Assembly: GCA_018902385.1 (NCBI GenBank)
Contig: JABSSW010000040.1
Span: 124,001 to 188,000 of the forward strand
Source of the DNA: Physcia stellaris
Taxonomy: Eukaryota > Ascomycota > Lecanoromycetes > Caliciales > Physciaceae
Length of the DNA: 64,000 nt
Direction: 5' to 3'
The position numbers were made by a program, and so were the translations under genes. The notes under the pieces are model-generated. The model was not told the origin of the DNA and searched no databases. It worked only from the letters and a program-made list of their open reading frames with translations. Below are positions 1 through 64,000 of this stretch, piece after piece (position 1 is the stretch's first letter; every line of letters begins with the position of its first letter).

Positions 1-843
1 GCCAGACTAATGCTCTTTTGAGGTTTCGTGGAAAATGTCGTTGAGTCTCGCACAACCTCCAAACAGCCATCCTACAGCCATTTTTTGTCCATGGATAGAA
101 GTTACGGCGGTTCCAGTCCGGTTTTGGGGGGAATACAACCGTCTCTCTGCATGTTCGATGCTGATGGTCTGGAAACCTCGATGCAGTTTAGACACTTCTC
201 TTCCACGGTTTTCCTCGATTTGATTGTTTTCTCCACTCTCTGTTTTTCATGGCGTTGAGCTATCTCTCGCTAGGTACATGTATTATATGCGGCTCATGCA
301 GGTTTTTGTTCTCTTGATTCGTCTGATCACGTTTTTCTGCAAATCCCACGCGGGACTTTATGACTGTTCGTCATATCATACTGGTCGGGCTGTAGGTACT
401 GTAGATGAGTCTCTTTGATTATTGCTTGAACATCTCTCCCGTTGAATTTGCCTTTGCCCAAAAATCAAGGTTGAGGTAACTTGTGAGAGCCTTATTGCCG
501 CCATATGGCCGTAAAATCACCGGCCAAAGACGCCGTCAGCCTAGCTCTTCGTACCTGGCTCGTCAAGCTTTTTAATTTGTTGATGATCAGCAGAAGGATG
601 TAGATGCGCGCTCCTTAGCAGTAATCATCAAAATAGCGCCTCGCTCGCTTTTCGAGGCCCATGAGGCCAACGTCTGTAGAGTAGGTACTTCGCGATTCTC
701 TCTAAATTCAGGCTTGCGCGAGCTTTCTCGCATCTTCGCCTGCTTTGTGCTACTTTGTAGATCATTATTTGATTTACATATTCGTCATTCACCATCTCGA
801 AAGGATTCTGTCCACGAATCGTAAAGAGTGGAAATAATCCGAA
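1..843. other. Intergenic, no gene recognised; decayed repeat
   Basis: I see no convincing gene. Short open frames overlap on both strands without domain signal. Positions 168-220 hold a degenerate copy of a short repeat (AACCTCGAT, TTTAGA, GGTTTT blocks) that recurs at about 3385, 3565, 4170 and elsewhere up to 4.7 kb. The last few hundred bases should contain the promoter of the GMC oxidoreductase gene. Confidence 0.5.
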
Positions 844-3099
844 ATGCACCTAAAGCTATCGCATGCTCTATGGCTCTGTCTATGTCCTGCAGGAGTATTT
901 GGAACCGCCAATCTTTTGACTTTCGTTGATGGGGGAATTGGTAACATTCTCGGGACTGCATTTGGGACTCCTGGCGCAAATGCGACCTTTGACTATGTTA
1001 TCGTTGGTGGAGGCACAGCGGGCTTGACAATAGCTACAAGATTGGCCTCAGACCCGGACATTAGCGTAGCTGTTATTGAGGCTGGAGGCTTCTACGAGCT
1101 GGATAATGGCAACAGAAGCGTAGTCCCAGGATATGCGAATTTTTTCACAGGCTCGGATCCCAAGAATTACCAGCCATTGATCGACTGGGGCTTTTCCACT
1201 GTACCGCAAGCTGTAAGCATAGCATTCTACTGAGTTTTGATCTTGACGACTCATTTTCCGTTGTCGGCAGGGGGCCGGCAATCGTACAATGCATTATGCA
1301 CGCGGCAAGACATTGGGTGGCTCATCTGCGCGCAATTACATGGTATATCATCGGTAAGCTCTCGAGGCGTCAAAACTGATATAAATGCGCCAGCGGTGTA
1401 AGCTGATCAACGTTCAGTCCTTCAAAAGGATCTCTGCAAAAGTGGGCAGACGAAGTTGGTGATCAGAGCTATTCTTGGGATGCTTTCCTGCCCTTTTACA
1501 AGAAGTCCTGCAAGTATACCTCCTTCGATCCAGGCCTATACGATAATTCAACTATCCTACCGCAAGATCCAGGACTTTTCGATACGGAAGGTGGACCTCT
1601 GGAAGTGTCTTTCAGTAATTACAGAGATGCGTTTGGCTCATGGGCGCAAAAGGGTTTCACTGCCGTGGGCATGAATATCATCCCAGGTCTGAACGGAGGT
1701 GTTCTAAATGGTTCTGCGTACTCAACCTTGACAATCGATCCCAGGAACGGATATCGCTCGTCCTCGGAATCTAGTTTTCTGCAAGCTGCGTTACAGAACG
1801 GTACAGCCCCCACAATATACAAGAATTCGTTTGCTCGCAAGATCTTATTCACGAATACTACGGCAACTGGCGTATTGGTGACAACAGCTAGCTCTTATGG
1901 GACTGAGTCTCTCAACTTTACATTGAGCGCACGGAAAGAGGTTATAGTATCTGCTGGCGCCTTTCAATCGCCCCAACTACTTATGGTGTCTGGCATCGGA
2001 CCTCGTGATGTCCTGCAAAAGTATGGAGTGCCGCTGATCAAATATCTAGCTGGGGTAGGTCAAAACATGTGGGACCATGTTCTCTTTGGCGCAAATCGCC
2101 GTGTAAATGTCCTGACCGCATCCGCGTCCTTGAATGACCCTACCACAGCTGCAAAACTTGCTGAACTGTTCCGTACCAATGCATCAGGACCTTTAGCCGC
2201 GTTCGGAGCAGGTTACTATGGGTGGGAGGATCTTCCAGAGCCATACCGTGGAAACCTGTCGGACCATGCAGTCTCAGCGCTGAACGGGTTTCCATCAGAC
2301 TGGCCAGAACTTGAGTGGCTTCCTATCAGCGCATACCTTGGTTACCAACGCAATCGACAAACAGAGGACCCACGCGATGGATACAACTACGCGACAATTA
2401 ATCCAGGCCTGATTGCACCGCTGTCTCGCGGAAGCGTCAGTATTCGAAGTGGTGATATGACCGATCCTCCAGTCCTGGACCCTAACTGGCTTTCCGATCC
2501 CACGGATCAAGAAATTGTTAGCAAATTCCAGTTTCGTTGCTTCACTTTCTTCTCCCTCCTACGACGTAGCTGTTGTTTCTGAGCTTCAAATGTCGACCAT
2601 TCCATTATGTTCTACAGGGACAAAGAAACACTGTAGTCGGCAATGCTGACTGAATTGCAATTAGGCAGTCCAAGCATTCAAACGCTCACGTCAGATCTGG
2701 AATGTGTTTGCCGAGCAAGGACTGACCGTAGGCGACGTCGAGACTCTCCCTGGCCTCAATGTGACCTCGGACAAAGATATCCTCACTTATATCCAGAACA
2801 GTCTGATGACCATCTACCACGCCGCCGCAACGTGTAAAATGGGCAAACCGGGTGACAAGATGGCAGTCTTGGATAGCCAGGCCCGAGTCTACGGCACCCA
2901 GAATCTGCGAGTGGTGGATGCTAGCTCATTTCCGTTTCTTCCGCCTGGTCATCCCCAGTCGACGATTTATGCGTTGGCGGAGAAGATCGCTGAGGATATA
3001 ATGGGTCGGAATGTGCCGCCCGCAGGCTACTCGATGACTGGGTATGAAGAACAACTGGCTGTTTCGAGAGACCATGGCAATGATAGCGTAGTCCCGTAG
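844..3099 (+). CDS. Secreted GMC-family FAD oxidoreductase (AA3-like)
   Basis: Flavin-dependent alcohol, aldehyde or sugar oxidase/dehydrogenase of the glucose-methanol-choline family, probably secreted. Model: exons 844-1212, 1271-1353, 1418-2516, 2665-3099; 1986 nt in frame, 661 aa. The N-terminus is a hydrophobic signal-like stretch (residues 1-20). The dinucleotide-binding motif YVIVGGGTAG lies at about 51-60, followed by VAVIEAGG. GGSSARNY is the family's flavin-contact segment. The C-terminal block carries both catalytic positions: the His of IYHAAATCKMG (about 569) and the His of PPGHPQST (about 613), 44 residues apart as in glucose oxidase. Length fits the family. The third intron (148 nt, donor GTTAGC) is the least certain. 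Substrate cannot be told from sequence; no partner genes adjoin it. Confidence 0.9.
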
Positions 3100-5782
3100 A
3101 TCTGCCTGGATGCCCTTTAAGTCTGGTCAACCTGTTGTGCCGAGTCTCAAGCTTCGAAGGCAGCTTGCCTCCTATTTTATGAACCCTAAGCTTTTCCTAT
3201 TCGAGGTTCCACTCTCTTTTTGCTCGAATGTAGAGCACCAGACTGACATCCTCTCAACACCATTTTCATCCCAAGATCATCTCAAGAGCATCTCAGGCAC
3301 GAACCGATCTCACACCCATTTCCGTTCCACAACCACCCCTAAACCGTTTTCTGCCTGCCGCTCCCAATTCCATGCTACAGTTGTGGAAACCTCGATCGGG
3401 TTTAGATCTTTCCCTTTCGGGGTTTTGAGATGAATTTCGTTGGAAATGGAACAAAATGAAACCGATTTTCGTCGCACGGCGGTTTGCGTCTCGCAACGGT
3501 TCCGCAACCCACAACGGTTGCACAGCTATCAGGTGTCCGGTCTTCAAATTCCAATGCTCATATCGAGGAAACCTCAATCAGGCTTAGTTGTTTCTCTTTT
3601 TGAGCATTTAAAGTAAGCTTACTGTGTGCAAGGACCTATTCGTAACATTATTGCCGTAACACCACCACCTTGAAACAGTCCGTGGAACGAAAAAATTCCC
3701 GCATTATTCTCTATTTTCGACGGTTATCCTATGGAAAACCCTTTCCAGAGTTTCTTGCATCAGATCGTTGGAAGCAGAGTCACACCTCATACGAGTTGGC
3801 AGCTGGCTGTCACCGGGTTGATAGCTAGTTGTCGTCCGGTTGATAACTGGCTGCCAACCGGTTGCCAGCCGGTTTGAGTTGCAAGAGATTCGATGGATAA
3901 TTCAGCAAAACCTCAAAACGGATGGATCTAAACCTCATTGAGCCTTTTACACTTCTATCATCGAAATTCCGAGCTGTTCACCAAGCCTGAAAATTGACCG
4001 TCTGCTTTCGACGGGTCTTCCTTGCAAAACCCTCAAGGAGGTTTCGTTCACTGATTCGAAGCAGATTCACACTTAAATCGGCGATCTCTTGGTGACCGTG
4101 GCACAAACTAATCGTTGCTCGCCAACAAAAGCTCCACATATGTGCCTCTCGGATCCCAAATTTCGACTTCGAAAGGCAGAAAACCTCGATCGGGGTTAGA
4201 CTCTTACCTGCTTGAGGTTTTGAGATGCACTTCGTCGAGACTACACATGACGCCGGGGGTTTCTACAACACCTTCAACAAATAAATCATCCACTTGTTCC
4301 AGCACACCCTTCCAATGGCGTTCTACGTCCACCAGAAAAGATTACTTAATGTGAAGCCGAAAGTTGCGATCCATTTGGCATGTTACTTCATACACCGGCT
4401 GGCGTAGTTGTTGTGGCCAAAACGGTGTGAGGCCTCACATAGAGCCTCGATAGAATCACCTAGCTCGGTCCTCCCAGCTGAGGTTTTCAAGTGTACTTCC
4501 TCGAGTCCAGTATTGCCGAGCGGGGTGCAGGTAACCTTTCACAACGCTCAAGCTTTTGCACCATACAAACAGAGACTACCAGTCAGCCACTACCATCGGT
4601 CTCCGATGCTTGCGGATGAGCTCGGATTTACCTAGCTATTTCCTTATCGAGATTTCGAGATATTTCTTCGTGGAATTTCGGCGATCCATGCATATTCTCC
4701 CGCTCAGCGGATGTAATGATTATACCTATTTCATCGCCCGAGATCTAGGACATTCCGATCTCTCGTCTGAGCAGAGAGGCTTTTCTTCACAGGGATTCGC
4801 GGTGGTTTATATCCTTTGGTAGCCCGAAAAAAGGGGTCTCGTGGCTTCGGGCAATACAAATCTTTACATCTTGCAGCGTCATCATTCCAAACCCCAGCTC
4901 AGGAACACCTTCCTTCTCACGTCCAGGATCCTCGTACCCCTTTTCCTTTCTGCTGCAAGAGGAAGCCGCATCAGCGTGAATCAGTCTAGCCAGAGAGCCA
5001 GGGAACCGCGTTGCGCCATTGGTATCATACAAGCAAGTACGGCCTTTGCTGCTTGCTCTCGGAATCCCGAAATTTATTTATCCTCAACAGTCATCAGATA
5101 CTTACCCGTACCTGCTTTGCTAACGCTTCCGAAAATGTCTCACTGTACTCTAGCCGATAGGACTTGTATCAGCATAACGTTTCCAAAGCCGAAATCAGCC
5201 AACTTGGTCGCATAAACCATTGATCGTGGGTCAGGACCTCACTCAAACTCGGGGCCGTTATGGTAGGTGTGATCAGCTACACGGCGAAGTCTCTAGCTCC
5301 TCTTCGCTAAGCCTGCGAGGTCTACGGGCTACTTCCGAGACCGAAGGACCAATACGTCAACGCATTAATTGAACGGATCAGGTTCCAAAGATACCTTTCT
5401 GGTATTACATAGATACAACAACTGACTTATCCACACTAGACCAACGGGGGCTACTGGCCTCTCATCCGCTTGTCGGTTTTTTTCAATGCGAGTGGTGGGC
5501 TCTTACGCATTCTCGAAACCCTTAACATAAATCTCTCTAGCTAGACAGCCGGATGGCTTCATTCTTATTACTCCACGGATCTCGTCACTCTGTTTTTCAA
5601 AATTTTATGGCGTCCTCATGCTTGATTGAGAGAGAGAGAGAGAGAGATCACCGTACTCAGGACTACTCGACATGAGGGACCTATGATCCTTTCGTATGAA
5701 TTAAGTAGGTACCCAACCGTCTCATTCTGAACCCCTACCCACCTACTCCTAATCCAAAGGAAACAAACCGTACAACCCGCGC
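3100..5782. other. Gene-poor region with relic repeats
   Basis: No gene recognised in 2.7 kb. It contains several diverged copies of a short unit built from AACCTCGATCGGGTTTAGA and GAGGTTTTGAGATG blocks (about 3385-3450, 3565-3612, 4030-4060, 4170-4235, 4475-4520, 4645-4690). A local CCGGTTGATA/GCCAACCGGTTG repeat lies at 3795-3875, and a (GA)n microsatellite at about 5629-5647. It resembles old, decayed transposon or satellite DNA. Open frames here (up to 124 aa) show no domain. Confidence 0.5.
5629..5647. repeat. (GA)n microsatellite
   Basis: Uninterrupted GA dinucleotide repeat of about nine units in the gap downstream of the polymerase alpha gene. Confidence 0.9.
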
Positions 5783-5829
5783 TCAAAGTCTCCCTTCCAC
5801 TCCCCCTTCCTCATCCTCTCCCCACCTCC

Positions 5830-8800
5830 TCACCTCAAAGCAAACCCAAACAACCCCTCCATCTGTACCCACACCCGTCCACACTTCGCAAGATACCCCT
5901 CCACCACGCCCCCAGCGTCCCAAACCTCTCCCGATTCCACTCCGCCACAGCCCTAACCCTCTCCTTCTCCTCCCCTCGCCCATCTTCTCCTTGCGCTCAA
6001 CATGCTCGACATCCCACAAGCCCCTAAAATACAGCAACTGATTATAAAGCCCCCTTTCCCCAAACTCAAACCCCATACGGCCCAAACAGCCCTCCGCGCG
6101 TCCTCGCGGGCCCAGACACCGGTGCCCGTACACGCTCATCATGCGCGTCCGGTTGCCGCAGCTGGGATCGTCGCACACGAGCCAGCCCTCGTAGTACCGC
6201 GCGCACTGGACGCGGATCGCGTGCTCCAGCTGCGCGACCAGTGTCAGGGGCGGGAACGTGCGGCCGCAGGATGGGGACGGGCAGACGATGCCCTCCGGCG
6301 TGACGGCGTCGATGGACGCAGGCAGGCCTTCGAAGGGGAAATTGTGTGAACAGTAGCGGCAGCGGAGCGTCAGGGGGGTGCAGTCTTTGAAGCGGACGGC
6401 GTCTGGGATCTGGCTTTCGAGGGGGAAGATCTCGGTGTTTTGGGCCGCGGTGGAGGTGGAGGTGCCGATGGTGTATTTCCTCGTGTCGAGCCCTAGGCAT
6501 TCGGCGAGGTGCAGCGCGTCTGTGCCCGGGATGGGCGCGCAGAGTCGCTCGATGGGGGGGAAGATTTGCTTGTGGAGGTACCATTCTATGTCTGGCTTCA
6601 GGGACGAGGAGGCGGAGAGGACGTCTTGGGGCGCGAAGGCGCGTTTGGCGACCGGGTCGGAGGAGGGGACGTTGGAGGAGGCGGTGGAGGTCATGATGTA
6701 GGAGATTACGTCGTTGACGCGGACGGATTTGCCCTGGGCGAGGGAGCGGAGCGCGACTTGCACTTGAGGCATTGAGTCGGGGTTGGGGTAGTCTTTTGGG
6801 TTTTTGCCGAGTTTCTGAGGGCGGTGCGTAAGTCAGGTTGATCAGAAGGGTTTAAGGAAAGGGAGGGGCTTACGGTAAAGATGATGTATTTCTGAGAAGG
6901 AATCTTCTCTTCTCTCATATTCTCCGAGAGTTCGCGGAGGTAGTCGTGGACTTTGCCCACGACTGTTTCTGACTCCTCGCCAGAGAGTATCATGTTTAAC
7001 AACTTAGATGATGCTTCCTTGGATAGGGCGCAGTACTCTCTTCGCTTCATGTCGAGACCTTTGACTTCGAGCTTGTCGACATACCTACCGTCCACCTCAA
7101 CCATGTTGATCGCCGCATACTTCTTCTTCGCATGAAGGAGCAGGCGCCGGAAGATGTTATCTATGTCAATCTCTAGAAGCTTGTACCGTTCGTTGACTGA
7201 ACGCTTGAAGTCATTGCCCATCTTGAGCGCCTCTGCAATGTTGTCCGCGTTGGTGTTGATCATGACCGAATCAGTGTCGCCGTAGATGACACGCAACTGG
7301 GTGCTTTCAGCCAAGTCTTTTGTGCTGCGCAGAATTTCTCGACCTTTGAAGGTCGTGAGCATGGCCAAGGGGCGGGCATAAAACCTGGATTGCGTATATC
7401 CAAGACACCCGTACATCGAGTTAGCGGTAAGCTTCAATGCAAGCTGCTTGATGTCCCACGTGGCTAGCTGATCAGGCGTCGCTTTCTTGTCTTTCATGAG
7501 GCTTTTGACTTGTCGTCGGCGGCTGACGAGTGTAGCGATTAGTCTAGGTAAGATACCCTGATCTTGATCTTTGGGGACTTCTGGAACCTTATCCTCGTCC
7601 TCGGACTGCGAACTATTAGATATGAATCACTCAATGTATGCGGAGTAGAAGCGTACCTTCTCAAACCTGTCCACTGTTGTAAAGCAGATGTTGTATTCTT
7701 GGATGATGCTAGGATACAGACTGTTGAAGTCCATAACCAGGATGAATTTGTCGTAAAGCCCCTTTTCCGGCTCAAAGACGAGACCACCTTTGTATTTGTC
7801 TTTCTTTTTGACATCGACGCCATCATCACCTTCAGGGTTCTCTTCCTCGACCTTTGGCTTCCCTTTGCCATAGATCTTGTCAGGGCAAATGTACTTATTG
7901 CGGTGGAACTCGTGCAACAGAATGTACTCGTTTCGCTCAGCCCGAGTACCACTTAACGTACGGGCCCAAGAATTTCCAGCCAAGTTTGTCAAGACCTTAG
8001 TCAGTGGTAGCATCTGAACACGCAGTGCGATAGCAGCAATAAAGTAGGTATCCGCTTCGCAGTGATTTACGTAATTTAGAAGCCCATCTCTTGTCGATGC
8101 CCATGACTTGAGTGCTTCTTCATTGTCAAGTTCGCGTCGAGGGTTTCCCTCACCCAGATACAGGGTACACATCTCTGTAAGACTCCATGACTGGCATTTT
8201 GTCATGAGTGACTACACACTGATTAGCTTCGGTATCTTCCTTTGAAGTTTACTGTTGCTCACCTTGCCCATATCGTTCGCAACATCGCATAGAAGTCGTC
8301 CAGACACCAATTGACGTTCGGCGAAGAAGCTCGAACCGCCTTTACCCAAGTTTTTGGGCCATTCGCTTCGTCGCAACCTTCCTATACGGTGCCAGCCGGG
8401 CGTCTTCCTCTCTCGCATACGGCTGAGGAGGACGGGATAATCAACGTCTTGTAGTTGATGGCCCATGATTACATCTGGATCCGTCCTTTCCAACAACGCC
8501 AAGAATTGGGATAATAGCAATGGTTCAGTTTTGGCAAGTATGATACTGCTACGCTGCTTCTTACTTGTTGCCTCGAAATTAGTAGGGAATGAAGTACCGG
8601 CAGGTCGCATTATCGTGTAGGATTTACACGGCAGTTTTTCAGGTGCTGTAGTATCGTTGAGTGAAATGTTCTCGTAGACGCGAGCGCTGGCTACAAGTAT
8701 TTCCTGTTTGTTCTCCTTCACGTTCAAAGTCGTGCGCAGCGCAATACTCATGAAAGTCAATGGCGGTGCATCGATATTCTCAGCCGCTTCGGTTACAACA

Positions 8801-10563
8801 ATCTTCTTGGGATTCGCCACTTGAAGTTCGACCTTGCACCAAGATGCATTGTTGAGCTGCGTGAACTCTCCCTTCTCGATCGTTAGCCAGCAAGGTCCCA
8901 TAATATTCTTCCACAGGACGAATTGTTCGAAAAGGGCAGTAGTTGTTCCAAAGACATGCGAGAATGTCTCTCCTGTCATGTTGTTTGGCAACGCCGGCTC
9001 TAAGAGAACATTAGTGCTGGGTCAAAAAGTTATAATGGCAGGATAACCTACTGTCATAAGGATACATGCACTTGAGGTAGTCTGCTTCTTTGGGAATATC
9101 TGGAAGCTCGAATGCGTATTTCCGAGTCGATGACTTGATCTTGTGCATACCAGCTCGAAGCTTCGACATAACGTCGTCGACTTCCTGGTAGACTTCAGGT
9201 ATACCGATTTCCTCAGAAGTTTCCCGGCCGTGACCTGGATTCTGTGAGTTCGTATGTCTCAAAATTAATGATCAGCACACTCACGATGGCGATGAGCTCG
9301 TGGAAGGAAGAAAAGTTTTCGCAGAATGTTATCCACTTTGACGAAAGCGCTCGCATATACACCAGTACTTTTATCCTTGACCTTACCAAACAGGCATAGG
9401 CTTCCATTGACCTCTGTGAAATCGGTCCAAAACACCCGAAGACTGCCGTCATCCTCGGCTATATTCTGGACGTCAATTTTCCCATAGCTCTTCGAATCAG
9501 TGCTTGGGCTACTGAGAACGTTGAGCTTTGATGTGACATCATTCCATGATGACGGGTCTACAGCGTCGGCCGGTGGCCTTGTTGGAGACGAGCTTTCTGG
9601 GGATGGATACGGCTGATGCTTCAATACCTTAGGGATAGGTCGCGATCCAGACATGTTGATACTAGCTGTCTTGACGTTGTGATCACCAGCCACTTGTGCT
9701 ATCTCCATCATGTCATCGTCGTCTTCCTCTTCAATTTTGGCAACTGACTGCCCTTTCCGTTCGACTACTTTGGTAGTGGGCGATGACGGAAGAGGATCAC
9801 TCATTGGTGCATCATCCTCGTTGAAAGTTAAGGGTAACGCATCGTCATAATCATCGGTGGTATCCCTTGGCGGAGTGTTCATTAAATGAGCCCCGTTGTC
9901 CTTATGAGTAGCCTTTGGCAGCTGAAATCTGTCCTCATGTGATATCGGCGGTGACAAGACGCGAGTTTTGCGGCGGGAGGCTGTTTTGATTGTTTTGATC
10001 GGAAGACGAGACGGAAGATTGGTGTCGACTTCAGCCAACATATCCGCCATAAACGCTGCATCCTCAGCGGTAGCGATAGGCTAAGACTTCAATCAGCATG
10101 GATTAAAATGGACAGGTAGGATACCCACCTTGGGCTTCGGCGCTTGAGCGACTGGGCCATTGCTAAAATATCTGTTGATGCTGTTGTTGGCCTTTTCAAT
10201 CTTCTCTTTTTCTTCTTCGCGCTTTCTCTTTGCTGCCGGTAGGTGTTAATATCATAAGTGTAGGATAACCTGAAAGGGCGTACCAGCTTTGCCTCGCAAG
10301 GGCATTTCTCCTTCGCTCCCACTGGCACTTTCGTATCTTCTTTCGCCCATCCATTCTTCACGGCCATCGTCGGCATAACCCTCACCATTGTCGTCTATGA
10401 CGAAATCATCTTGATCCAGACGGGCTCTGACAACCTTCTTGTAGCCCTCTTCGTCGACTTCTTCGTACAGGTCTTGCTCTTCTTCGACCTTGTACGTATC
10501 TAATCGCTTTTTCCCGGATGCACGCAGCGCCCTAAGCTCTGCAAGACGAGCCGCTCTTGACAT
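5830..10563 (-). CDS. POL1: DNA polymerase alpha catalytic subunit (C-terminal frame broken)
   Basis: Family-B replicative polymerase that extends RNA primers in the Pol alpha-primase complex in the nucleus. Exons, 5' to 3' on the minus strand: 10563-10284, 10232-10129, 10080-9285, 9234-9052, 8999-8263, 8211-7657, 7605-6874, 6814 to the end; introns 48-59 nt. As sequenced the last frame runs to a stop at 5783-5785, giving 1472 aa, close to the yeast length. Polymerase motif A ([14 protein letters not shown], about residue 865), motif B ([13 protein letters not shown], about 945) and motif C (YGDTDSV, about 995) are intact. Two C-terminal Cys4 zinc sites follow (about 1281-1312 and 1343-1372). 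The exonuclease domain lacks the proofreading acidic motifs, as in the family. After about residue 1405 the conserved tail appears only across two successive -1 frame changes, ending at a TGA at 5830-5832; the coordinates given use that stop. Confidence 0.95.
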
Positions 10564-11446
10564 GTTGCAGGCTCAAGAGAAGTGAGAGGGGATAAGGTTG
10601 AGGGCTTTTTCAGAAACATCAATGTCTGTGTATATCGCGATAGTAGAGAATTAACTTCCTCGGTGGGCGTGTCGAACAGTCGCGGTAACGCGACGCGAAT
10701 CCCTGCTTCTGGGGCCACGCTAGCAGCCGGGGCTTGGCAACAGGTCTTAGAGTACTTTATGACACCAATGACGATTGGGTTGATGGACTGCTGACATTGA
10801 AAATTCTGGACCTTCTCTCGTGAGATGGAACGTTAATGATCTTCTTCCACCGTGTTGGGGAAGCTTGTTGAAGTCGCGCCTTTGCGGCAGATGCCAGGGC
10901 CTCAGTTGTCTCATGCCATCGACATGCCATGAACCCGACGCATTACGGCCACATGTTCAATTGACCATACTTCACTCGTACCGTGCCAAGTAGGCCAGTA
11001 CCGAATGCCCTTCATAACAAGGAATCGTCGTACGAACGGTTGTAAAATTGATGGACAGTGATAACGGCCATCGTTTTCAGGCTTCGCATAACGGTTGGCG
11101 GAATCGAAGCTGCTTCCCTGGAACGCTCGGCCGCGATCTGGTACTACTATTGCACATGGGGAAGGTTTGTTCGTCATGAGCAGTAATGGTGAAAGCTTGT
11201 ACGAGTACGCTTCTCGACCTCCAGAGGTGGGGTTGACGCCAGCTGCAGGATCGAATGCGGGGAATCCTTCAGCGACCTCAACGACCAAAAACGGTTATGT
11301 CGGCTTTTTCTTCTCCTTTCGTCCTTTCGTCCGTCATTTCTGTATCAGAACCTCATCGCATTGAATCCTTCTTGTGAAATACCCTCCAAAGTCCCTTCCA
11401 AGCTTCACCTCTTAGTCTCGTTTGTCAAGTCGTCGGCAGCGTCATC
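10564..11446. promoter_or_regulatory. Divergent intergenic region POL1 / monooxygenase
   Basis: The 883 bases between two divergent start codons should hold both promoters. Open frames on both strands (for example 10911-11288 minus) show no family signal and are treated as chance. The only motif I would point to is the ACGCG pair near 10690. Confidence 0.5.
10687..10699. promoter_or_regulatory. Candidate MBF/MCB (ACGCG) sites upstream of POL1
   Basis: The stretch AACGCGACGCGAA contains two adjoining ACGCG cores 125-135 bases upstream of the POL1 start codon. MCB elements (ACGCGT-type) drive G1/S expression of replication genes, including polymerase alpha, in yeasts. The match and position fit, but a 5-base core is short and binding is inferred. 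Confidence 0.4.
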
Positions 11447-13630
11447 ATGGCAGCAGCAGCAGTGGATTCAATCCCTTCCTACAATCGCTCTGAACCTGGC
11501 TCTTGCCAGCTCAAAGCCGCCAGCTACCCAAGTGTTGCTAGTTCCCCGTCTTCTGATGATGTCAACGCTGTGGCTTCTGAATGGGCCGCTGCTTTGACCA
11601 AAGCCCTCAGTGACCAGGACTACGCAGCTATCGAGAGACATTTCCTACCAGAAGCTTGTTGGCGAGACCAGCTTGGCCTTTCGTGGGACTACCATACCCT
11701 GCAGGGTCCCGAGAAAATTGTGTCTTTCCTCAAGTCAGGCCCAAAGGGAAGTCGGATCAAGTCAATTGCAATCGACAGCAGCAACTCAACTCGCCAGCCT
11801 TGTGTCTCCGCCGTAGATTATAGAGGCACAATCAATGGCGTAGCGTCTTTCTTAACAATAGAGACCGATGTGGGAAGAGGGCGAGGTCTTGTAAGACTTG
11901 TGAAAGACTCAAAGGATAACGGTCGATGGAAGGCGTTCACGTTGTTCACCACAATGCACGAGTTGAAAGGTCATGAGGAGACCACGAAAGCAAATAGACC
12001 GCTAGGTGTCGATCATGGAGGACACCCCGGTCGCAAGAATTGGCAGGAGAGGAGAGTCGCTATGGAGAATTTTGAAGGAGACACGGAGCCAGTGGTGTTG
12101 ATAATAGGTAAGGTAGAGCCTACACATAAATTAATGCAGCTGCTGATCTTACATTTGCAGGTGCTGGACAAGGTGGTTTGACATCCGCCGCCCGACTACA
12201 ACAACTCAAAATCCCGACCTTGATTGTTGATCGTAATCCACGGGTTGGCGACAATTGGCGTAACAGGTAGACATCTCTTTCAAGCCGTATGAAATGCTTG
12301 ACTACGAGCTCACCAACCTTTAGGTATCATCAGCTTGTGCTCCATGACCCGGTGTGGTATGATCATTTACCCTATGTACCTTTCCCTTCCCACTGGCCAG
12401 TCTTCACGCCGAAGGACAAACTTGCTGAGTGGTTCGAGTCTTATGCGAAAACACTGGAACTCAATGTCTGGACATCTACAACAATCATCGACAGCGATTG
12501 GGATGAGGAAAAGTGCCAGTGGACCGTCAAGCTTGAGCGTAAGACTGCTTCGGGCGAAGTGGAAAAGCGCACACTTCACCCTCGCCACGTAGTCCAGGCT
12601 ACAGGCCATAGCGGGGAGAAGCAATTCCCTCAAATCAAAGGTATGGACTCTTTCGCCGGGGATCGACTGTGCCACTCCAGCGAATTCAAAGGTGCGCGCA
12701 TGATGAAGGAAGGCGAGAAGAAGAAAGCGATCGTTGTCGGTTGCTGCAACTCTGGTCACGACATAGCCCAAGACTTCTACGAGCATGATTATGATGTTAC
12801 CATCATACAGAGGTCTTCCACCTATGTCATGTCGTCCAAAGCAGGGCTCGACGTTCTCTTGGCAGGTTTATATGAGGAAGGCGGCCCAGAAACTGAGGAC
12901 GCCGACCTGATTTTTATGAGCTTTCCCAACAAGATGTTGAAGAGACTGCATATGGATGCAACCGAGGACATAGCCGAGCGAGATAAGGAGATGCTTAGTG
13001 GTCTGGAAAAGGCAGGCTTCAAGACTGACAAAGGTCCTGACGACGCTGGTAAGATCTTGGTCTATCTTGCTGACAGTGTAGATGCTAACAAATGAGGGAA
13101 GGCTTTTTCATGAAGTATTTCCAGCGCGGTGGCGGATACTACATAGATGTCGGTGCTTCTCAGCTGATCATCGATGGGAAGATCAAGATTAAGCAAGGCC
13201 AGGAGATTGAGGAGGTCAAACCCCATGGCTTATTGTTCGCTGATGGCACAGAGCTGCCGGCAGATGAGATTATCTTCGCTACGGGCTACGAGAACATGCG
13301 TGGCACAGCGGGCAAAATATTCGGTAAGGAGCTTGCAGATAGAGTCAAGGTGCGCATCTGAATGCCCTAAGCTGCCAAAGTTCTGAGATACTAATTCGCA
13401 CAGGATGTCTGGGGTTTCGATGAAGAGGGAGAACTGAGGACCATGTGGCGGTAAATTTTGTCTCGTCGACCTTTCTGACCAGGATCACTGACTATGGACA
13501 CAGGCGAACGGGTCACCCTGGATTCTGGTTCTTTGGGGGAAATCTGGCACTGTGCCGTTACTTCTCCCGAATGCTGGCGCTGCAGATCAAGGCTTTGGAA
13601 GAAGGGATCATGAAGTATGAAGACCCGTGA
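11447..13630 (+). CDS. FAD/NADPH flavin monooxygenase with N-terminal NTF2-like domain
   Basis: Flavin-containing monooxygenase that would hydroxylate or oxygenate a small substrate using NADPH and O2. Exons 11447-12107, 12161-12266, 12324-13048, 13102-13349, 13404-13450, 13504-13630; 1914 nt, 637 aa, in frame. Residues about 45-190 look like an NTF2/SnoaL-type fold (AALTKALSDQDYAAIERHF). The FAD motif VVLIIGAGQGG is at about 217-226. WYDHLPYVPFPSHWP is typical of fungal FMO-like proteins. The NADPH motif VVGCCNSGHD is at about 390, and the late FATGYEN segment is present. The end GHPGFWFFGGNLALCRYFS is a familiar C-terminal block. Length suits this two-domain fungal subfamily. Substrate is unknown and no biosynthetic cluster surrounds it. 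Confidence 0.9.
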
Positions 13631-15815
13631 TGAGAGTCGACTTTGCAGCACGGTCCGAGCCGTGCTACGTATATTTGAACACTTGGCTTCTTGAGTAAGA
13701 TCTGCAGCTGTAAACTCGGGACGATGAAACAGTTGCCTCGTGGTTCTGTAACATGCAGATGTACGACTACGGCTCGATCTACTCTTATCGCTTCCTGTTA
13801 TCATAATACCTCCTGCTAATTACCAACGAATGGAAATGTTATAGGCAAAGAAAGTCCCGTCGCGCTGCAGTCTCCGGGTCACCGCTCTCATTGCACGTTG
13901 CATTGCAAATATTTCCTAGAATCCTCTTCCCATGTTAACTAGATCGCTCTTATCTCTCTGCTCTCGTAGCGAGACCCAGGACACTCTTTAGTCCTCCTTC
14001 AAAGCTTAGCTTTCTCACGTGTTGTGAGGAAATGCACTCAATCCCTCCCTTCTCCTTTACTCCACTTCTTTCACCGAACGGCTTTTGCCCTAAGCACGAT
14101 AGCTCACTGTTGGGACAGGGTACAGCTTCGAAATGGGGGAGACGTTGACGAGACCGTGCGGGGTGATGAGCGAGCGCGGCATCATGTACTGGCAATAACG
14201 CTCAACGCGATTGTTATACTTGAGCCTATCGCCATAGAGAATGATCAAGGCTAGAGAATAATCACGAGAGATATTACGGATTCCTGATGTCGCATGCTTG
14301 TCACTGCTTCTTTGGGTATATCGTATTTACCTAGCGCCGCTGTATTTTGGTAGCGTTGACAAGCAGTCAATCAAGTCTCAACGAGTCGACTTCACCAGCA
14401 GCGGAACCAATCAGCCCAAATCCCAGCAAATCGGGTGTTGTAGAGTAGTGCAAACGATCATCAGCGCGCGGCGGACGGCCGGGACCAGCGTGGCGGCGTA
14501 GCAGTTCATGCACGCTGCAGCCTAGCGAGCATTATAGTTGCATCTCGCGCTGCAAATCATACCATCCACTCCCCAATCAACATCATGTAGTCGTGATTCG
14601 CTTGGAAAAAGATTCCCATTGAGACTTTTGGGACGAGGGCGACAGCGATGGCAGAGACCTGTGAGGTGGATGGCGATGAGGCGACTTGGGAACAGGGGCT
14701 GGCGCGGCGAAGGGAGTGGATGAGTGTTCCGGGCGCATTGGTGCGCAAGGAAAACGTTTCATCACTGCTCTTGACGAGCCCTGTTTGCGTGCTGAGCCGC
14801 GACGTGTATGGTGCTTGATTGGTTCACAGGGATTTCTACAGAATTGTTTGAACGGCTCGCGTTATATCCGTAGAGGCAATGGGGATTGGCATCGTCACTG
14901 GAATACTGTCAAGACAGGAAAGGCGGTCATGGCGCAGACACACGGCGGCGACTGCTTGCACCGCGACTGTCGTTGTCTACGAGATACACAAACTCTGTTG
15001 GGAGTTGTATAGATTTCGGGCCAGAATGGAAAAACACGCACGCCTCGGTGTCCAATGGGTGAGGCTGACGACGGCAAGTTTGTGGCAAAGGGTACCGTGG
15101 ATTATTATTTGCGACTCACCGGCAAGCTCGGCGAGAAGACAATAAAAATTGTCTGACTCACACACAAATAACAACGACGGGACTCAACTCATGAACAATA
15201 GCGATGGTACGAGGTAGGTATTAATAATAGTGCGCTGTCTGCAAAATGACGCGGTCTCGGTATCGGTAGCGAGGAAAACCGTTCGAAATTCGAATTCCGA
15301 CTCATTGTGCTTCGATTCCATTGGTGGAGCTAAGCCCTGTTCCCAAAGCGGGCAAGCGCCCTTGTCTGGAAATTGTGAAGGAGAAAAATCCAAACCCTCG
15401 TCTCCCCGATCTCACCACGAACTTCTTCTGCACACCACAGAAACCCAACTACGACCCATCATATATGTTGCGAGCTCCTTCGAGTCATCGCACATATTAA
15501 GGTTCACGGTAATCTTCTACCTCGGTCGCTCACGCCTGGTTGAGTCGACACTTGTTCCTCAATACCCGTGGTGTCCGGCCTACGAGCCTTTCACTACCAC
15601 TCCAACACTCGACCTGACCCTCCTTATCACTCGTGTCTGACCCTTAATACTCTTACGATACTTACTCTCCACTCAGTCATTTAGACTCTACTTCATCTTC
15701 GCCACAGTCCAAGATTTGATATCGGGACTCTATTAATACTTGGTGATCGCATCCTGCTTCGGCCCACAAAAAAAGAAAAGTTACACCCTTTGCGAAAATC
15801 TTACCGAATCTTCAA
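13631..15815. other. Long intergenic region, no gene recognised
   Basis: Contains the monooxygenase 3' end and, to the right, the eIF4G promoter and a pyrimidine-rich leader (about 15480-15815). Open frames of 60-136 aa occur on both strands (such as 14686-15012 and 15230-15640) but overlap each other and show no domain, so I do not call them. Confidence 0.5.
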
Positions 15816-18800
15816 ATGACAACCATTTCTCAACAACCACTACCACCGCAAGCACCAAGCAACGCCTCGCAAACCATCACCCAGACACAGCCTCCAGCAG
15901 CTGGAAAGACAACCTCCCAAGCCGCCGGTCCGGCTGCTGCCACCTCCCGAAGCTACGCCAGTGCGACCAAGAAAACTTCTTCGCCTCCGTCCACTGTTGC
16001 GAACCCATCAGGCCCAGTCGGCGGCGTCGCACCAGCCCATCATGGAAAGCCTGACAACATGTCTTCGGTAAATGGCCGAAATCCTATCATACCCGCGATC
16101 CCTACCGTCGATTCGTCCGCGATAGTCAATGGAGCAAACACCGGGATGAACTCCACCTCGGCCATGGGTGATCATACTCGCCAGCCGTCAGTTACCATCA
16201 GCGCTGCTGGGGCTTCAGGATATATGCCAAACGGAGCACCTGTAGCAAAACCAGCAGGTGGCAATCGGCCGCAATTTGGCGCGTTTAACCCTGATGGCTC
16301 ACCCGCTATGGCTCATGCTACACCCCAGTTGAGCCAAACCAACTCGCTAGCTGTCAATCCGCGTATTACTTCTCCGACATCATCCCCTTCGCCAATTCCG
16401 CAGCCGCCGGCCAGCGGAGGCCGACCACCTTCGACTTTTCAAGGCCAAGGTAACCCGCTTCATTTTGGGAGTATCAATGGTGACGATGCAAATGTGGGTC
16501 CATATAATTTCGATTTCACAGAAGGATTATGGCTAATAACATTGCAGCGGCAGCTAAGACCTTCGAACATGCCACAAGGCATGCCGACTGGCCCACAAGC
16601 TAGCCATCTTCGACGAGATTCCTCACATTCACAGCATAGCGACTTTGGAAATCCCGGCATGGGACCCGCCCAGGGCAGAGGTGGATATCCTCAACAAGGC
16701 GGTCGAGGCCGTGGCGGATATGGTAATCCCTACAACCAGCAGATGCCCTATTCTCCAGGCCCGAACAACTACCGACAAAATTCAAATCAGCCCCGAGGTG
16801 GTCAAAATATGAACCAACAATACTCGCAACAACGCTCATTGGGACCTTATCCAAGCTCGCCTCACCAGACTGCGCGCAGTCCAGCGCTTGGCAACGCTCA
16901 ACCTGTTCATCCTCAGCATGGTCAGATGTATGGTCAGATGCCCATGCCAAATCAGATGTACCCGCCTTTCGGAGGTTATCCTCCGAATATGGCTCCCCAA
17001 GTAAATCCTCAATCTTCTTTACCCCTGCGTGTCGATCCCCGTAGTCCTGAGCCATATAGCGCTCAGCTTTCCTTTCAGGGCACGCCTCGTGGCGAACTCA
17101 CTCCTGACTTCTCCCCTATCTCTGGCAATTTTGAGCGGTTTCTAACGGTACACCAAAATCAGGGCCCCATTGTGCAGCAGGGTTTCGTTGGCGTTGACCC
17201 CCAATATGCTGCTTTCTACAGTCAGTTGTATCAACAAGGAATGGCTCTCCCCCCTGGTTCTCCAAGACAACAGCACCAACAGCCTCAAATGAATCAGTCC
17301 CAACAGTTCAACGGTCATTACGGGAACCCGCCGCAAGGCCAACAAATGTCACGAACCTCTTCGGCTATATCCACGACCGAGCGGCCAGGCTCAACTATGG
17401 GCAAACCTCAAGTGCCAAGTGGAACACCTGCGCCCGCTCAAACTCCGCTCTCTAATCGTCCAACAAACAGCCCTGCGCCGAAAACTCAGAGCTTCCAGAA
17501 ACCGCGCAAAGGTGGTGGTATAGTGATCAAGGATCCTAGTAGCGGTGCCGTGATGGACTTTGGCAAACAAGTGGTATCTCCTGCTCTAAACAAATCTCCA
17601 GCGAATGCTTCTTCTGCTCCTACCCCGCCTCCTCGTACAACTAGTCAGCCCGACGCTCAACATCACCGAAGTGAGAGTAAGAGCGTCAAGACTGATGAAG
17701 AAAAGAGAATCGACATGAAGGCTGCCATCGCTAAAAAGATGGAAGAAGATAATGCAGAGGAGAAGCGCAAGAAGGAAGATGCAGAGAACAAGGCTGCGGA
17801 AGAGAAGAAGGCTAACGAAGAGGCTGAAGCAAAAGCTCTCAAGGACAAAGAGGAAGCGGACGCCAAGCAACTTGAACTTGCCAAAGCTCAAATGGAGCAT
17901 GAGGAAGCCGAGAAGAAGGCAAAAGCCGAAGCAGAGGAGGCTGAAAAGGCCGCTGCTAAAGCCAAGGATGACGCTGAAGAGAAGGCCAGAATCGAGCGCG
18001 AGAAGGAAGAAGAATTAGATCGCTTAGAGGCGGAATGGGCAGAAAAGGAGAGAATAGAGCTCGAAAAGGAGGAGGCGTACAACAAGAAGAAACAAGCCGA
18101 AGCAGAAGAAAAGGCACGCAAAGAGGCCGAGGCCGCCAAGATGGACGATGACAGGATGAAGCAAGCAGAGCGCGAAGCGGAGGAAGCTGAGGAAGCTCGT
18201 CTCAAGAAGCTTGAGGAGAGCGAAAGCGGCGAAGCACAGAAAGATAAATCAAACTTGTTTGCTGCTTTGAAGAAAGACGCCATCAGCACTCCAGCCAGTG
18301 CCAACTCCGTAACGGAAACACCAGAGGAGAGCGGAGCCGCAACGCCATCATCTGAAACCGCCAGTATGCCCCCTCCAGCCAAAGCCAGTACGGCGAAGCC
18401 AAAGCCGGCTGCACTTAAGCTTGAGACTTCAAAACCTGTTGAACCTGGCCAACGAAGTGCGCAGCTAACATCACTGCTGTCTGCACGACGACTGTTGAAC
18501 ATCAGTGATGTCCAGTATCCTTCCGGCTTTGTGTCGCCGAATCCTGCCCTGAATACTAAAGCTCCGCCTGGCAAGTTCAATTACGATCGTAATTTCTTGA
18601 TGCAATTCTCACGAGTGTTCGTCGAAAAACCTTCCGACAACTGGGAAACTTCTTTGAAGCAAATTATGGGAGATACAGAGCCTTCAACTGCTCGTTCTGC
18701 CAATCCATCACGTAACGGTGCTCCACCCGCGAGCGGTCGCCAATTCTCTGCCACTGTTGGAAAGATGGGCCAATTTGGAGGGCCTATTCGTGGACCTCCG

Positions 18801-20723
18801 AATGGACTGACAATTCCGGCTAATACAACTTCGGCTGATCGGTTCAAAGCGTCTACTACTGGAGTTCCTATAGCCGGTGGCCGTGGAGCCCAGATGCCGA
18901 ACCCATTCGCACAGTTCCAGAACAAGGCTGGTGGATTCCCTATGGCTGTCTCTAAATCAATGGAAGGTGGACGTGCACCTTCTCACACCGGTATGGGTGC
19001 AGCTCACCCAAATTCGCCACATGGTAGACCGGATCAACGCGGTAGATCCAACCATGGTAGCAAAGGTGGCAAGGGCAATCGTGATTCTGACAAAGACGCC
19101 GCAAAAATGCCTCTCACTGCTGGCAAAGATCTCGAGGCAATCAAAATATCCTCGACCGGTTGGAAGCCTACCGTATTACAGGGTGCCACTGGCTTGGCAG
19201 GTCCGACTCCGGGCGGCGATGGCCATATGGCCCCTGATATGGTCCAACGTAAGGTTAAGTCGAATCTTAACAAGATGACGCCAAACAACTTCCCCAAGAT
19301 CTCCGAGCAAATACTTCTAATTGCCGGGCAATCCAAGGACGAGTCTGATGGACGTACATTAAGACAAGTCATCCAGCTTACGTTCGAAAAGGCAACTGAC
19401 GAGGCTCACTGGGCCCAAATGTACGCTGAATTCTGCAAGCGTATGCTCGAGTCAATGAGTCCTGAGATCAAAGATGAGGGGATTCTGGACAAGGCTGGTA
19501 ATGTTGTTGTTGGCGGTGCTCTTTTCCGGAAATACCTCCTCAATCGTTGCCAGACCGAGTTCGAGCGTGGTTGGAAGATGGACCTGCCCGAGAAGCCTGA
19601 AGGTGAAAGCAAAGAGGAAGTGATGCTGTCCGACGAGTACTACGTTGCAGCCGCAGCTAAACGTCGTGGACTGGGTTTAGTCCGCTTCATTGGTGAGTTG
19701 TACAAGCTCGGTATGCTTACGGAGCGTATCATGCACCAATGCGTGCATAAGCTTGTCGACTACGAGGGCATGCCCGATGAGGCAGAAGTCGAATCTTTGA
19801 CTAGCTTGCTGAAAACCATCGGTCAAAATCTCGACGGCAACGAACGTGGAGTAGCCATGATGGACGCTTACTTCAATCGCATCCAAACAATGATCGATAC
19901 TGAGGGGCTTCCAAGCCGACTGAGATTCATGTTAATGGTTGGTGCTATCAAAAACATTTTGGATTTATCAATGCTGACGTGCGTAGGATATTGTCGATCT
20001 GCGAAAGAAGGGCTGGCGCAGCAAGGATGGTGCTATCAAAGGGCCCACTACGCTTGACCAAGTTCGAGCGCAGGTAAGCTACACTGTCCCTGTGCTGTGA
20101 TCCATTCTAACACTACTTCAGGCCGTTGCCGCTGAGCAAGAAAAGGAAATGGAACGTATGCGGGACGCTGCCTCTCGGCGAGGAGGTGGCGGCGGTGGCC
20201 GTCCGCCTGTTGGTCGTGGTGATGCACGCAATTTCTCGGGTGGTGGTGGCATGATGCCTCCACCAGAGTATAGGAACACAGTTGGCATGGACGATTTGCG
20301 AAGACTACAGAGTCGGACCTCTTCACGCCAAACAAGTACCGCTCCTCAGACATTTGGCCCAAGCTCGATGTTCGCAAGCAGTCGAGGGTCAAACACTCGG
20401 AAGCCGGTCTTTGGCAACAAACCTGGTGAGGATTCAAATGCGTCAAGTAGGACAGGCACGCCGCCGACGCAAAAGGATAAGAAGGACAAAGAGGACAAGG
20501 AGACATCGAAGAATGCTTTCAGGTAAGATACTATGAGTTTTCCTTAAGAAGTGCCGCTAATCCGAGTTTCAGTGCTCTTGCAAGCCTAGATTCCAGCGAG
20601 CCTGCCGACAACGCTTCACCGGCCGCATCACCCCCTACGAGCAAATTGCAGCCAGTGGAACGTCAACGCTCAAAGTCACCTCTCGGCAAAAAAGACGACG
20701 GCAATGAAGGGTCAACCTCATGA
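15816..20723 (+). CDS. Translation initiation factor eIF4G
   Basis: Scaffold of the cytoplasmic cap-binding complex, joining eIF4E, eIF4A and RNA. Exons 15816-16493, 16548-19937, 19987-20073, 20122-20522, 20573-20723; 4707 nt, 1568 aa. The first 650 residues are disordered and rich in Pro, Gln, Ser, Asn and RGG-like patches (GRGGYPQQGGRGRGGYG). A highly charged Lys/Glu/Ala coiled-coil stretch follows (about residues 660-830). The eIF4E-binding motif YxxxxL-phi is visible as YDRNFLM (about 905). The MIF4G domain starts near 1125 (VQRKVKSNLNKMTPNNF) and continues through LRKKGWRSKDGAIKGPTTL. The 54-nt first intron is a multiple of three without a stop, so an unspliced model reads through it; donor GTGGGT, acceptor TTGCAG and a CTAAT branch-like site argue that it is spliced. 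The C-terminal tail is Ser/Lys-rich. Confidence 0.95.
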
Positions 20724-22325
20724 TTCCTCCCCTGGAAATCCTACAACCCCTCGTCCAAATGGTCCAGCTCGCCAACATATCCCTGCCTGTGCATATTTCA
20801 GAGCACTCCAAGCATTCACAACCGGAACCCTCTTACTTAGACCGTGTCTTAACAAAAGTCCCTTCTTCCTTTCCCTGACATCAATCGAATCCGGCGTTCG
20901 CAACAGATAAAAGGTGGACGGCGTGGGCTTTGCGTGTGTCTGGCATCCACTCTGCGGAGTGAGAAGAGACTTGATCATTTTTGCATCCTGCAATGGCGTG
21001 CTGGGGCTTCTGGTTCACCTTTCTTCCTTTTTCTTCTTTTCTTCAGCCTTTGCGTTGTCTTTCTTCTCCTGCTTTTGCTGCATGCTGCGTCAGTCAATTC
21101 ATCAATCAAGGCCTGCGCGTGGGGATGAGAGAGTTTCTTGGAAGGGGGCCAGAGAGTCCAAGAGTAATAAATGTTCTACTAGTTGCTACTAAGCCAGAGG
21201 CAGAGAAAATGGGACTGGGGAGATGAGAATGGGATTTAAACATGCGATGCGAATGGGCAACTTGCGTTTGTTTTCTGGCAGGACAGCATCGAGGAACTGA
21301 ACTTGTCCACCGAATTAAACTGCATTTGAGGTATAAATGTGCCCTACTTTCCCGAGCTTTTTCGATGGCTGAGGTGCTAGATATGAGAAACCCTTTTTTT
21401 AATCGACTAGGGAGGGTGGTCTGGTTTTTGACATCTTTGTATTTTAATGCCCGTGGGATTTCGATGGCTATCAGATATATGGCGCTTCCTCGAGTTTTCC
21501 CTTCTCTATGCTTTTCTTTCCTAGACATTATTCATCTCCTACATACGTACTAATTAATTCCCGTCCCTTAGTGTATGGAAATGATTGCAAAGGTTCATTT
21601 CCTTCTTCTTTATCACTCTTCTCGCAAATCTAACTCTTTCTTTGCAGTATACCTCTCTTTTCCCCCTTTTTCCCCCTCCCTCCCAATCCTCCATCCTCAT
21701 ATCCCCCTCTAACCTACCTGTCCTATCAGCCACCTAGCCCGATCGATCCCTTACAACCTTGGGACACCAAAGCTATCGAGTGCCCTTCACCCCCTCCCTT
21801 CCCCCTTCTCGCCTATCTCCATCTTCATCTTCTTTCCCTCCCTGCACCTCCCAGAACGAATGACTCCCCTTATCTCGCTATGTCCATCTCTAACACCTCA
21901 TCCAAACTCTACTCCATATTAAGCTACTCCCGTAAACATATTATCCCCCCAGCATAGAAACCCATAGAATCCCTCACACCAAATCCAAACCTCATCTGCG
22001 CGTTGAGTTGAGGGATAGCTCTGATAGAAAATGAACGAGATAGAAGGGAATTCTATAGCCATACTCTCGAATTTAATTATAGACTAAGTAACGTTGCCTT
22101 GCCTAGAATACAGTACTTAAGAAATTCCATCTCTACGAACCAAGCAAAGCCTGCGAACTAACAACCAATACCTCTCTTCCCCATCACCCCAACCATCCCA
22201 TCCTGTCCCATCCGCTTTCTCCATTCCTTGCATAGCAATCAACAACGCCCTTCCCATCAAAAATACCACCCAACAATACAAATATCCTACCAATGAGCCA
22301 CAAACCAGCTACCAAGTGCATGCAT
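20724..22325. other. Convergent 3' region, pyrimidine-rich
   Basis: The space between eIF4G (plus) and the next gene (minus) holds both 3' ends. Positions about 21640-21960 are very rich in C and T on the plus strand (TCCCCCTTTTTCCCCCTCCC and similar). No coding region or RNA gene recognised; open frames are short and overlapping. Confidence 0.5.
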
Positions 22326-25300
22326 TCACTCAATCGCCCCCTCTTCATCCTCCCTCTCAGATCCCAGCTCTACTTCCTGACTCTCGCCCTCCTCGACCTC
22401 ATCACTCTGCGCCTCTTCCTCAAGCTCATACACCGTACGCATGAGATACTTCGCCAGCGCCTTCTCCTTCATCTCGTCGCCAGCATCTTCTTCTTCGCGA
22501 GTCTGCTCCTCGAGATCATGCACCACATGCATAAGATGCTCCGCAACCGCTCTCTTCTCTTCTTCGCCCCACTCCTGAACAGCGCCACCGTCATGCGCAG
22601 CGGGGGTTACGCCAGCGAGCAGCTTCTGGAACGTCCGCTGAACTTCAGGCGTCATGGGCAACGGATTATCCTCGCTATCCAGTATCTCCACGTACGGATA
22701 CTGCTCCAGGATCTTCCAGATCTTTTCCTTCTGGGCGTCGATGCCTGTTTCCTGAATCTCAAAGCCATCATCCTCCCTGATCTCAAAATTACGAACCTGG
22801 AACGCCGGCGCGGAGGAAGCCTTACTCTTCAGAGGACCATCACCCTTGCTTGATTCCCGATCCAGGGAAGTAGTCGTGTCCGTTCTTTGGGAAAGCGGAG
22901 TCTGCGGATCAGCATACCCAATAAGCTCATCCTCTTTCGCCCACCAAACCCCCTTTCCACGACCAGCGCCTGAATTTTCCTTATCTGAATTACCCACCGT
23001 CCTCAAGTGGCGATTGAATTCATCAACCTCTTTCAATGAAAGGGGTAAGGGGACGAGAGTATCACCTTTGACAACCTGGGAGTAGGTGTAAGGCTTCCTA
23101 TCGTTTCCGGAGCCCACTCCAAGTGGTTGCCTGTGTCTGACAGACCGCCTGGCTTTACTGTGCGCTTTCCGTCCTTGTGGCGGACTGTACGTGATCTGCG
23201 GGAGCGTATTACCAAAAGCTGGGAGTCTGGCGGCATTGAAATCCCTCTCCACTTCCTTTGATGGAAATTCATGATCGCTAGTCTCCTTGGTCTGGGGCCT
23301 ACGACGGGATCTTGTGGGCTTTGGATCAAATTTTTCCTTCTGACGCAATAATTCATTTGTATCACATTTGAGGAATGTACTTGCTGGTAGAGTGATTGTA
23401 GAAGGTCCAGGATCTGCAGCTTCCACAGATAAAGGCTCCGCAGTCGGCTTCACCTGGGTCTCCTCGGCCCCAGCTTGAGCCTCGGGCGTTAAAGGCTCCG
23501 CAGTATGCTTCATATTGATGTCCTTGTCAAAGATCAGGTTTGACCACGGTGATTGCTTGTAGTGCTTCACTTGAGATTCCAGGTCGAAGTACACGTTATC
23601 CATATCTCGATTCGGCTCACAAGGATTGAGGTTCGTCGCATGAGGTTTTTCGGGAGACGGGCTTGTCCGAACATGGACCGTTGGCCACGGGGAAGGAGCA
23701 TAGCATAGAAGATCGTGAGTCGTCAAGGCGCAACTCTCGTTCGTGCAATCGCTGTAACTCGATGAAGAGGGGCTACTAATCCCCAACGAGTTCGCTTGCC
23801 CCGTCGATGCATGGTCTTCGGGAACCGGTGTCATAACTCTTTGGACCTTCTCCTGCAACCTGTTCTGGCCTGACCCAAGGAATGGATCAGTCTCCACCGT
23901 GACTGTCGACTCCGAAGATCTCTTAGACTCCCTCATTATCTGTGCAACATGAGCCAAACCTGTACCGTAGACACTATCTGTACCCTTCGCGGGCAATGGC
24001 GCGATACCACCAGCATTAGGTACAGGCTTCTCCGCCAAATCTGGAGACACTTGGCTTCGGTTCTCTGTGTTTTCAGAGATCGTGTTCGATACTCGCCTCA
24101 CAGCTTCGACTGTACGGGGTAAATTGCTTCCTATGAGGGCGGGCGCCTGACTGATGTTTTCTGAGCTGCTAGCGAGTGATTGATCGTAGATCTCGCCTGA
24201 GTTTCTTTCAATGGCTTCCACTGCAAAGCGCAGATCTCCAGCAGGACGGTCCACGCCCTGCAAAGAAACGGCTGACCCGATCGCCGTAGGCTTGTCAAAT
24301 GAATGAGATTCATCGTAGGTCTCGCCCGAGCTTCTTTCATTGGCTTCTACTGCATAGCGCAGATCGCCAGTAGGACGGCTCGAGCCATACGAAGAACTGG
24401 CGGATCCGATCGCGGTAGGCTTTTCAAATGATTGTCTATCACCCCTTCCTGGCGAGCGAACGAGCTTGAGGTCGGGGTCTGAATCCGTGTCAGAAGCTGT
24501 ATCTAGTTCTTCAGATGTCACTGAGGAGTAGCGGTGGTTCCGATCAGCTCTTGCTTCATCCCACGCACTTTTGGACCCCATACTCGGCTTTTCTGGAGTC
24601 GTCAGAGGAGATCCCTCAAGAATACCTGAGCTTCCCTTGCTGTGGGAGAATTCGAAGTCGTCATGTCGCGTATGGTGTACAATAACGTTCTCTGGAGACT
24701 CATACCTGTCGGTCAATTTAATCAATCCATGCTGCAAGCCTCTACCGCGACGGAGTATAGGGGTCTGTGGTTGCGATGGAGTGATCTCTTTCGGTGAAGG
24801 TGGCAGAGCAATCCGTAACGGCGTGTTTAATATTAGAAATCTATTCTTTTGGCCACTACTCCCATCGACAACATGCTGACCATTGGAGTGTGACCTATCT
24901 ACACTTGTGTCAGCTTCGAGCTAGCAGATACATGTTTACTTGGACAATTTCTCGTGAGGTTGCTTCACCAGATAGGCCTGTTTCCGCCAACCGAACGTGA
25001 GCCGCTGAAGGTGCCGTGCTGGAAATTGCCCGGAGTAGTCTTGACTGAGTGAGAACCTGTGATGTACTTACCGATATTAGATAGGTTGAGCCGCTCTGTA
25101 GGTGAGCCGGCATTGCTATTTTGGTCTAACGAGCGTAGAGATAGGTAGTCGTTCACTGCTCCTGCGCCATCTTGTCGATTTGGTGTAGACAACAGCTGTG
25201 CGCTTGACAGCATTGACTCATGTACGATGTAACCGCTTGATTCTTTGGAAGGAGACTCCGGCTGTCCAGCCTTCACTCTACGTGTTGCCTGGCGTTGAAG

Positions 25301-26316
25301 ATGCTGGGAGACAGAGAGCAAATGGTCCGGGATTTCAACATCAATGGAGGGTGCAAATTCGTCAACCATGATTGTCGGTGAGCTGGACAGCCCTAGGTCT
25401 TCAGATGTAATGCCTTTATTCGAGTGAGGGCTGTTGCCGGTGCGTTTTTTAATCGAGGCCCACAATGCAGAAGGTGGGCGTGTTTGTTTTGGCGTAAAAA
25501 CCGATTGGGCACTTGTGAGATGGCTATTCTCTTTCCCTGGTCATCATTTGTATGTCAGCTTCACATTCCCGTTCTCGGTTAAACATTGAGCTATAGAACG
25601 TATAGTTCGAGCTGATCAATTCCATAGTATGACAAGCGGGAGGCAAGAATTGAAGAAGAGAATGTAATAAAACGTACCTTTGTCGGGGGTGCTGAAGGTA
25701 TTTTCCATGATTAAGCGAGGACCCTGGCCAAATCGCTTCCTTGACGGAGACTCCGTCTCGGAGCTTTCGCGGGACTTTTCAGGTGAGCTCTTGCCAGATG
25801 TACTGGGCGAACCCGTGAGCGTGGACCCGGCATAGAACAACTGGGTTCGAGAGCGGAGCGAATTGGAGAAGGCCTGGAATGTGGTAGAAGCAGCCTTCTT
25901 GAGTGTCCGAGGTGATTCATCTGCTGCTGCTTCCATCTTTGAGGATCCATCACCATCTTTGCCAGCTGCGGCGCTTCTGTAACCCGAGTCTTGCGATACT
26001 CTGCTGACTGCAGTATCTTCTGAGCCGCATAGCGCTCTGTTGGGTCGTCAGCATTACACTCATTGAGCTTGTCCCAACTCCCTTCAGTAATGGCATTCAA
26101 GGTCACACTTGTATGCGGAACGTAAATTGGGACCATGTGGTACGAGTAACATGTCTCAAACTGTCATCCTCGAAGAAGGAAGTGCTCCTTGGTAGAGAAT
26201 ACATGCATGTAGCATGACCGCAGAAGAGAGATTTACCTTGTGCTAGCCGTGCTCTCAGCTCCTGAGTCTTCACTAGGATTGAATAATTTGCTGATTCTAT
26301 GACGAAGCGCTGACAT
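22326..26316 (-). CDS. Disordered Ser/Pro/Glu-rich protein of unknown function
   Basis: I do not recognise a family. Supported exons on the minus strand: 25536-25072 and 24898-22326, preceded by an exon ending at 25678. Splices AAA-G/GG-AAA-GAG and ATC-G/AT-AGG keep one frame and give SALWASIKKRTGN and ALPPSPKEITPSQPQTPILRR-like segments. The 5' end is uncertain: I favour a start at 26316 (MSALRHRISKLFNPSEDSG) joined by one or two introns to the segment before 25936; a Met at 25936 (MEAAADESP) is the alternative. The protein is about 1,100-1,200 aa, low complexity, without membrane segments. It has a 43-residue tandem repeat (KPTAIGSA...GDLRYAVEA) and an acidic coiled-coil C-terminus (about the last 90 residues, EEEKRAVAEHLMHVVHDLEEQ). 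Confidence 0.7.
24172..24429 (-). repeat. Two-copy 129-base in-frame tandem repeat
   Basis: Two adjacent 129-base units (24301-24429 and 24172-24300) encode 43-residue repeats that both begin [ED]KPTAIGSA, pass through RP[TA]GDLR[YF]AVEA and end near GE[TI]YD[EQ]S. The exact multiple of three keeps the host frame. Confidence 0.85.
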
Positions 26317-27368
26317 GATTCTTTAAGAGTTGAGCAAAAATCGGTACAGCTTCCAAACCTGGGCTGCAATCAAGATGAGAATGAGGATGCAGGAGAAGCT
26401 GGGTGTGAGATTGAAGAGAAATGAGATGACCAACGTTCTGCCAACGTAAGAAGGCGATGCTTTTCCATGTTGCATGGGAAGGTACGACTACTGGTTGCTA
26501 ACCAGCCATCATCCTATGGATTCGCCTTACACTACGTTGATATCCGCTGGAGCCCCTAAACTCAAGTTTCTTCATTTTTGTAGTGAAGATGCATGTATCA
26601 AGGAGCCTGGAATTGATAGATCCCCAACGTCGGAATAGCTACCGTCCAGGCTGTGTGTATTTGACTGGGGTGAATGAACTGCCGATTGCATGGCTCCAGA
26701 GCAAACCGATTCGCCATTCTCGCAAAACAGTTAATCAGTAATTAGGCTACACCACTACATGACATAAGGTAGACGAGGAGAAATCAGTCTCGTCAAGGGT
26801 TTTACATCAGAGTGCCTGCCACTGAGAAAATACGAAATGATGACGCATAGGTGAAGCTTTCTGATGTCTTTCGGGCCTCGCTGTGTCCTGAGCTTCTTGA
26901 TAGACTTCGGAAGATAGACAAGGATTGCTGGTAGAAGGTCTGTTTGAATAATGTACTCGTAGCGACTACTGACGAGGCTCGCGCGTGTGAGGTCAAAAGG
27001 GGCTCGGACTTAGTGGAGATATCGGCAAGGAAGAACCCGCTTTCCGCATCTATAGAATTTCTCTAAGTACCAGATGCTTGGAGAGGCGTAGACAAGCTCC
27101 TTGAGAGCTCCCACTTGCGTCGCATTACCTTTTGAGCTGATATTCTTCCTTCACCATCAGCGATCTTCTGAATGTACCGCCTGCTTTGTGAAGTTTCATG
27201 TTACGCCTTCAAATTCTCGGAGGGCCATGAGTCTACGGCAGTGACCGCAGCTGAATTGCTCGAGATATGAGGCGAGCATTGGTCTGTCATTCTCTTTCTG
27301 CCTAGCTACTTGCATCATCATACCTCGGGCCTTCTGACCATTTCTACCAGTCCTCGCGAGCGCGCATC
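26317..27368. promoter_or_regulatory. Divergent intergenic region
   Basis: About 1 kb between the disordered-protein gene (minus) and the helicase gene (plus); it should hold both promoters and 5' leaders. No further gene recognised, although part of the left gene's 5' end could extend here. Confidence 0.45.
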
Positions 27369-30300
27369 ATGCCGTCTGCTCTACCACCAAGAGATGTTCT
27401 CGCTGTGCAATCATGGTGGAGCCCAGACAACCTACTTCAAAACCGATCACACTCTTCAAGCTCCCGTGGAACGTCGAACAAACATTCTTCCGCAGCTGGC
27501 CCACCGGAGAAGCATCTGCACACTGTTCACTCGTGGTGGAAGCCAGAAAACCTACTGCAAAATCGATCACATTCCACAGCTACCCAAGAATCGAGAGTCG
27601 AGGACTCACGCGCATCAGCTATGTTGCATGGTCAAAGGTCAACCAATAAATTCCACCAGCCGACCAATCATGACAGAGACCGGGGCGAATCAGGAAATCT
27701 AAAATCAAACGCCGCCCCTCCAGGTACAGTACAAAGACTTCCGCTCAAGAAGACATGCACCTCGCAACACTTAATCCGCACAGTGGATAGCTCACCAAGG
27801 CGAGACAGAAGGCGAATGCAAGGAACGAAACGAAAAGCTGGGGAATCAGATATACCTCCCGCCCAACGACGTCGTCAGCTTCCTGCAGCCCCAGTGGAGC
27901 TCAAAGATGAAGCATACCTTCGTAGAACTATGCATGTACCTACTCAAGAACTTTATCCAATGCTCAAAGATGATATCTTTGCGATGCCCAAACAAAGCTT
28001 ACATAATGCCTTACAAGACGTGGATTTCAGCAAGAATACCAGACGTTTACGTGGCAGCGACGCCTTCCAGTGTACGATGTCATGTAGTGCGCTTGAATTG
28101 GTGGCGATTGAAGGGGAGGGCACCTCCAAAGTAATATCTCAAATGTTCTCCGTGAAATTGATGCTGATGCTTTCTAGTCCGCCGCCGAAACCGCCGCATG
28201 TTTGCATTTCTTTGCAAAACTTCACGAGCTAGGTCGATTCGAAGAACTATTCAAACTTCAATCGCCACTTGGCCAAGACATACTGAAAGAAGAAAAAGAC
28301 GCCATGATCGATATATACAATTATGCCGCTCGCTTTGATTGTGTCCCAGAGGTGCACGTCGATATTGTTAAGAAACCTGGATCGCGTGGGCGGCGTAATG
28401 GGCAAACGCTTATAGTTGAAGTGACGATGTCCGAGCAAAGTATCAAAGCGAAGGGTATTGGATCTGATCTGCAGAAAGCGGAAATAGCCGCTGCTCTTAA
28501 GTTTAAGGAAGAGGCCGAAAGATTTCAGGCGCGACAAGGGACAGAGTCTTTCGTAATCAAGGACTCTTCTACTCTGACGACGGGTAACGCAAATAATTTC
28601 TTTGCTTTCTACAAAATCCAGCATCCACGATCTTCTATAGAAGTCAATGTCAAAGCAGCAGACGATATGAAGACTTATGGCGGGAGACCGTATCGAGCAC
28701 AACTACTCATTGACCAAGTTCCCGTTGGCAAATCAGTGGTTATGCAAACCAAAAAGAAGGCCGAGGACTTAGCTTACCTTACGGCTGCTTTGGAAGTCAA
28801 AAATCGAGAACCTGCCATCTACCCCAGATTCCTACAGGCACTAGAAGCAGGCAACGGCGAGATTTTGAAACCTATGCCACTCATCGACCTGCCAGTCGAC
28901 GAAGACTCTCTGTTAACAATGCGTCAAACGTTGCTTGACGCTCGCAGATCCGGCCTGCCGGATGAAGCAGAGGAGGCGATTCCTGATGAAGAGGACGATT
29001 CGGCAAGATACTCCTCTAGGCCAAAAATGTCAGAGGGTGAACTGGTCAGAAAGCATTGGCATCTTCAGCAAATATACACCGCCTATCTTCATGATTCAAG
29101 ATTAGAAGAACTTCGCAGAAAAAGATCCGAGTTACCGATGAACCAATACAAAGCCAAGGTGTTAGAACTCATATCCCAGAATCCTTATAGTATTATTGTT
29201 GGGGCCACTGGTAGCGGCAAAACTACCCAAGTGCCGCAAATCCTTCTTGAAAAAGCCATCACGAACGGTACTGGTGGAGCCTGCAATATCGTCTGCACTC
29301 AGCCTCGCCGAATAGCTGCTACTTCTGTTGCCCGAAGAGTTGCTGAAGAGCGCGCGGAAAGACTGCAAGAAAGCATTGGGTATCACGTTCGATTTGATGC
29401 TAAATCACCTAAGCCTGGAGGGAGCGTCAATTACTGCACCACTGGTATTCTCCTCCAGCAACTTCAGCACTCTCCTGATGAGATCCTGGACAGACACAGT
29501 CACATCGTTATTGATGAGGTCCACGAGCGTGATATCCTGATCGACTTCCTTCTTATTCTTCTGAAGAAGGCTGTTGCTCAACGGCTAGCGGATGGACAGT
29601 CGGTACCGAAGATAATACTTATGAGTGCGACAATGGATACCGACCTCTTCGCCTCTTATTTCAGCACTAAGATTGATGGCAAAAACTACGAGTGTCCCAG
29701 TCTCAGCGTACCCGGTCGCACCTTTCCTGTGAAAGAGAAGTATCTAGATAGTATCATGGGAGAATTGAGAGCAACGTACCAGAACTCAGAACTGCAACTT
29801 TTGAGCATTGATCCACCAACCAAAGATTATCTGGCAGCGGACCGAGAATTTACTCGGGTCAACCCGCCGCTCGCTAGTGGAGAACAGTCAGAAATTGTAC
29901 AACCTGAGGATTTCGTGATAGACTGGAAGAAAGAGCGCAAGGTCACGGCGGATGGTGAATTTGTGGTGTTGACCGAAAAGGAAGATGCCTTGACACCCTA
30001 CGGCCTTGTAGCGATGACTATCGCGCATATTGCTAAGACGAGTACCGATGGTGCTGTTTTGGTTTTCTTGCCTGGTTTGGACGAGATCGTACAGGTTGAA
30101 AAGACGCTGAAAACTTACCGTCCTCTGGGCTTCGACGTCTACGATAGGTCAAAGTACCAGCTGTACATGCTTCACTCCTCCCTTCCAGCTGGACAGCAAG
30201 AAGTCTTCGGGGAGGTACCACAGGGTTGTAGGAAGATAATACTTGCCACCAATATCGCCGAAACGTCCATCACTATCCCAGATGTGCAATATGTTGTCGA

Positions 30301-31771
30301 CACGGGAAAACTCAGAGAAAAGCAGTATGACCAAGTCAGCAGGATTACAAAGCTTCAATGCACCTGGATCAGCAAATCCAATTCAAAGCAGCGAGCAGGT
30401 CGAGCCGGAAGAGTGCAGAATGGGAACTACTATGCTTTGTTCTCCAAAGCGCGATACGAGTCACTGAGAGCAGTTGGCTTGCCTGAGATGCTTCGCGCCG
30501 ATTTGCAGGAGATCTGCCTGGATATCAAAGCTCAAGCATTCCGAAGTCCTATCCGAGACTTCCTAGCCGAAGCCATCGAGCCACCTGCTCCTAAGGCTGT
30601 AGATTCATCCGTGATGAACTTGCAAGCACTGGATGCTCTTACCGATGATGAGAGAATTACACCGCTCGGTCGTCTCCTTGCTTCCTTACCAGTTCATCCT
30701 TCCTTGGGTAAGATGATCGTGCTAGGTATCATCTTCCGCTGTCTCGACCCAATGCTCATTCTTGGCGCTGCGGCCGGCGAACGCTCACTCTTCATCAAAA
30801 GTCTCGAAGCCCGTAAGGAAGCTCAAGACTCCAAGCAATCTTTCGTCGATGGCAGTGACAGCGACCATATAGCCATTCTCAACGCCGTGCGTGAAATGCG
30901 CGACGTCCGCGATCAGAAGAACGATTACTACATGCGAGATTTTGCCAACCGAAGCTTCATTCACGCCAATGCCTTCAAGGCCATCGACTCCACCGCCAAA
31001 CAGATCGAGGCTATCCTCGTCGAATCAGGCCTCATTCCATTCGTACCTCCATACGCCCAAGCCAACAGCGAGTACAGTGACCCTGCACTCAACGAAAATG
31101 CCCACAAAACACCCCTTATTAAAGCCCTCATCATGGCCGGCGTACATCCCAACCTCGCCGTGAGCACCGGTGGCCGCACATTCCGCACGCCTGGGGAGAA
31201 AGGCGCTATGGTTCATCCTAGCTCGGTCAATGCCATTAAAGATAGGAATGAAACGGCACCATTCGGCACCATACACAGCTACACCAGCATGGCGCGCTCC
31301 AATGACGGCAACAGCCTCTTCTTACGCGAGACGTCCCTCTCCACACCTCTGATGGCGTCCCTTTTCGGAGGGAAATTACAACACGACGGAGGCAATCTCC
31401 TGAAGATGGACGACTGGCTGCCGTTTTACGTCAAGTCCACCCACCGCGCTGCCGCCAAGACGATTTTCGAATTCCGCAAAGCAATGGAGCGCTTGTTCGC
31501 TGGGGTTTTCAAGGACTTGGCCGTCAAGAGGAAGGTGGCGCATGGTGCAGAGACGAGGTTCCTGGCTGACGAGGAAGTGAGGGAGGTTTTTGCGCAGGGC
31601 CTTGTTAGTATTTTGACGCGAGATGCGAAGAATGGTGAGAGCAGCTCGAGGGGAACGACTAATCGGTCCGAAATGAGGAACACTGATAGTTGGAGGCCGC
31701 AGAAGGAGAGGGATCAGGGCATCAGGGGAAAGCCGGGTTTCTACAAGGACCTGCTGGCGGGGAGGTATTAA
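27369..31771 (+). CDS. DEAH-box RNA helicase (DHX9/DHX36/DHX57-like)
   Basis: ATP-dependent RNA helicase of superfamily 2. Exons 27369-28130 and 28178-31771 (47-nt intron); 4356 nt, 1451 aa. The first 200 residues are basic and disordered and contain the duplicated motif SWWxPxNLLQNRSHS. A double-stranded-RNA-binding-like region follows (about 255-450, with QKAEIAAALKFKEEAERF and KKKAEDLAYLTAAL). Helicase motifs: I GATGSGKTT (about 596), II DEVH (about 700), III SAT (about 737), V TNIAETSITIPDV, VI QRAGRAGR (about 992). The HA2 (winged-helix/ratchet) region ALDALTDDERITPLGRLLASLPVHP and a C-terminal OB-fold region follow. The set of motifs is complete, so the enzyme should be active. Family membership is certain; the exact orthologue is not. 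Confidence 0.93.
27409..27585 (+). repeat. Duplicated segment in helicase N-terminus
   Basis: Two copies of about 50 bases, roughly 27409-27460 and 27532-27585, share TGGTGGA, GAAAACCTACT-type and AAAATCGATCACA-type blocks. They encode VQSWWSPDNLLQNRSHS and VHSWWKPENLLQNRSHS. Confidence 0.85.
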
Positions 31772-32144
31772 TCGAATATTTTAAGAGGATTTCCGGGAGC
31801 TAGGATGCTCCAGTAGGTGGTTCAACGAGCTCCCTCGGAGCATGCATATTTATATAATCTAAAGTACAGCGGCATTTGTGTGGCGTTGCATCTTGGGAGG
31901 AGCCATAATCTGCGCAAAAGAGGTCGGGGGGTATATACATCGCCATTCGGCTTTAGAATATGTACAATAATAGAACGCCCAATGTATGGCCTTACGCAAC
32001 TCAAGACCTGCCTCCGTCATAACCATAATCACCGGCAACGCCCGCTAGACGTGTGTTCCCAGACCTGTAACGCTGTCCCAGTATCGCCTAAACCGTAGCC
32101 TCCATTCAATTTTGAACGCGCGTTGTGCCCAGAGGAATAGGAGT
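31772..32144. other. Convergent 3' intergenic region
   Basis: Short space between the helicase and ADCK2-like 3' ends. No gene, RNA or repeat recognised. Confidence 0.5.
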
Positions 32145-34275
32145 CTAGATATTGGGCGAAAGCTGATCAGAATGCACGCAAAGCTCAACCTATACCAAAT
32201 ATCAGCTCATTCCTCTGTACCACATCATCATCATCAATCATATAGAGATAGATAGGACATACCTGATCCGCACTAGCCTTCAAAAACTTCCTCGCCTCCA
32301 ACCCGACCCAAACCTTCAACAAGCCATAATCCCCAGCCTGCACACTCTTAACCAGCGTCTTCCCACCCCCCTGACTGCCCAACTGCCTCAGAATCGGCAA
32401 CGCGCTCTTGAAGAGGTCGAGATTGGGATCCAGACTGCGTCCTATACCCTCCAGAAGGAGAATACTGATAACCACATTCACGAAATCGCCTTCCATGCGG
32501 ACGTGATGCTCGCGCACCATGGACAGGACCTGATTGAGGATATCTCCGATCTTGATGTTGCCGAGCGCGAACGTGCGCGCTTTGACGCCCAGCACGAGGT
32601 GTTGCATCCTCAGCGCGAATTTCTCCTGATCGATCACCGCGTCCGGCTGCCGGCATCGCTCCACCATCAGATGGCCAGCGCGGTAGCCGTCGAACTCGGC
32701 GATGGCTTTGAAGAGGTCGAGGAAGTTGGTGCGGTTCGTTTGGTTGAGCGCTGTCACGAGCCCCGTGTCGATGAAGATCAGCTGCGGCCTGTAGCCCTCC
32801 TTGTCGATCTTCTCGAGCTCGGCGGCCCAGGCGGAGGGGTGGTGTCTGTGTGGGCGCAGCTGCTGGAGGACTTCTTCTGTGACGTCTTTGCTGTGCGTTG
32901 GGGAGTCGGATTGCTTGTGTCGGCCAAAGGCGAGATCGAGCTGCTCTGGTTTGTAGAAGCGAACCATGATGTTGCCGGGATGAAGGTCGGCGTGGACGAA
33001 GTTGTCGATGAGCAGCATGTGGAGGAACGCGTCGAGGCCTTCGTCGGCGATTTCTTGCTGGAAAACACCTCCGCCGTCTTCGAGGAACGCTGCAAGAGGG
33101 ATACCCTGGGCGAACTCTTCGATCAGGACTTGCCTGGTTGTGTGTTCGGCGTACGGGTAGGGGAACCATGCTGTTGTGCGGTCTTTGAATTTCTTGCGGA
33201 ACATGGTCAGATTGGCGGCTTCGATGCGGAGGTCGAGTTGCAGGCGCATCATTTCACCGAATTGCTGTACTTCGTCTGGGAGGGAGAGCCATTCAATGGT
33301 TGGGATAGCGTTCAATGCACTGGCGAAGAAGGACATTATGCGAAGGTCGCGCCGGACTAGGCGCTCGACCTTTGGGTGTAGAACCTTGATGGCGACGTAT
33401 GAGGAGGGGACGCGGGAGGGGGTGGACTTGACGAGCTTCTCGACATTTTTGCGCACGCGTTCGCGGATGTTTGGTGTGCTAGGCTCGAGGTCTGTATCGC
33501 CTTGAGCTGCGAGATCCGGAGCCAGCTTCGCTTTGTATACTTGGGCTATGGCTCCTACACCGAGAGGTTTCTCCTGGAAATCTTCGAAGATGGAATCAAA
33601 GGGTCGGCCGTCGAATGCCTTTTCGATGATATGCTTGGTAGCTCTCAGTGAGTGTGCTGGTGCATTCGAGTGGAGAGAGGACATTCTGTTACACATCTCT
33701 TGTGGAAAGATGTCTGTTCTCGAGGCAGCCCATTGGCCAAGTTTGATGAAAGCTGGTCCAGCTCTTTCCATTGAACGCACCAAGAAGCCATACCACCAGA
33801 TAGTCCCCGTTCGTTCGTCTCCTTGGTCCTTCCGCCGTCGTCCAAACCACACAATTGGCACCGCGAAAATGACTGGGACAAAGATGACGACGAGATGGAG
33901 AAACCTGAAGCCGGTAGCAATGGGTTCCCATATATAACTATCGACGAAATAGTAGAGGCTCTGCCATGTTCTTCTCCAACCATGGACATCATCGGGTACT
34001 TTCTTCTGGATTTCTGCCCTCGAGGCTTCCAACATGTGCTCTTCGGGTGTCTTGCCGTCTCCATTATCCTCTTCACTTAATTTGACGAATGCTGCAGGAG
34101 TCAGGAGCGCGTAGAGGATCTTGAAGCCCTTCGGCGGACTAGGCGGTGGGGGACTTCTCCATGCAAGTTTTGAGAATGGCCGTTCATGGAGGGCGAGTGA
34201 TGCCAGACGTTGGCGGCTCTGGATTCGAAAACCTCGAAGGCATGTTCGGCCAATAGGTAGGGCCGTTCTCATCAT
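32145..34275 (-). CDS. Mitochondrial UbiB/ABC1 atypical kinase-like protein, ADCK2/Cqd1 type
   Basis: UbiB-family protein of the mitochondrial inner membrane; the yeast relative I have in mind (Cqd1, YPL109C) affects coenzyme Q distribution. Residues 1-50 are basic and Ser/Arg-rich, like a mitochondrial targeting sequence. A membrane segment follows near 125-145 (LHLVVIFVPVIFAVPIVW). The UbiB signature KLGQWAASRTDIFP is present, with a Gly-rich loop GVGAIAQVYKA, the VAIKVLHP lysine, HADLHPGN as catalytic loop and FIDTGL in place of DFG. I place a 73-nt intron at 32190-32262 (donor GTATGT) and a stop at 32145-32147, giving 685 aa; read without it the frame stops at 32185 with 696 aa. The start codon is 128 bases from the left end of the mobile island. 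Confidence 0.88.
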
Positions 34276-34403
34276 ATGCTCATGAATCGTTGCTTCGAGC
34301 CATTACTCGCTGCTCAACTGAACGTTAATGCTGGAGTGAGATGTTGAGCCAGCGGTGCAAGCCAAGGTCGTCATCCCGCTCCCGCATTTGGCCGCAAAGT
34401 CAA

Positions 34404-34530
34404 GCATCACTCGGGTGCAGAAAGCTGTAGAATCCTTGGCATCGAAAAATTTTAACTTTTCCCCTCTCTCTACCCGTTTTTAGTGCATTTTGTGAAATTT
34501 AAAAGACTCATCAACGTCATCGAACATTTT
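34404..34530 (+). repeat. Left terminal inverted repeat
   Basis: Near-perfect inverse copy of 45582-45710. The few differences I can align are C/T transitions, in the tract TTTTCCCCTCTCTCTACCC against TTTTTTCCTCCTTTTACCC, and near the inner end. Confidence 0.9.
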
Positions 34531-35834
34531 CTTCTCATTATCGTCAGTATTGCATGCTCTGAAACTTCGATATATTTCGCTTAGCGATTTTTTGATGTTT
34601 GCTTACTGTCTGCATCATGAATCGTTCATTTTCTGTTTTCGTGATTTTCAAAATTCATCGATATTTATTTTTTCATTGACGTTTCGATGCGATTGCAAAT
34701 GAATTACATTGTAATTTTGCAATCGTGTACAAAATACAAAAAAACATGTTTATATATGATCAAACGACGAAATCTACGTGTATTTATCGATTTCGAAACG
34801 TTTTTGATCGCATCAATCTCGTCGTCGAAAAATTTTTGATCACATATCTTGAAAAACAGTCATGAACATATCAAAAAAAAATGATGTTGTTTTTGTGAAA
34901 AAAATGAAATTTAAACGTACATCGATTCACGATAAAAAAATTGTTGAAAAAAATCAAATAAAATCATAAACAAAAACGTCGAATCGAATTTCAAAACGAA
35001 AATTTTCGCATTCAATGATTTTTAGATTTGTTAAATGTTATCGCGAAACAATTCGTTTTTATCGACGAATCGTTATTCAACGAAATCATTGATTGACGTA
35101 TGCGAACGTATGTTTTCATTGATGAACAAACTAAATATCACGCGTGTATCAATAAAAAAAAAACATGAAATGTATTTTTTGCGTATACGACAAAAAATTA
35201 ATTCAATGCATGCGCATTCGACATTCAACGTGAATTGATTATTTTATTCAAATTATTTACATTGTACGAATTACAAAAAAAATTATTACAATGCGAACGA
35301 GTTTTACATTTGATTGAATTTACATTTTTTTTTATGCAATGTTTGATTCAAATTTCGAAACGTTATTATCATGAACAACGTCAACATTCATATAAATTTT
35401 CGAATTCAACAACTCATTGAATCATATGATTGTCGAATCAAATATTTTTCATCGTACTCATCGAATTTCAATTCAATTGAACTCAATTTTTCAGTTTTGA
35501 AAGCATGAATCAGAAAATATTACAACGAAATGTGATCACTTTTCGACGACAATTTCGATGATTTTTTACGATACGCGATGAATCAAAATCAATGTGATCG
35601 TTTTGCGAAAAAACATTTCAAATACAGTGCGCAAAAAAATTATATTTTCGAAAACGATATTCAGACATGTAATGAGCGTTTGATCAACGATAATATCGAG
35701 TTCGAAAATTTTCGATAAAAATGAGTTGTTCGTTTTATTTTCAACTTTTCATTTATTCGTGATTCAACGAACTAGATGTATAGCAAAAAACAATATTGTA
35801 ACTAAATCAATAAATTCAGAACTAACTATTTTAC

Positions 35835-36113
35835 TGTAAGAAACATGGCATCAGAGATGTATAACAGAGACAATAGTATGATTAGACTAATAATTGCAAA
35901 ACTAATTGCCTTGCAGATTTCGCAATATATACTCGTTTTGTTTGTTGAATTGTACGAATTTCTGAATTCTTGCGCATGAATATTTAATCGATATGCGATA
36001 TGCGTGTTGAGTGATTAATATGATGAAATTGATCGTTTCATGAATTGATGTTTCGAATCATAACGAAATTCGATTCGCACTTTTTGCAAATTTTGAATTT
36101 TGAATTTTTTACA
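35835..36113. repeat. Left LTR (279 bases)
   Basis: Aligns without gaps to 41825-42103 with 258 of 279 bases identical by my hand alignment; all 21 differences are transitions. Confidence 0.9.
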
Positions 36114-36779
36114 CGCGTTTTCTTCTAAACATCGAAATCTTTTGAAATAACAATATCATTTGATCTGAATCATTGTTGAAATTACACGTTGTATGCTGTA
36201 TTCGTAAAACTTGAAAAATCATTGTGATCGTGATTTTCGCATCGATATCTCGAAATTCTGAGCTTGAAAAAACACTGTAATCGTGATCTTCGCATTCGAA
36301 ATATCATTCATCTCGATTCATATCAATTTGCATTAAAAATCTGAAAATCATCTTCGTGAATGACTCAGAAAAAGCATGATCTGATGATTTCACTGTTTGC
36401 TGCTTTCAATATCGAGAACTTGATTTCGTACAATTCACAATTCACGATCTGATAACTGACAACTGATTGAATGACAAAAAAATCGAATTCGAATTCTTCT
36501 TTATCTCTTCATTTTTTTATTTCATATACGATTGAAATCGACGAGTTATTGTAAAGACGTGATTAAACGCGAAAGACGTCGTAATCGCGATCGCATTGAA
36601 TATCAAACTTCGAAAATTTTTTCGATTTTCTATTTCTATTTGATCATCACATTCACAATCTTATCGCTCGATTAGATCGAACAGCAATTTTGAAAATGTT
36701 TCTGACACGATTCAGCTCTTCATGCGTCGTAAACTCTAAACAGTAAACAGCACGAAATTCGTGACATGAAATCGTGATG

Positions 36780-37300
36780 CAAACATGATTGTTTTCGAAT
36801 CAATTGCTTTGTCAAAGAAATTATATCTGCAATACGCTGAACGCGTCATGATATTGAATATTGACTTTCAAATACGTTTCGTTGCATAACTTGATCATGA
36901 GTTGATCATTTGTTCGTGACTGTAAAGCGTCGATCGTTTTTGACATAATTATTCGAATCAATTATTTCATCAAAAATTGCATCTACAAAACGTTTGAACG
37001 CGTCATGATATTGAATTATTTTCGAGTCGATTGTATCATCAAAAAAATTGCATTGTGATGTTATTGATCTTCAGATATCTTTTCGTTGTACGATTTGATC
37101 GAAACTTGATCGCGATATTGACATGATTGTTTTCGAGTCAATTGTTTTATTCAATGAATTACATTTACAAAACGCTTGAGCGCGTCGTGATACTGTATGA
37201 CAATTTCAATCAATTGTATCATCAGAAAAATTGCATAAATCGTGCTGTTGATTTTCAAATTCGTTTTCGCTGTACGACTTGCCGTGACTTGATCACTGAT
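36780..37300. repeat. Degenerate tandem repeat, period about 170-200 bases
   Basis: About three diverged copies carry, in order, ATGATTGTTTTCGA, TCAATTG, AAATT[AG]CAT, CGTCATGATA or CGTCGTGATA, TTTCGTTGTACGA-like and TTGATC blocks. They lie inside the LTR element's internal region. Confidence 0.65.
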
Positions 37301-37884
37301 TCGTGATTATTTTCTTATCAATGTCGATATCTTATAAGCTGATTCGTGAATTTTAGCGAAATTCTGACGAAACTCTCTTTTTTCTTTTAGCTTGAACTTT
37401 CTTAGAAAACAAAACGACATGTTTGACTGTTTCGAATCTTGAACTGTGTATATAAACAGCATCGCGAAATCGCGCGTTGATTCGCAAAATTGACTTATTT
37501 TTGAAAAATCTCGACAGAATTTCGAACGATGATATTTTTGATGAATTATTCATTGCAAATCATTTTTTTATGAACAATCAATTGTTCGTCAATTGTGTTT
37601 TGCATAATCAAAAAAGTTATGAAATTGTGTTTTCGAAAAAATTTTTGCGATCGTTAATTTCGTGATAATTCATGTTCTATTTTTTGATAATTTGTTATGA
37701 AATTTACGTAAAATTAATTCATATCAATGCTTATTGAATTGAGACGATAGCTTATCGTGTAATTTGAATGAAATGTTTGTTTGCACATTTTCGATTCATG
37801 TTCGCATGTCTAAATTCTGTCAAAATGTCGACAACATTTTTGCAATTGCTGATCTTACGCAAATGCTAAAATATGAAAAAATGT

Positions 37885-38330
37885 CATTGACGCATGCAAA
37901 TTGACTTCTGTATGCGCTGTTCGAACGAAATGCTTTGCAATTGATTTGTATTTCGCTTTCGACTTGTGCATTACATGTGAAAATATAAAGAAATTCTGAC
38001 GAAATGTTTGCACGATCTATATGTCTCGCAATTTCCGATCGTTGCTTGCGCAAAAATATGACGAAATGCTGAATTTTGCTCACGCATGTCTCATAGTTTG
38101 ACTTTTTTCGTATGCTTCAGTTTGAACGAAATGTCTTGTCAATTGATTTATGTTTCGATTTCAACTTGCGCACTACACATGAAAATATACAGAAATCTTG
38201 ACGAGATGTCTGCACGATTTATATGTCTCGCAATTTATGATTTCGTAATATTTTTTGATTCTTGTTTACATATTCAAATCTTGTCGAGATGTCTACAAGA
38301 TTTATATATTTCGCAATTTACGATCGCTGT
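37885..38330. repeat. Degenerate tandem repeat, period about 185 bases
   Basis: Two long copies and one partial copy share GAACGAAATG, CAATTGATTT, GAAAATATA, GACGA[AG]ATGT and TATATGTCTCGCAATTT blocks in the same order. Confidence 0.75.
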
Positions 38331-38410
38331 CTGTATGCTAGAATCGTGCTCGATGTTCGACAAATCATTTCGTTTATTGAATTCGATTTGCAATATTTTC
38401 GTATTGATTT

Positions 38411-38490
38411 CAAGATGCGTTTTACATCGAAATGCTTGATCAAATGCGTTTCACATCAAGAAATGCTCGATCAAATGCGTTTCACATTGA
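38411..38490. repeat. Short tandem repeat, unit about 32 bases
   Basis: Three successive units of the form ATGCGTTT[TC]ACAT followed by GAAATGCT[TC]GATCAA, with small variations. Confidence 0.75.
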
Positions 38491-41400
38491 TGAATCGATC
38501 AAAAATTGTTTTGCAATAGCAACGTTTTCTCTAATGACAATGCGAACGTGATGTATCAGAAATAGCTAATTTCTGTTTCACGTCGTCATTGCTTGACAAC
38601 GAGATTGTCGCTTGTCAATAAACAATGAAGCGTCATTGCTTATATCAGATTCGTAAATATGTTTTTGCGTAATCATTTTCATTAAAATCGACTCGAGAAT
38701 TGTTGCATTATTCAATATTACTGTACTCAACGAACATCACGTTTGATGCGCGACGATGAACAAAAAAAACGAAATCGTCGAAATCGCACGTCACTCGTTG
38801 TTAAAAATTCGAATTCGCAACTTTTCTTCGAAAACTATTCGAATTCGCAATATTTTTCGTGATTTGATCTTTGCGTTTGCTTAAATTACATCGAAATGAC
38901 TTGAAAAATTATTATCATCGTGATCTCTTCGTCTAACAAATTCGATTTGATCGAACGTTTGCAAAAATCGTTGCAATCACGACATCAAACTGACGATTGT
39001 TTTTATCTCAAATCGACGATTGTTTCAGTCTTTTTCTCAGTGATTTCTTGATCGAATCGTCAGAATAAGTCGTTCGTTTTGCAAAATTTTCGTTGCCGAA
39101 ACGATGATCGATGACGAGATTGTGTTCATCGTGCTTGTTGAAATTTCGATGACATCGTGATCAAAAAATGCTCATGACTTATTGCGTTGCAAAAATCATC
39201 GTGACGAAAAATAAAACTTATTGTTTCGTTTTGAGCGTCAATTTTCATACGAACGATTTAGTCGAATCGAATTGTTGCAAAATAAATGTTTTCAAAACAT
39301 TTCAAAAGTACGTTTCGTCGACGTTTAAAAGTTTGATTGTTTCGTCAATTGTTTTATGATTCGCGAAGCGTATAATTTTCGACCGAATATATTCAACGTA
39401 TAGTTTTAAGCGTTTGATTTATTGTGCGAACGAATCAACAAAACAAAAACAAAATGTTGTACTCAACAATCTATAGCTCGTTTTAACGTCGTTTAGCGTT
39501 TGTATTCTGCTTTGTGCGAAGTCTGTTGCATGTCGCATGTCGCAATCATATAAAAAATTGTAATTGCGAAACACGTTGCTCGTGCAATCATATGATTTAT
39601 ACAGATATGAGTTTTCGTCGAACGATGATGATCAAATGTTTCATAAAGCTTGTATAAACGACGAATCTTCGTCGAACAATTGAACGATATTATTGACGTT
39701 TTCGCCGAACGATATATTTCGTTTTTGACGTCGCTTGCGTTCGTCATTTGCTTTACATGAAGTCTGCTATATGTTGCACTTGTAAATATAGATGTGAAAC
39801 TTTCGTCGAGCGATGATATGATAAAATGAACGTTTTCGCCGAACGATTTCTTGATCAAATGATAAATTGACTCGTAAAAAGTAACAAAACTGAAAAATCT
39901 TTTGATAAAATCGTTTTCAATGCTTGCACAACATATTCTCGTTATCTAAATATTCAATCAAGTATATTCTCGATACTGTTAATCATCTTTCGATAAGAAA
40001 TAGATGAAACTATGAGATGATTTCTTGTTCAGTTGCATGTCCGTGATTCATTGCGAACTCGTCAAACATATCGCATGCTCGACAGATTTGTTGCATGCTC
40101 ATTGAGCAAATTGTATGTTCGTCAAATTCATTATTTGTCAGATTCGAAAATCTTGTTGTGAATTTCTCTTGAAAATATCTTGATTTTCGATAAAACTAAA
40201 TTTATACGAGCTCATTGTTCAAGATGCGCTTCATGCGAAGTCGTATTCTCGTTACGATGTACTCGTACGAATACACCGAAAATTTTATACTGACTATAAG
40301 TAACAGAATCGATTGTTTTTTCCGACTCGAGATGCTCGAAACGATTATGATGAAAAGATTTTGCATTGAAGAATGTCAAGATCGAATTTGATCGATATAT
40401 TCATTTTGATTTTGCTGTATCGAGAACAGTTTCACGAAATCGATTGATTCAAATCAATTTTTAGAAGTTTTCATTCAGAAAGCGTCTGAAATCGTTCTTG
40501 TTCAAAACTGATATTCGTACGAAACAAACGTCATGAATCTGAATTAACTGCTGCTCAATGTCGCAACATCGTGACTAGAAATTTGAAACGAAATTGCTTT
40601 GAATTCAGCGAAAACATTACTTTTCAAACTGATCTTTGCATTTGAAATCGATGTGATTTCGTATTCATATCATGAATTTAATTGCTTAGTCATTTGAAAT
40701 TGTTTGCGACGACGCTTGATGCGAATGTCTGCAACGTTCGTCGCAAGAATTCGTCGTCGCTATACTTTTTGCTCATTGCTTATTGTCTATAGAAACGTTC
40801 ATTATGCAATGTGAACTTGATTCAAAATGATCAAATATTTTAATTGTTGTTTATTTCAAAATCAATTTTTGCAAAATCAACATTTTTCTTGTGAAACAAT
40901 TTGAATTTTTTGAAATTCAAATACGTTCTGTTTGTTGCATCGCAATTGACGCGATCGAAACGTCGACGATACAATGTATTTTGATTGACTTTCTGTTAAT
41001 TTTATCGAACGTGAATTTTTTATCATTTTGATTTTGAATTGCATTGCATTCATGCGATTTCGCAATCATGTCATTTCTCGATCTGAAATTGTATTGCAAT
41101 CGAACGATTTCGCATTCGTGTCATTTCTAAATCGTGAAAGAAAAATCTTATTGAAACTGTTATGTGATTTTCTGAATATTTTATTATGCTCTTGCTGAGA
41201 TCAGCATTCATTTGCTTTTGAAAACGTTCTTGATATTCAGATTTTTGATGTTTTGCAATGAAAACAAAACAGTCGAAATCGTTGTTCTCGAATTGTTACT
41301 CGATGACTTGAATATAAAATAACGAAAATTCGTTTCGCATCGAAGTTTCGGCAAATTGCGCAAACTTTTTCAAACGTCTTGATGTTCTTGACTTGCTGTT

Positions 41401-41824
41401 ATTGTTGTGAATAATCGAAATCTGAAATGATCGACGCTTGTCGTTGAAAACGTCAATGAAATCGAATGATTGAAGTCACGTTTGTAAATTCGTTGTAAAT
41501 TTCACATTGTTGAAGATAGCTTGTTCTGCAAAATCTGTCTAGATTTTTTCGTTGTAATTTTTCAAGCACGAGCTCGCTTTCTAGATTGCACAATGCGTGA
41601 TAGTAGAGCAATACAATCAATCAAAATTGCGATATTTAACTGTATAGTGTAAACACTTCGAGCTCGATGACATTGTTTCTCATTTCAACTCTTGTAGTAT
41701 CGATTTCTCGTTCAAATCGAATTCTGAGAACGTAGCACGCGTTCAATCATTGAGAACGTTCAATCGTTTGACTGTTAGTTATACACGAGTGATGCTAATC
41801 TACTGATTATTGTAATTATTAAAA

Positions 41825-42103
41825 TGTAAAAAACATGACATCAGAAATGTATAGCAGAAACAATAATATGATTAGACTAATAATTGCAAAACTAATTGTC
41901 TTGCAAATCTCGCAATATATACTCGTTCTGTCTGTTGAATTGTACGAATTTCTGAATTTCTGCGCATGAATATTTAATCGATATGCGATATGCGTGTTGA
42001 ATGACTAATATGATGAAACTGATCGTTTCATGAATTGATGTTTCGAATCATGACAAAATTCGATTCGCACTTTTTGCAGATTTTGAACTCTGAATTTTTT
42101 ACA
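41825..42103. repeat. Right LTR (279 bases)
   Basis: Partner of the left LTR. It is followed at once by TTTAC, the copy of the 5 bases preceding the left LTR. Confidence 0.9.
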
Positions 42104-42554
42104 TTTACAGAATTTCGTTCATATAATCGATTAATTTGCTCAAATGTACACACATTTCGAAATTTATTCGCAAATATGAATTTGTTGAATTCAATCAAAA
42201 ATTTGATGTTGACGTCGTCAAATTGATTCTTTTCGTGATTCAGCGAATCAAATGTATAGCATGAAACAATATCATGATTAAATCAATAATTGCAAAATTA
42301 ACTATCTTACGAAGTTCTGTTCATATGATCGATTAATTTGCTCAATTGTACACACATTTCGAAATTTATTCGCAAATATAAACTTGTTGAATTCAATCGA
42401 AAATTTGATGTTGACGTCGTCAAATTGATTCTTTTCGTAATTCAGCGAATTTGAATGATCGAAATATTTTTCGTCGAATTTTCACATTTTCATTTATTTA
42501 TTCAATTATCTATTTATTCATCTTTTTATTATCATATTTTTCATCGTTTTTATT

Positions 42555-43045
42555 TCGCATTTTGTTTTTTTTGCATTCATTTTTCTCATTCAATCGATCT
42601 TTCGCATTCTTCAAAGTTTTCGCAAAATTTTCAAATTGTTTCGTCGTTGTCTCATCGCTTTCAATGTTTACTCTTCAGTTCATTTCGCGAAAATTCGTAT
42701 CAATTAATCAATTCTACGATACGAACTGAATACGAATTTAATTCGTTTGAAATTTTCTTGAATTGTTTCGTCGAATTTCTATAGCAAAATTCAAAAATTT
42801 TCATTTTGACAAATTTCGTTCTTCGAAACTTATGTTCAAAAAGCAATGTTACGAAACTATTTTAATTTTTGAACGTATTACGTTTAGTCAAATCAAATAT
42901 ACGAAACATGCGCGATCGAAATCAAAAAACAAACATTGAAAGCGATTGAAAAACGACGAAACAATCTGAAAATGTTGCGAAAAATTTGAAAAAAAAGAGT
43001 GAATGAAATTCGAAAAAAATGAAAAATGTGTCGCATGCGAAATAA
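42555..43045. repeat. Inverted repeat pair in the island
   Basis: Arm 42555-42680 and the reverse complement of 42915-43045 share TTTCAATGTTT, GTTTCGTCGT and TTTCGCA blocks in order. The arms are about 120 bases with a spacer of about 240 bases. Confidence 0.65.
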
Positions 43046-43174
43046 ATGCAATCATGTAAAATTTTGTTCGAAATATATGTTAATCGATTAATTCGAATTC
43101 GATTTTCAATCAAAACTTTCGACAATGTAATTTCATTTCGTTTGATGTGATTTTCGTTAATTGTCAAAATATAT

Positions 43175-43435
43175 CAGAAATCTGTCATACAAAAACGTCT
43201 CGTTCTCGAATTAAAATCAAAAAATAAATTAAATCTTATCGAAAAACTCGAATAGTTACTCGAATAATTGATCAATAATTGAAATTTTTTCTTTTTCATT
43301 TTCTGAAACTATCAAGAGTTTATCATACAAAAACGTCTCGTTTTCCGAACAAAGTCAAAAAAAAAATTCGATTTTGTTGAAAAATTCGAATAATTGATCA
43401 TCAAATCAAATTTTTCATTTTTGCAATCTTTTTAT
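43175..43435. repeat. Direct repeat pair, about 110-130 bases each
   Basis: Both copies contain TCATACAAAAACGTCTCGTT, a poly-A tract, then CGAATAATTGATCA and a TTTTTCATTTT end. They begin near 43185 and 43325. Confidence 0.75.
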
Positions 43436-43481
43436 CATATTATTTTTTCGATCAATACATTCGTCGAATCGACTAATCTCT

Positions 43482-43679
43482 CTATTGCGACGAATTGAAA
43501 TTTTGAAATTGTTGTTGTTGTTGTGCAAACGAAAATTGATATATCGACATAAAATTCTGTTGATAAAGCATTTGCATCGATTGTACGTACGAATTGACGT
43601 ATTGTTGTTGCATCGATTGTTGCATCGATTGTTGCATCGATTGATGAAATTGCTGCATTGCAAACTGATGTTGTTGCAC
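43482..43679 (-). pseudogene. Gln-rich frame fragment in the island
   Basis: A 65-residue frame rich in Gln with repeats of the type QSMQQSMQQ, built on a 12-base DNA repeat (GTTGCATCGATT on the plus strand, near 43608-43645). It could be a relic of a low-complexity tail of an element protein, or simple-sequence DNA by chance. No domain recognised. Confidence 0.3.
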
Positions 43680-45581
43680 GAAAAGTTATTGTTGAAACGA
43701 CTGCACATATGAATTCTGATACATTACAAATTACTAAAATTGTTGTTGATATGATTGATACATCGATATCGAAAAACAAACATCATAAAAAAATAAACAA
43801 CGAAAAAAACATTGAATTTTTGCGAAATTTGCTTATTTGTCGATGCAATCATTTTGATCAATAATTGATTTTTCATTTTTTGACATCGCATTTTCAATTT
43901 TTGTTCACGAAATTTTTCGAGTTTTGCAAATCAATCGTTCGCGAAAAAATTTTGTTTTTGTTTGATTTTTTTTTTTTTCTAATTGTTGCAAAATCTTTTT
44001 GTTGTTGTCGTCAATGAAATTTTGTTTTTGAATAAACTCAAAATACAATTCAAACGATGATTTTAACTCATTTGTTTTGTTAAAAATGATTCATATTGTA
44101 ATGCAATTTTTCTCAATCGACGAAACATCAAACGCATTTTCTTGAATTGATGCAACGTTCATCGTCACATTTTCAATGCATGACAAATTTCTTTTGACGT
44201 CGAATTATTTCGTCATCAACGAATTGAATCGTCGTTTGATTTTTGAATTTATCAATACGAATTAACGATTTTTTCGAAACAAATGTAATGAATTTCACAA
44301 AATCGAAAAAAAACGTCTCGATAATTCGCTTAACGATTTGTTTCGTTTTTTTGATTGTTTTCTGTGTAACAGTTTTTTTGACGACGACGAACGTTGAATC
44401 GATTTGATCGATGATGTTTATTTTGATAAATCATTCGAACTTATCGCGTCGTTGTGCTTCGACGATGATATATTCGATGATTCGATTTCATTGAAAAAAA
44501 ATGAAATTTTTCAAGATGAAATTCGTGTAAATTTCATTTTTAACGATTTTCAGTCTAATCATTATATTAGTGATTTTTCAATCGAATTCATGATCATTTT
44601 TGATTTGTATACGATTTTGAAAATTCAATTCGAATTGTACGATATTGAAATCGCTGAAAAAACGTTGCGAATAAAAACAACATCATTGCGTTGTTTTGTC
44701 AATTCGAAAAGAAATTTTCAAAACAATTTTAAAATCATTGCATTTTTCATTCAATTTCAATCGATTCAATTCAAATGTAAATATGATATTCGCATCACGT
44801 GCGACGATCAATTTTTTCATTCGACGACGACGTGCTTCGTCGATTTCATATTTATCGATTTTTTTTTTTCATTCGATTTTTTTTCGAATTGTTTCGACGT
44901 TCTTTTTAACGACATAACGTTGATGATTTGTTAAATCTCGTTGTTGTTCAATTTTATGTGATTTTCGAACTCGTTGAACATTTTTATTGTTGTCAAATTT
45001 TCGTTCAATGATGTTTGCATTGATCGCAAAAGATCGAAATTATTTTCAATACATGAAAAAAAAAATCGTGCGCAATGAAAAAACGTGAAACAATAAAAAA
45101 ACGTAAAAACGAAAAATTTTTTACAACAAAAATTGATCGATTAGCGTTTGCAAAAAAAAAAAAAAAAAAAATTGCATTTCGACGACGACGTTTCTCGTTG
45201 TCAACATTTTCGAATTCAAAAACGATTTTTTCAAATTGACGTTTATATTTTTTTTCATCGCGTTGAGTTTTCGTCTCGATTTTTTTCAATGTTTTAAATT
45301 TTTTTTTTTTTTCGCGACGACGAACGATTTTCGTTTTTTTCGTCTTTTTTTTTTTGTTGACGACGATTGATTTTTTCGACAATTTCACGAACACGAATTT
45401 CGTTTTGTTTACGAATTCGTTTGATTTTGACGAAATTTCGAAAAATTCGTTTTATTATTTTATCGACGTCATTTGATTTTGAACGAATGATACGATTTTC
45501 AATCATGTTGAAAAAAAAATCAAACATCAAAAAATGATTAAACGAATTATACAAAATCGAAAACAACGAAATTGTTGAAAA

Positions 45582-45710
45582 AAAAGATGTTCGATGACGT
45601 TGATGAATCTTTTAAATTTCACAAAATGCACTAAAAACGGGTAAAAGGAGGAAAAAAGTTAAAATTTTTCGATGCCAAGGATTCTACAGCTTTCTGCACC
45701 CGAGTGATGC
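45582..45710 (-). repeat. Right terminal inverted repeat
   Basis: Partner of the left repeat. Its outer end is 117 bases upstream of the heme lyase start codon. Confidence 0.9.
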
Positions 45711-45827
45711 CAAGTCCTGAATATCTTAATCATTTCCTGTCGTTTAGACCATCAACCTCAACTTGCGCTGTTGCAGTATCACCGCATCTTTGATATAAGA
45801 CGAGCCTCCGTAGCAGTCACCCTCACC

Positions 45828-46875
45828 ATGGGCTGGTTTTGGGCAGAATCCACCGGGGCTTCAGCATCTCGTGCGCCGCATCCCCTACCTACATCAAACG
45901 CCACACCACCTGTAAGCTCCTAAACCCAGCGCTATCGCCATTCCTCCGCTGATTTTCCCCACAGCCAGGATGCCCCATGCACAAGACCACATCGCCAGCA
46001 CCATTCCCCCCTCAAAACACTTCCTCACCGCCCACCGACGGCTCATGCCCAGTCGCATCCCCCAACACGCCCCTTCCCTCATCCACCACGAAACCATCAA
46101 CCCTCTCCAAGCTCAACCCCCTAAACTACATGCCCTCCAACCTCTCTCAAACGCGCGCCTCGCAGCAGACAATCCATCTCCCCACCGATCGCGAACTGTC
46201 CTCCATTCCTCGCGGCGACGCAGACAGTAATTGGGAATACCCCTCCCCTCAGCAGATGTACAACGCCATGCTCCGCAAAGGCTACGACGATACCCCCGAA
46301 GACGCAGTCGAGTCGATGGTCGCGGTGCACAACTTCCTGAACGAGGGCGCGTGGGCCGAGATCGTGGCGTGGGAGCAGAGATTTAGTAAGGGGCTCGGGA
46401 AAGGGTGGGAGGCTTGTGCAAGAGGGGAGGAAGGGTTTGGGGAGTCAGCAGTGGCGAGGGAGGGAGCGTCGCAGCCGAAGCTGTTGAGGTTCATGGGGAG
46501 GCCGGGGGATGTTACACCGAAGGCGAGGGTGTTGGGGTTTATGGGTTGGGTGTGGCCTGCTAGGTTTGGGTGCGTTGTGGATTATGATACTTGTGAGGTT
46601 CTAGATGCTGATTGTCTTACAGGGGAGAGCCGCCCTTCGACCGTCATGATTGGTATGTGCAGAGACAGTTGCCGCAAGGACAGCCACAGGAGATCAGATA
46701 TGTGATCGACTACTATTCCGGACCTCCAGAACCCACAGGAGAACCTGTGTTTTATCTTGATGTACGGCCTGCGATTGATGGACCTACAGCAGCAGCGGAG
46801 CGAATGATGAGATGGGGAGGAGATGTATGGCATCGAGCCAGCGGCGCGAAAGCGAGGCAAGGCACACAGCAGTGA
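45828..46875 (+). CDS. CYC3: Cytochrome c heme lyase (holocytochrome c synthase)
   Basis: Attaches heme covalently to apocytochrome c in the mitochondrial intermembrane space. Exons 45828-45911, 45965-46569, 46623-46875 (both introns 53 nt); 942 nt, 313 aa. The start MGWFWAES is typical. Two heme-regulatory CP motifs follow, GCPMHK (residues about 30-35) and SCPVAS. Then come the family blocks [48 protein letters not shown] and, after the second intron, [10 protein letters not shown] and [29 protein letters not shown] near the C-terminus is highly conserved. The second splice, TTT-GG/G-GGA, is what restores [12 protein letters not shown]; read without it the frame drifts into unrelated sequence. 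The gene was probably once paired head-to-head with the ADCK2-like gene. Confidence 0.95.
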
Positions 46876-47166
46876 TTTGGTTCTGGGGGTCTGATATAGC
46901 TTTAGCGAGGCGTTAAAGCGATGCATTGTCGGTGGACGCAGGTTTTTCGGTAATGTTATTTATACTCCACTCGTGCCCTTTGGGACAACCACATGTAATC
47001 ACATAGTCTATATCACGTTTGATTCGCGAATCATGACCAATGTCATGAATATGGACCATTGCGACGCGGAGCTAAATCAGTCATTCACATAATATTTGTA
47101 CTGTACTCGGCTTGAAAATGAGGTATCACGAGGCAGAGGAAGAAAGTCAAAAAACCATGGCACAAA
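46876..47166. other. Convergent 3' spacer
   Basis: About 290 bases between two convergent stop codons; nothing recognised. Confidence 0.5.
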
Positions 47167-48860
47167 TCATATGCCCAAGGAGAATTCCACACCAACATCG
47201 ATATCCCGTGCTATTACAGTCCAGTCAGCAATCATCCTCAAGAAATGAAAGGCCTATAGTGAAGACTTACCCATCTTCACAACTTTCGAGAATTGTACCG
47301 ACTTTTCTGCCGCACTTTGCAGATCCTCGATTGAGAAGATCTTTAGGCCCGAATCATTGATCTGCGGGAGAATCAGCCACCTTTCTTTGCACTCGAAGGA
47401 TACATACCAATTTCGCAGCCTTCTCCATGTTTGTTCCTTGCAGCCTTGCCACGATAGGCGTCCGGAGGTTCATGCTCTCGACCACACTAATCAACCCTTG
47501 AGCGATGGCATCGCATCTTACAATACCACCGAAAATGTTCACGAATATTGCGGTAACCTTGGGGTCACTGGTGATAAGGTCAAATGCTTGTTTGATGGCT
47601 TGCGGTGTGGCTCCTCCGCCAACGTCCAGGAAATTGGCAGGTTGGCCTCCATTAAGCTTGATGATGTCCATTGTAGCCATGGCGAGGCCAGCACCATTGA
47701 CGAGGCAGCCAATGTCGCCGTCAAGCTTGATGAAGTTGAGACCGTGTCTGATACAATTAGTGTCTGCGTACCGGATGGCGTAGCTTGAACTCACTCTGCA
47801 GCTTTGACCTCGTCGGCGTCTTCCTGCGTCCTATCCCTCCATGAGAACACCTCTTTTTGTCGGAAGTCCGCATTGTCGTCAAAGGTAAGCTTTGCATCCA
47901 TAGCCAGCACTTGGTGGTCTGAGGTTTCTGAAAGTGGATTGATCTCAATCTGCGTAGCATCTTTTTCCATGAAGACCTTATACAGCTTTTGTATAGTATC
48001 TTTTGCATCTTCGATGCATTGTTCCGAGAAGCCCAGATCATGTGCGATATTTCGAGCAATATCGTCAGTAACGCCCTTGTGGATGTCGATGTTTGTGGTA
48101 ATAATAGCATCAGGCGATTCCTTGGCGACAGTCTCAATATCCATGCCACCCTGAGATGAAGCAATGATGACTGGGGCTTGCGACTGGCGATCCATAAGTA
48201 TGGCTAGGTAAAATTCTCGTCGAGCAAATTTCCGTTCGCAAATGTAGACTGCATTACACAGGCGGCCAGCAGCACCGGTTTGTTTGGTTATGAGCTTGTG
48301 GCCGATCATTTGGTCTGCGAACATCTTGGCTTCTGTAGGCCTGTGTGGCTCGTTAATACCGCTCGTGGGCCGACTGCGTACGGAGTACGCTCACGAGTAT
48401 ATCACTCGCACCCCTCCCTTCAAGCCATTGTCGAACGTTCCTTTCCCACGTCCACCAGCTAAGACTTGTGCCTTGATGACCATGTCATCTCCACCTGTGA
48501 AGATTGAGCCCTCTGATCTGGATCTGGAGCGTGATGACAGTCCATACCAATCTGTTTGGCTATGTTCTCAGCTTCGGCCGCTGAGCGGGCAACTTCACCC
48601 TTCGGCACGCCGATGCCATACTAGCCATGGTAAGCCGCCATTCTTCAGTGATAATCGCCAGTTTACATACAGTCTTGAGTAGATTTGCAGAGAGGTACTC
48701 ATGTATGGAGAGGAATCGTTTCTGCTGTAAGAGGGAGCTTCTGCAGGGTGTCTCTTGCTATTGAACATTAGTATTTGGTACTCTACCAATTGATGAAGGA
48801 TCATACTTTCGCTGCTCGAAAGGCAGCGGCCAATGGCCGACTGCGAGCAAGCTTATACAT
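47167..48860 (-). CDS. Succinyl-CoA ligase beta subunit, mitochondrial
   Basis: ATP-grasp subunit of succinyl-CoA synthetase in the mitochondrial TCA cycle, making ATP or GTP from succinyl-CoA. Eight exons (minus): 48860-48807, 48724-48671, 48620-48548, 48494-48395, 48340-47795, 47747-47408, 47361-47271, 47210-47167; 1302 nt, 433 aa, in frame. The first exon [18 protein letters not shown] is a short basic targeting peptide. Then [34 protein letters not shown] (ATP-grasp), [44 protein letters not shown] and [11 protein letters not shown] match the family throughout. The C-terminus is VGVEFSLGI. Introns are 46-82 nt and several exons are too short to stand out as open frames. Yeast counterpart: LSC2. 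Confidence 0.95.
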
Positions 48861-50087
48861 GTCGAGGGGGCCTACAGGGTATATGTAGGCTTTGGAGGTT
48901 TGCGTGGTCTGGAGGATGCGGAGAGAAGCAGTTGATAGCTTCCACGTGAGAGCTTCAACAGGGCAGCTTTTGCCGAGGCGCAAGTCTGCTGTCCCTCCTC
49001 TGTACATATTCCGATCTCTCGAGGTTTTTTACGAGGCAGTGTCTGATTCATATCGATGCGTTGGAAACTCACTACTTTTTGAATGAAGCGACTATATCGA
49101 GCCGCACCTTGTTCTCGTGACAGGTTCTCCTCAGGCTCCTTCGTCCTGGAGTAAGGTATCTCTTCGCAACAGTCCGCATCGGTGCTTTCACGGTGTGTCG
49201 ACCTTGGCCTCACGAGCCTCTTTCGATCATTGTCTTCAGTAATTGATTGGTCATCACATTGGTTCTGTAGTCCCTGTTGTCTGTTGGTTTATGAACTCCT
49301 GTTGACACGCCTCGCTAATGATTGTGTTCCCCCTTCCTTTCCCAGACATCAACACACGATACTTATGCCTCCGAAATGGAAGAAGAACGCTCAGATAGGT
49401 TACGAAGCTAGTGTTTTCTAATCCTCTTTGCAATCCTTATGTAGCAGCCTTCAACGAAATTGGCATGTTCTCTGCGCATCTAGAAATGTCTTTGAAGAGT
49501 CTGTATCCCGCCTTTTCGATAGTAGTATATCTCAAGAAAATATCTCATTGGTAGACATCTCCCGGTCTTGGGCTACAGTGATGTTACGAATTTGGAGGAG
49601 ATTGAAGACAATGTTGAAAACAGAAGTGTCATCCTCTGATAATTTATTCTTTTACTGTCAGAAGAATATACGATCTTCGAATCTTTCCAGTCACAAGGTC
49701 TGCAAAGCCATCACGGGACACACCAATGTTACTACGGCTCCTAGGGTGTTATTACAGCACTGTCTTGGTGATCAAAATGCTTCATTTCTATCTAAGATTT
49801 GAAGCTGAAGCACAATACGTTATCGGTGTTGCAGTCATGCAAAACGTCATGCTACATCCACCGCATAGATCACCGCGTGTATCTTTCCAGCTCCTCATTC
49901 CCTCTGCTCTTCGCCTCTCAATCCACAATCATTCTTGGTGAGGTTGCATCCTTGTCTTCGCTAGTGTTTTTCGCCGAGACTAGAGCATTCGCTACTTCAA
50001 GCTCCCTTTTCAGGCTAAGGATCTCGGCTTGATGGGACACGGCGTATATCGGCTTCATGACCATCCAGTCGCAATCCTGCAACAGCT
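48861..50087. other. Intergenic, no gene recognised
   Basis: Contains the succinyl-CoA ligase promoter and the 3' side of the next small gene. Open frames (49428-49802 and neighbours, plus) overlap and show no domain. A mini-frame at 49365 starts with MPPKWKKNAQ; it resembles the MPPK start of the nearby paralogues but is too short to interpret. Confidence 0.45.
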
Positions 50088-50774
50088 CTACTGGCCCTGA
50101 GTGCCGCTACCTCCCTGTGCTCCACTCGCTTGTCCGGGATGGAATTCAGCGGCATCAGGATTCAACCTCGTCCGCACCGGCTCCGTGTTCCCAGCACGCT
50201 CAAGAGCCTGCTGAGCCTCCGTCTACGAGCATCATTTTCCCGTCCCATATAAGCTGGGGTTGAACAAAACATACCTGGAGACGCAAAACCTCCTCATGCC
50301 GACGGCGGTGACTCTCCTCAATGCGTTGAATAGTCGCCTGAGGGACGGGAGGCCGAGCTATGAACCGAGAATCAGCAACGTCTGATTTCAAGTTACGCTG
50401 AAGGATTTTACTCACGCCAGTTATTGGAGCGAGAGAACTCGGTGAAGCGCTCCTCCGCTGCGTTTCTACGGCGCTCCTGCGCGTCCATCAGGAGTTTCAC
50501 TTGGTAGTAGTCTTTCTCTTCGCCGTCACCAGGAGCCGTGGAGCTCGCCCCGGCTGCCGAGGTTGTGAAGTCTATGGGTTGGCCGGTTGTTGGCTCGAGA
50601 CGAGCGCTGTGCTCCGCTATTGCTTCTTGCAGCGGAGCCTGATGGGATTTGATACGCTGTTCGGCGAGACGGATGTCTTCAGCAGCCTTTTTGTCGGTCT
50701 GTGGGTTAGGGGTTTAGCTGTGAGGCTCGTGAGAGGTAGGTGATGAGGCTGCTCACGGGGTTTTGGGGAGGCAT
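50088..50774 (-). CDS. Small helical protein, paralogue of the gene at 54877
   Basis: Unknown function. Exons (minus) 50774-50757, 50698-50416, 50357-50275, 50222-50088; 519 nt, 172 aa. A tiny first exon encodes MPPQNP, then a charged, helix-prone Ala/Glu/Gln/Arg-rich protein: TDKKAAEDIRLAEQRIKSHQ, a Thr/Ser/Gly-rich linker, FTEFSRSNNWR, and TEAQQALERAGNTE before a Gly/Gln-rich tail. The gene at 54877-55572 has the same four-exon layout with identical first two exon lengths (18 and 283 nt) and the same intron phases. No signal peptide or membrane segment. The acceptor TAG/ACG for the last exon was chosen because it restores TEAQQAL, matching the paralogue's DEAQQAL. Confidence 0.8.
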
Positions 50775-51470
50775 GCTGTCTGAGATTTTGGAATTTATTT
50801 GCTTGGGAAAGGAGTATTGTGTTGTTGATTGAACAACTGTGGACGAAAAGAGAAGACTATAGGTAAGCCTGGAGGATAGACGCAGTCTTGAGATAGAAAG
50901 GCTGAGGATATCGTTGCTCTTGAGTGATGATTTAGATTGATACAAGAGAGAGTCTAATTAGATAACACAGAGAAGCTATAAGTTACAGAGAACGGTCGCT
51001 TCCTTCCCAATTGGGAACGAGATGAATGTGAAGCAGGAAGCCACGCAATGAAGTCCCGGAGAGAACGTCTGGGTGAATACATGTATCTAGAGAAAATTGA
51101 TATTATATATGTGTTGTTAGCAGACAGCTTGAAAAAGTGATTGAATGCTTGTGACAATGCTCGTGGAATAGCAAACTAGATGATGCAGAGACAAGTATAG
51201 GTGTGAGAAGGCCGGAATGGATTGCTGATATAATTTATTGGTGATTGAAACACTGGCCTGTTTGCTCTTGTCTGATCAAAGATGTGTGACGGTCAAACGA
51301 CCAGGACTTGAGATTGAACATTGATCCGTGAAAAGGCTGAATTGATATTGAAAAGGTCTGATTGGAACGGGTTCTTTCTCTCATTGAAACTCGTAACTGC
51401 CAACCAACGCCAGAGTACCTTGAGCATCTATTACATCCTACACCCCACAGTATCTGAGGTTGCCTATGAC
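50775..51470. other. Intergenic, no gene recognised
   Basis: AT-rich spacer between the start of the small paralogue and the 3' end of the Hsp20 gene. No gene or repeat recognised. Confidence 0.5.
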
Positions 51471-52385
51471 CTACTCAATGTCGACCTTCTTCACATCGAC
51501 AAAGTCCTTATCCTCCTTCGGGATAGTAACCATCAAAATCCCATCCTCCATCTTTGCAGAGATCCCATCCAAATCGACCTGTGCTGGGCTGGCCCTACTT
51601 CCGAGGCGAATCTTTCGCTCGAAGACACCGACCTTGCGCTCATCCAATGCTAAGGTCTTCAGGAAGTCTTCACTGCCAGGGCGGTAAATGACGCCAGCAA
51701 CGCTCAGTTCACTCTTGTCAGCGTCCCAGTTGACACCAACGTCTTCCTTCTTTGCGCCCGGGAGTGAGATATGAATAATGTAGGAGTCCTCGGTATCGAA
51801 GACATCAGCTGGTGGTGAGAAGTCTTTGCCGTTGCTTGCCTCCTTGTCTGCACCTTCACCTCCAAGGCCTAATTGTGAGGCAATGAATTCTTTGATCTTG
51901 TTCAGATCAAAGTCTCCAAATGGCATACCCTCCTGATGACGGCCGCGTCCACAGTGACCGCCTCTGCCGCGACCACCCCAGCCGCCACGGGGAGGTCCGA
52001 AGTGTCCGCGATGGGGGCGTCCGAATGGGAAAGAGCCCCACGGCGCATCCTCAGGGGAGTGAGGTGGGAGAGGGACGTCGGGGTCAGGAGGTCCTGAAGG
52101 GCCGTCTCGATGGTTGGGACCCGATGGCGGTGGGCCTGGCGGAGGTGGTGGACCCTCGCCGTGGTTATGGTGTGAGGGTCCCCTTTGATGCGGGCCTGGA
52201 GGAGGTGGACCCTCGCCGTGGTTGTGATGTGGAGGTCCCCTATGGTGAGGATGATCTCCGTGGTGAGCTTGAGGGGACCCGGGATTGTAGGCGTCGAAGA
52301 AAGGATGCTGAGCACCGGTAGACTCGAGGTTGGCTATGAAGTCCCAGAATGGGGCGGTCTGATTGTAGTAGCGAATTGAAGGCAT
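51471..52385 (-). CDS. Small heat-shock protein (Hsp20/alpha-crystallin, HSP30-like)
   Basis: ATP-independent chaperone that holds unfolding proteins. Intronless, 304 aa, start MPSIRYYNQTAPFWDFI. Residues about 35-150 are an unusual His/Pro/Gly-rich insert with two copies of HHNHGEGPPPPGP-like sequence and a Gly/Arg/His patch (GRGRGGHCGRGRH). The alpha-crystallin domain begins at about 196 (FSPPADVFDTEDSYIIHISLP) and includes LPGAKKEDVGVNW, an insert around VIYRPGSEDFLKTLALDERKVG, FERKIRLG, and the late motif MEDGILMVTIPK. The fungal HSP30 group typically has this split domain. Heat induction is expected from the family, but I see no clear heat-shock element upstream. Confidence 0.93.
   Translation of the reverse strand: MPSIRYYNQTAPFWDFIANLESTGAQHPFFDAYNPGSPQAHHGDHPHHRGPPHHNHGEGPPPPGPHQRGPSHHNHGEGPPPPPGPPPSGPNHRDGPSGPPDPDVPLPPHSPEDAPWGSFPFGRPHRGHFGPPRGGWGGRGRGGHCGRGRHQEGMPFGDFDLNKIKEFIASQLGLGGEGADKEASNGKDFSPPADVFDTEDSYIIHISLPGAKKEDVGVNWDADKSELSVAGVIYRPGSEDFLKTLALDERKVGVFERKIRLGSRASPAQVDLDGISAKMEDGILMVTIPKEDKDFVDVKKVDIE
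52138..52250 (-). repeat. In-frame repeat in the Hsp20 gene
   Basis: Two copies of about 57 bases centred on GGTGGACCCTCGCCGTGGTT encode the duplicated HHNHGEGPPPP segment. Confidence 0.8.
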
Positions 52386-54876
52386 GTTGCTTTGTGCTTG
52401 CTTTGTTTAAGATAAGTAACGCAAAAGAATATTGATTGAGTTGAGTATAGTAGGAGCAGTAGAGTTGAAGGGATAAGGAAATGGGGATAACAGATAGAAA
52501 TCACGCTGTACATATACTACAGTCTACAGGCAACACTGAGCGTACGCATACCGGAATCACTAAGCGGACGCCAATGAGAGAAAGCACGAGAAACTAATAG
52601 AAGAGAACAGCAAATAAGAGAAGCTCGTCTAGACCGAGGGCCACAAGCAGATGCGCCGTCTAAGGATGAGGCCGAAGGCAGTCGTTTTGACGCGTATGTA
52701 TGACGTGCGGGGGAGGTGTACGCAAACCTCACTCCAAACAGGCTTTTGCTATAGATCTAGACCTATGACACATCATTTTCGTAATGCTCGTCTCAGTCGT
52801 TCGTGCTTCGTTTGTCGAAAGCCACTGCCATTGGGTAGGCGAACATCGAAGTGGTGTGCTTGAGAAGGTGAAAGAAGTAGATGGGCGCAGAGAGGCAAAT
52901 GTCGTGCGCTAAGCGCCTCCTTCAGCCACATCAGTCTAAGCCAAATCGAGGTTTTTGAATCACGGGTTGCAATGTTCAGACCTCTCCTCTCCTCTCTTCA
53001 ATATTACTCTAGTTTGGGTTCTTGACGACTCGCTCAGAGACTGTACGTTGAAATGTCCTCTGTGCATGAGGGATTTACTCACGCCATCGATCGATCAGAA
53101 CAATTCTTACGGAGTACCCTGAATAAAATAAATGTACGGAGTAGCCGCCATATTCTACCTCAACTCCATGTTACTAAGGAAGTTATCCACACGATAATTC
53201 TCCGGTATCTGGTGAACATCTTGCATTATCGCTGTTAGTAAGAATCGCCGTTAGCAAGATCAAGCTCACTGAAGGGTTGTAAATGTGCAAAATCTCGCAA
53301 CAGAAAAAGATTTCACGGGGTAGTCAAGAAGAGTGGATGGACATTCAGTGCCGACACGTTCAGGTAGTTGTCTTTCAACTGCTCGGTTTTTGTTGTTGAA
53401 TTTATTCCAAAAACCATGTTCTAGACTGTTATTATCAGTCACTGGCCTTCTCAAACCCTTTCCTCAATTCCTCTTGTCAAAGCTCTTCAGTTTTATACAG
53501 GTCCGTGATCCGCTTACTTAACCACAGGCGACAATTTGAATCTACAGCTAGAGTAAATTTCATCTCCACATCTCCTTCGTCATGTGTCATGGAGACTTGT
53601 CGAGCGCTGTATTGAGATGCAATCATACTTTAAAACTTAAGATCTTACACCGTGTAGAAAGCACAACTGTCCTGTTAGACGTAGTTTTTCTCATATATCC
53701 CTAAAGTAAATTGGAAGAAGATCTTGCATCCGACTGTTAACCAACCTAGCGTGTACTTAATTTCGCCCTTATTCTGTGTTTTGGAGTGACACATCTTGGC
53801 GCAGAATTGCCCGACTTTAGAATACCTTCCGGCTAAAGGAAAGCAACAACAGTGAAATTCTCCAGAGTGCTCGATTCTCGAGTCGAGTAAACGTGTATCT
53901 GCCTGAGGGTTCTTGAAAGGATTTCTTAAAGCTGCGCCCAATACGAGTATTTATCTTATCTAAGGCACCCATGCGGGGAGCGCTTTTAATCACGCGACTA
54001 CCCGGTTTATAAGATAGCGACTGTGGAGCTCCCTATATCAAAACGAAGGCACTAATCTTAAGATTTCCAGAGATGTTCGTCTCCAAGTCGAGTAAGCGAG
54101 AGTGAGAAAACCATTGAGGTTTGGAAAAAGAGCGAAAGAACACTAGCACCATTTTCCATTAATCAGACGAGAAGAGCATACAACCTAAGATATGAACCGG
54201 TGCATGTCTTGAGATTGAAGAATAGAAACATAGACGAAACGAAAAACAGACCACACATCATTGTTATCAAATAAAATGAATGACGATGAAGAGCTCCGAC
54301 TTCTTAATCCAAGCATGCTCTCGTTTTAACCCATCAGTAGCAAACATCAACTGACTATACCACCAGACTCAGTCCAAAATCTCAATTCTCAGCTCCCGAC
54401 CTGAGTGCAGTCACCTGAGTCGCTCATTGTACGACCACGGATAATGTCTTAGGCGTTAAACTACTACTGAACCTCCTCATAGCAAAATCTGACAACATTT
54501 ATATAATGTCAAGCTTCTCAGTAAGAACTTCATTCACTATTACAGTCAACGTGTGCTTCACTGTATATATGAATCTTTTGTTCCCGTCCGTTCACCTATT
54601 TCCCAATGAGGGTATTCTCTTCGTACTTAAAGCTCCTATCTACCGCAAAGAACCTTTCCTCTCTTTAACCCGAGCAAGCAATCAAGCCGCTCTTAGCTTG
54701 CCAGTCTTCGTCACTTTCTTCGACAAGCCTAGCTTGGCCCCCTCCATCTATCCAAGCAATAGGGTTTCAAGTGACTGGGTTGACTTTACTGCCCCTCGTG
54801 TTCAATCGGTTCCTACTCGTACATAGTAGATTGGAGTCAGCCTTAGAAGAGCATATCCAACAAGACGAAACTCAAC
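52386..54876. other. Long intergenic region, no gene recognised
   Basis: About 2.5 kb between two divergent genes. Open frames are short and contradictory. Two copies of TACGGAGTA occur at 53108 and 53135. Segments near 53870 and 54070 share a weak CCAGAG...TCGAGTAA resemblance, possibly decayed repeats. The right end holds the promoter of the small paralogue. Confidence 0.45.
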
Positions 54877-55572
54877 ATGCCTCCCAAAACCCCTGTGAGT
54901 GCCCACTTACTTACTATTAAATCACTTAGCCTCACAACTGACGCTCATCTGTTCACAGACCGACAAGGCGGCAGCGGAAGCAATACATAAGGCTGAGCAG
55001 CGGATCGAATCCCATCAGGCCAGCCTAAGAGAGGCCATCGCTGAGCTGGACGAGAAACCAAACCCAGCGACTGGTCAGGTGACAGCCGCTACCGTGACTC
55101 CATCGACATCTACGAATCCCGAGACCGCCACGGGCGAGCTGATGGATTACTGGCAAGCGCGCCTCGTCATAAGTGATCAGAATCGTCGCCTTATTGCAGC
55201 GGATGAGAAATTTCAGGAATTCGCTAGAACTAATGTCTGGGGTAATGCATCTTTGAATACCTTTCTCACCTGTCGGACATATACTGTAGTGTGTATACTG
55301 ACCTTGAAAAGCCAAAGCTCCTTCTCTCCCCGATCCAGAATCACTGGCTCGTCAGGAACAACTCCACGAGGAGCATGTCAACATCCGTCAGCGCGTCATG
55401 GTCTGTTTTCCCTCACTTGTCATTTTCAAACCGCCCAAATCTGGACAAACAATGACATAATTTATAGGACGAAGCTCAACAAGCCCTCGCCCGCGCCGGG
55501 AACACGGAGGAAGTGCGTATCCGCGAAGCACCTGGGTTCAATCCAGAAGCGACGGAATTCAAGCCTTCGTAG
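54877..55572 (+). CDS. Small helical protein, paralogue of the gene at 50088-50774
   Basis: Unknown function. Exons 54877-54894, 54959-55241, 55312-55400, 55468-55572; 495 nt, 164 aa. Begins MPPKTP, then TDKAAAEAIHKAEQRIESHQ, a Thr/Pro/Ser linker, EKFQEFARTNVWG, and DEAQQALARAGNTEEV, ending EATEFKPS. These blocks match the paralogue in order; exons 1 and 2 have the same lengths (18 and 283 nt) and the introns the same phases. It is likely soluble, with long charged helices. The two genes point away from each other with the Hsp20 gene between, so an inverted duplication is likely. Confidence 0.8.
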
Positions 55573-57296
55573 GCGGGAGAGGGTAGTGGCCAAGTTGATC
55601 AATTAGGGTGGAGTCAATCAGCAAGGGTGACTGTGGACTCAGTGGAAGATTTGGCGGCTCTTTGAGGCGCATGAAAAGTGAAGGGGATCAACGGCAGGAT
55701 GAATGTGGAGGTGTATGAACTTGAAATGCTTCAGATTGAAGAACTCAGATAGGGACTCTGGTTCTGGGAGCTTGTCAACATTTCTTCACCTGCGATGATG
55801 TTGTGAAATAGACATGCTATCATCTTTACGTTTCTGATGAGTTGGGGCAGACGCATCGAGGCCTATTGATGTGGAAGGAGAGAGAGACTGGTAATGATCA
55901 GATAGATGATCGGACAGACACTCTATTACCCAACTCTGAAATTCCCTAATTCAGGAAATATTCAGCTTCATTGTCTCCATCTAAGCGGGGAGTATCTCAT
56001 AATCTCCATCTTCTACACTTGAATATCCGATATGATCCATCGACAGATTCTATCGTCCAGATACCAAAGATTGACTAACCACCGTACAAAACGCCATTAT
56101 CATCCCATATGATCAATATATCAATCTCTAGAATGGCCATCGCAACACCACCATCAATATCCCCACCTCCAACCCAATTCCTCCCCAAGAAAATCCTCCA
56201 AACAGCAACATCCCGACCTCCAACCCCAACTACCCCCCAGCATCGCCCTTTCGCCAGCCAGTATCCATAATCCCAGCGGCACCCCAGCCATCTCCTAGCC
56301 AACCCTCCTCTAGATCTCAACCCGACTCTTCCTCACCGAGATCTGCAACCGCAAGCGAACGCCAAACAAAACGCTTTCCACCAGACTTTCGCCCAAATCC
56401 CCATCGGCTCCAAATCCGAGACGTCCTAAAAAAAGACGGGGATGAAATAATGAAATGAAGCCCTTATGAGCAAACGGGCGTGCTAGCTGCCTACCTAATG
56501 CAAACTCATTACGGCTGAGATTCAAAACCGAAGAAGACCTTATCTAAAATCTGATACCGCAGTCACCGTATCTTCAGGTTCAGGTAGGTACGTAGTCGGG
56601 TTCGCCCGTTACGCGCACTGCGACCTAGATCATCTAAGGGAAGGTAGGGTAGCTGGTGAGAGTAGCGGCAATGAGTGGATATCTTGAGTTACAGTGGGGA
56701 GCGAAAGGCGTAATAGTACAGTTAGGGGCGTGAAGGAATGACTGTAGGATTCAGGACCTCACAATAAAGTGCGCGTGCTTGGTCAGATATGCTGATAGAG
56801 CATAGACCTGCGCGCCTACGTGATTGAAAGTGAATCTCTGGATCCTGATAGTTCGAGTGCTTTATTTGTATTACTTAAGACTACAGCTTACTTCGGATTT
56901 CAGAACTTGTTCGGGACCTTTCACTAACGCTGACCAAGTCAATGGCGACATGATAAGATGATTATCTGGCTTCGGAAGATGGTTATATAGGAGGAACCAT
57001 GATTGAATTGAAAATAAATGTGATAGCCTGAGTCACATCTCGTTCATCCGAGGCATGAGAGAAGCGGGAAAAAGAAGATTTTGAAACGCGTTTGCAATGG
57101 ATTAACAATGACAGAAAATGAGGATGTAATTTCAGGAGGTCGAGTAAAATATTGATTGGTAAATATATAACCGCATGGCGTCAGCGGTGAAGAATCGAAA
57201 CTGTCCTCATAGCGGCATCAAGCCGCACTTTCTTGTGCGAGGAGACTGACCAGCACCGGTCTCCTCCATCCAAATCCACCGCTTACTGTTGGGCTT
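55573..57296. other. Intergenic, no gene recognised
   Basis: Between two convergent genes. Open frames such as 56075-56320 (minus) are short and without domain. Nothing else stands out. Confidence 0.45.
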
Positions 57297-58839
57297 TCAC
57301 GCCTCACACTCATCTTGCGGATCTTCGACAACTTCTACTTGCTTGGGATTCGCTTGGCCCACGCCATTCATACCGGGAGATACCCCGGATGTTGAATTAG
57401 AGATACCTGTAGAGCTTGGGAAGACTGCGGGTGCTGTAGTAGAAGTTGTAGAGGTCGAAGAGGGCGGAGATGTACTAGCAATCGAAGATGTACTATAGGT
57501 CAAAGCCGTACTGGACGTCGAAGATGTACTATAGGTCAAAGACGTACTAGAGGTCGAAGCTGTACTAGAGGTAGGTTCAACCGCCGATGTTGAAGAAGTT
57601 GAGGAGGGCGGGGAGCCAAAAGAAGAAGCTACTTTCGACGTTGACGAGACTGCTGTGCTAGACGACACCACAGTAGCGGAAGATGATGCTACAGCAGCTG
57701 AAGTTGACCCTTGGCTGACTGAAGTCCCTTGCTGAGAGCCACCACAGTTTTTTCCTGTGGGGTTACCCCAACCCTTTCCTCCAGCAACAGGGCACCATTC
57801 TGGCTCGGGATCACCAGGTGCCCAGTCGGGGATTGGTGGAGAGGTCTTGTCATCGTATTCCGGTTTGTAGGCGTTGTTGTCGTATGTAGGCCATCCGTGG
57901 ACAGGGTAAGAGGCGTTGTTCGCTTTCCATTGGTCGGCTTGAGTGGTCTGGGCCCAGGGAAGGTTATTGGGAAGGGCAGGTTTCGCGAACCAATTGTCTT
58001 TGTAAGCAGGCTGAACGAGTCCCTGTAGTGGAAGTCTTAGCATGACTGGGCTTCACTTGACTGATTGATATGGACTCACATCTGCCCAGCATTTCATGAA
58101 GAACCAATAGGTGTCGCCACCGGTGAATTCTGAACCCATGAGCTGGGGGTAATCCTCTAGATTCGGTTTGTCGGTGAGCTTCTCCATGATTTTGGCCTTG
58201 GTTCTATCGATTTTGATGTCGCCTGGAGTCGCGCAATGGGTTGGGTCATTGGGATCGGTACTGCAGACATCGGTGACCTTCAGCATCATGTCGGAAGAAC
58301 CTGACCCGAGCTGGCCGGGAGAATCTGGCCCGGTTTTACCGTTCCAGAAACTGATGCAAACATCTTGCATACAATAGCCTTCACATCTAAGGTCAGCTCT
58401 GGTCATAGAAGTATTTCTTTTACGTACGACTAAGGTCGGCGTACTTGAGGAAGTACGGGTGGATCGCAACCTTGCTGATAGAAAAGGCATTATCCGGAAT
58501 TCCGCAGGCGCTTTGATTCGCAGAATCGGTGACCCCTGGTTTATCGATCCAATCGTCGGTGATTTTATCCGGTGTATTGAGCTGGCCCTTGCTGAAGAAC
58601 TTCATCTTGCCATGATAGAGGCGTCCAAAAGGCAAGTCGACATTTCTGACCCCATACACGTCAGGGACTGGCAAGCCGGTCTGATCTGGGGGCTCCTGAG
58701 CCAACAGGGGTGCTCCATTGCTGAAAGTATTATCTGCCTGTGCAGAGGTAGGGATTTCCTGAAATCCCGGATCCCTAGGACGGATGACAACGGCGCTCGC
58801 AACCGATGCCGCTACGAGGGCGAAGGAGTGGTACAACAT
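57297..58839 (-). CDS. Secreted protein, possible double-psi beta-barrel (expansin/RlpA-like), Ser/Thr-rich tail
   Basis: Exons (minus) 58839-58428, 58378-58080, 58022-57297; 1437 nt, 478 aa. I chose the Met at 58839 because MLYHSFALVAASVASA is a compact signal peptide; an in-frame Met lies ten codons upstream (58869). The mature part is Cys-containing and acidic. ACGIPDNAFSISKVAIHPYF, then MMLKVTDVCSTD and CATPGDIKIDRTKA, recall the double-psi barrel of expansins and RlpA/GH45-type proteins, but I cannot confirm the family. A Trp/Pro-rich segment (WAPGDPEPEWCP) follows, then about 130 residues of Ser/Thr with tandem repeats, probably O-glycosylated, as in wall-associated proteins. There is no obvious hydrophobic GPI-attachment end. 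Intron 58379-58427 (donor GTACGT) gives DLSRYCMQDVC. Confidence 0.75.
57477..57575 (-). repeat. In-frame Ser/Thr-coding tandem repeat
   Basis: Repeated GATGTACTATAGGTCAAAG and GTACTAGAGGTCGAAG blocks encode two STSS...LTYSTSS units in the tail of the secreted protein. Confidence 0.8.
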
Positions 58840-60962
58840 TTTGCCTGAAAATGCGTAAAGAATGGACAAGCAACAGATGCTTGCTAAGGGCGTGAAAGAA
58901 AGTGTGTAGCAAGGCCGAGCTTTAACAAGGTAAAGAATGGAAGAGTACTAGAGTACTCGGATAATTCGAAACAGGCAAAACGACGGTGGTTGAGGAGAAA
59001 GTTGGAGATATCTGGGCATATTTGAGCTCCGTCGTCTCACAGAAACATTTGGAGCCCCTTGAAGGCAGATCATTTCTGATCTCTTGGCCCAGGAGCTTCA
59101 TCTTGCTTACTCCAGCCGTAAGATTTTTTGAGGAGTGAGACACGTAGAGATTACATCTGCTCTAAGCATAGTAGCACCAATGATTTTCAGGAATCACGGG
59201 CCATGGCGGAAGAAGGTCAAACAGATTGGAAGAAATACTCCGTAATAAGCAGCGTTTCAGGCATCCTTTAGAGAGGCAGAACGTGGGACTGATGTTTCGC
59301 TTGTGTCGAGGAGGGGGCGGGAAGCGGAAGATTGATGCGCACCAACGGATATGACTTTTCCAAGCCAACGGATTCACGACCTTCAAACAACAAGTTTCGT
59401 AAGCTCCAAGCCTTCATGAATGGCTTTCAAAGCATGGATTCGTGGTTTCCATGCCTGCAGTCTCTACAGTGTTTGTTCCTCGAAGGGGGAGACTGGAGTG
59501 GGTGTGCAGTACTCCGGACCAGTGGTAAATGTGAACCGCACAGGAAGGATAGAACCCTGGTTGAAGTGACTTGGTAGCCAGAGCGCCAGAGTACCTGGTG
59601 AAGAGATGATGCTGCTGTCCCAATTCAGGTAACGCGATCGTCTGAAAGAGCAGCACAATGACCCATGAGGGCCATGAGGGGCATTTGAAGATGCAACAAC
59701 CATGAGCACGAATGGTATCAAGAGTACGTCTTTCATGCTTGTCTGTCGAAGGTCTGTGGTGGCGAGCAAGCTTCATCAACAGCCGTGATGCCACTAAGCT
59801 CTGATGCTTCGAACGGATCTCTGTTGGCAGACTGTAACAAAGCAGCGGGGAATGGAGCAAGATCAGAAGTTTATAGTCCAGACCTTCTCGACCTGCACGA
59901 AAACGAGATTGGCCACAAGCATTTAACATCACTCGCACGGAAGAAGGAGTATCAACGGCCCTGCAAGGGGACCTTTTCGATGGATATGTGCCGCATGCAT
60001 CTCTGGCACCCTGCATTGGCGGCCCGAGCCCAAGACAGCGTGAGGATGGGGCTCGATCGATCTGGTTTTCTTGCCATTGGTCTGGGCCCAGTACTCCACC
60101 CATATCCTGTACTTTGTACAGAAGTGAGAAAGGTAACGGGCGAGGGAGGGGTTCCCTATTACTCTGCGGGTATGAGTGTTGCGGCGAAACGTGGATCATT
60201 TGTCCGAGATAGGTTGGCTTTTGCTAACTCAGTCGGATGCGCTTGGGATGGTTTGAATGGGACCGTTGCAGAGATCGACAAGCTGCATCCACGTGTAACC
60301 AGGATTTCGTGCAGCATACGGAGGTAGTCAACCCCACATGTCAATGCGGATGTTGGAAGGTTTCTCTATCCGTATATCAAAGTATGCCTTTTGAGCTCCA
60401 TTAATATTGACGAAGCATGACCAGTCCGTCGTCATGGCAGCTAAAGAGAACAGAGGCTCTGTCTGCAAGAAAGTATCATGTGCAATTACCTACATAGTAC
60501 ATGTAACTAGATCTACTGGGTCGACTTCAAGAGTCACCGCCAGAGATCAGCATGACAGCAGCTTGTCCATTGTCCAAGGCGGCTCTGCGGGGCCAATAGC
60601 GGGTGAGGCGGGGTAGCAGTTCAGTCAACGGCGATCGGCATCCTGGCACCTGCAAAAAACTTTGATAACACTCGGTCACGAGCCAATCAGATTCGCTTTC
60701 TGGTCAAATTCTCTCCCCATCCAGTTCCGCTCCCACCAAGTCGGGATTCCACGCTGTTTTCCCTTCCACTTCCACCCTTCACACTTATCTTACTCTCACT
60801 CACCGCTCGCATAATATCCAGCTTGTCTGCAACTCTCCATCGAAATCATCTGCTTCAGCATCTACGCAGCGACGAGAAGACACAACACAACTGCTCTGCT
60901 CTCTGCTTCGTTTTCGAGAGAGCCAGTTGTGTACAGTGAGGACTCTTGAATACCCTACAGAA
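58840..60962. other. Intergenic, no gene called
   Basis: Holds the promoter of the secreted protein (left) and of the MFS gene (right). Two overlapping long frames, 59414-60199 (minus, 261 aa) and 59785-60327 (plus, 180 aa), have atypical composition and no recognised domain; I do not call either. TACTCCGTA (the reverse of TACGGAGTA) lies at 59236. Confidence 0.45.
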
Positions 60963-62757
60963 ATGGTATTAACATGCACACCAAGAACACAATCCAACCC
61001 GGACAGCTTCCCCACCCTTCAGCTCTTCATCCTAGGTACGTACCATCGCTCGGCTTTCGCTGGATCTGTATGCTGACCATTTCACAGCAATATGTCGGGT
61101 TGCAGAGCCTATCGCATTGGCCTCATGCTTTCCCTACGCATGGGTCATGGTGAAAGACTTTCACGTTGGCGGTGAACACGACGCCTCCTTATGGGCCGGT
61201 ATCTTCATCTCTGCCTTCGCCCTCGCCGAGAGCCTCACGGGCTTGCTCTGGGGCTGCCTCTCGGACCGAATCGGTCGGAAGCCAGTTCTCCTCATCGGAT
61301 GCACCGGCACAATGCTTTCACTCCTCGTTGTCGGTTTCTCCACCAACTTCTGGGTCGCCTTGGTTGGTAGGGCCCTAGGCGGCTTGCTCAGTAAGTGAAC
61401 CAGTGCCTCGAACCTATATCGAACCATCACTTAGTGAAAATGCAGATGGCAACATTGGGGTAATTCAAACAATGGTCGGCGAGCTCGTGAAAAAACCAGA
61501 GCATGAACGTGAGTGGGCATTCCCAGGGATACTATCCTTCAAGCTAAAGTCAACAGCAAGAGCATACGCGGTGATGCCATTCGTCTGGTCGATTGGGACG
61601 ATCATCGGACCGGCAATTGGAGGTACCTTCGCTCAGCCCGCCAAATCCCTCCCCTCTCTATTCTCTCCTCACGGTCTTTTTGCCCATTTTCCGTACCTCC
61701 TTCCCAATCTCATTTGTGCCGCGCTGCTTGTCGTTAGCATAATCTTCGGCTACTTTTTCCTTATCGAAACACACCCGGACATGCAAGCATGGAGCACACC
61801 GGAAGAACTTGATCATACAAACGCGGAGACGCCCTTGTTGGCCACTGCAGGAGCTACTGCCAATTCAGGTGGTGTTGATCTACGCGCTGACAGCTACGGG
61901 ACCTTTAATGACGTTGAAATTGATGAGGAGAAGCAATGGCTGGTGAATGCGGATGGATCATCTCGTCCGCCCTCAATACACAAGGAACCACCCAAGTACA
62001 TGACCAGTCGGGTGATCCAGATTGTTATAGCTCTTGGTATCTTCACATACCACTCTATGACATATGACCACTTGATGCCAATCTTCTTCCAGGATAAGCG
62101 CGGCGTCGACCATCCCCCGACTTCGGCTTCGTCTCCGTTCGATATTCCCGGGGACTTGGACTGAGCACTCCTGCCGTTGGTATCATTATGTCCTTCAATG
62201 GTCTGATTGCTCTTTTCATTCAAGCTGTCGTCTTTCCTGTATTCGCCGCTTGGCTTGGCATATGGAAGGTTTTCATTCTGGTCACCATCCTTCATCCGAT
62301 TGAGTACGTCATGGTCCCATATCTCGCACTACTACCGGATAATCTTGTCTATCCTGGCATCTGGGTCTGCCTGACTGTTCGGAACTTTACCTCCATCTTG
62401 GCTTATCCGGTCATTCTTATCCTACTCAAGGAGGCCAGTCCATCACCCTCCGTGCTTGGCAAGATTAATGGACTCGCAGCATCAGCAGGCGCTGCATGCC
62501 GTACTGTGGCTCCTCCAGTAGCCGGCTATCTGTATGGGCTTGGTTCTACAATCGGCTTTACGGGTTTAGCATGGTTTGCAAGTGCGGTTGTTGCGGTCGT
62601 CGGAACAATTCAGTTGTTCTGGGTTGAACGCGACAGGAATAAATTTGCTACCGTCAGATCAGTGGCACGTTGTATGCATCACCCAGAGCGGCAAAGCAGG
62701 CGAAGTGATGTGGTCCACATCCACGTGGTGAATCCCGAGGAGAGGGGCGAGGATTGA
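60963..62757 (+). CDS. MFS transporter (yeast YCR023C / ZIF-like), with a frame break
   Basis: Major-facilitator membrane transporter. Exons 60963-61035, 61088-61390, 61446-61508, 61557-62757. The 48-nt intron 61509-61556 is a multiple of three; removing it gives PEHEPRAYAVMPFVWSIG, the usual family sequence. Segments ICRVAEPIALASCFPYAWVM, GLLWGCLSDRIGRKPVLLIG (motif A) and PFVWSIGTIIGPAIGG are typical, with a long hydrophilic loop at about residues 250-325. At 62150-62153 a run of four G causes a frame change: the left frame stops at 62162-62164 while the family continuation (GLSTPAVGIIMSFNGLIALF) is in another frame. One extra G would join them into 546 aa. Either an assembly error or a recent null allele. 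Substrate unknown. Confidence 0.88.
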
Positions 62758-63229
62758 TATACAGCATAACGAGACACGCTTTGACCTGCTTCAAGCTTCA
62801 TTTGACTGATATACCTTAGCGTTACGAAGCGTGGCGTTTGGGATTGGAGCTTGGGAGTGACGGCATGACATTGAAAACGAAAGGTTAAGCATGTAGATAG
62901 GCGTTGGCTAATGGGCTTAGGAACGAGACATGATAGTTTGATTTATTAGGTACAGTCGTCACGGTAGAGAATAGAAATAAAGTGCTTAGAATGCTCGTTT
63001 CACGTTCACTATCACCTTCACCCGTGTAGAGGTACCTAATGACCATTCACAGTCCCAATGGAAATTGCCGTCCGGTATAGCGTCAAATAGGGGTTAGAAT
63101 CACATGATGTAAATGATACCGAGGCACATTGACCTCTATCCATCGCGTCGATCGAGAGTTGACAACTGCCAAAGCAGAGTAGGCTTCATTGTCATCTCAA
63201 CCTCCTGGTATCATCGCAACCCTTTACCA
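62758..63229. other. Intergenic spacer
   Basis: MFS 3' end and promoter of the TMEM135-like gene; nothing else recognised. Confidence 0.5.
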
Positions 63230-64000
63230 ATGTCCAAACCCGTTGACATAGATCCTATCCTCCGAAACACGCTCCGATACACACTCAGCGCGAAAGAGTA
63301 CAAGACACTGCACGAGTATCTAATCAGTCGCTCTCCGCGAGCTGTTCGAAGAAAAGCCCCTCGACCTCCCAAGTACGACTCAATTGTTCAATCGAAGAAC
63401 GAATTCAATGTTGCCGCCATCCGTGCCTCGCTACGAGTCTTTATCGCGACCCAGACTGGGCTCACGATCTGGGAATTGATCACTTCGTCTCTACTCGCCA
63501 AAGGAGGGCGACCCAAGTAAGGCTATGACTCGCAGACCAAGACCATTGGCTAATCTCAAATTTACAGGAAGAAGCCGAGGACATCAATCTTCAAATCTCC
63601 CAAGTTCCGGCTTTCCCTGTCCTTATCACTCATCCTTCTTCTCCACCGACTGCTGTACCGCTTCTTCTCACGCCTCCGTGTAAACCTTCTCACGAAAGAT
63701 GCTGCACCATTTCGGCGGCGCAATCCTCGAATCTCCAAGTCTCTGACTTCGAACCTTGCGCCGGCAATTGGAGCAAGCCTAGCAGGATTTGCATTGGGGG
63801 TATACCCAGCAGATCAATTGAGGGTCACAATCTCTATTTATGCAGCCACCAGGGCAGCAGAATTCACGTACAATACGCTAGAAAAGGATGGCTGGTTTAG
63901 TAATAAACCATCGTGGGTTGGCAGCTGGATGTTGATGCCGTTAGCTACGGGGCAGTTGTTGCACGCTTTTGTATTCGACAGGGACTGCTTTCCCAGAGTA
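63230..64000 (+). CDS. TMEM135-like integral membrane protein (5' part)
   Basis: Runs off the window. Exons 63230-63516 and 63568 onward (51-nt intron; splice CCC-AA/G-AAG gives GRPKKKPRTS). The Met at 63230 (MSKPVDIDPILRNTLRYTLS) is preferred over an in-frame Met at 63113 because the added sequence looks like leader. A basic N-terminus is followed by hydrophobic segments (LSLSLSLILLLHRLLYRFF; LAPAIGASLAGFALGVYP) and GSWMLMPLATGQLLHAFVFD with the RDCFP end that I associate with TMEM135 and its fungal relatives. TMEM135 proteins are linked to peroxisomes and mitochondria; the role here is inferred. Confidence 0.75.

Follow-up and report, generated by a model that had tools for sequence, protein, structure and literature searches.

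CpC- and CpT-directed, RIP-like hypermutation of repeats in Physcia stellaris, with a divergent RID-like gene as its possible writer

Introduction

Mutation of repeats in fungi is for the most part regarded as aimed at CpA, and the available text of a 2025 kingdom-wide survey of 1,239 species concludes that a CpA preference is common to RIP-like defences (PMC12543289). A mutated LTR element of the lichen-forming ascomycete Physcia stellaris raises the question of whether a repeat mutator can read another context, and which enzyme might write it. The element lies in a window of 64,000 nucleotides, the whole stretch analysed here (assembly GCA_018902385.1, contig JABSSW010000040.1, positions 124,001 to 188,000, forward strand), for which a preliminary description had proposed a mutator favouring CpT/CpC over CpA. 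The analysis covered a sample of repeats, and repeat-directedness is read from the positions of the mutations. On this evidence, the repeats are probably hit by a RIP-like, repeat-directed mutator of C before a pyrimidine (CpY), in the order CpC > CpT >> CpA, CpG.

The LTR element of the window and its host

The element (35835-42103) ends in TG...CA and is flanked on both sides by TTTAC, and is therefore a real LTR insertion, hosted by a TIR element (Table 1). Its 279-base LTRs have the coordinates given in the preliminary description and align without gaps, with 21 differing sites, 21/21 being transitions. The 3' neighbour of the mutable C is T in 17 cases, C in 2, A in 1 and G in 1, a tally that we reproduced; given a CpY share of 0.30 among all C sites of the pair, this CpY excess has a binomial p of 1.3e-8. 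The C kept in both LTRs comprises 9 CpT, 0 CpC, 40 CpA and 23 CpG, CpC being rare among the differences because it was already exhausted in both copies. The claimed context thus stands as non-CpA, while its order has to be revised to CpC first and CpT second. The TIR differences, also described as C/T changes before a pyrimidine, are indeed of this kind at all eight differing sites (six CpT and two CpC), and the outer 75 bases of the left TIR retain CpC/GpG.

Table 1. Features of the LTR element and its TIR host element (window positions)
Feature	Positions	Strand
Left terminal inverted repeat of the hosting TIR element	34404..34533	+
CpY-depleted island, approximate limits	34504..45610	.
TTTAC target-site duplication, left copy	35830..35834	.
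5' LTR of the LTR element, hypermutated at CpY	35835..36113	+
Internal part of the LTR element	36114..41824	+
3' LTR of the LTR element	41825..42103	+
TTTAC target-site duplication, right copy	42104..42108	.
Right terminal inverted repeat of the hosting TIR element	45581..45710	-

Composition extends this picture to the whole element, which has ~2 CpC/GpG per kb where the genic portion of the window has ~119, and in which CpA/TpG and CpG are undiminished. The CpY-depleted island has a GC content of 26-34% in 500-base bins and gives way at an abrupt edge to genic DNA of ~50% GC. The genic parts of the window are of normal composition, devoid of CpY depletion, and edges are sharp where inspected, in sampled regions.

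The Ty3-type retrotransposon family

The fresh copy L062 served as reference for eight mutated copies picked from 40 scored Ty3-type copies. Relative to L062, the losses amount to 1074/1165 at CpC and 1121/1583 at CpT, and to only 76/1443 at CpA and 25/1194 at CpG, with 0.4% transversions. A mutator specificity other than CpA, as originally suggested, is thereby supported, since CpC and CpT losses dominate the sampled repeats and leave CpA and CpG nearly untouched. Site sharing between mutated copies is weak, with a median phi of 0.16 at CpT and 0.29 at CpC, the pair L067/L068 being the exception (phi 0.76 and 0.71); at CpC, some sites are common to copies or intrinsically hotter.

Transversions range from 0.3 to 0.7% in the eight copies, in which 80-99% of CpC is mutated, and reach 0.5% in the fresh pair L062/L063, in which CpC is changed at 5/149 sites. 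The mutated copies therefore carry no extra transversions over the fresh pair, which argues for mutation in bursts, and a RIP-like burst process is probable. The same figures weigh against a slow decay in which CpY would be stably methylated in repeats, for instance by a DIM-2-like enzyme, and lost by spontaneous deamination without any burst. Such decay, which we hold to be improbable, would fit the graded hierarchy CpC, CpT, CpA, CpG, the presence of a DIM-2-like gene and the CpT preference of Neurospora DIM-2, which methylates all CpN according to the available text of PMC13297926. That enzyme is alike in being a non-CpG methyltransferase that prefers CpT, and unlike in that the same text describes it for methylation and does not ascribe to it a CpC-first, CpA-spared mutation.

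The CpT rate stays within 0.62 to 0.83 whatever the flanking bases apart from +1, and the C adjoining each of the four 5' bases is mutated near-equally. TpC is spared when followed by A (20/532 mutated) or by G (4/476). The 3' base sets the target, and the 5' base hardly matters. An AID/APOBEC-type cytidine deaminase, or UV damage at dipyrimidines, could produce C-to-T changes on both strands, yet both read the 5' base, on which the mutations depend little, and either origin appears very unlikely. An APOBEC_N search returned no match, but the control genomes gave none either, so that this negative carries no weight. Of the two pathways initially considered, methyltransferase or deaminase, the former is the likelier for a target set solely by the 3' base, the methyltransferase being a candidate enzyme.

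LTR-element copies and other repeats

Clean rates were taken from pairs with <1% transversions, and L048 was dropped as a common reference on account of its ~11% transversions from L047, L049 and L050. The pair L046 to L037, with 18.4% transitions and 0.9% transversions, has lost 511/552 CpC, 464/830 CpT, 35/798 CpA and 13/650 CpG, equally on both strands and with a small 5' effect. Among 21 element regions, 15 are mutated (GC <0.40), four are fresh and two intermediate. CpC+GpG counts are 0-74 in the 15 low-GC regions versus 706-743 in the fresh copies, CpG counts stay near the fresh-copy level, and CpA+TpG counts are 792-929 in 13/15 mutated regions, as compared with 888-920 in fresh copies; the other two mutated regions, which are longer, have 1005 and 1260. 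Without any reference, CpY accounts for 19/21 transitions in the LTR pair of the window and for 198/259 in the other 18 of the 19 LTR pairs, pooled. The RIP indices, with thresholds of TpA/ApT >= 0.89 and (CpA+TpG)/(ApC+GpT) <= 1.03, are negative in 15/15 mutated regions, at 0.40-0.51 and 1.35-1.54, respectively.

These counts bear on ordinary CpA RIP at saturation, which would leave CpT polymorphism alone visible. CpA-depleted repeats could indeed leave a CpT-rich residual polymorphism, RIPCAL-type counts put CpT above CpA in Neurospora Tad1 (available text of PMC2621366), and CpT is named as a dominant form in known RIP-capable fungi in the accessible part of PMC7882544. This explanation is nonetheless ruled out, to the extent of retaining next to no probability, by CpA+TpG counts that hardly change in mutated regions, by the low CpA loss of the Ty3 family, and by the Gln and His that persist in the leftover reading frames of mutated repeats.

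Three different repeats show the CpY pattern by alignment, namely the Ty3-type family, an LTR element that is non-coding, and the TIR element; some DNA transposons show it by composition. CpA turns into a residual target in saturated old copies, the L036 LTRs differing at 16 CpA, 8 CpT and 0 CpC, and those of L053 at 7 CpA and 7 CpT. Three DNA-transposon pairs with L059 display mixed contexts (49-58 CpT, 28-41 CpA, 34-36 CpG, and 70-74 transversions), which we read as subfamily divergence. Repeat alignments with CpA as the main context, or without bias, had been named as evidence against the CpY reading; the sampled repeats offer none, except that CpA equals or exceeds CpT among the last changes of saturated copies and that the L059 pairs are mixed. 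One of the six DDE_1 loci is unmutated, and one little mutated. Four fresh LTR-element copies and the fresh Ty3 pair are unmutated despite their multi-copy state, and therefore the process is not always on.

Reading frames and stop codons

Across the 150 reverse-transcriptase matches that were scored, in-frame stop codons number 250 TGA, 33 TAA and 3 TAG. In the intact ORF, the sole route to a stop by a CpY step is TGG to TGA; TGA-making sites number 21 by a CpG step versus 13 by a CpY step. Because TGA can also be reached via CpG, the stop tally excludes CpA, and alignments are needed to exclude CpG. Frames free of proline and glycine also occur in other metagenome proteins, and these ghost frames suggest, at the level of sequence, that a CpY mutator may be present beyond one species. 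Tryptophan-free frames were dropped as a signature, since frames stop at lost Trp codons anyway, and the single reference Trp is kept in 13/14 near matches. Viral contigs were searched for ghost reverse transcriptases and for a RID-A relative, and none was confirmed. The recurrence of Pro- and Gly-free frames, the unmutated copies within the same assembly and a transition load that sits in repeats also leave virtually no room for a sequencing or assembly artefact, although the published Physcia stellaris assembly combines Nanopore and Illumina data (available text of PMC7513301).

Cytosine-5 methyltransferase genes and a putative mechanism

The methyltransferase search advised in the preliminary description yielded three cytosine-5 methyltransferase genes in the genome. 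Two of them we provisionally take to be RID-like (RID-A and RID-B) and one DIM-2-like; the RID label derives from motifs and from a tree devoid of any experimentally studied RID. Both RID-like genes possess PPCQ and EET/EQT motifs, and Pfam and NCBIfam assign them as cytosine-5 methyltransferases only. RID-A, located on contig C6, is divergent and differs from RID-B, whose type occurs in many Lecanoromycetes; among the named sequences searched, RID-A was encountered in Physciaceae only. The EET versus EQT form of motif VI was rejected as a RID-A marker, being variable across the family.

In the repeats sampled, C is converted to T on both strands where the +1 base is a pyrimidine, fastest at CpC, at ~1/3 to 1/2 of that rate at CpT, and ~50-130x slower than CpC at CpA and CpG. 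In the proposed mechanism, the writer would belong to the RID/Masc1 class of cytosine-5 DNA methyltransferases and recognise the +1 base, and the cytosine, whether modified or not, would then be deaminated, presumably in the sexual phase by likeness to Neurospora RIP. RID-A is tentatively the lead candidate for this writer, ahead of RID-B and the DIM-2-like gene. This divergent paralogue could be a repeat-sensing cytosine methyltransferase/mutator that reads CpY in place of CpA, which would amount to a second kind of RIP in lichen fungi.

Relation to known repeat mutators

As in canonical RIP of Neurospora and other Pezizomycotina, C-to-T transitions fall on both strands of repeats, edges are sharp where inspected, mutation is burst-like, and genes labelled RID-like and DIM-2-like are present. 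In contrast, the target is CpC/CpT instead of CpA, CpA and CpG are nearly spared, and RIP indices are negative. MIP of Ascobolus, which is methylation without mutation, does not match repeats that are heavily mutated.

CpT-to-TpT repeat signatures, as in Physcia stellaris, are reported for Botrytis, Sclerotinia and Magnaporthe (PMC4352252), Colletotrichum truncatum (PMC6180176) and Anisogramma (PMC10998396), CpT being the predominant bias listed for Magnaporthe and Botrytis T4 (PMC4352252), and a RID motif has been proposed for CpT in this literature. However, in the available parts of these sources CpA too is a listed signature in all five, TpA/ApT indices are raised in C. truncatum and Anisogramma, and a CpC-first, CpA-spared pattern is not described. 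The available text on C. truncatum reports that no RID was found (PMC6180176). Hypermutation of repeats in a non-standard context is also described, in the accessible text of PMC2621366, for Microbotryum (CpG or TpCpG) and for the MATE element of Aspergillus nidulans (CpG/CpA), whereas CpG is the most protected context in Physcia stellaris. The CpY pattern is an exception to the shared CpA preference, as that preference is worded in the available text of PMC12543289.

Because the usual RIP indices score these repeats negative, index-based surveys may miss CpY defences, and CpA-tuned tools may misread genomes with CpY mutation. If the RID-A reading is true, repeats would be stripped of Pro and Gly codons, with stops arising only by TGG to TGA and with RIP indices silent. 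A CpY mutator and two RID-like genes in one ascomycete make the question of RIP target context testable, by comparison or swap of the paralogues.

Signature of the proposed repeat mutator in the window

The two LTRs of the window start with TG and end with CA, and TTTAC flanks the element on either side. Their positions and lengths (279 bases each), the gap-free alignment and the 21 differences, all of them transitions, are as claimed in the preliminary description, and the same holds for the tally by 3' neighbour of the mutable C (17 CpT, 2 CpC, 1 CpA and 1 CpG). The excess at CpY (CpC or CpT) has a binomial p of 1.3e-8, and the C residues common to both LTRs comprise 9 CpT, 0 CpC, 40 CpA and 23 CpG. 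The TIRs of the surrounding element, also said to change before a pyrimidine, differ at 8 sites, 6 CpT and 2 CpC. The TIR end (~50-60 bases) returns 90-97% matches at several other places.

Features of the window and RID-like genes of the genome
Feature	Location	Length	Remarks
LTR element	35835-42103		nested in the TIR element
LTRs	35835-36113; 41825-42103
TIRs	34404-34533; 45581-45710
Outer part of both TIRs	34404-34478; 45636-45710	75 bases each	CpC/GpG kept, 9 and 8; remainder of TIRs, 0
RID-A	L001	510 residues, counted from first in-frame codon	two introns removed, identified by us
RID-B	L003/L004	932 residues as P0121

Mutation of the LTR-element family

The sequence searched comprises 43,974,083 bases in 147 contigs; 40 of 197 LTR candidates were scored and 20 stretches taken for analysis. 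By G+C, the 21 element regions, the window's included, comprise 15 mutated ones at 0.24-0.37, four unmutated ones (L047-L050) at 0.50-0.51, and two intermediates, L046 (0.476) and L054 (0.425). In the mutated and unmutated regions, respectively, CpC+GpG counts are 0-74 and 706-743, CpT+ApG 60-621 and 852-912, and CpA+TpG 792-1260 and 888-920, the two highest CpA+TpG values among the mutated regions coming from longer stretches (L038, L039); CpG in the mutated regions is within or near the unmutated range. L038/L039 form an LTR pair on contig C44, 17 kb apart in CpY-depleted DNA, and this stretch probably carries nested insertions.

The cleanest pair (0.9% transversions) consists of the little-mutated copy L046 and the mutated L037, with C-to-T changes at 511/552 CpC, 464/830 CpT, 35/798 CpA and 13/650 CpG. 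These changes are similar across all four 5' bases, equal between strands and spread fairly evenly over the element. The LTRs of L046 itself, which looks like an early stage of mutation, differ at 5 CpC, 0 CpT, 1 CpA and 1 CpG, with 4 transversions. The window's LTR pair, with 19 of 21 transitions at CpY, is one of 19 compared; the remaining 18 pool to 17 CpC, 181 CpT, 50 CpA, 11 CpG and 16 transversions, and three of these 18 (L048, L049, L050) have no differences. The unmutated L048 and L049 (~6 kb) are devoid of any frame of at least 200 aa, and the family therefore looks non-autonomous.

The same contexts in other repeats

A Ty3-type element is assigned RVT_1, RNase H and integrase zinc domains by Pfam, and its unmutated copy L062 has no detectable DNA similarity to L048 and L049. 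Eight mutated copies, hand-picked from 40 scored matches, differ from L062 at 1074/1165 CpC, 1121/1583 CpT, 76/1443 CpA and 25/1194 CpG, with 0.4% transversions; as rates, -ln(1-f), the losses are 2.55, 1.23, 0.054 and 0.021. The preliminary description's proposal of a repeat mutator that does not favour CpA thus stands, as CpC and CpT lead and CpA is nearly spared in aligned copies of both the LTR and the Ty3-type elements.

Six DDE_1 DNA-transposon loci were cut from ten matches. CpC/GpG is down to 0-1 per kb in L056, L057 and L059, where CpA and CpG stand at ~115-127 per kb; L060 has a mutated mid-part, few changes are seen in L058, and L055 is unmutated. Three of six core comparisons, those among L056, L057 and L060 (1-6 transversions), are CpT-led, with 33-44 CpT, 8-16 CpA and 3-4 CpG; the three involving L059 (70-74 transversions) give mixed contexts, set down to subfamily divergence.

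Composition was binned at 30 LTR loci (180 bins of 500 bases on both sides, hence partly within elements). G+C is below 0.40 in 163 of the 180 bins, with CpC/GpG per kb at most 6 in 143, 6-20 in 12 and higher in 8, and the remaining 17 all have at least 46. Median CpA+TpG per kb is 130 in low-G+C bins vs 138 in the remaining ones, and doubled CpG 112 vs 104.

Stop codons and leftover frames

Among the 150 RVT_1 matches scored out of 527 candidates, a hand-transcribed tally of in-frame stops, used as a stand-in for the whole genome, gives 250 TGA, 33 TAA and 3 TAG, with TGA alone in 112 matches, no stop in 10 and other combinations in 28. For the unbroken frame of L062, the only stops that one step at CpY can create are TGG-to-TGA (13 sites); steps at CpA can give 47 TAA/TAG and those at CpG 21 TGA. 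The tally therefore speaks against CpA, while the sparing of CpG follows from the alignments. Frames of at least 150 aa are left in 6/8 Ty3-type copies, without Pro in any and with 0-0.9% Gly, 3.7-4.5% Gln and 2.2-2.5% His, the whole intact frame having 7.2, 4.9, 3.3 and 2.9%, respectively.

A profile of such leftover reverse-transcriptase ("ghost") frames matched 2180 proteins, and Pro+Gly+Trp is below 3% in 66 among the 120 matches listed (P0238-P0357), a survey that shows existence, not frequency, because the query was Pro-poor and stop-free frames were selected. The 26 nearest matches keep 0/358 aligned reference Pro, 0/174 Gly, 160/217 Gln and 84/117 His, and the single reference Trp in 13/14; 40 further-off matches low in Pro+Gly+Trp keep 27/539 Pro and 24/262 Gly, and 31 control proteins 295/445 and 153/215. 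The Pro/Gly-free frames are metagenome proteins, some on contigs above 100 kb, and their hosts could include close relatives.

Timing and limits of the rule

The unmutated Ty3-type pair L062/L063 has 0.5% transversions with CpC changed at 5/149, and the eight mutated copies vs L062 have 0.3-0.7% with 80-99% of CpC changed. Since transversions are alike in both, the mutation load is best explained by a burst, not by age. Site sharing between copies is weak (median phi 0.16 at CpT, 0.29 at CpC), except for the Ty3-type pair L067/L068 (0.76 and 0.71), whose pattern resembles a single mutation history copied, as if a mutated copy had later been duplicated or converted. At L034, an unmutated LTR end adjoins mutated DNA, an edge resolved to ~100 bases.

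Some CpA is lost in old saturated copies: LTR differences are 16 CpA, 8 CpT and 0 CpC in L036, and 7 CpA, 7 CpT and 1 CpG in L053. The order is therefore CpC, CpT, then CpA and CpG far behind. In L030, positions 1800-2700 have a G+C of 0.14-0.17, no CpC or CpT, and low CpA and CpG, which we read as very old or otherwise altered sequence.

Methyltransferase genes

Four DNA_methylase matches correspond to three genes, and a methyltransferase encoded on contig C5 shares 99% identity with a Physcia stellaris protein. L002, which we take to be DIM-2-like, matches the solved methyltransferase 9bap (E 2e-181). RID-A and RID-B carry PPCQ and, in motif VI, EET or EQT; they are presumably RID-like genes, Pfam and NCBIfam reporting cytosine-5 methyltransferase and no finer class. 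A quick tree was built from 62 sequences (73 hand-chosen from 237 returned, plus RID-A, minus 12 without the motif word). It sets RID-A apart in a 14-member clade (support 98), with Heterodermia, also Physciaceae, as the only other named member, and RID-B groups with many Lecanoromycetes, the deeper joins being weak. Judged from sequence, this one genome would hold two RID-like genes and one DIM-2-like gene.

Relation to RIP

The reading that stands is a CpY mutator, taking CpC before CpT and probably acting on repeats in bursts; its sequence traces suggest that it works like RIP. Neither the CpA preference nor the RIP index values of canonical RIP were found, and for this reason it is not filed as canonical RIP.

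The published Physcia stellaris assembly derives from an ascospore culture (46.57 Mb, 184 scaffolds, 43.3% G+C; PMC7513301). CpT mutation is described together with CpA in Botrytis, Sclerotinia and Magnaporthe (PMC4352252), Colletotrichum truncatum (PMC6180176), Anisogramma (PMC10998396) and some families of Metarhizium (PMC4133081). For Magnaporthe and Botrytis T4, CpT is listed as the bias that predominates, and a RID motif has been proposed for it (PMC4352252); by alignment counts, CpT exceeds CpA in Neurospora Tad1 (PMC2621366) and is named the dominant form in known RIP-capable fungi (PMC7882544). Among lichen fungi, repeats of Endocarpon pusillum give classical RIP scores of 1.47 and 0.70 (PMC3897900), and RIP is strong in Cladonia rangiformis, with a G+C peak at 16% (PMC12542154). 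A CpA preference is described as common to RIP-like defences by Badet and Croll 2025 (PMC12543289). The literature searched, largely from outside the subscription journals, returned no earlier report of CpC-first, CpA-spared mutation. On the published portions covered, CpT mutation per se is already known, and the parts without a precedent there are the lead of CpC and the sparing of CpA.
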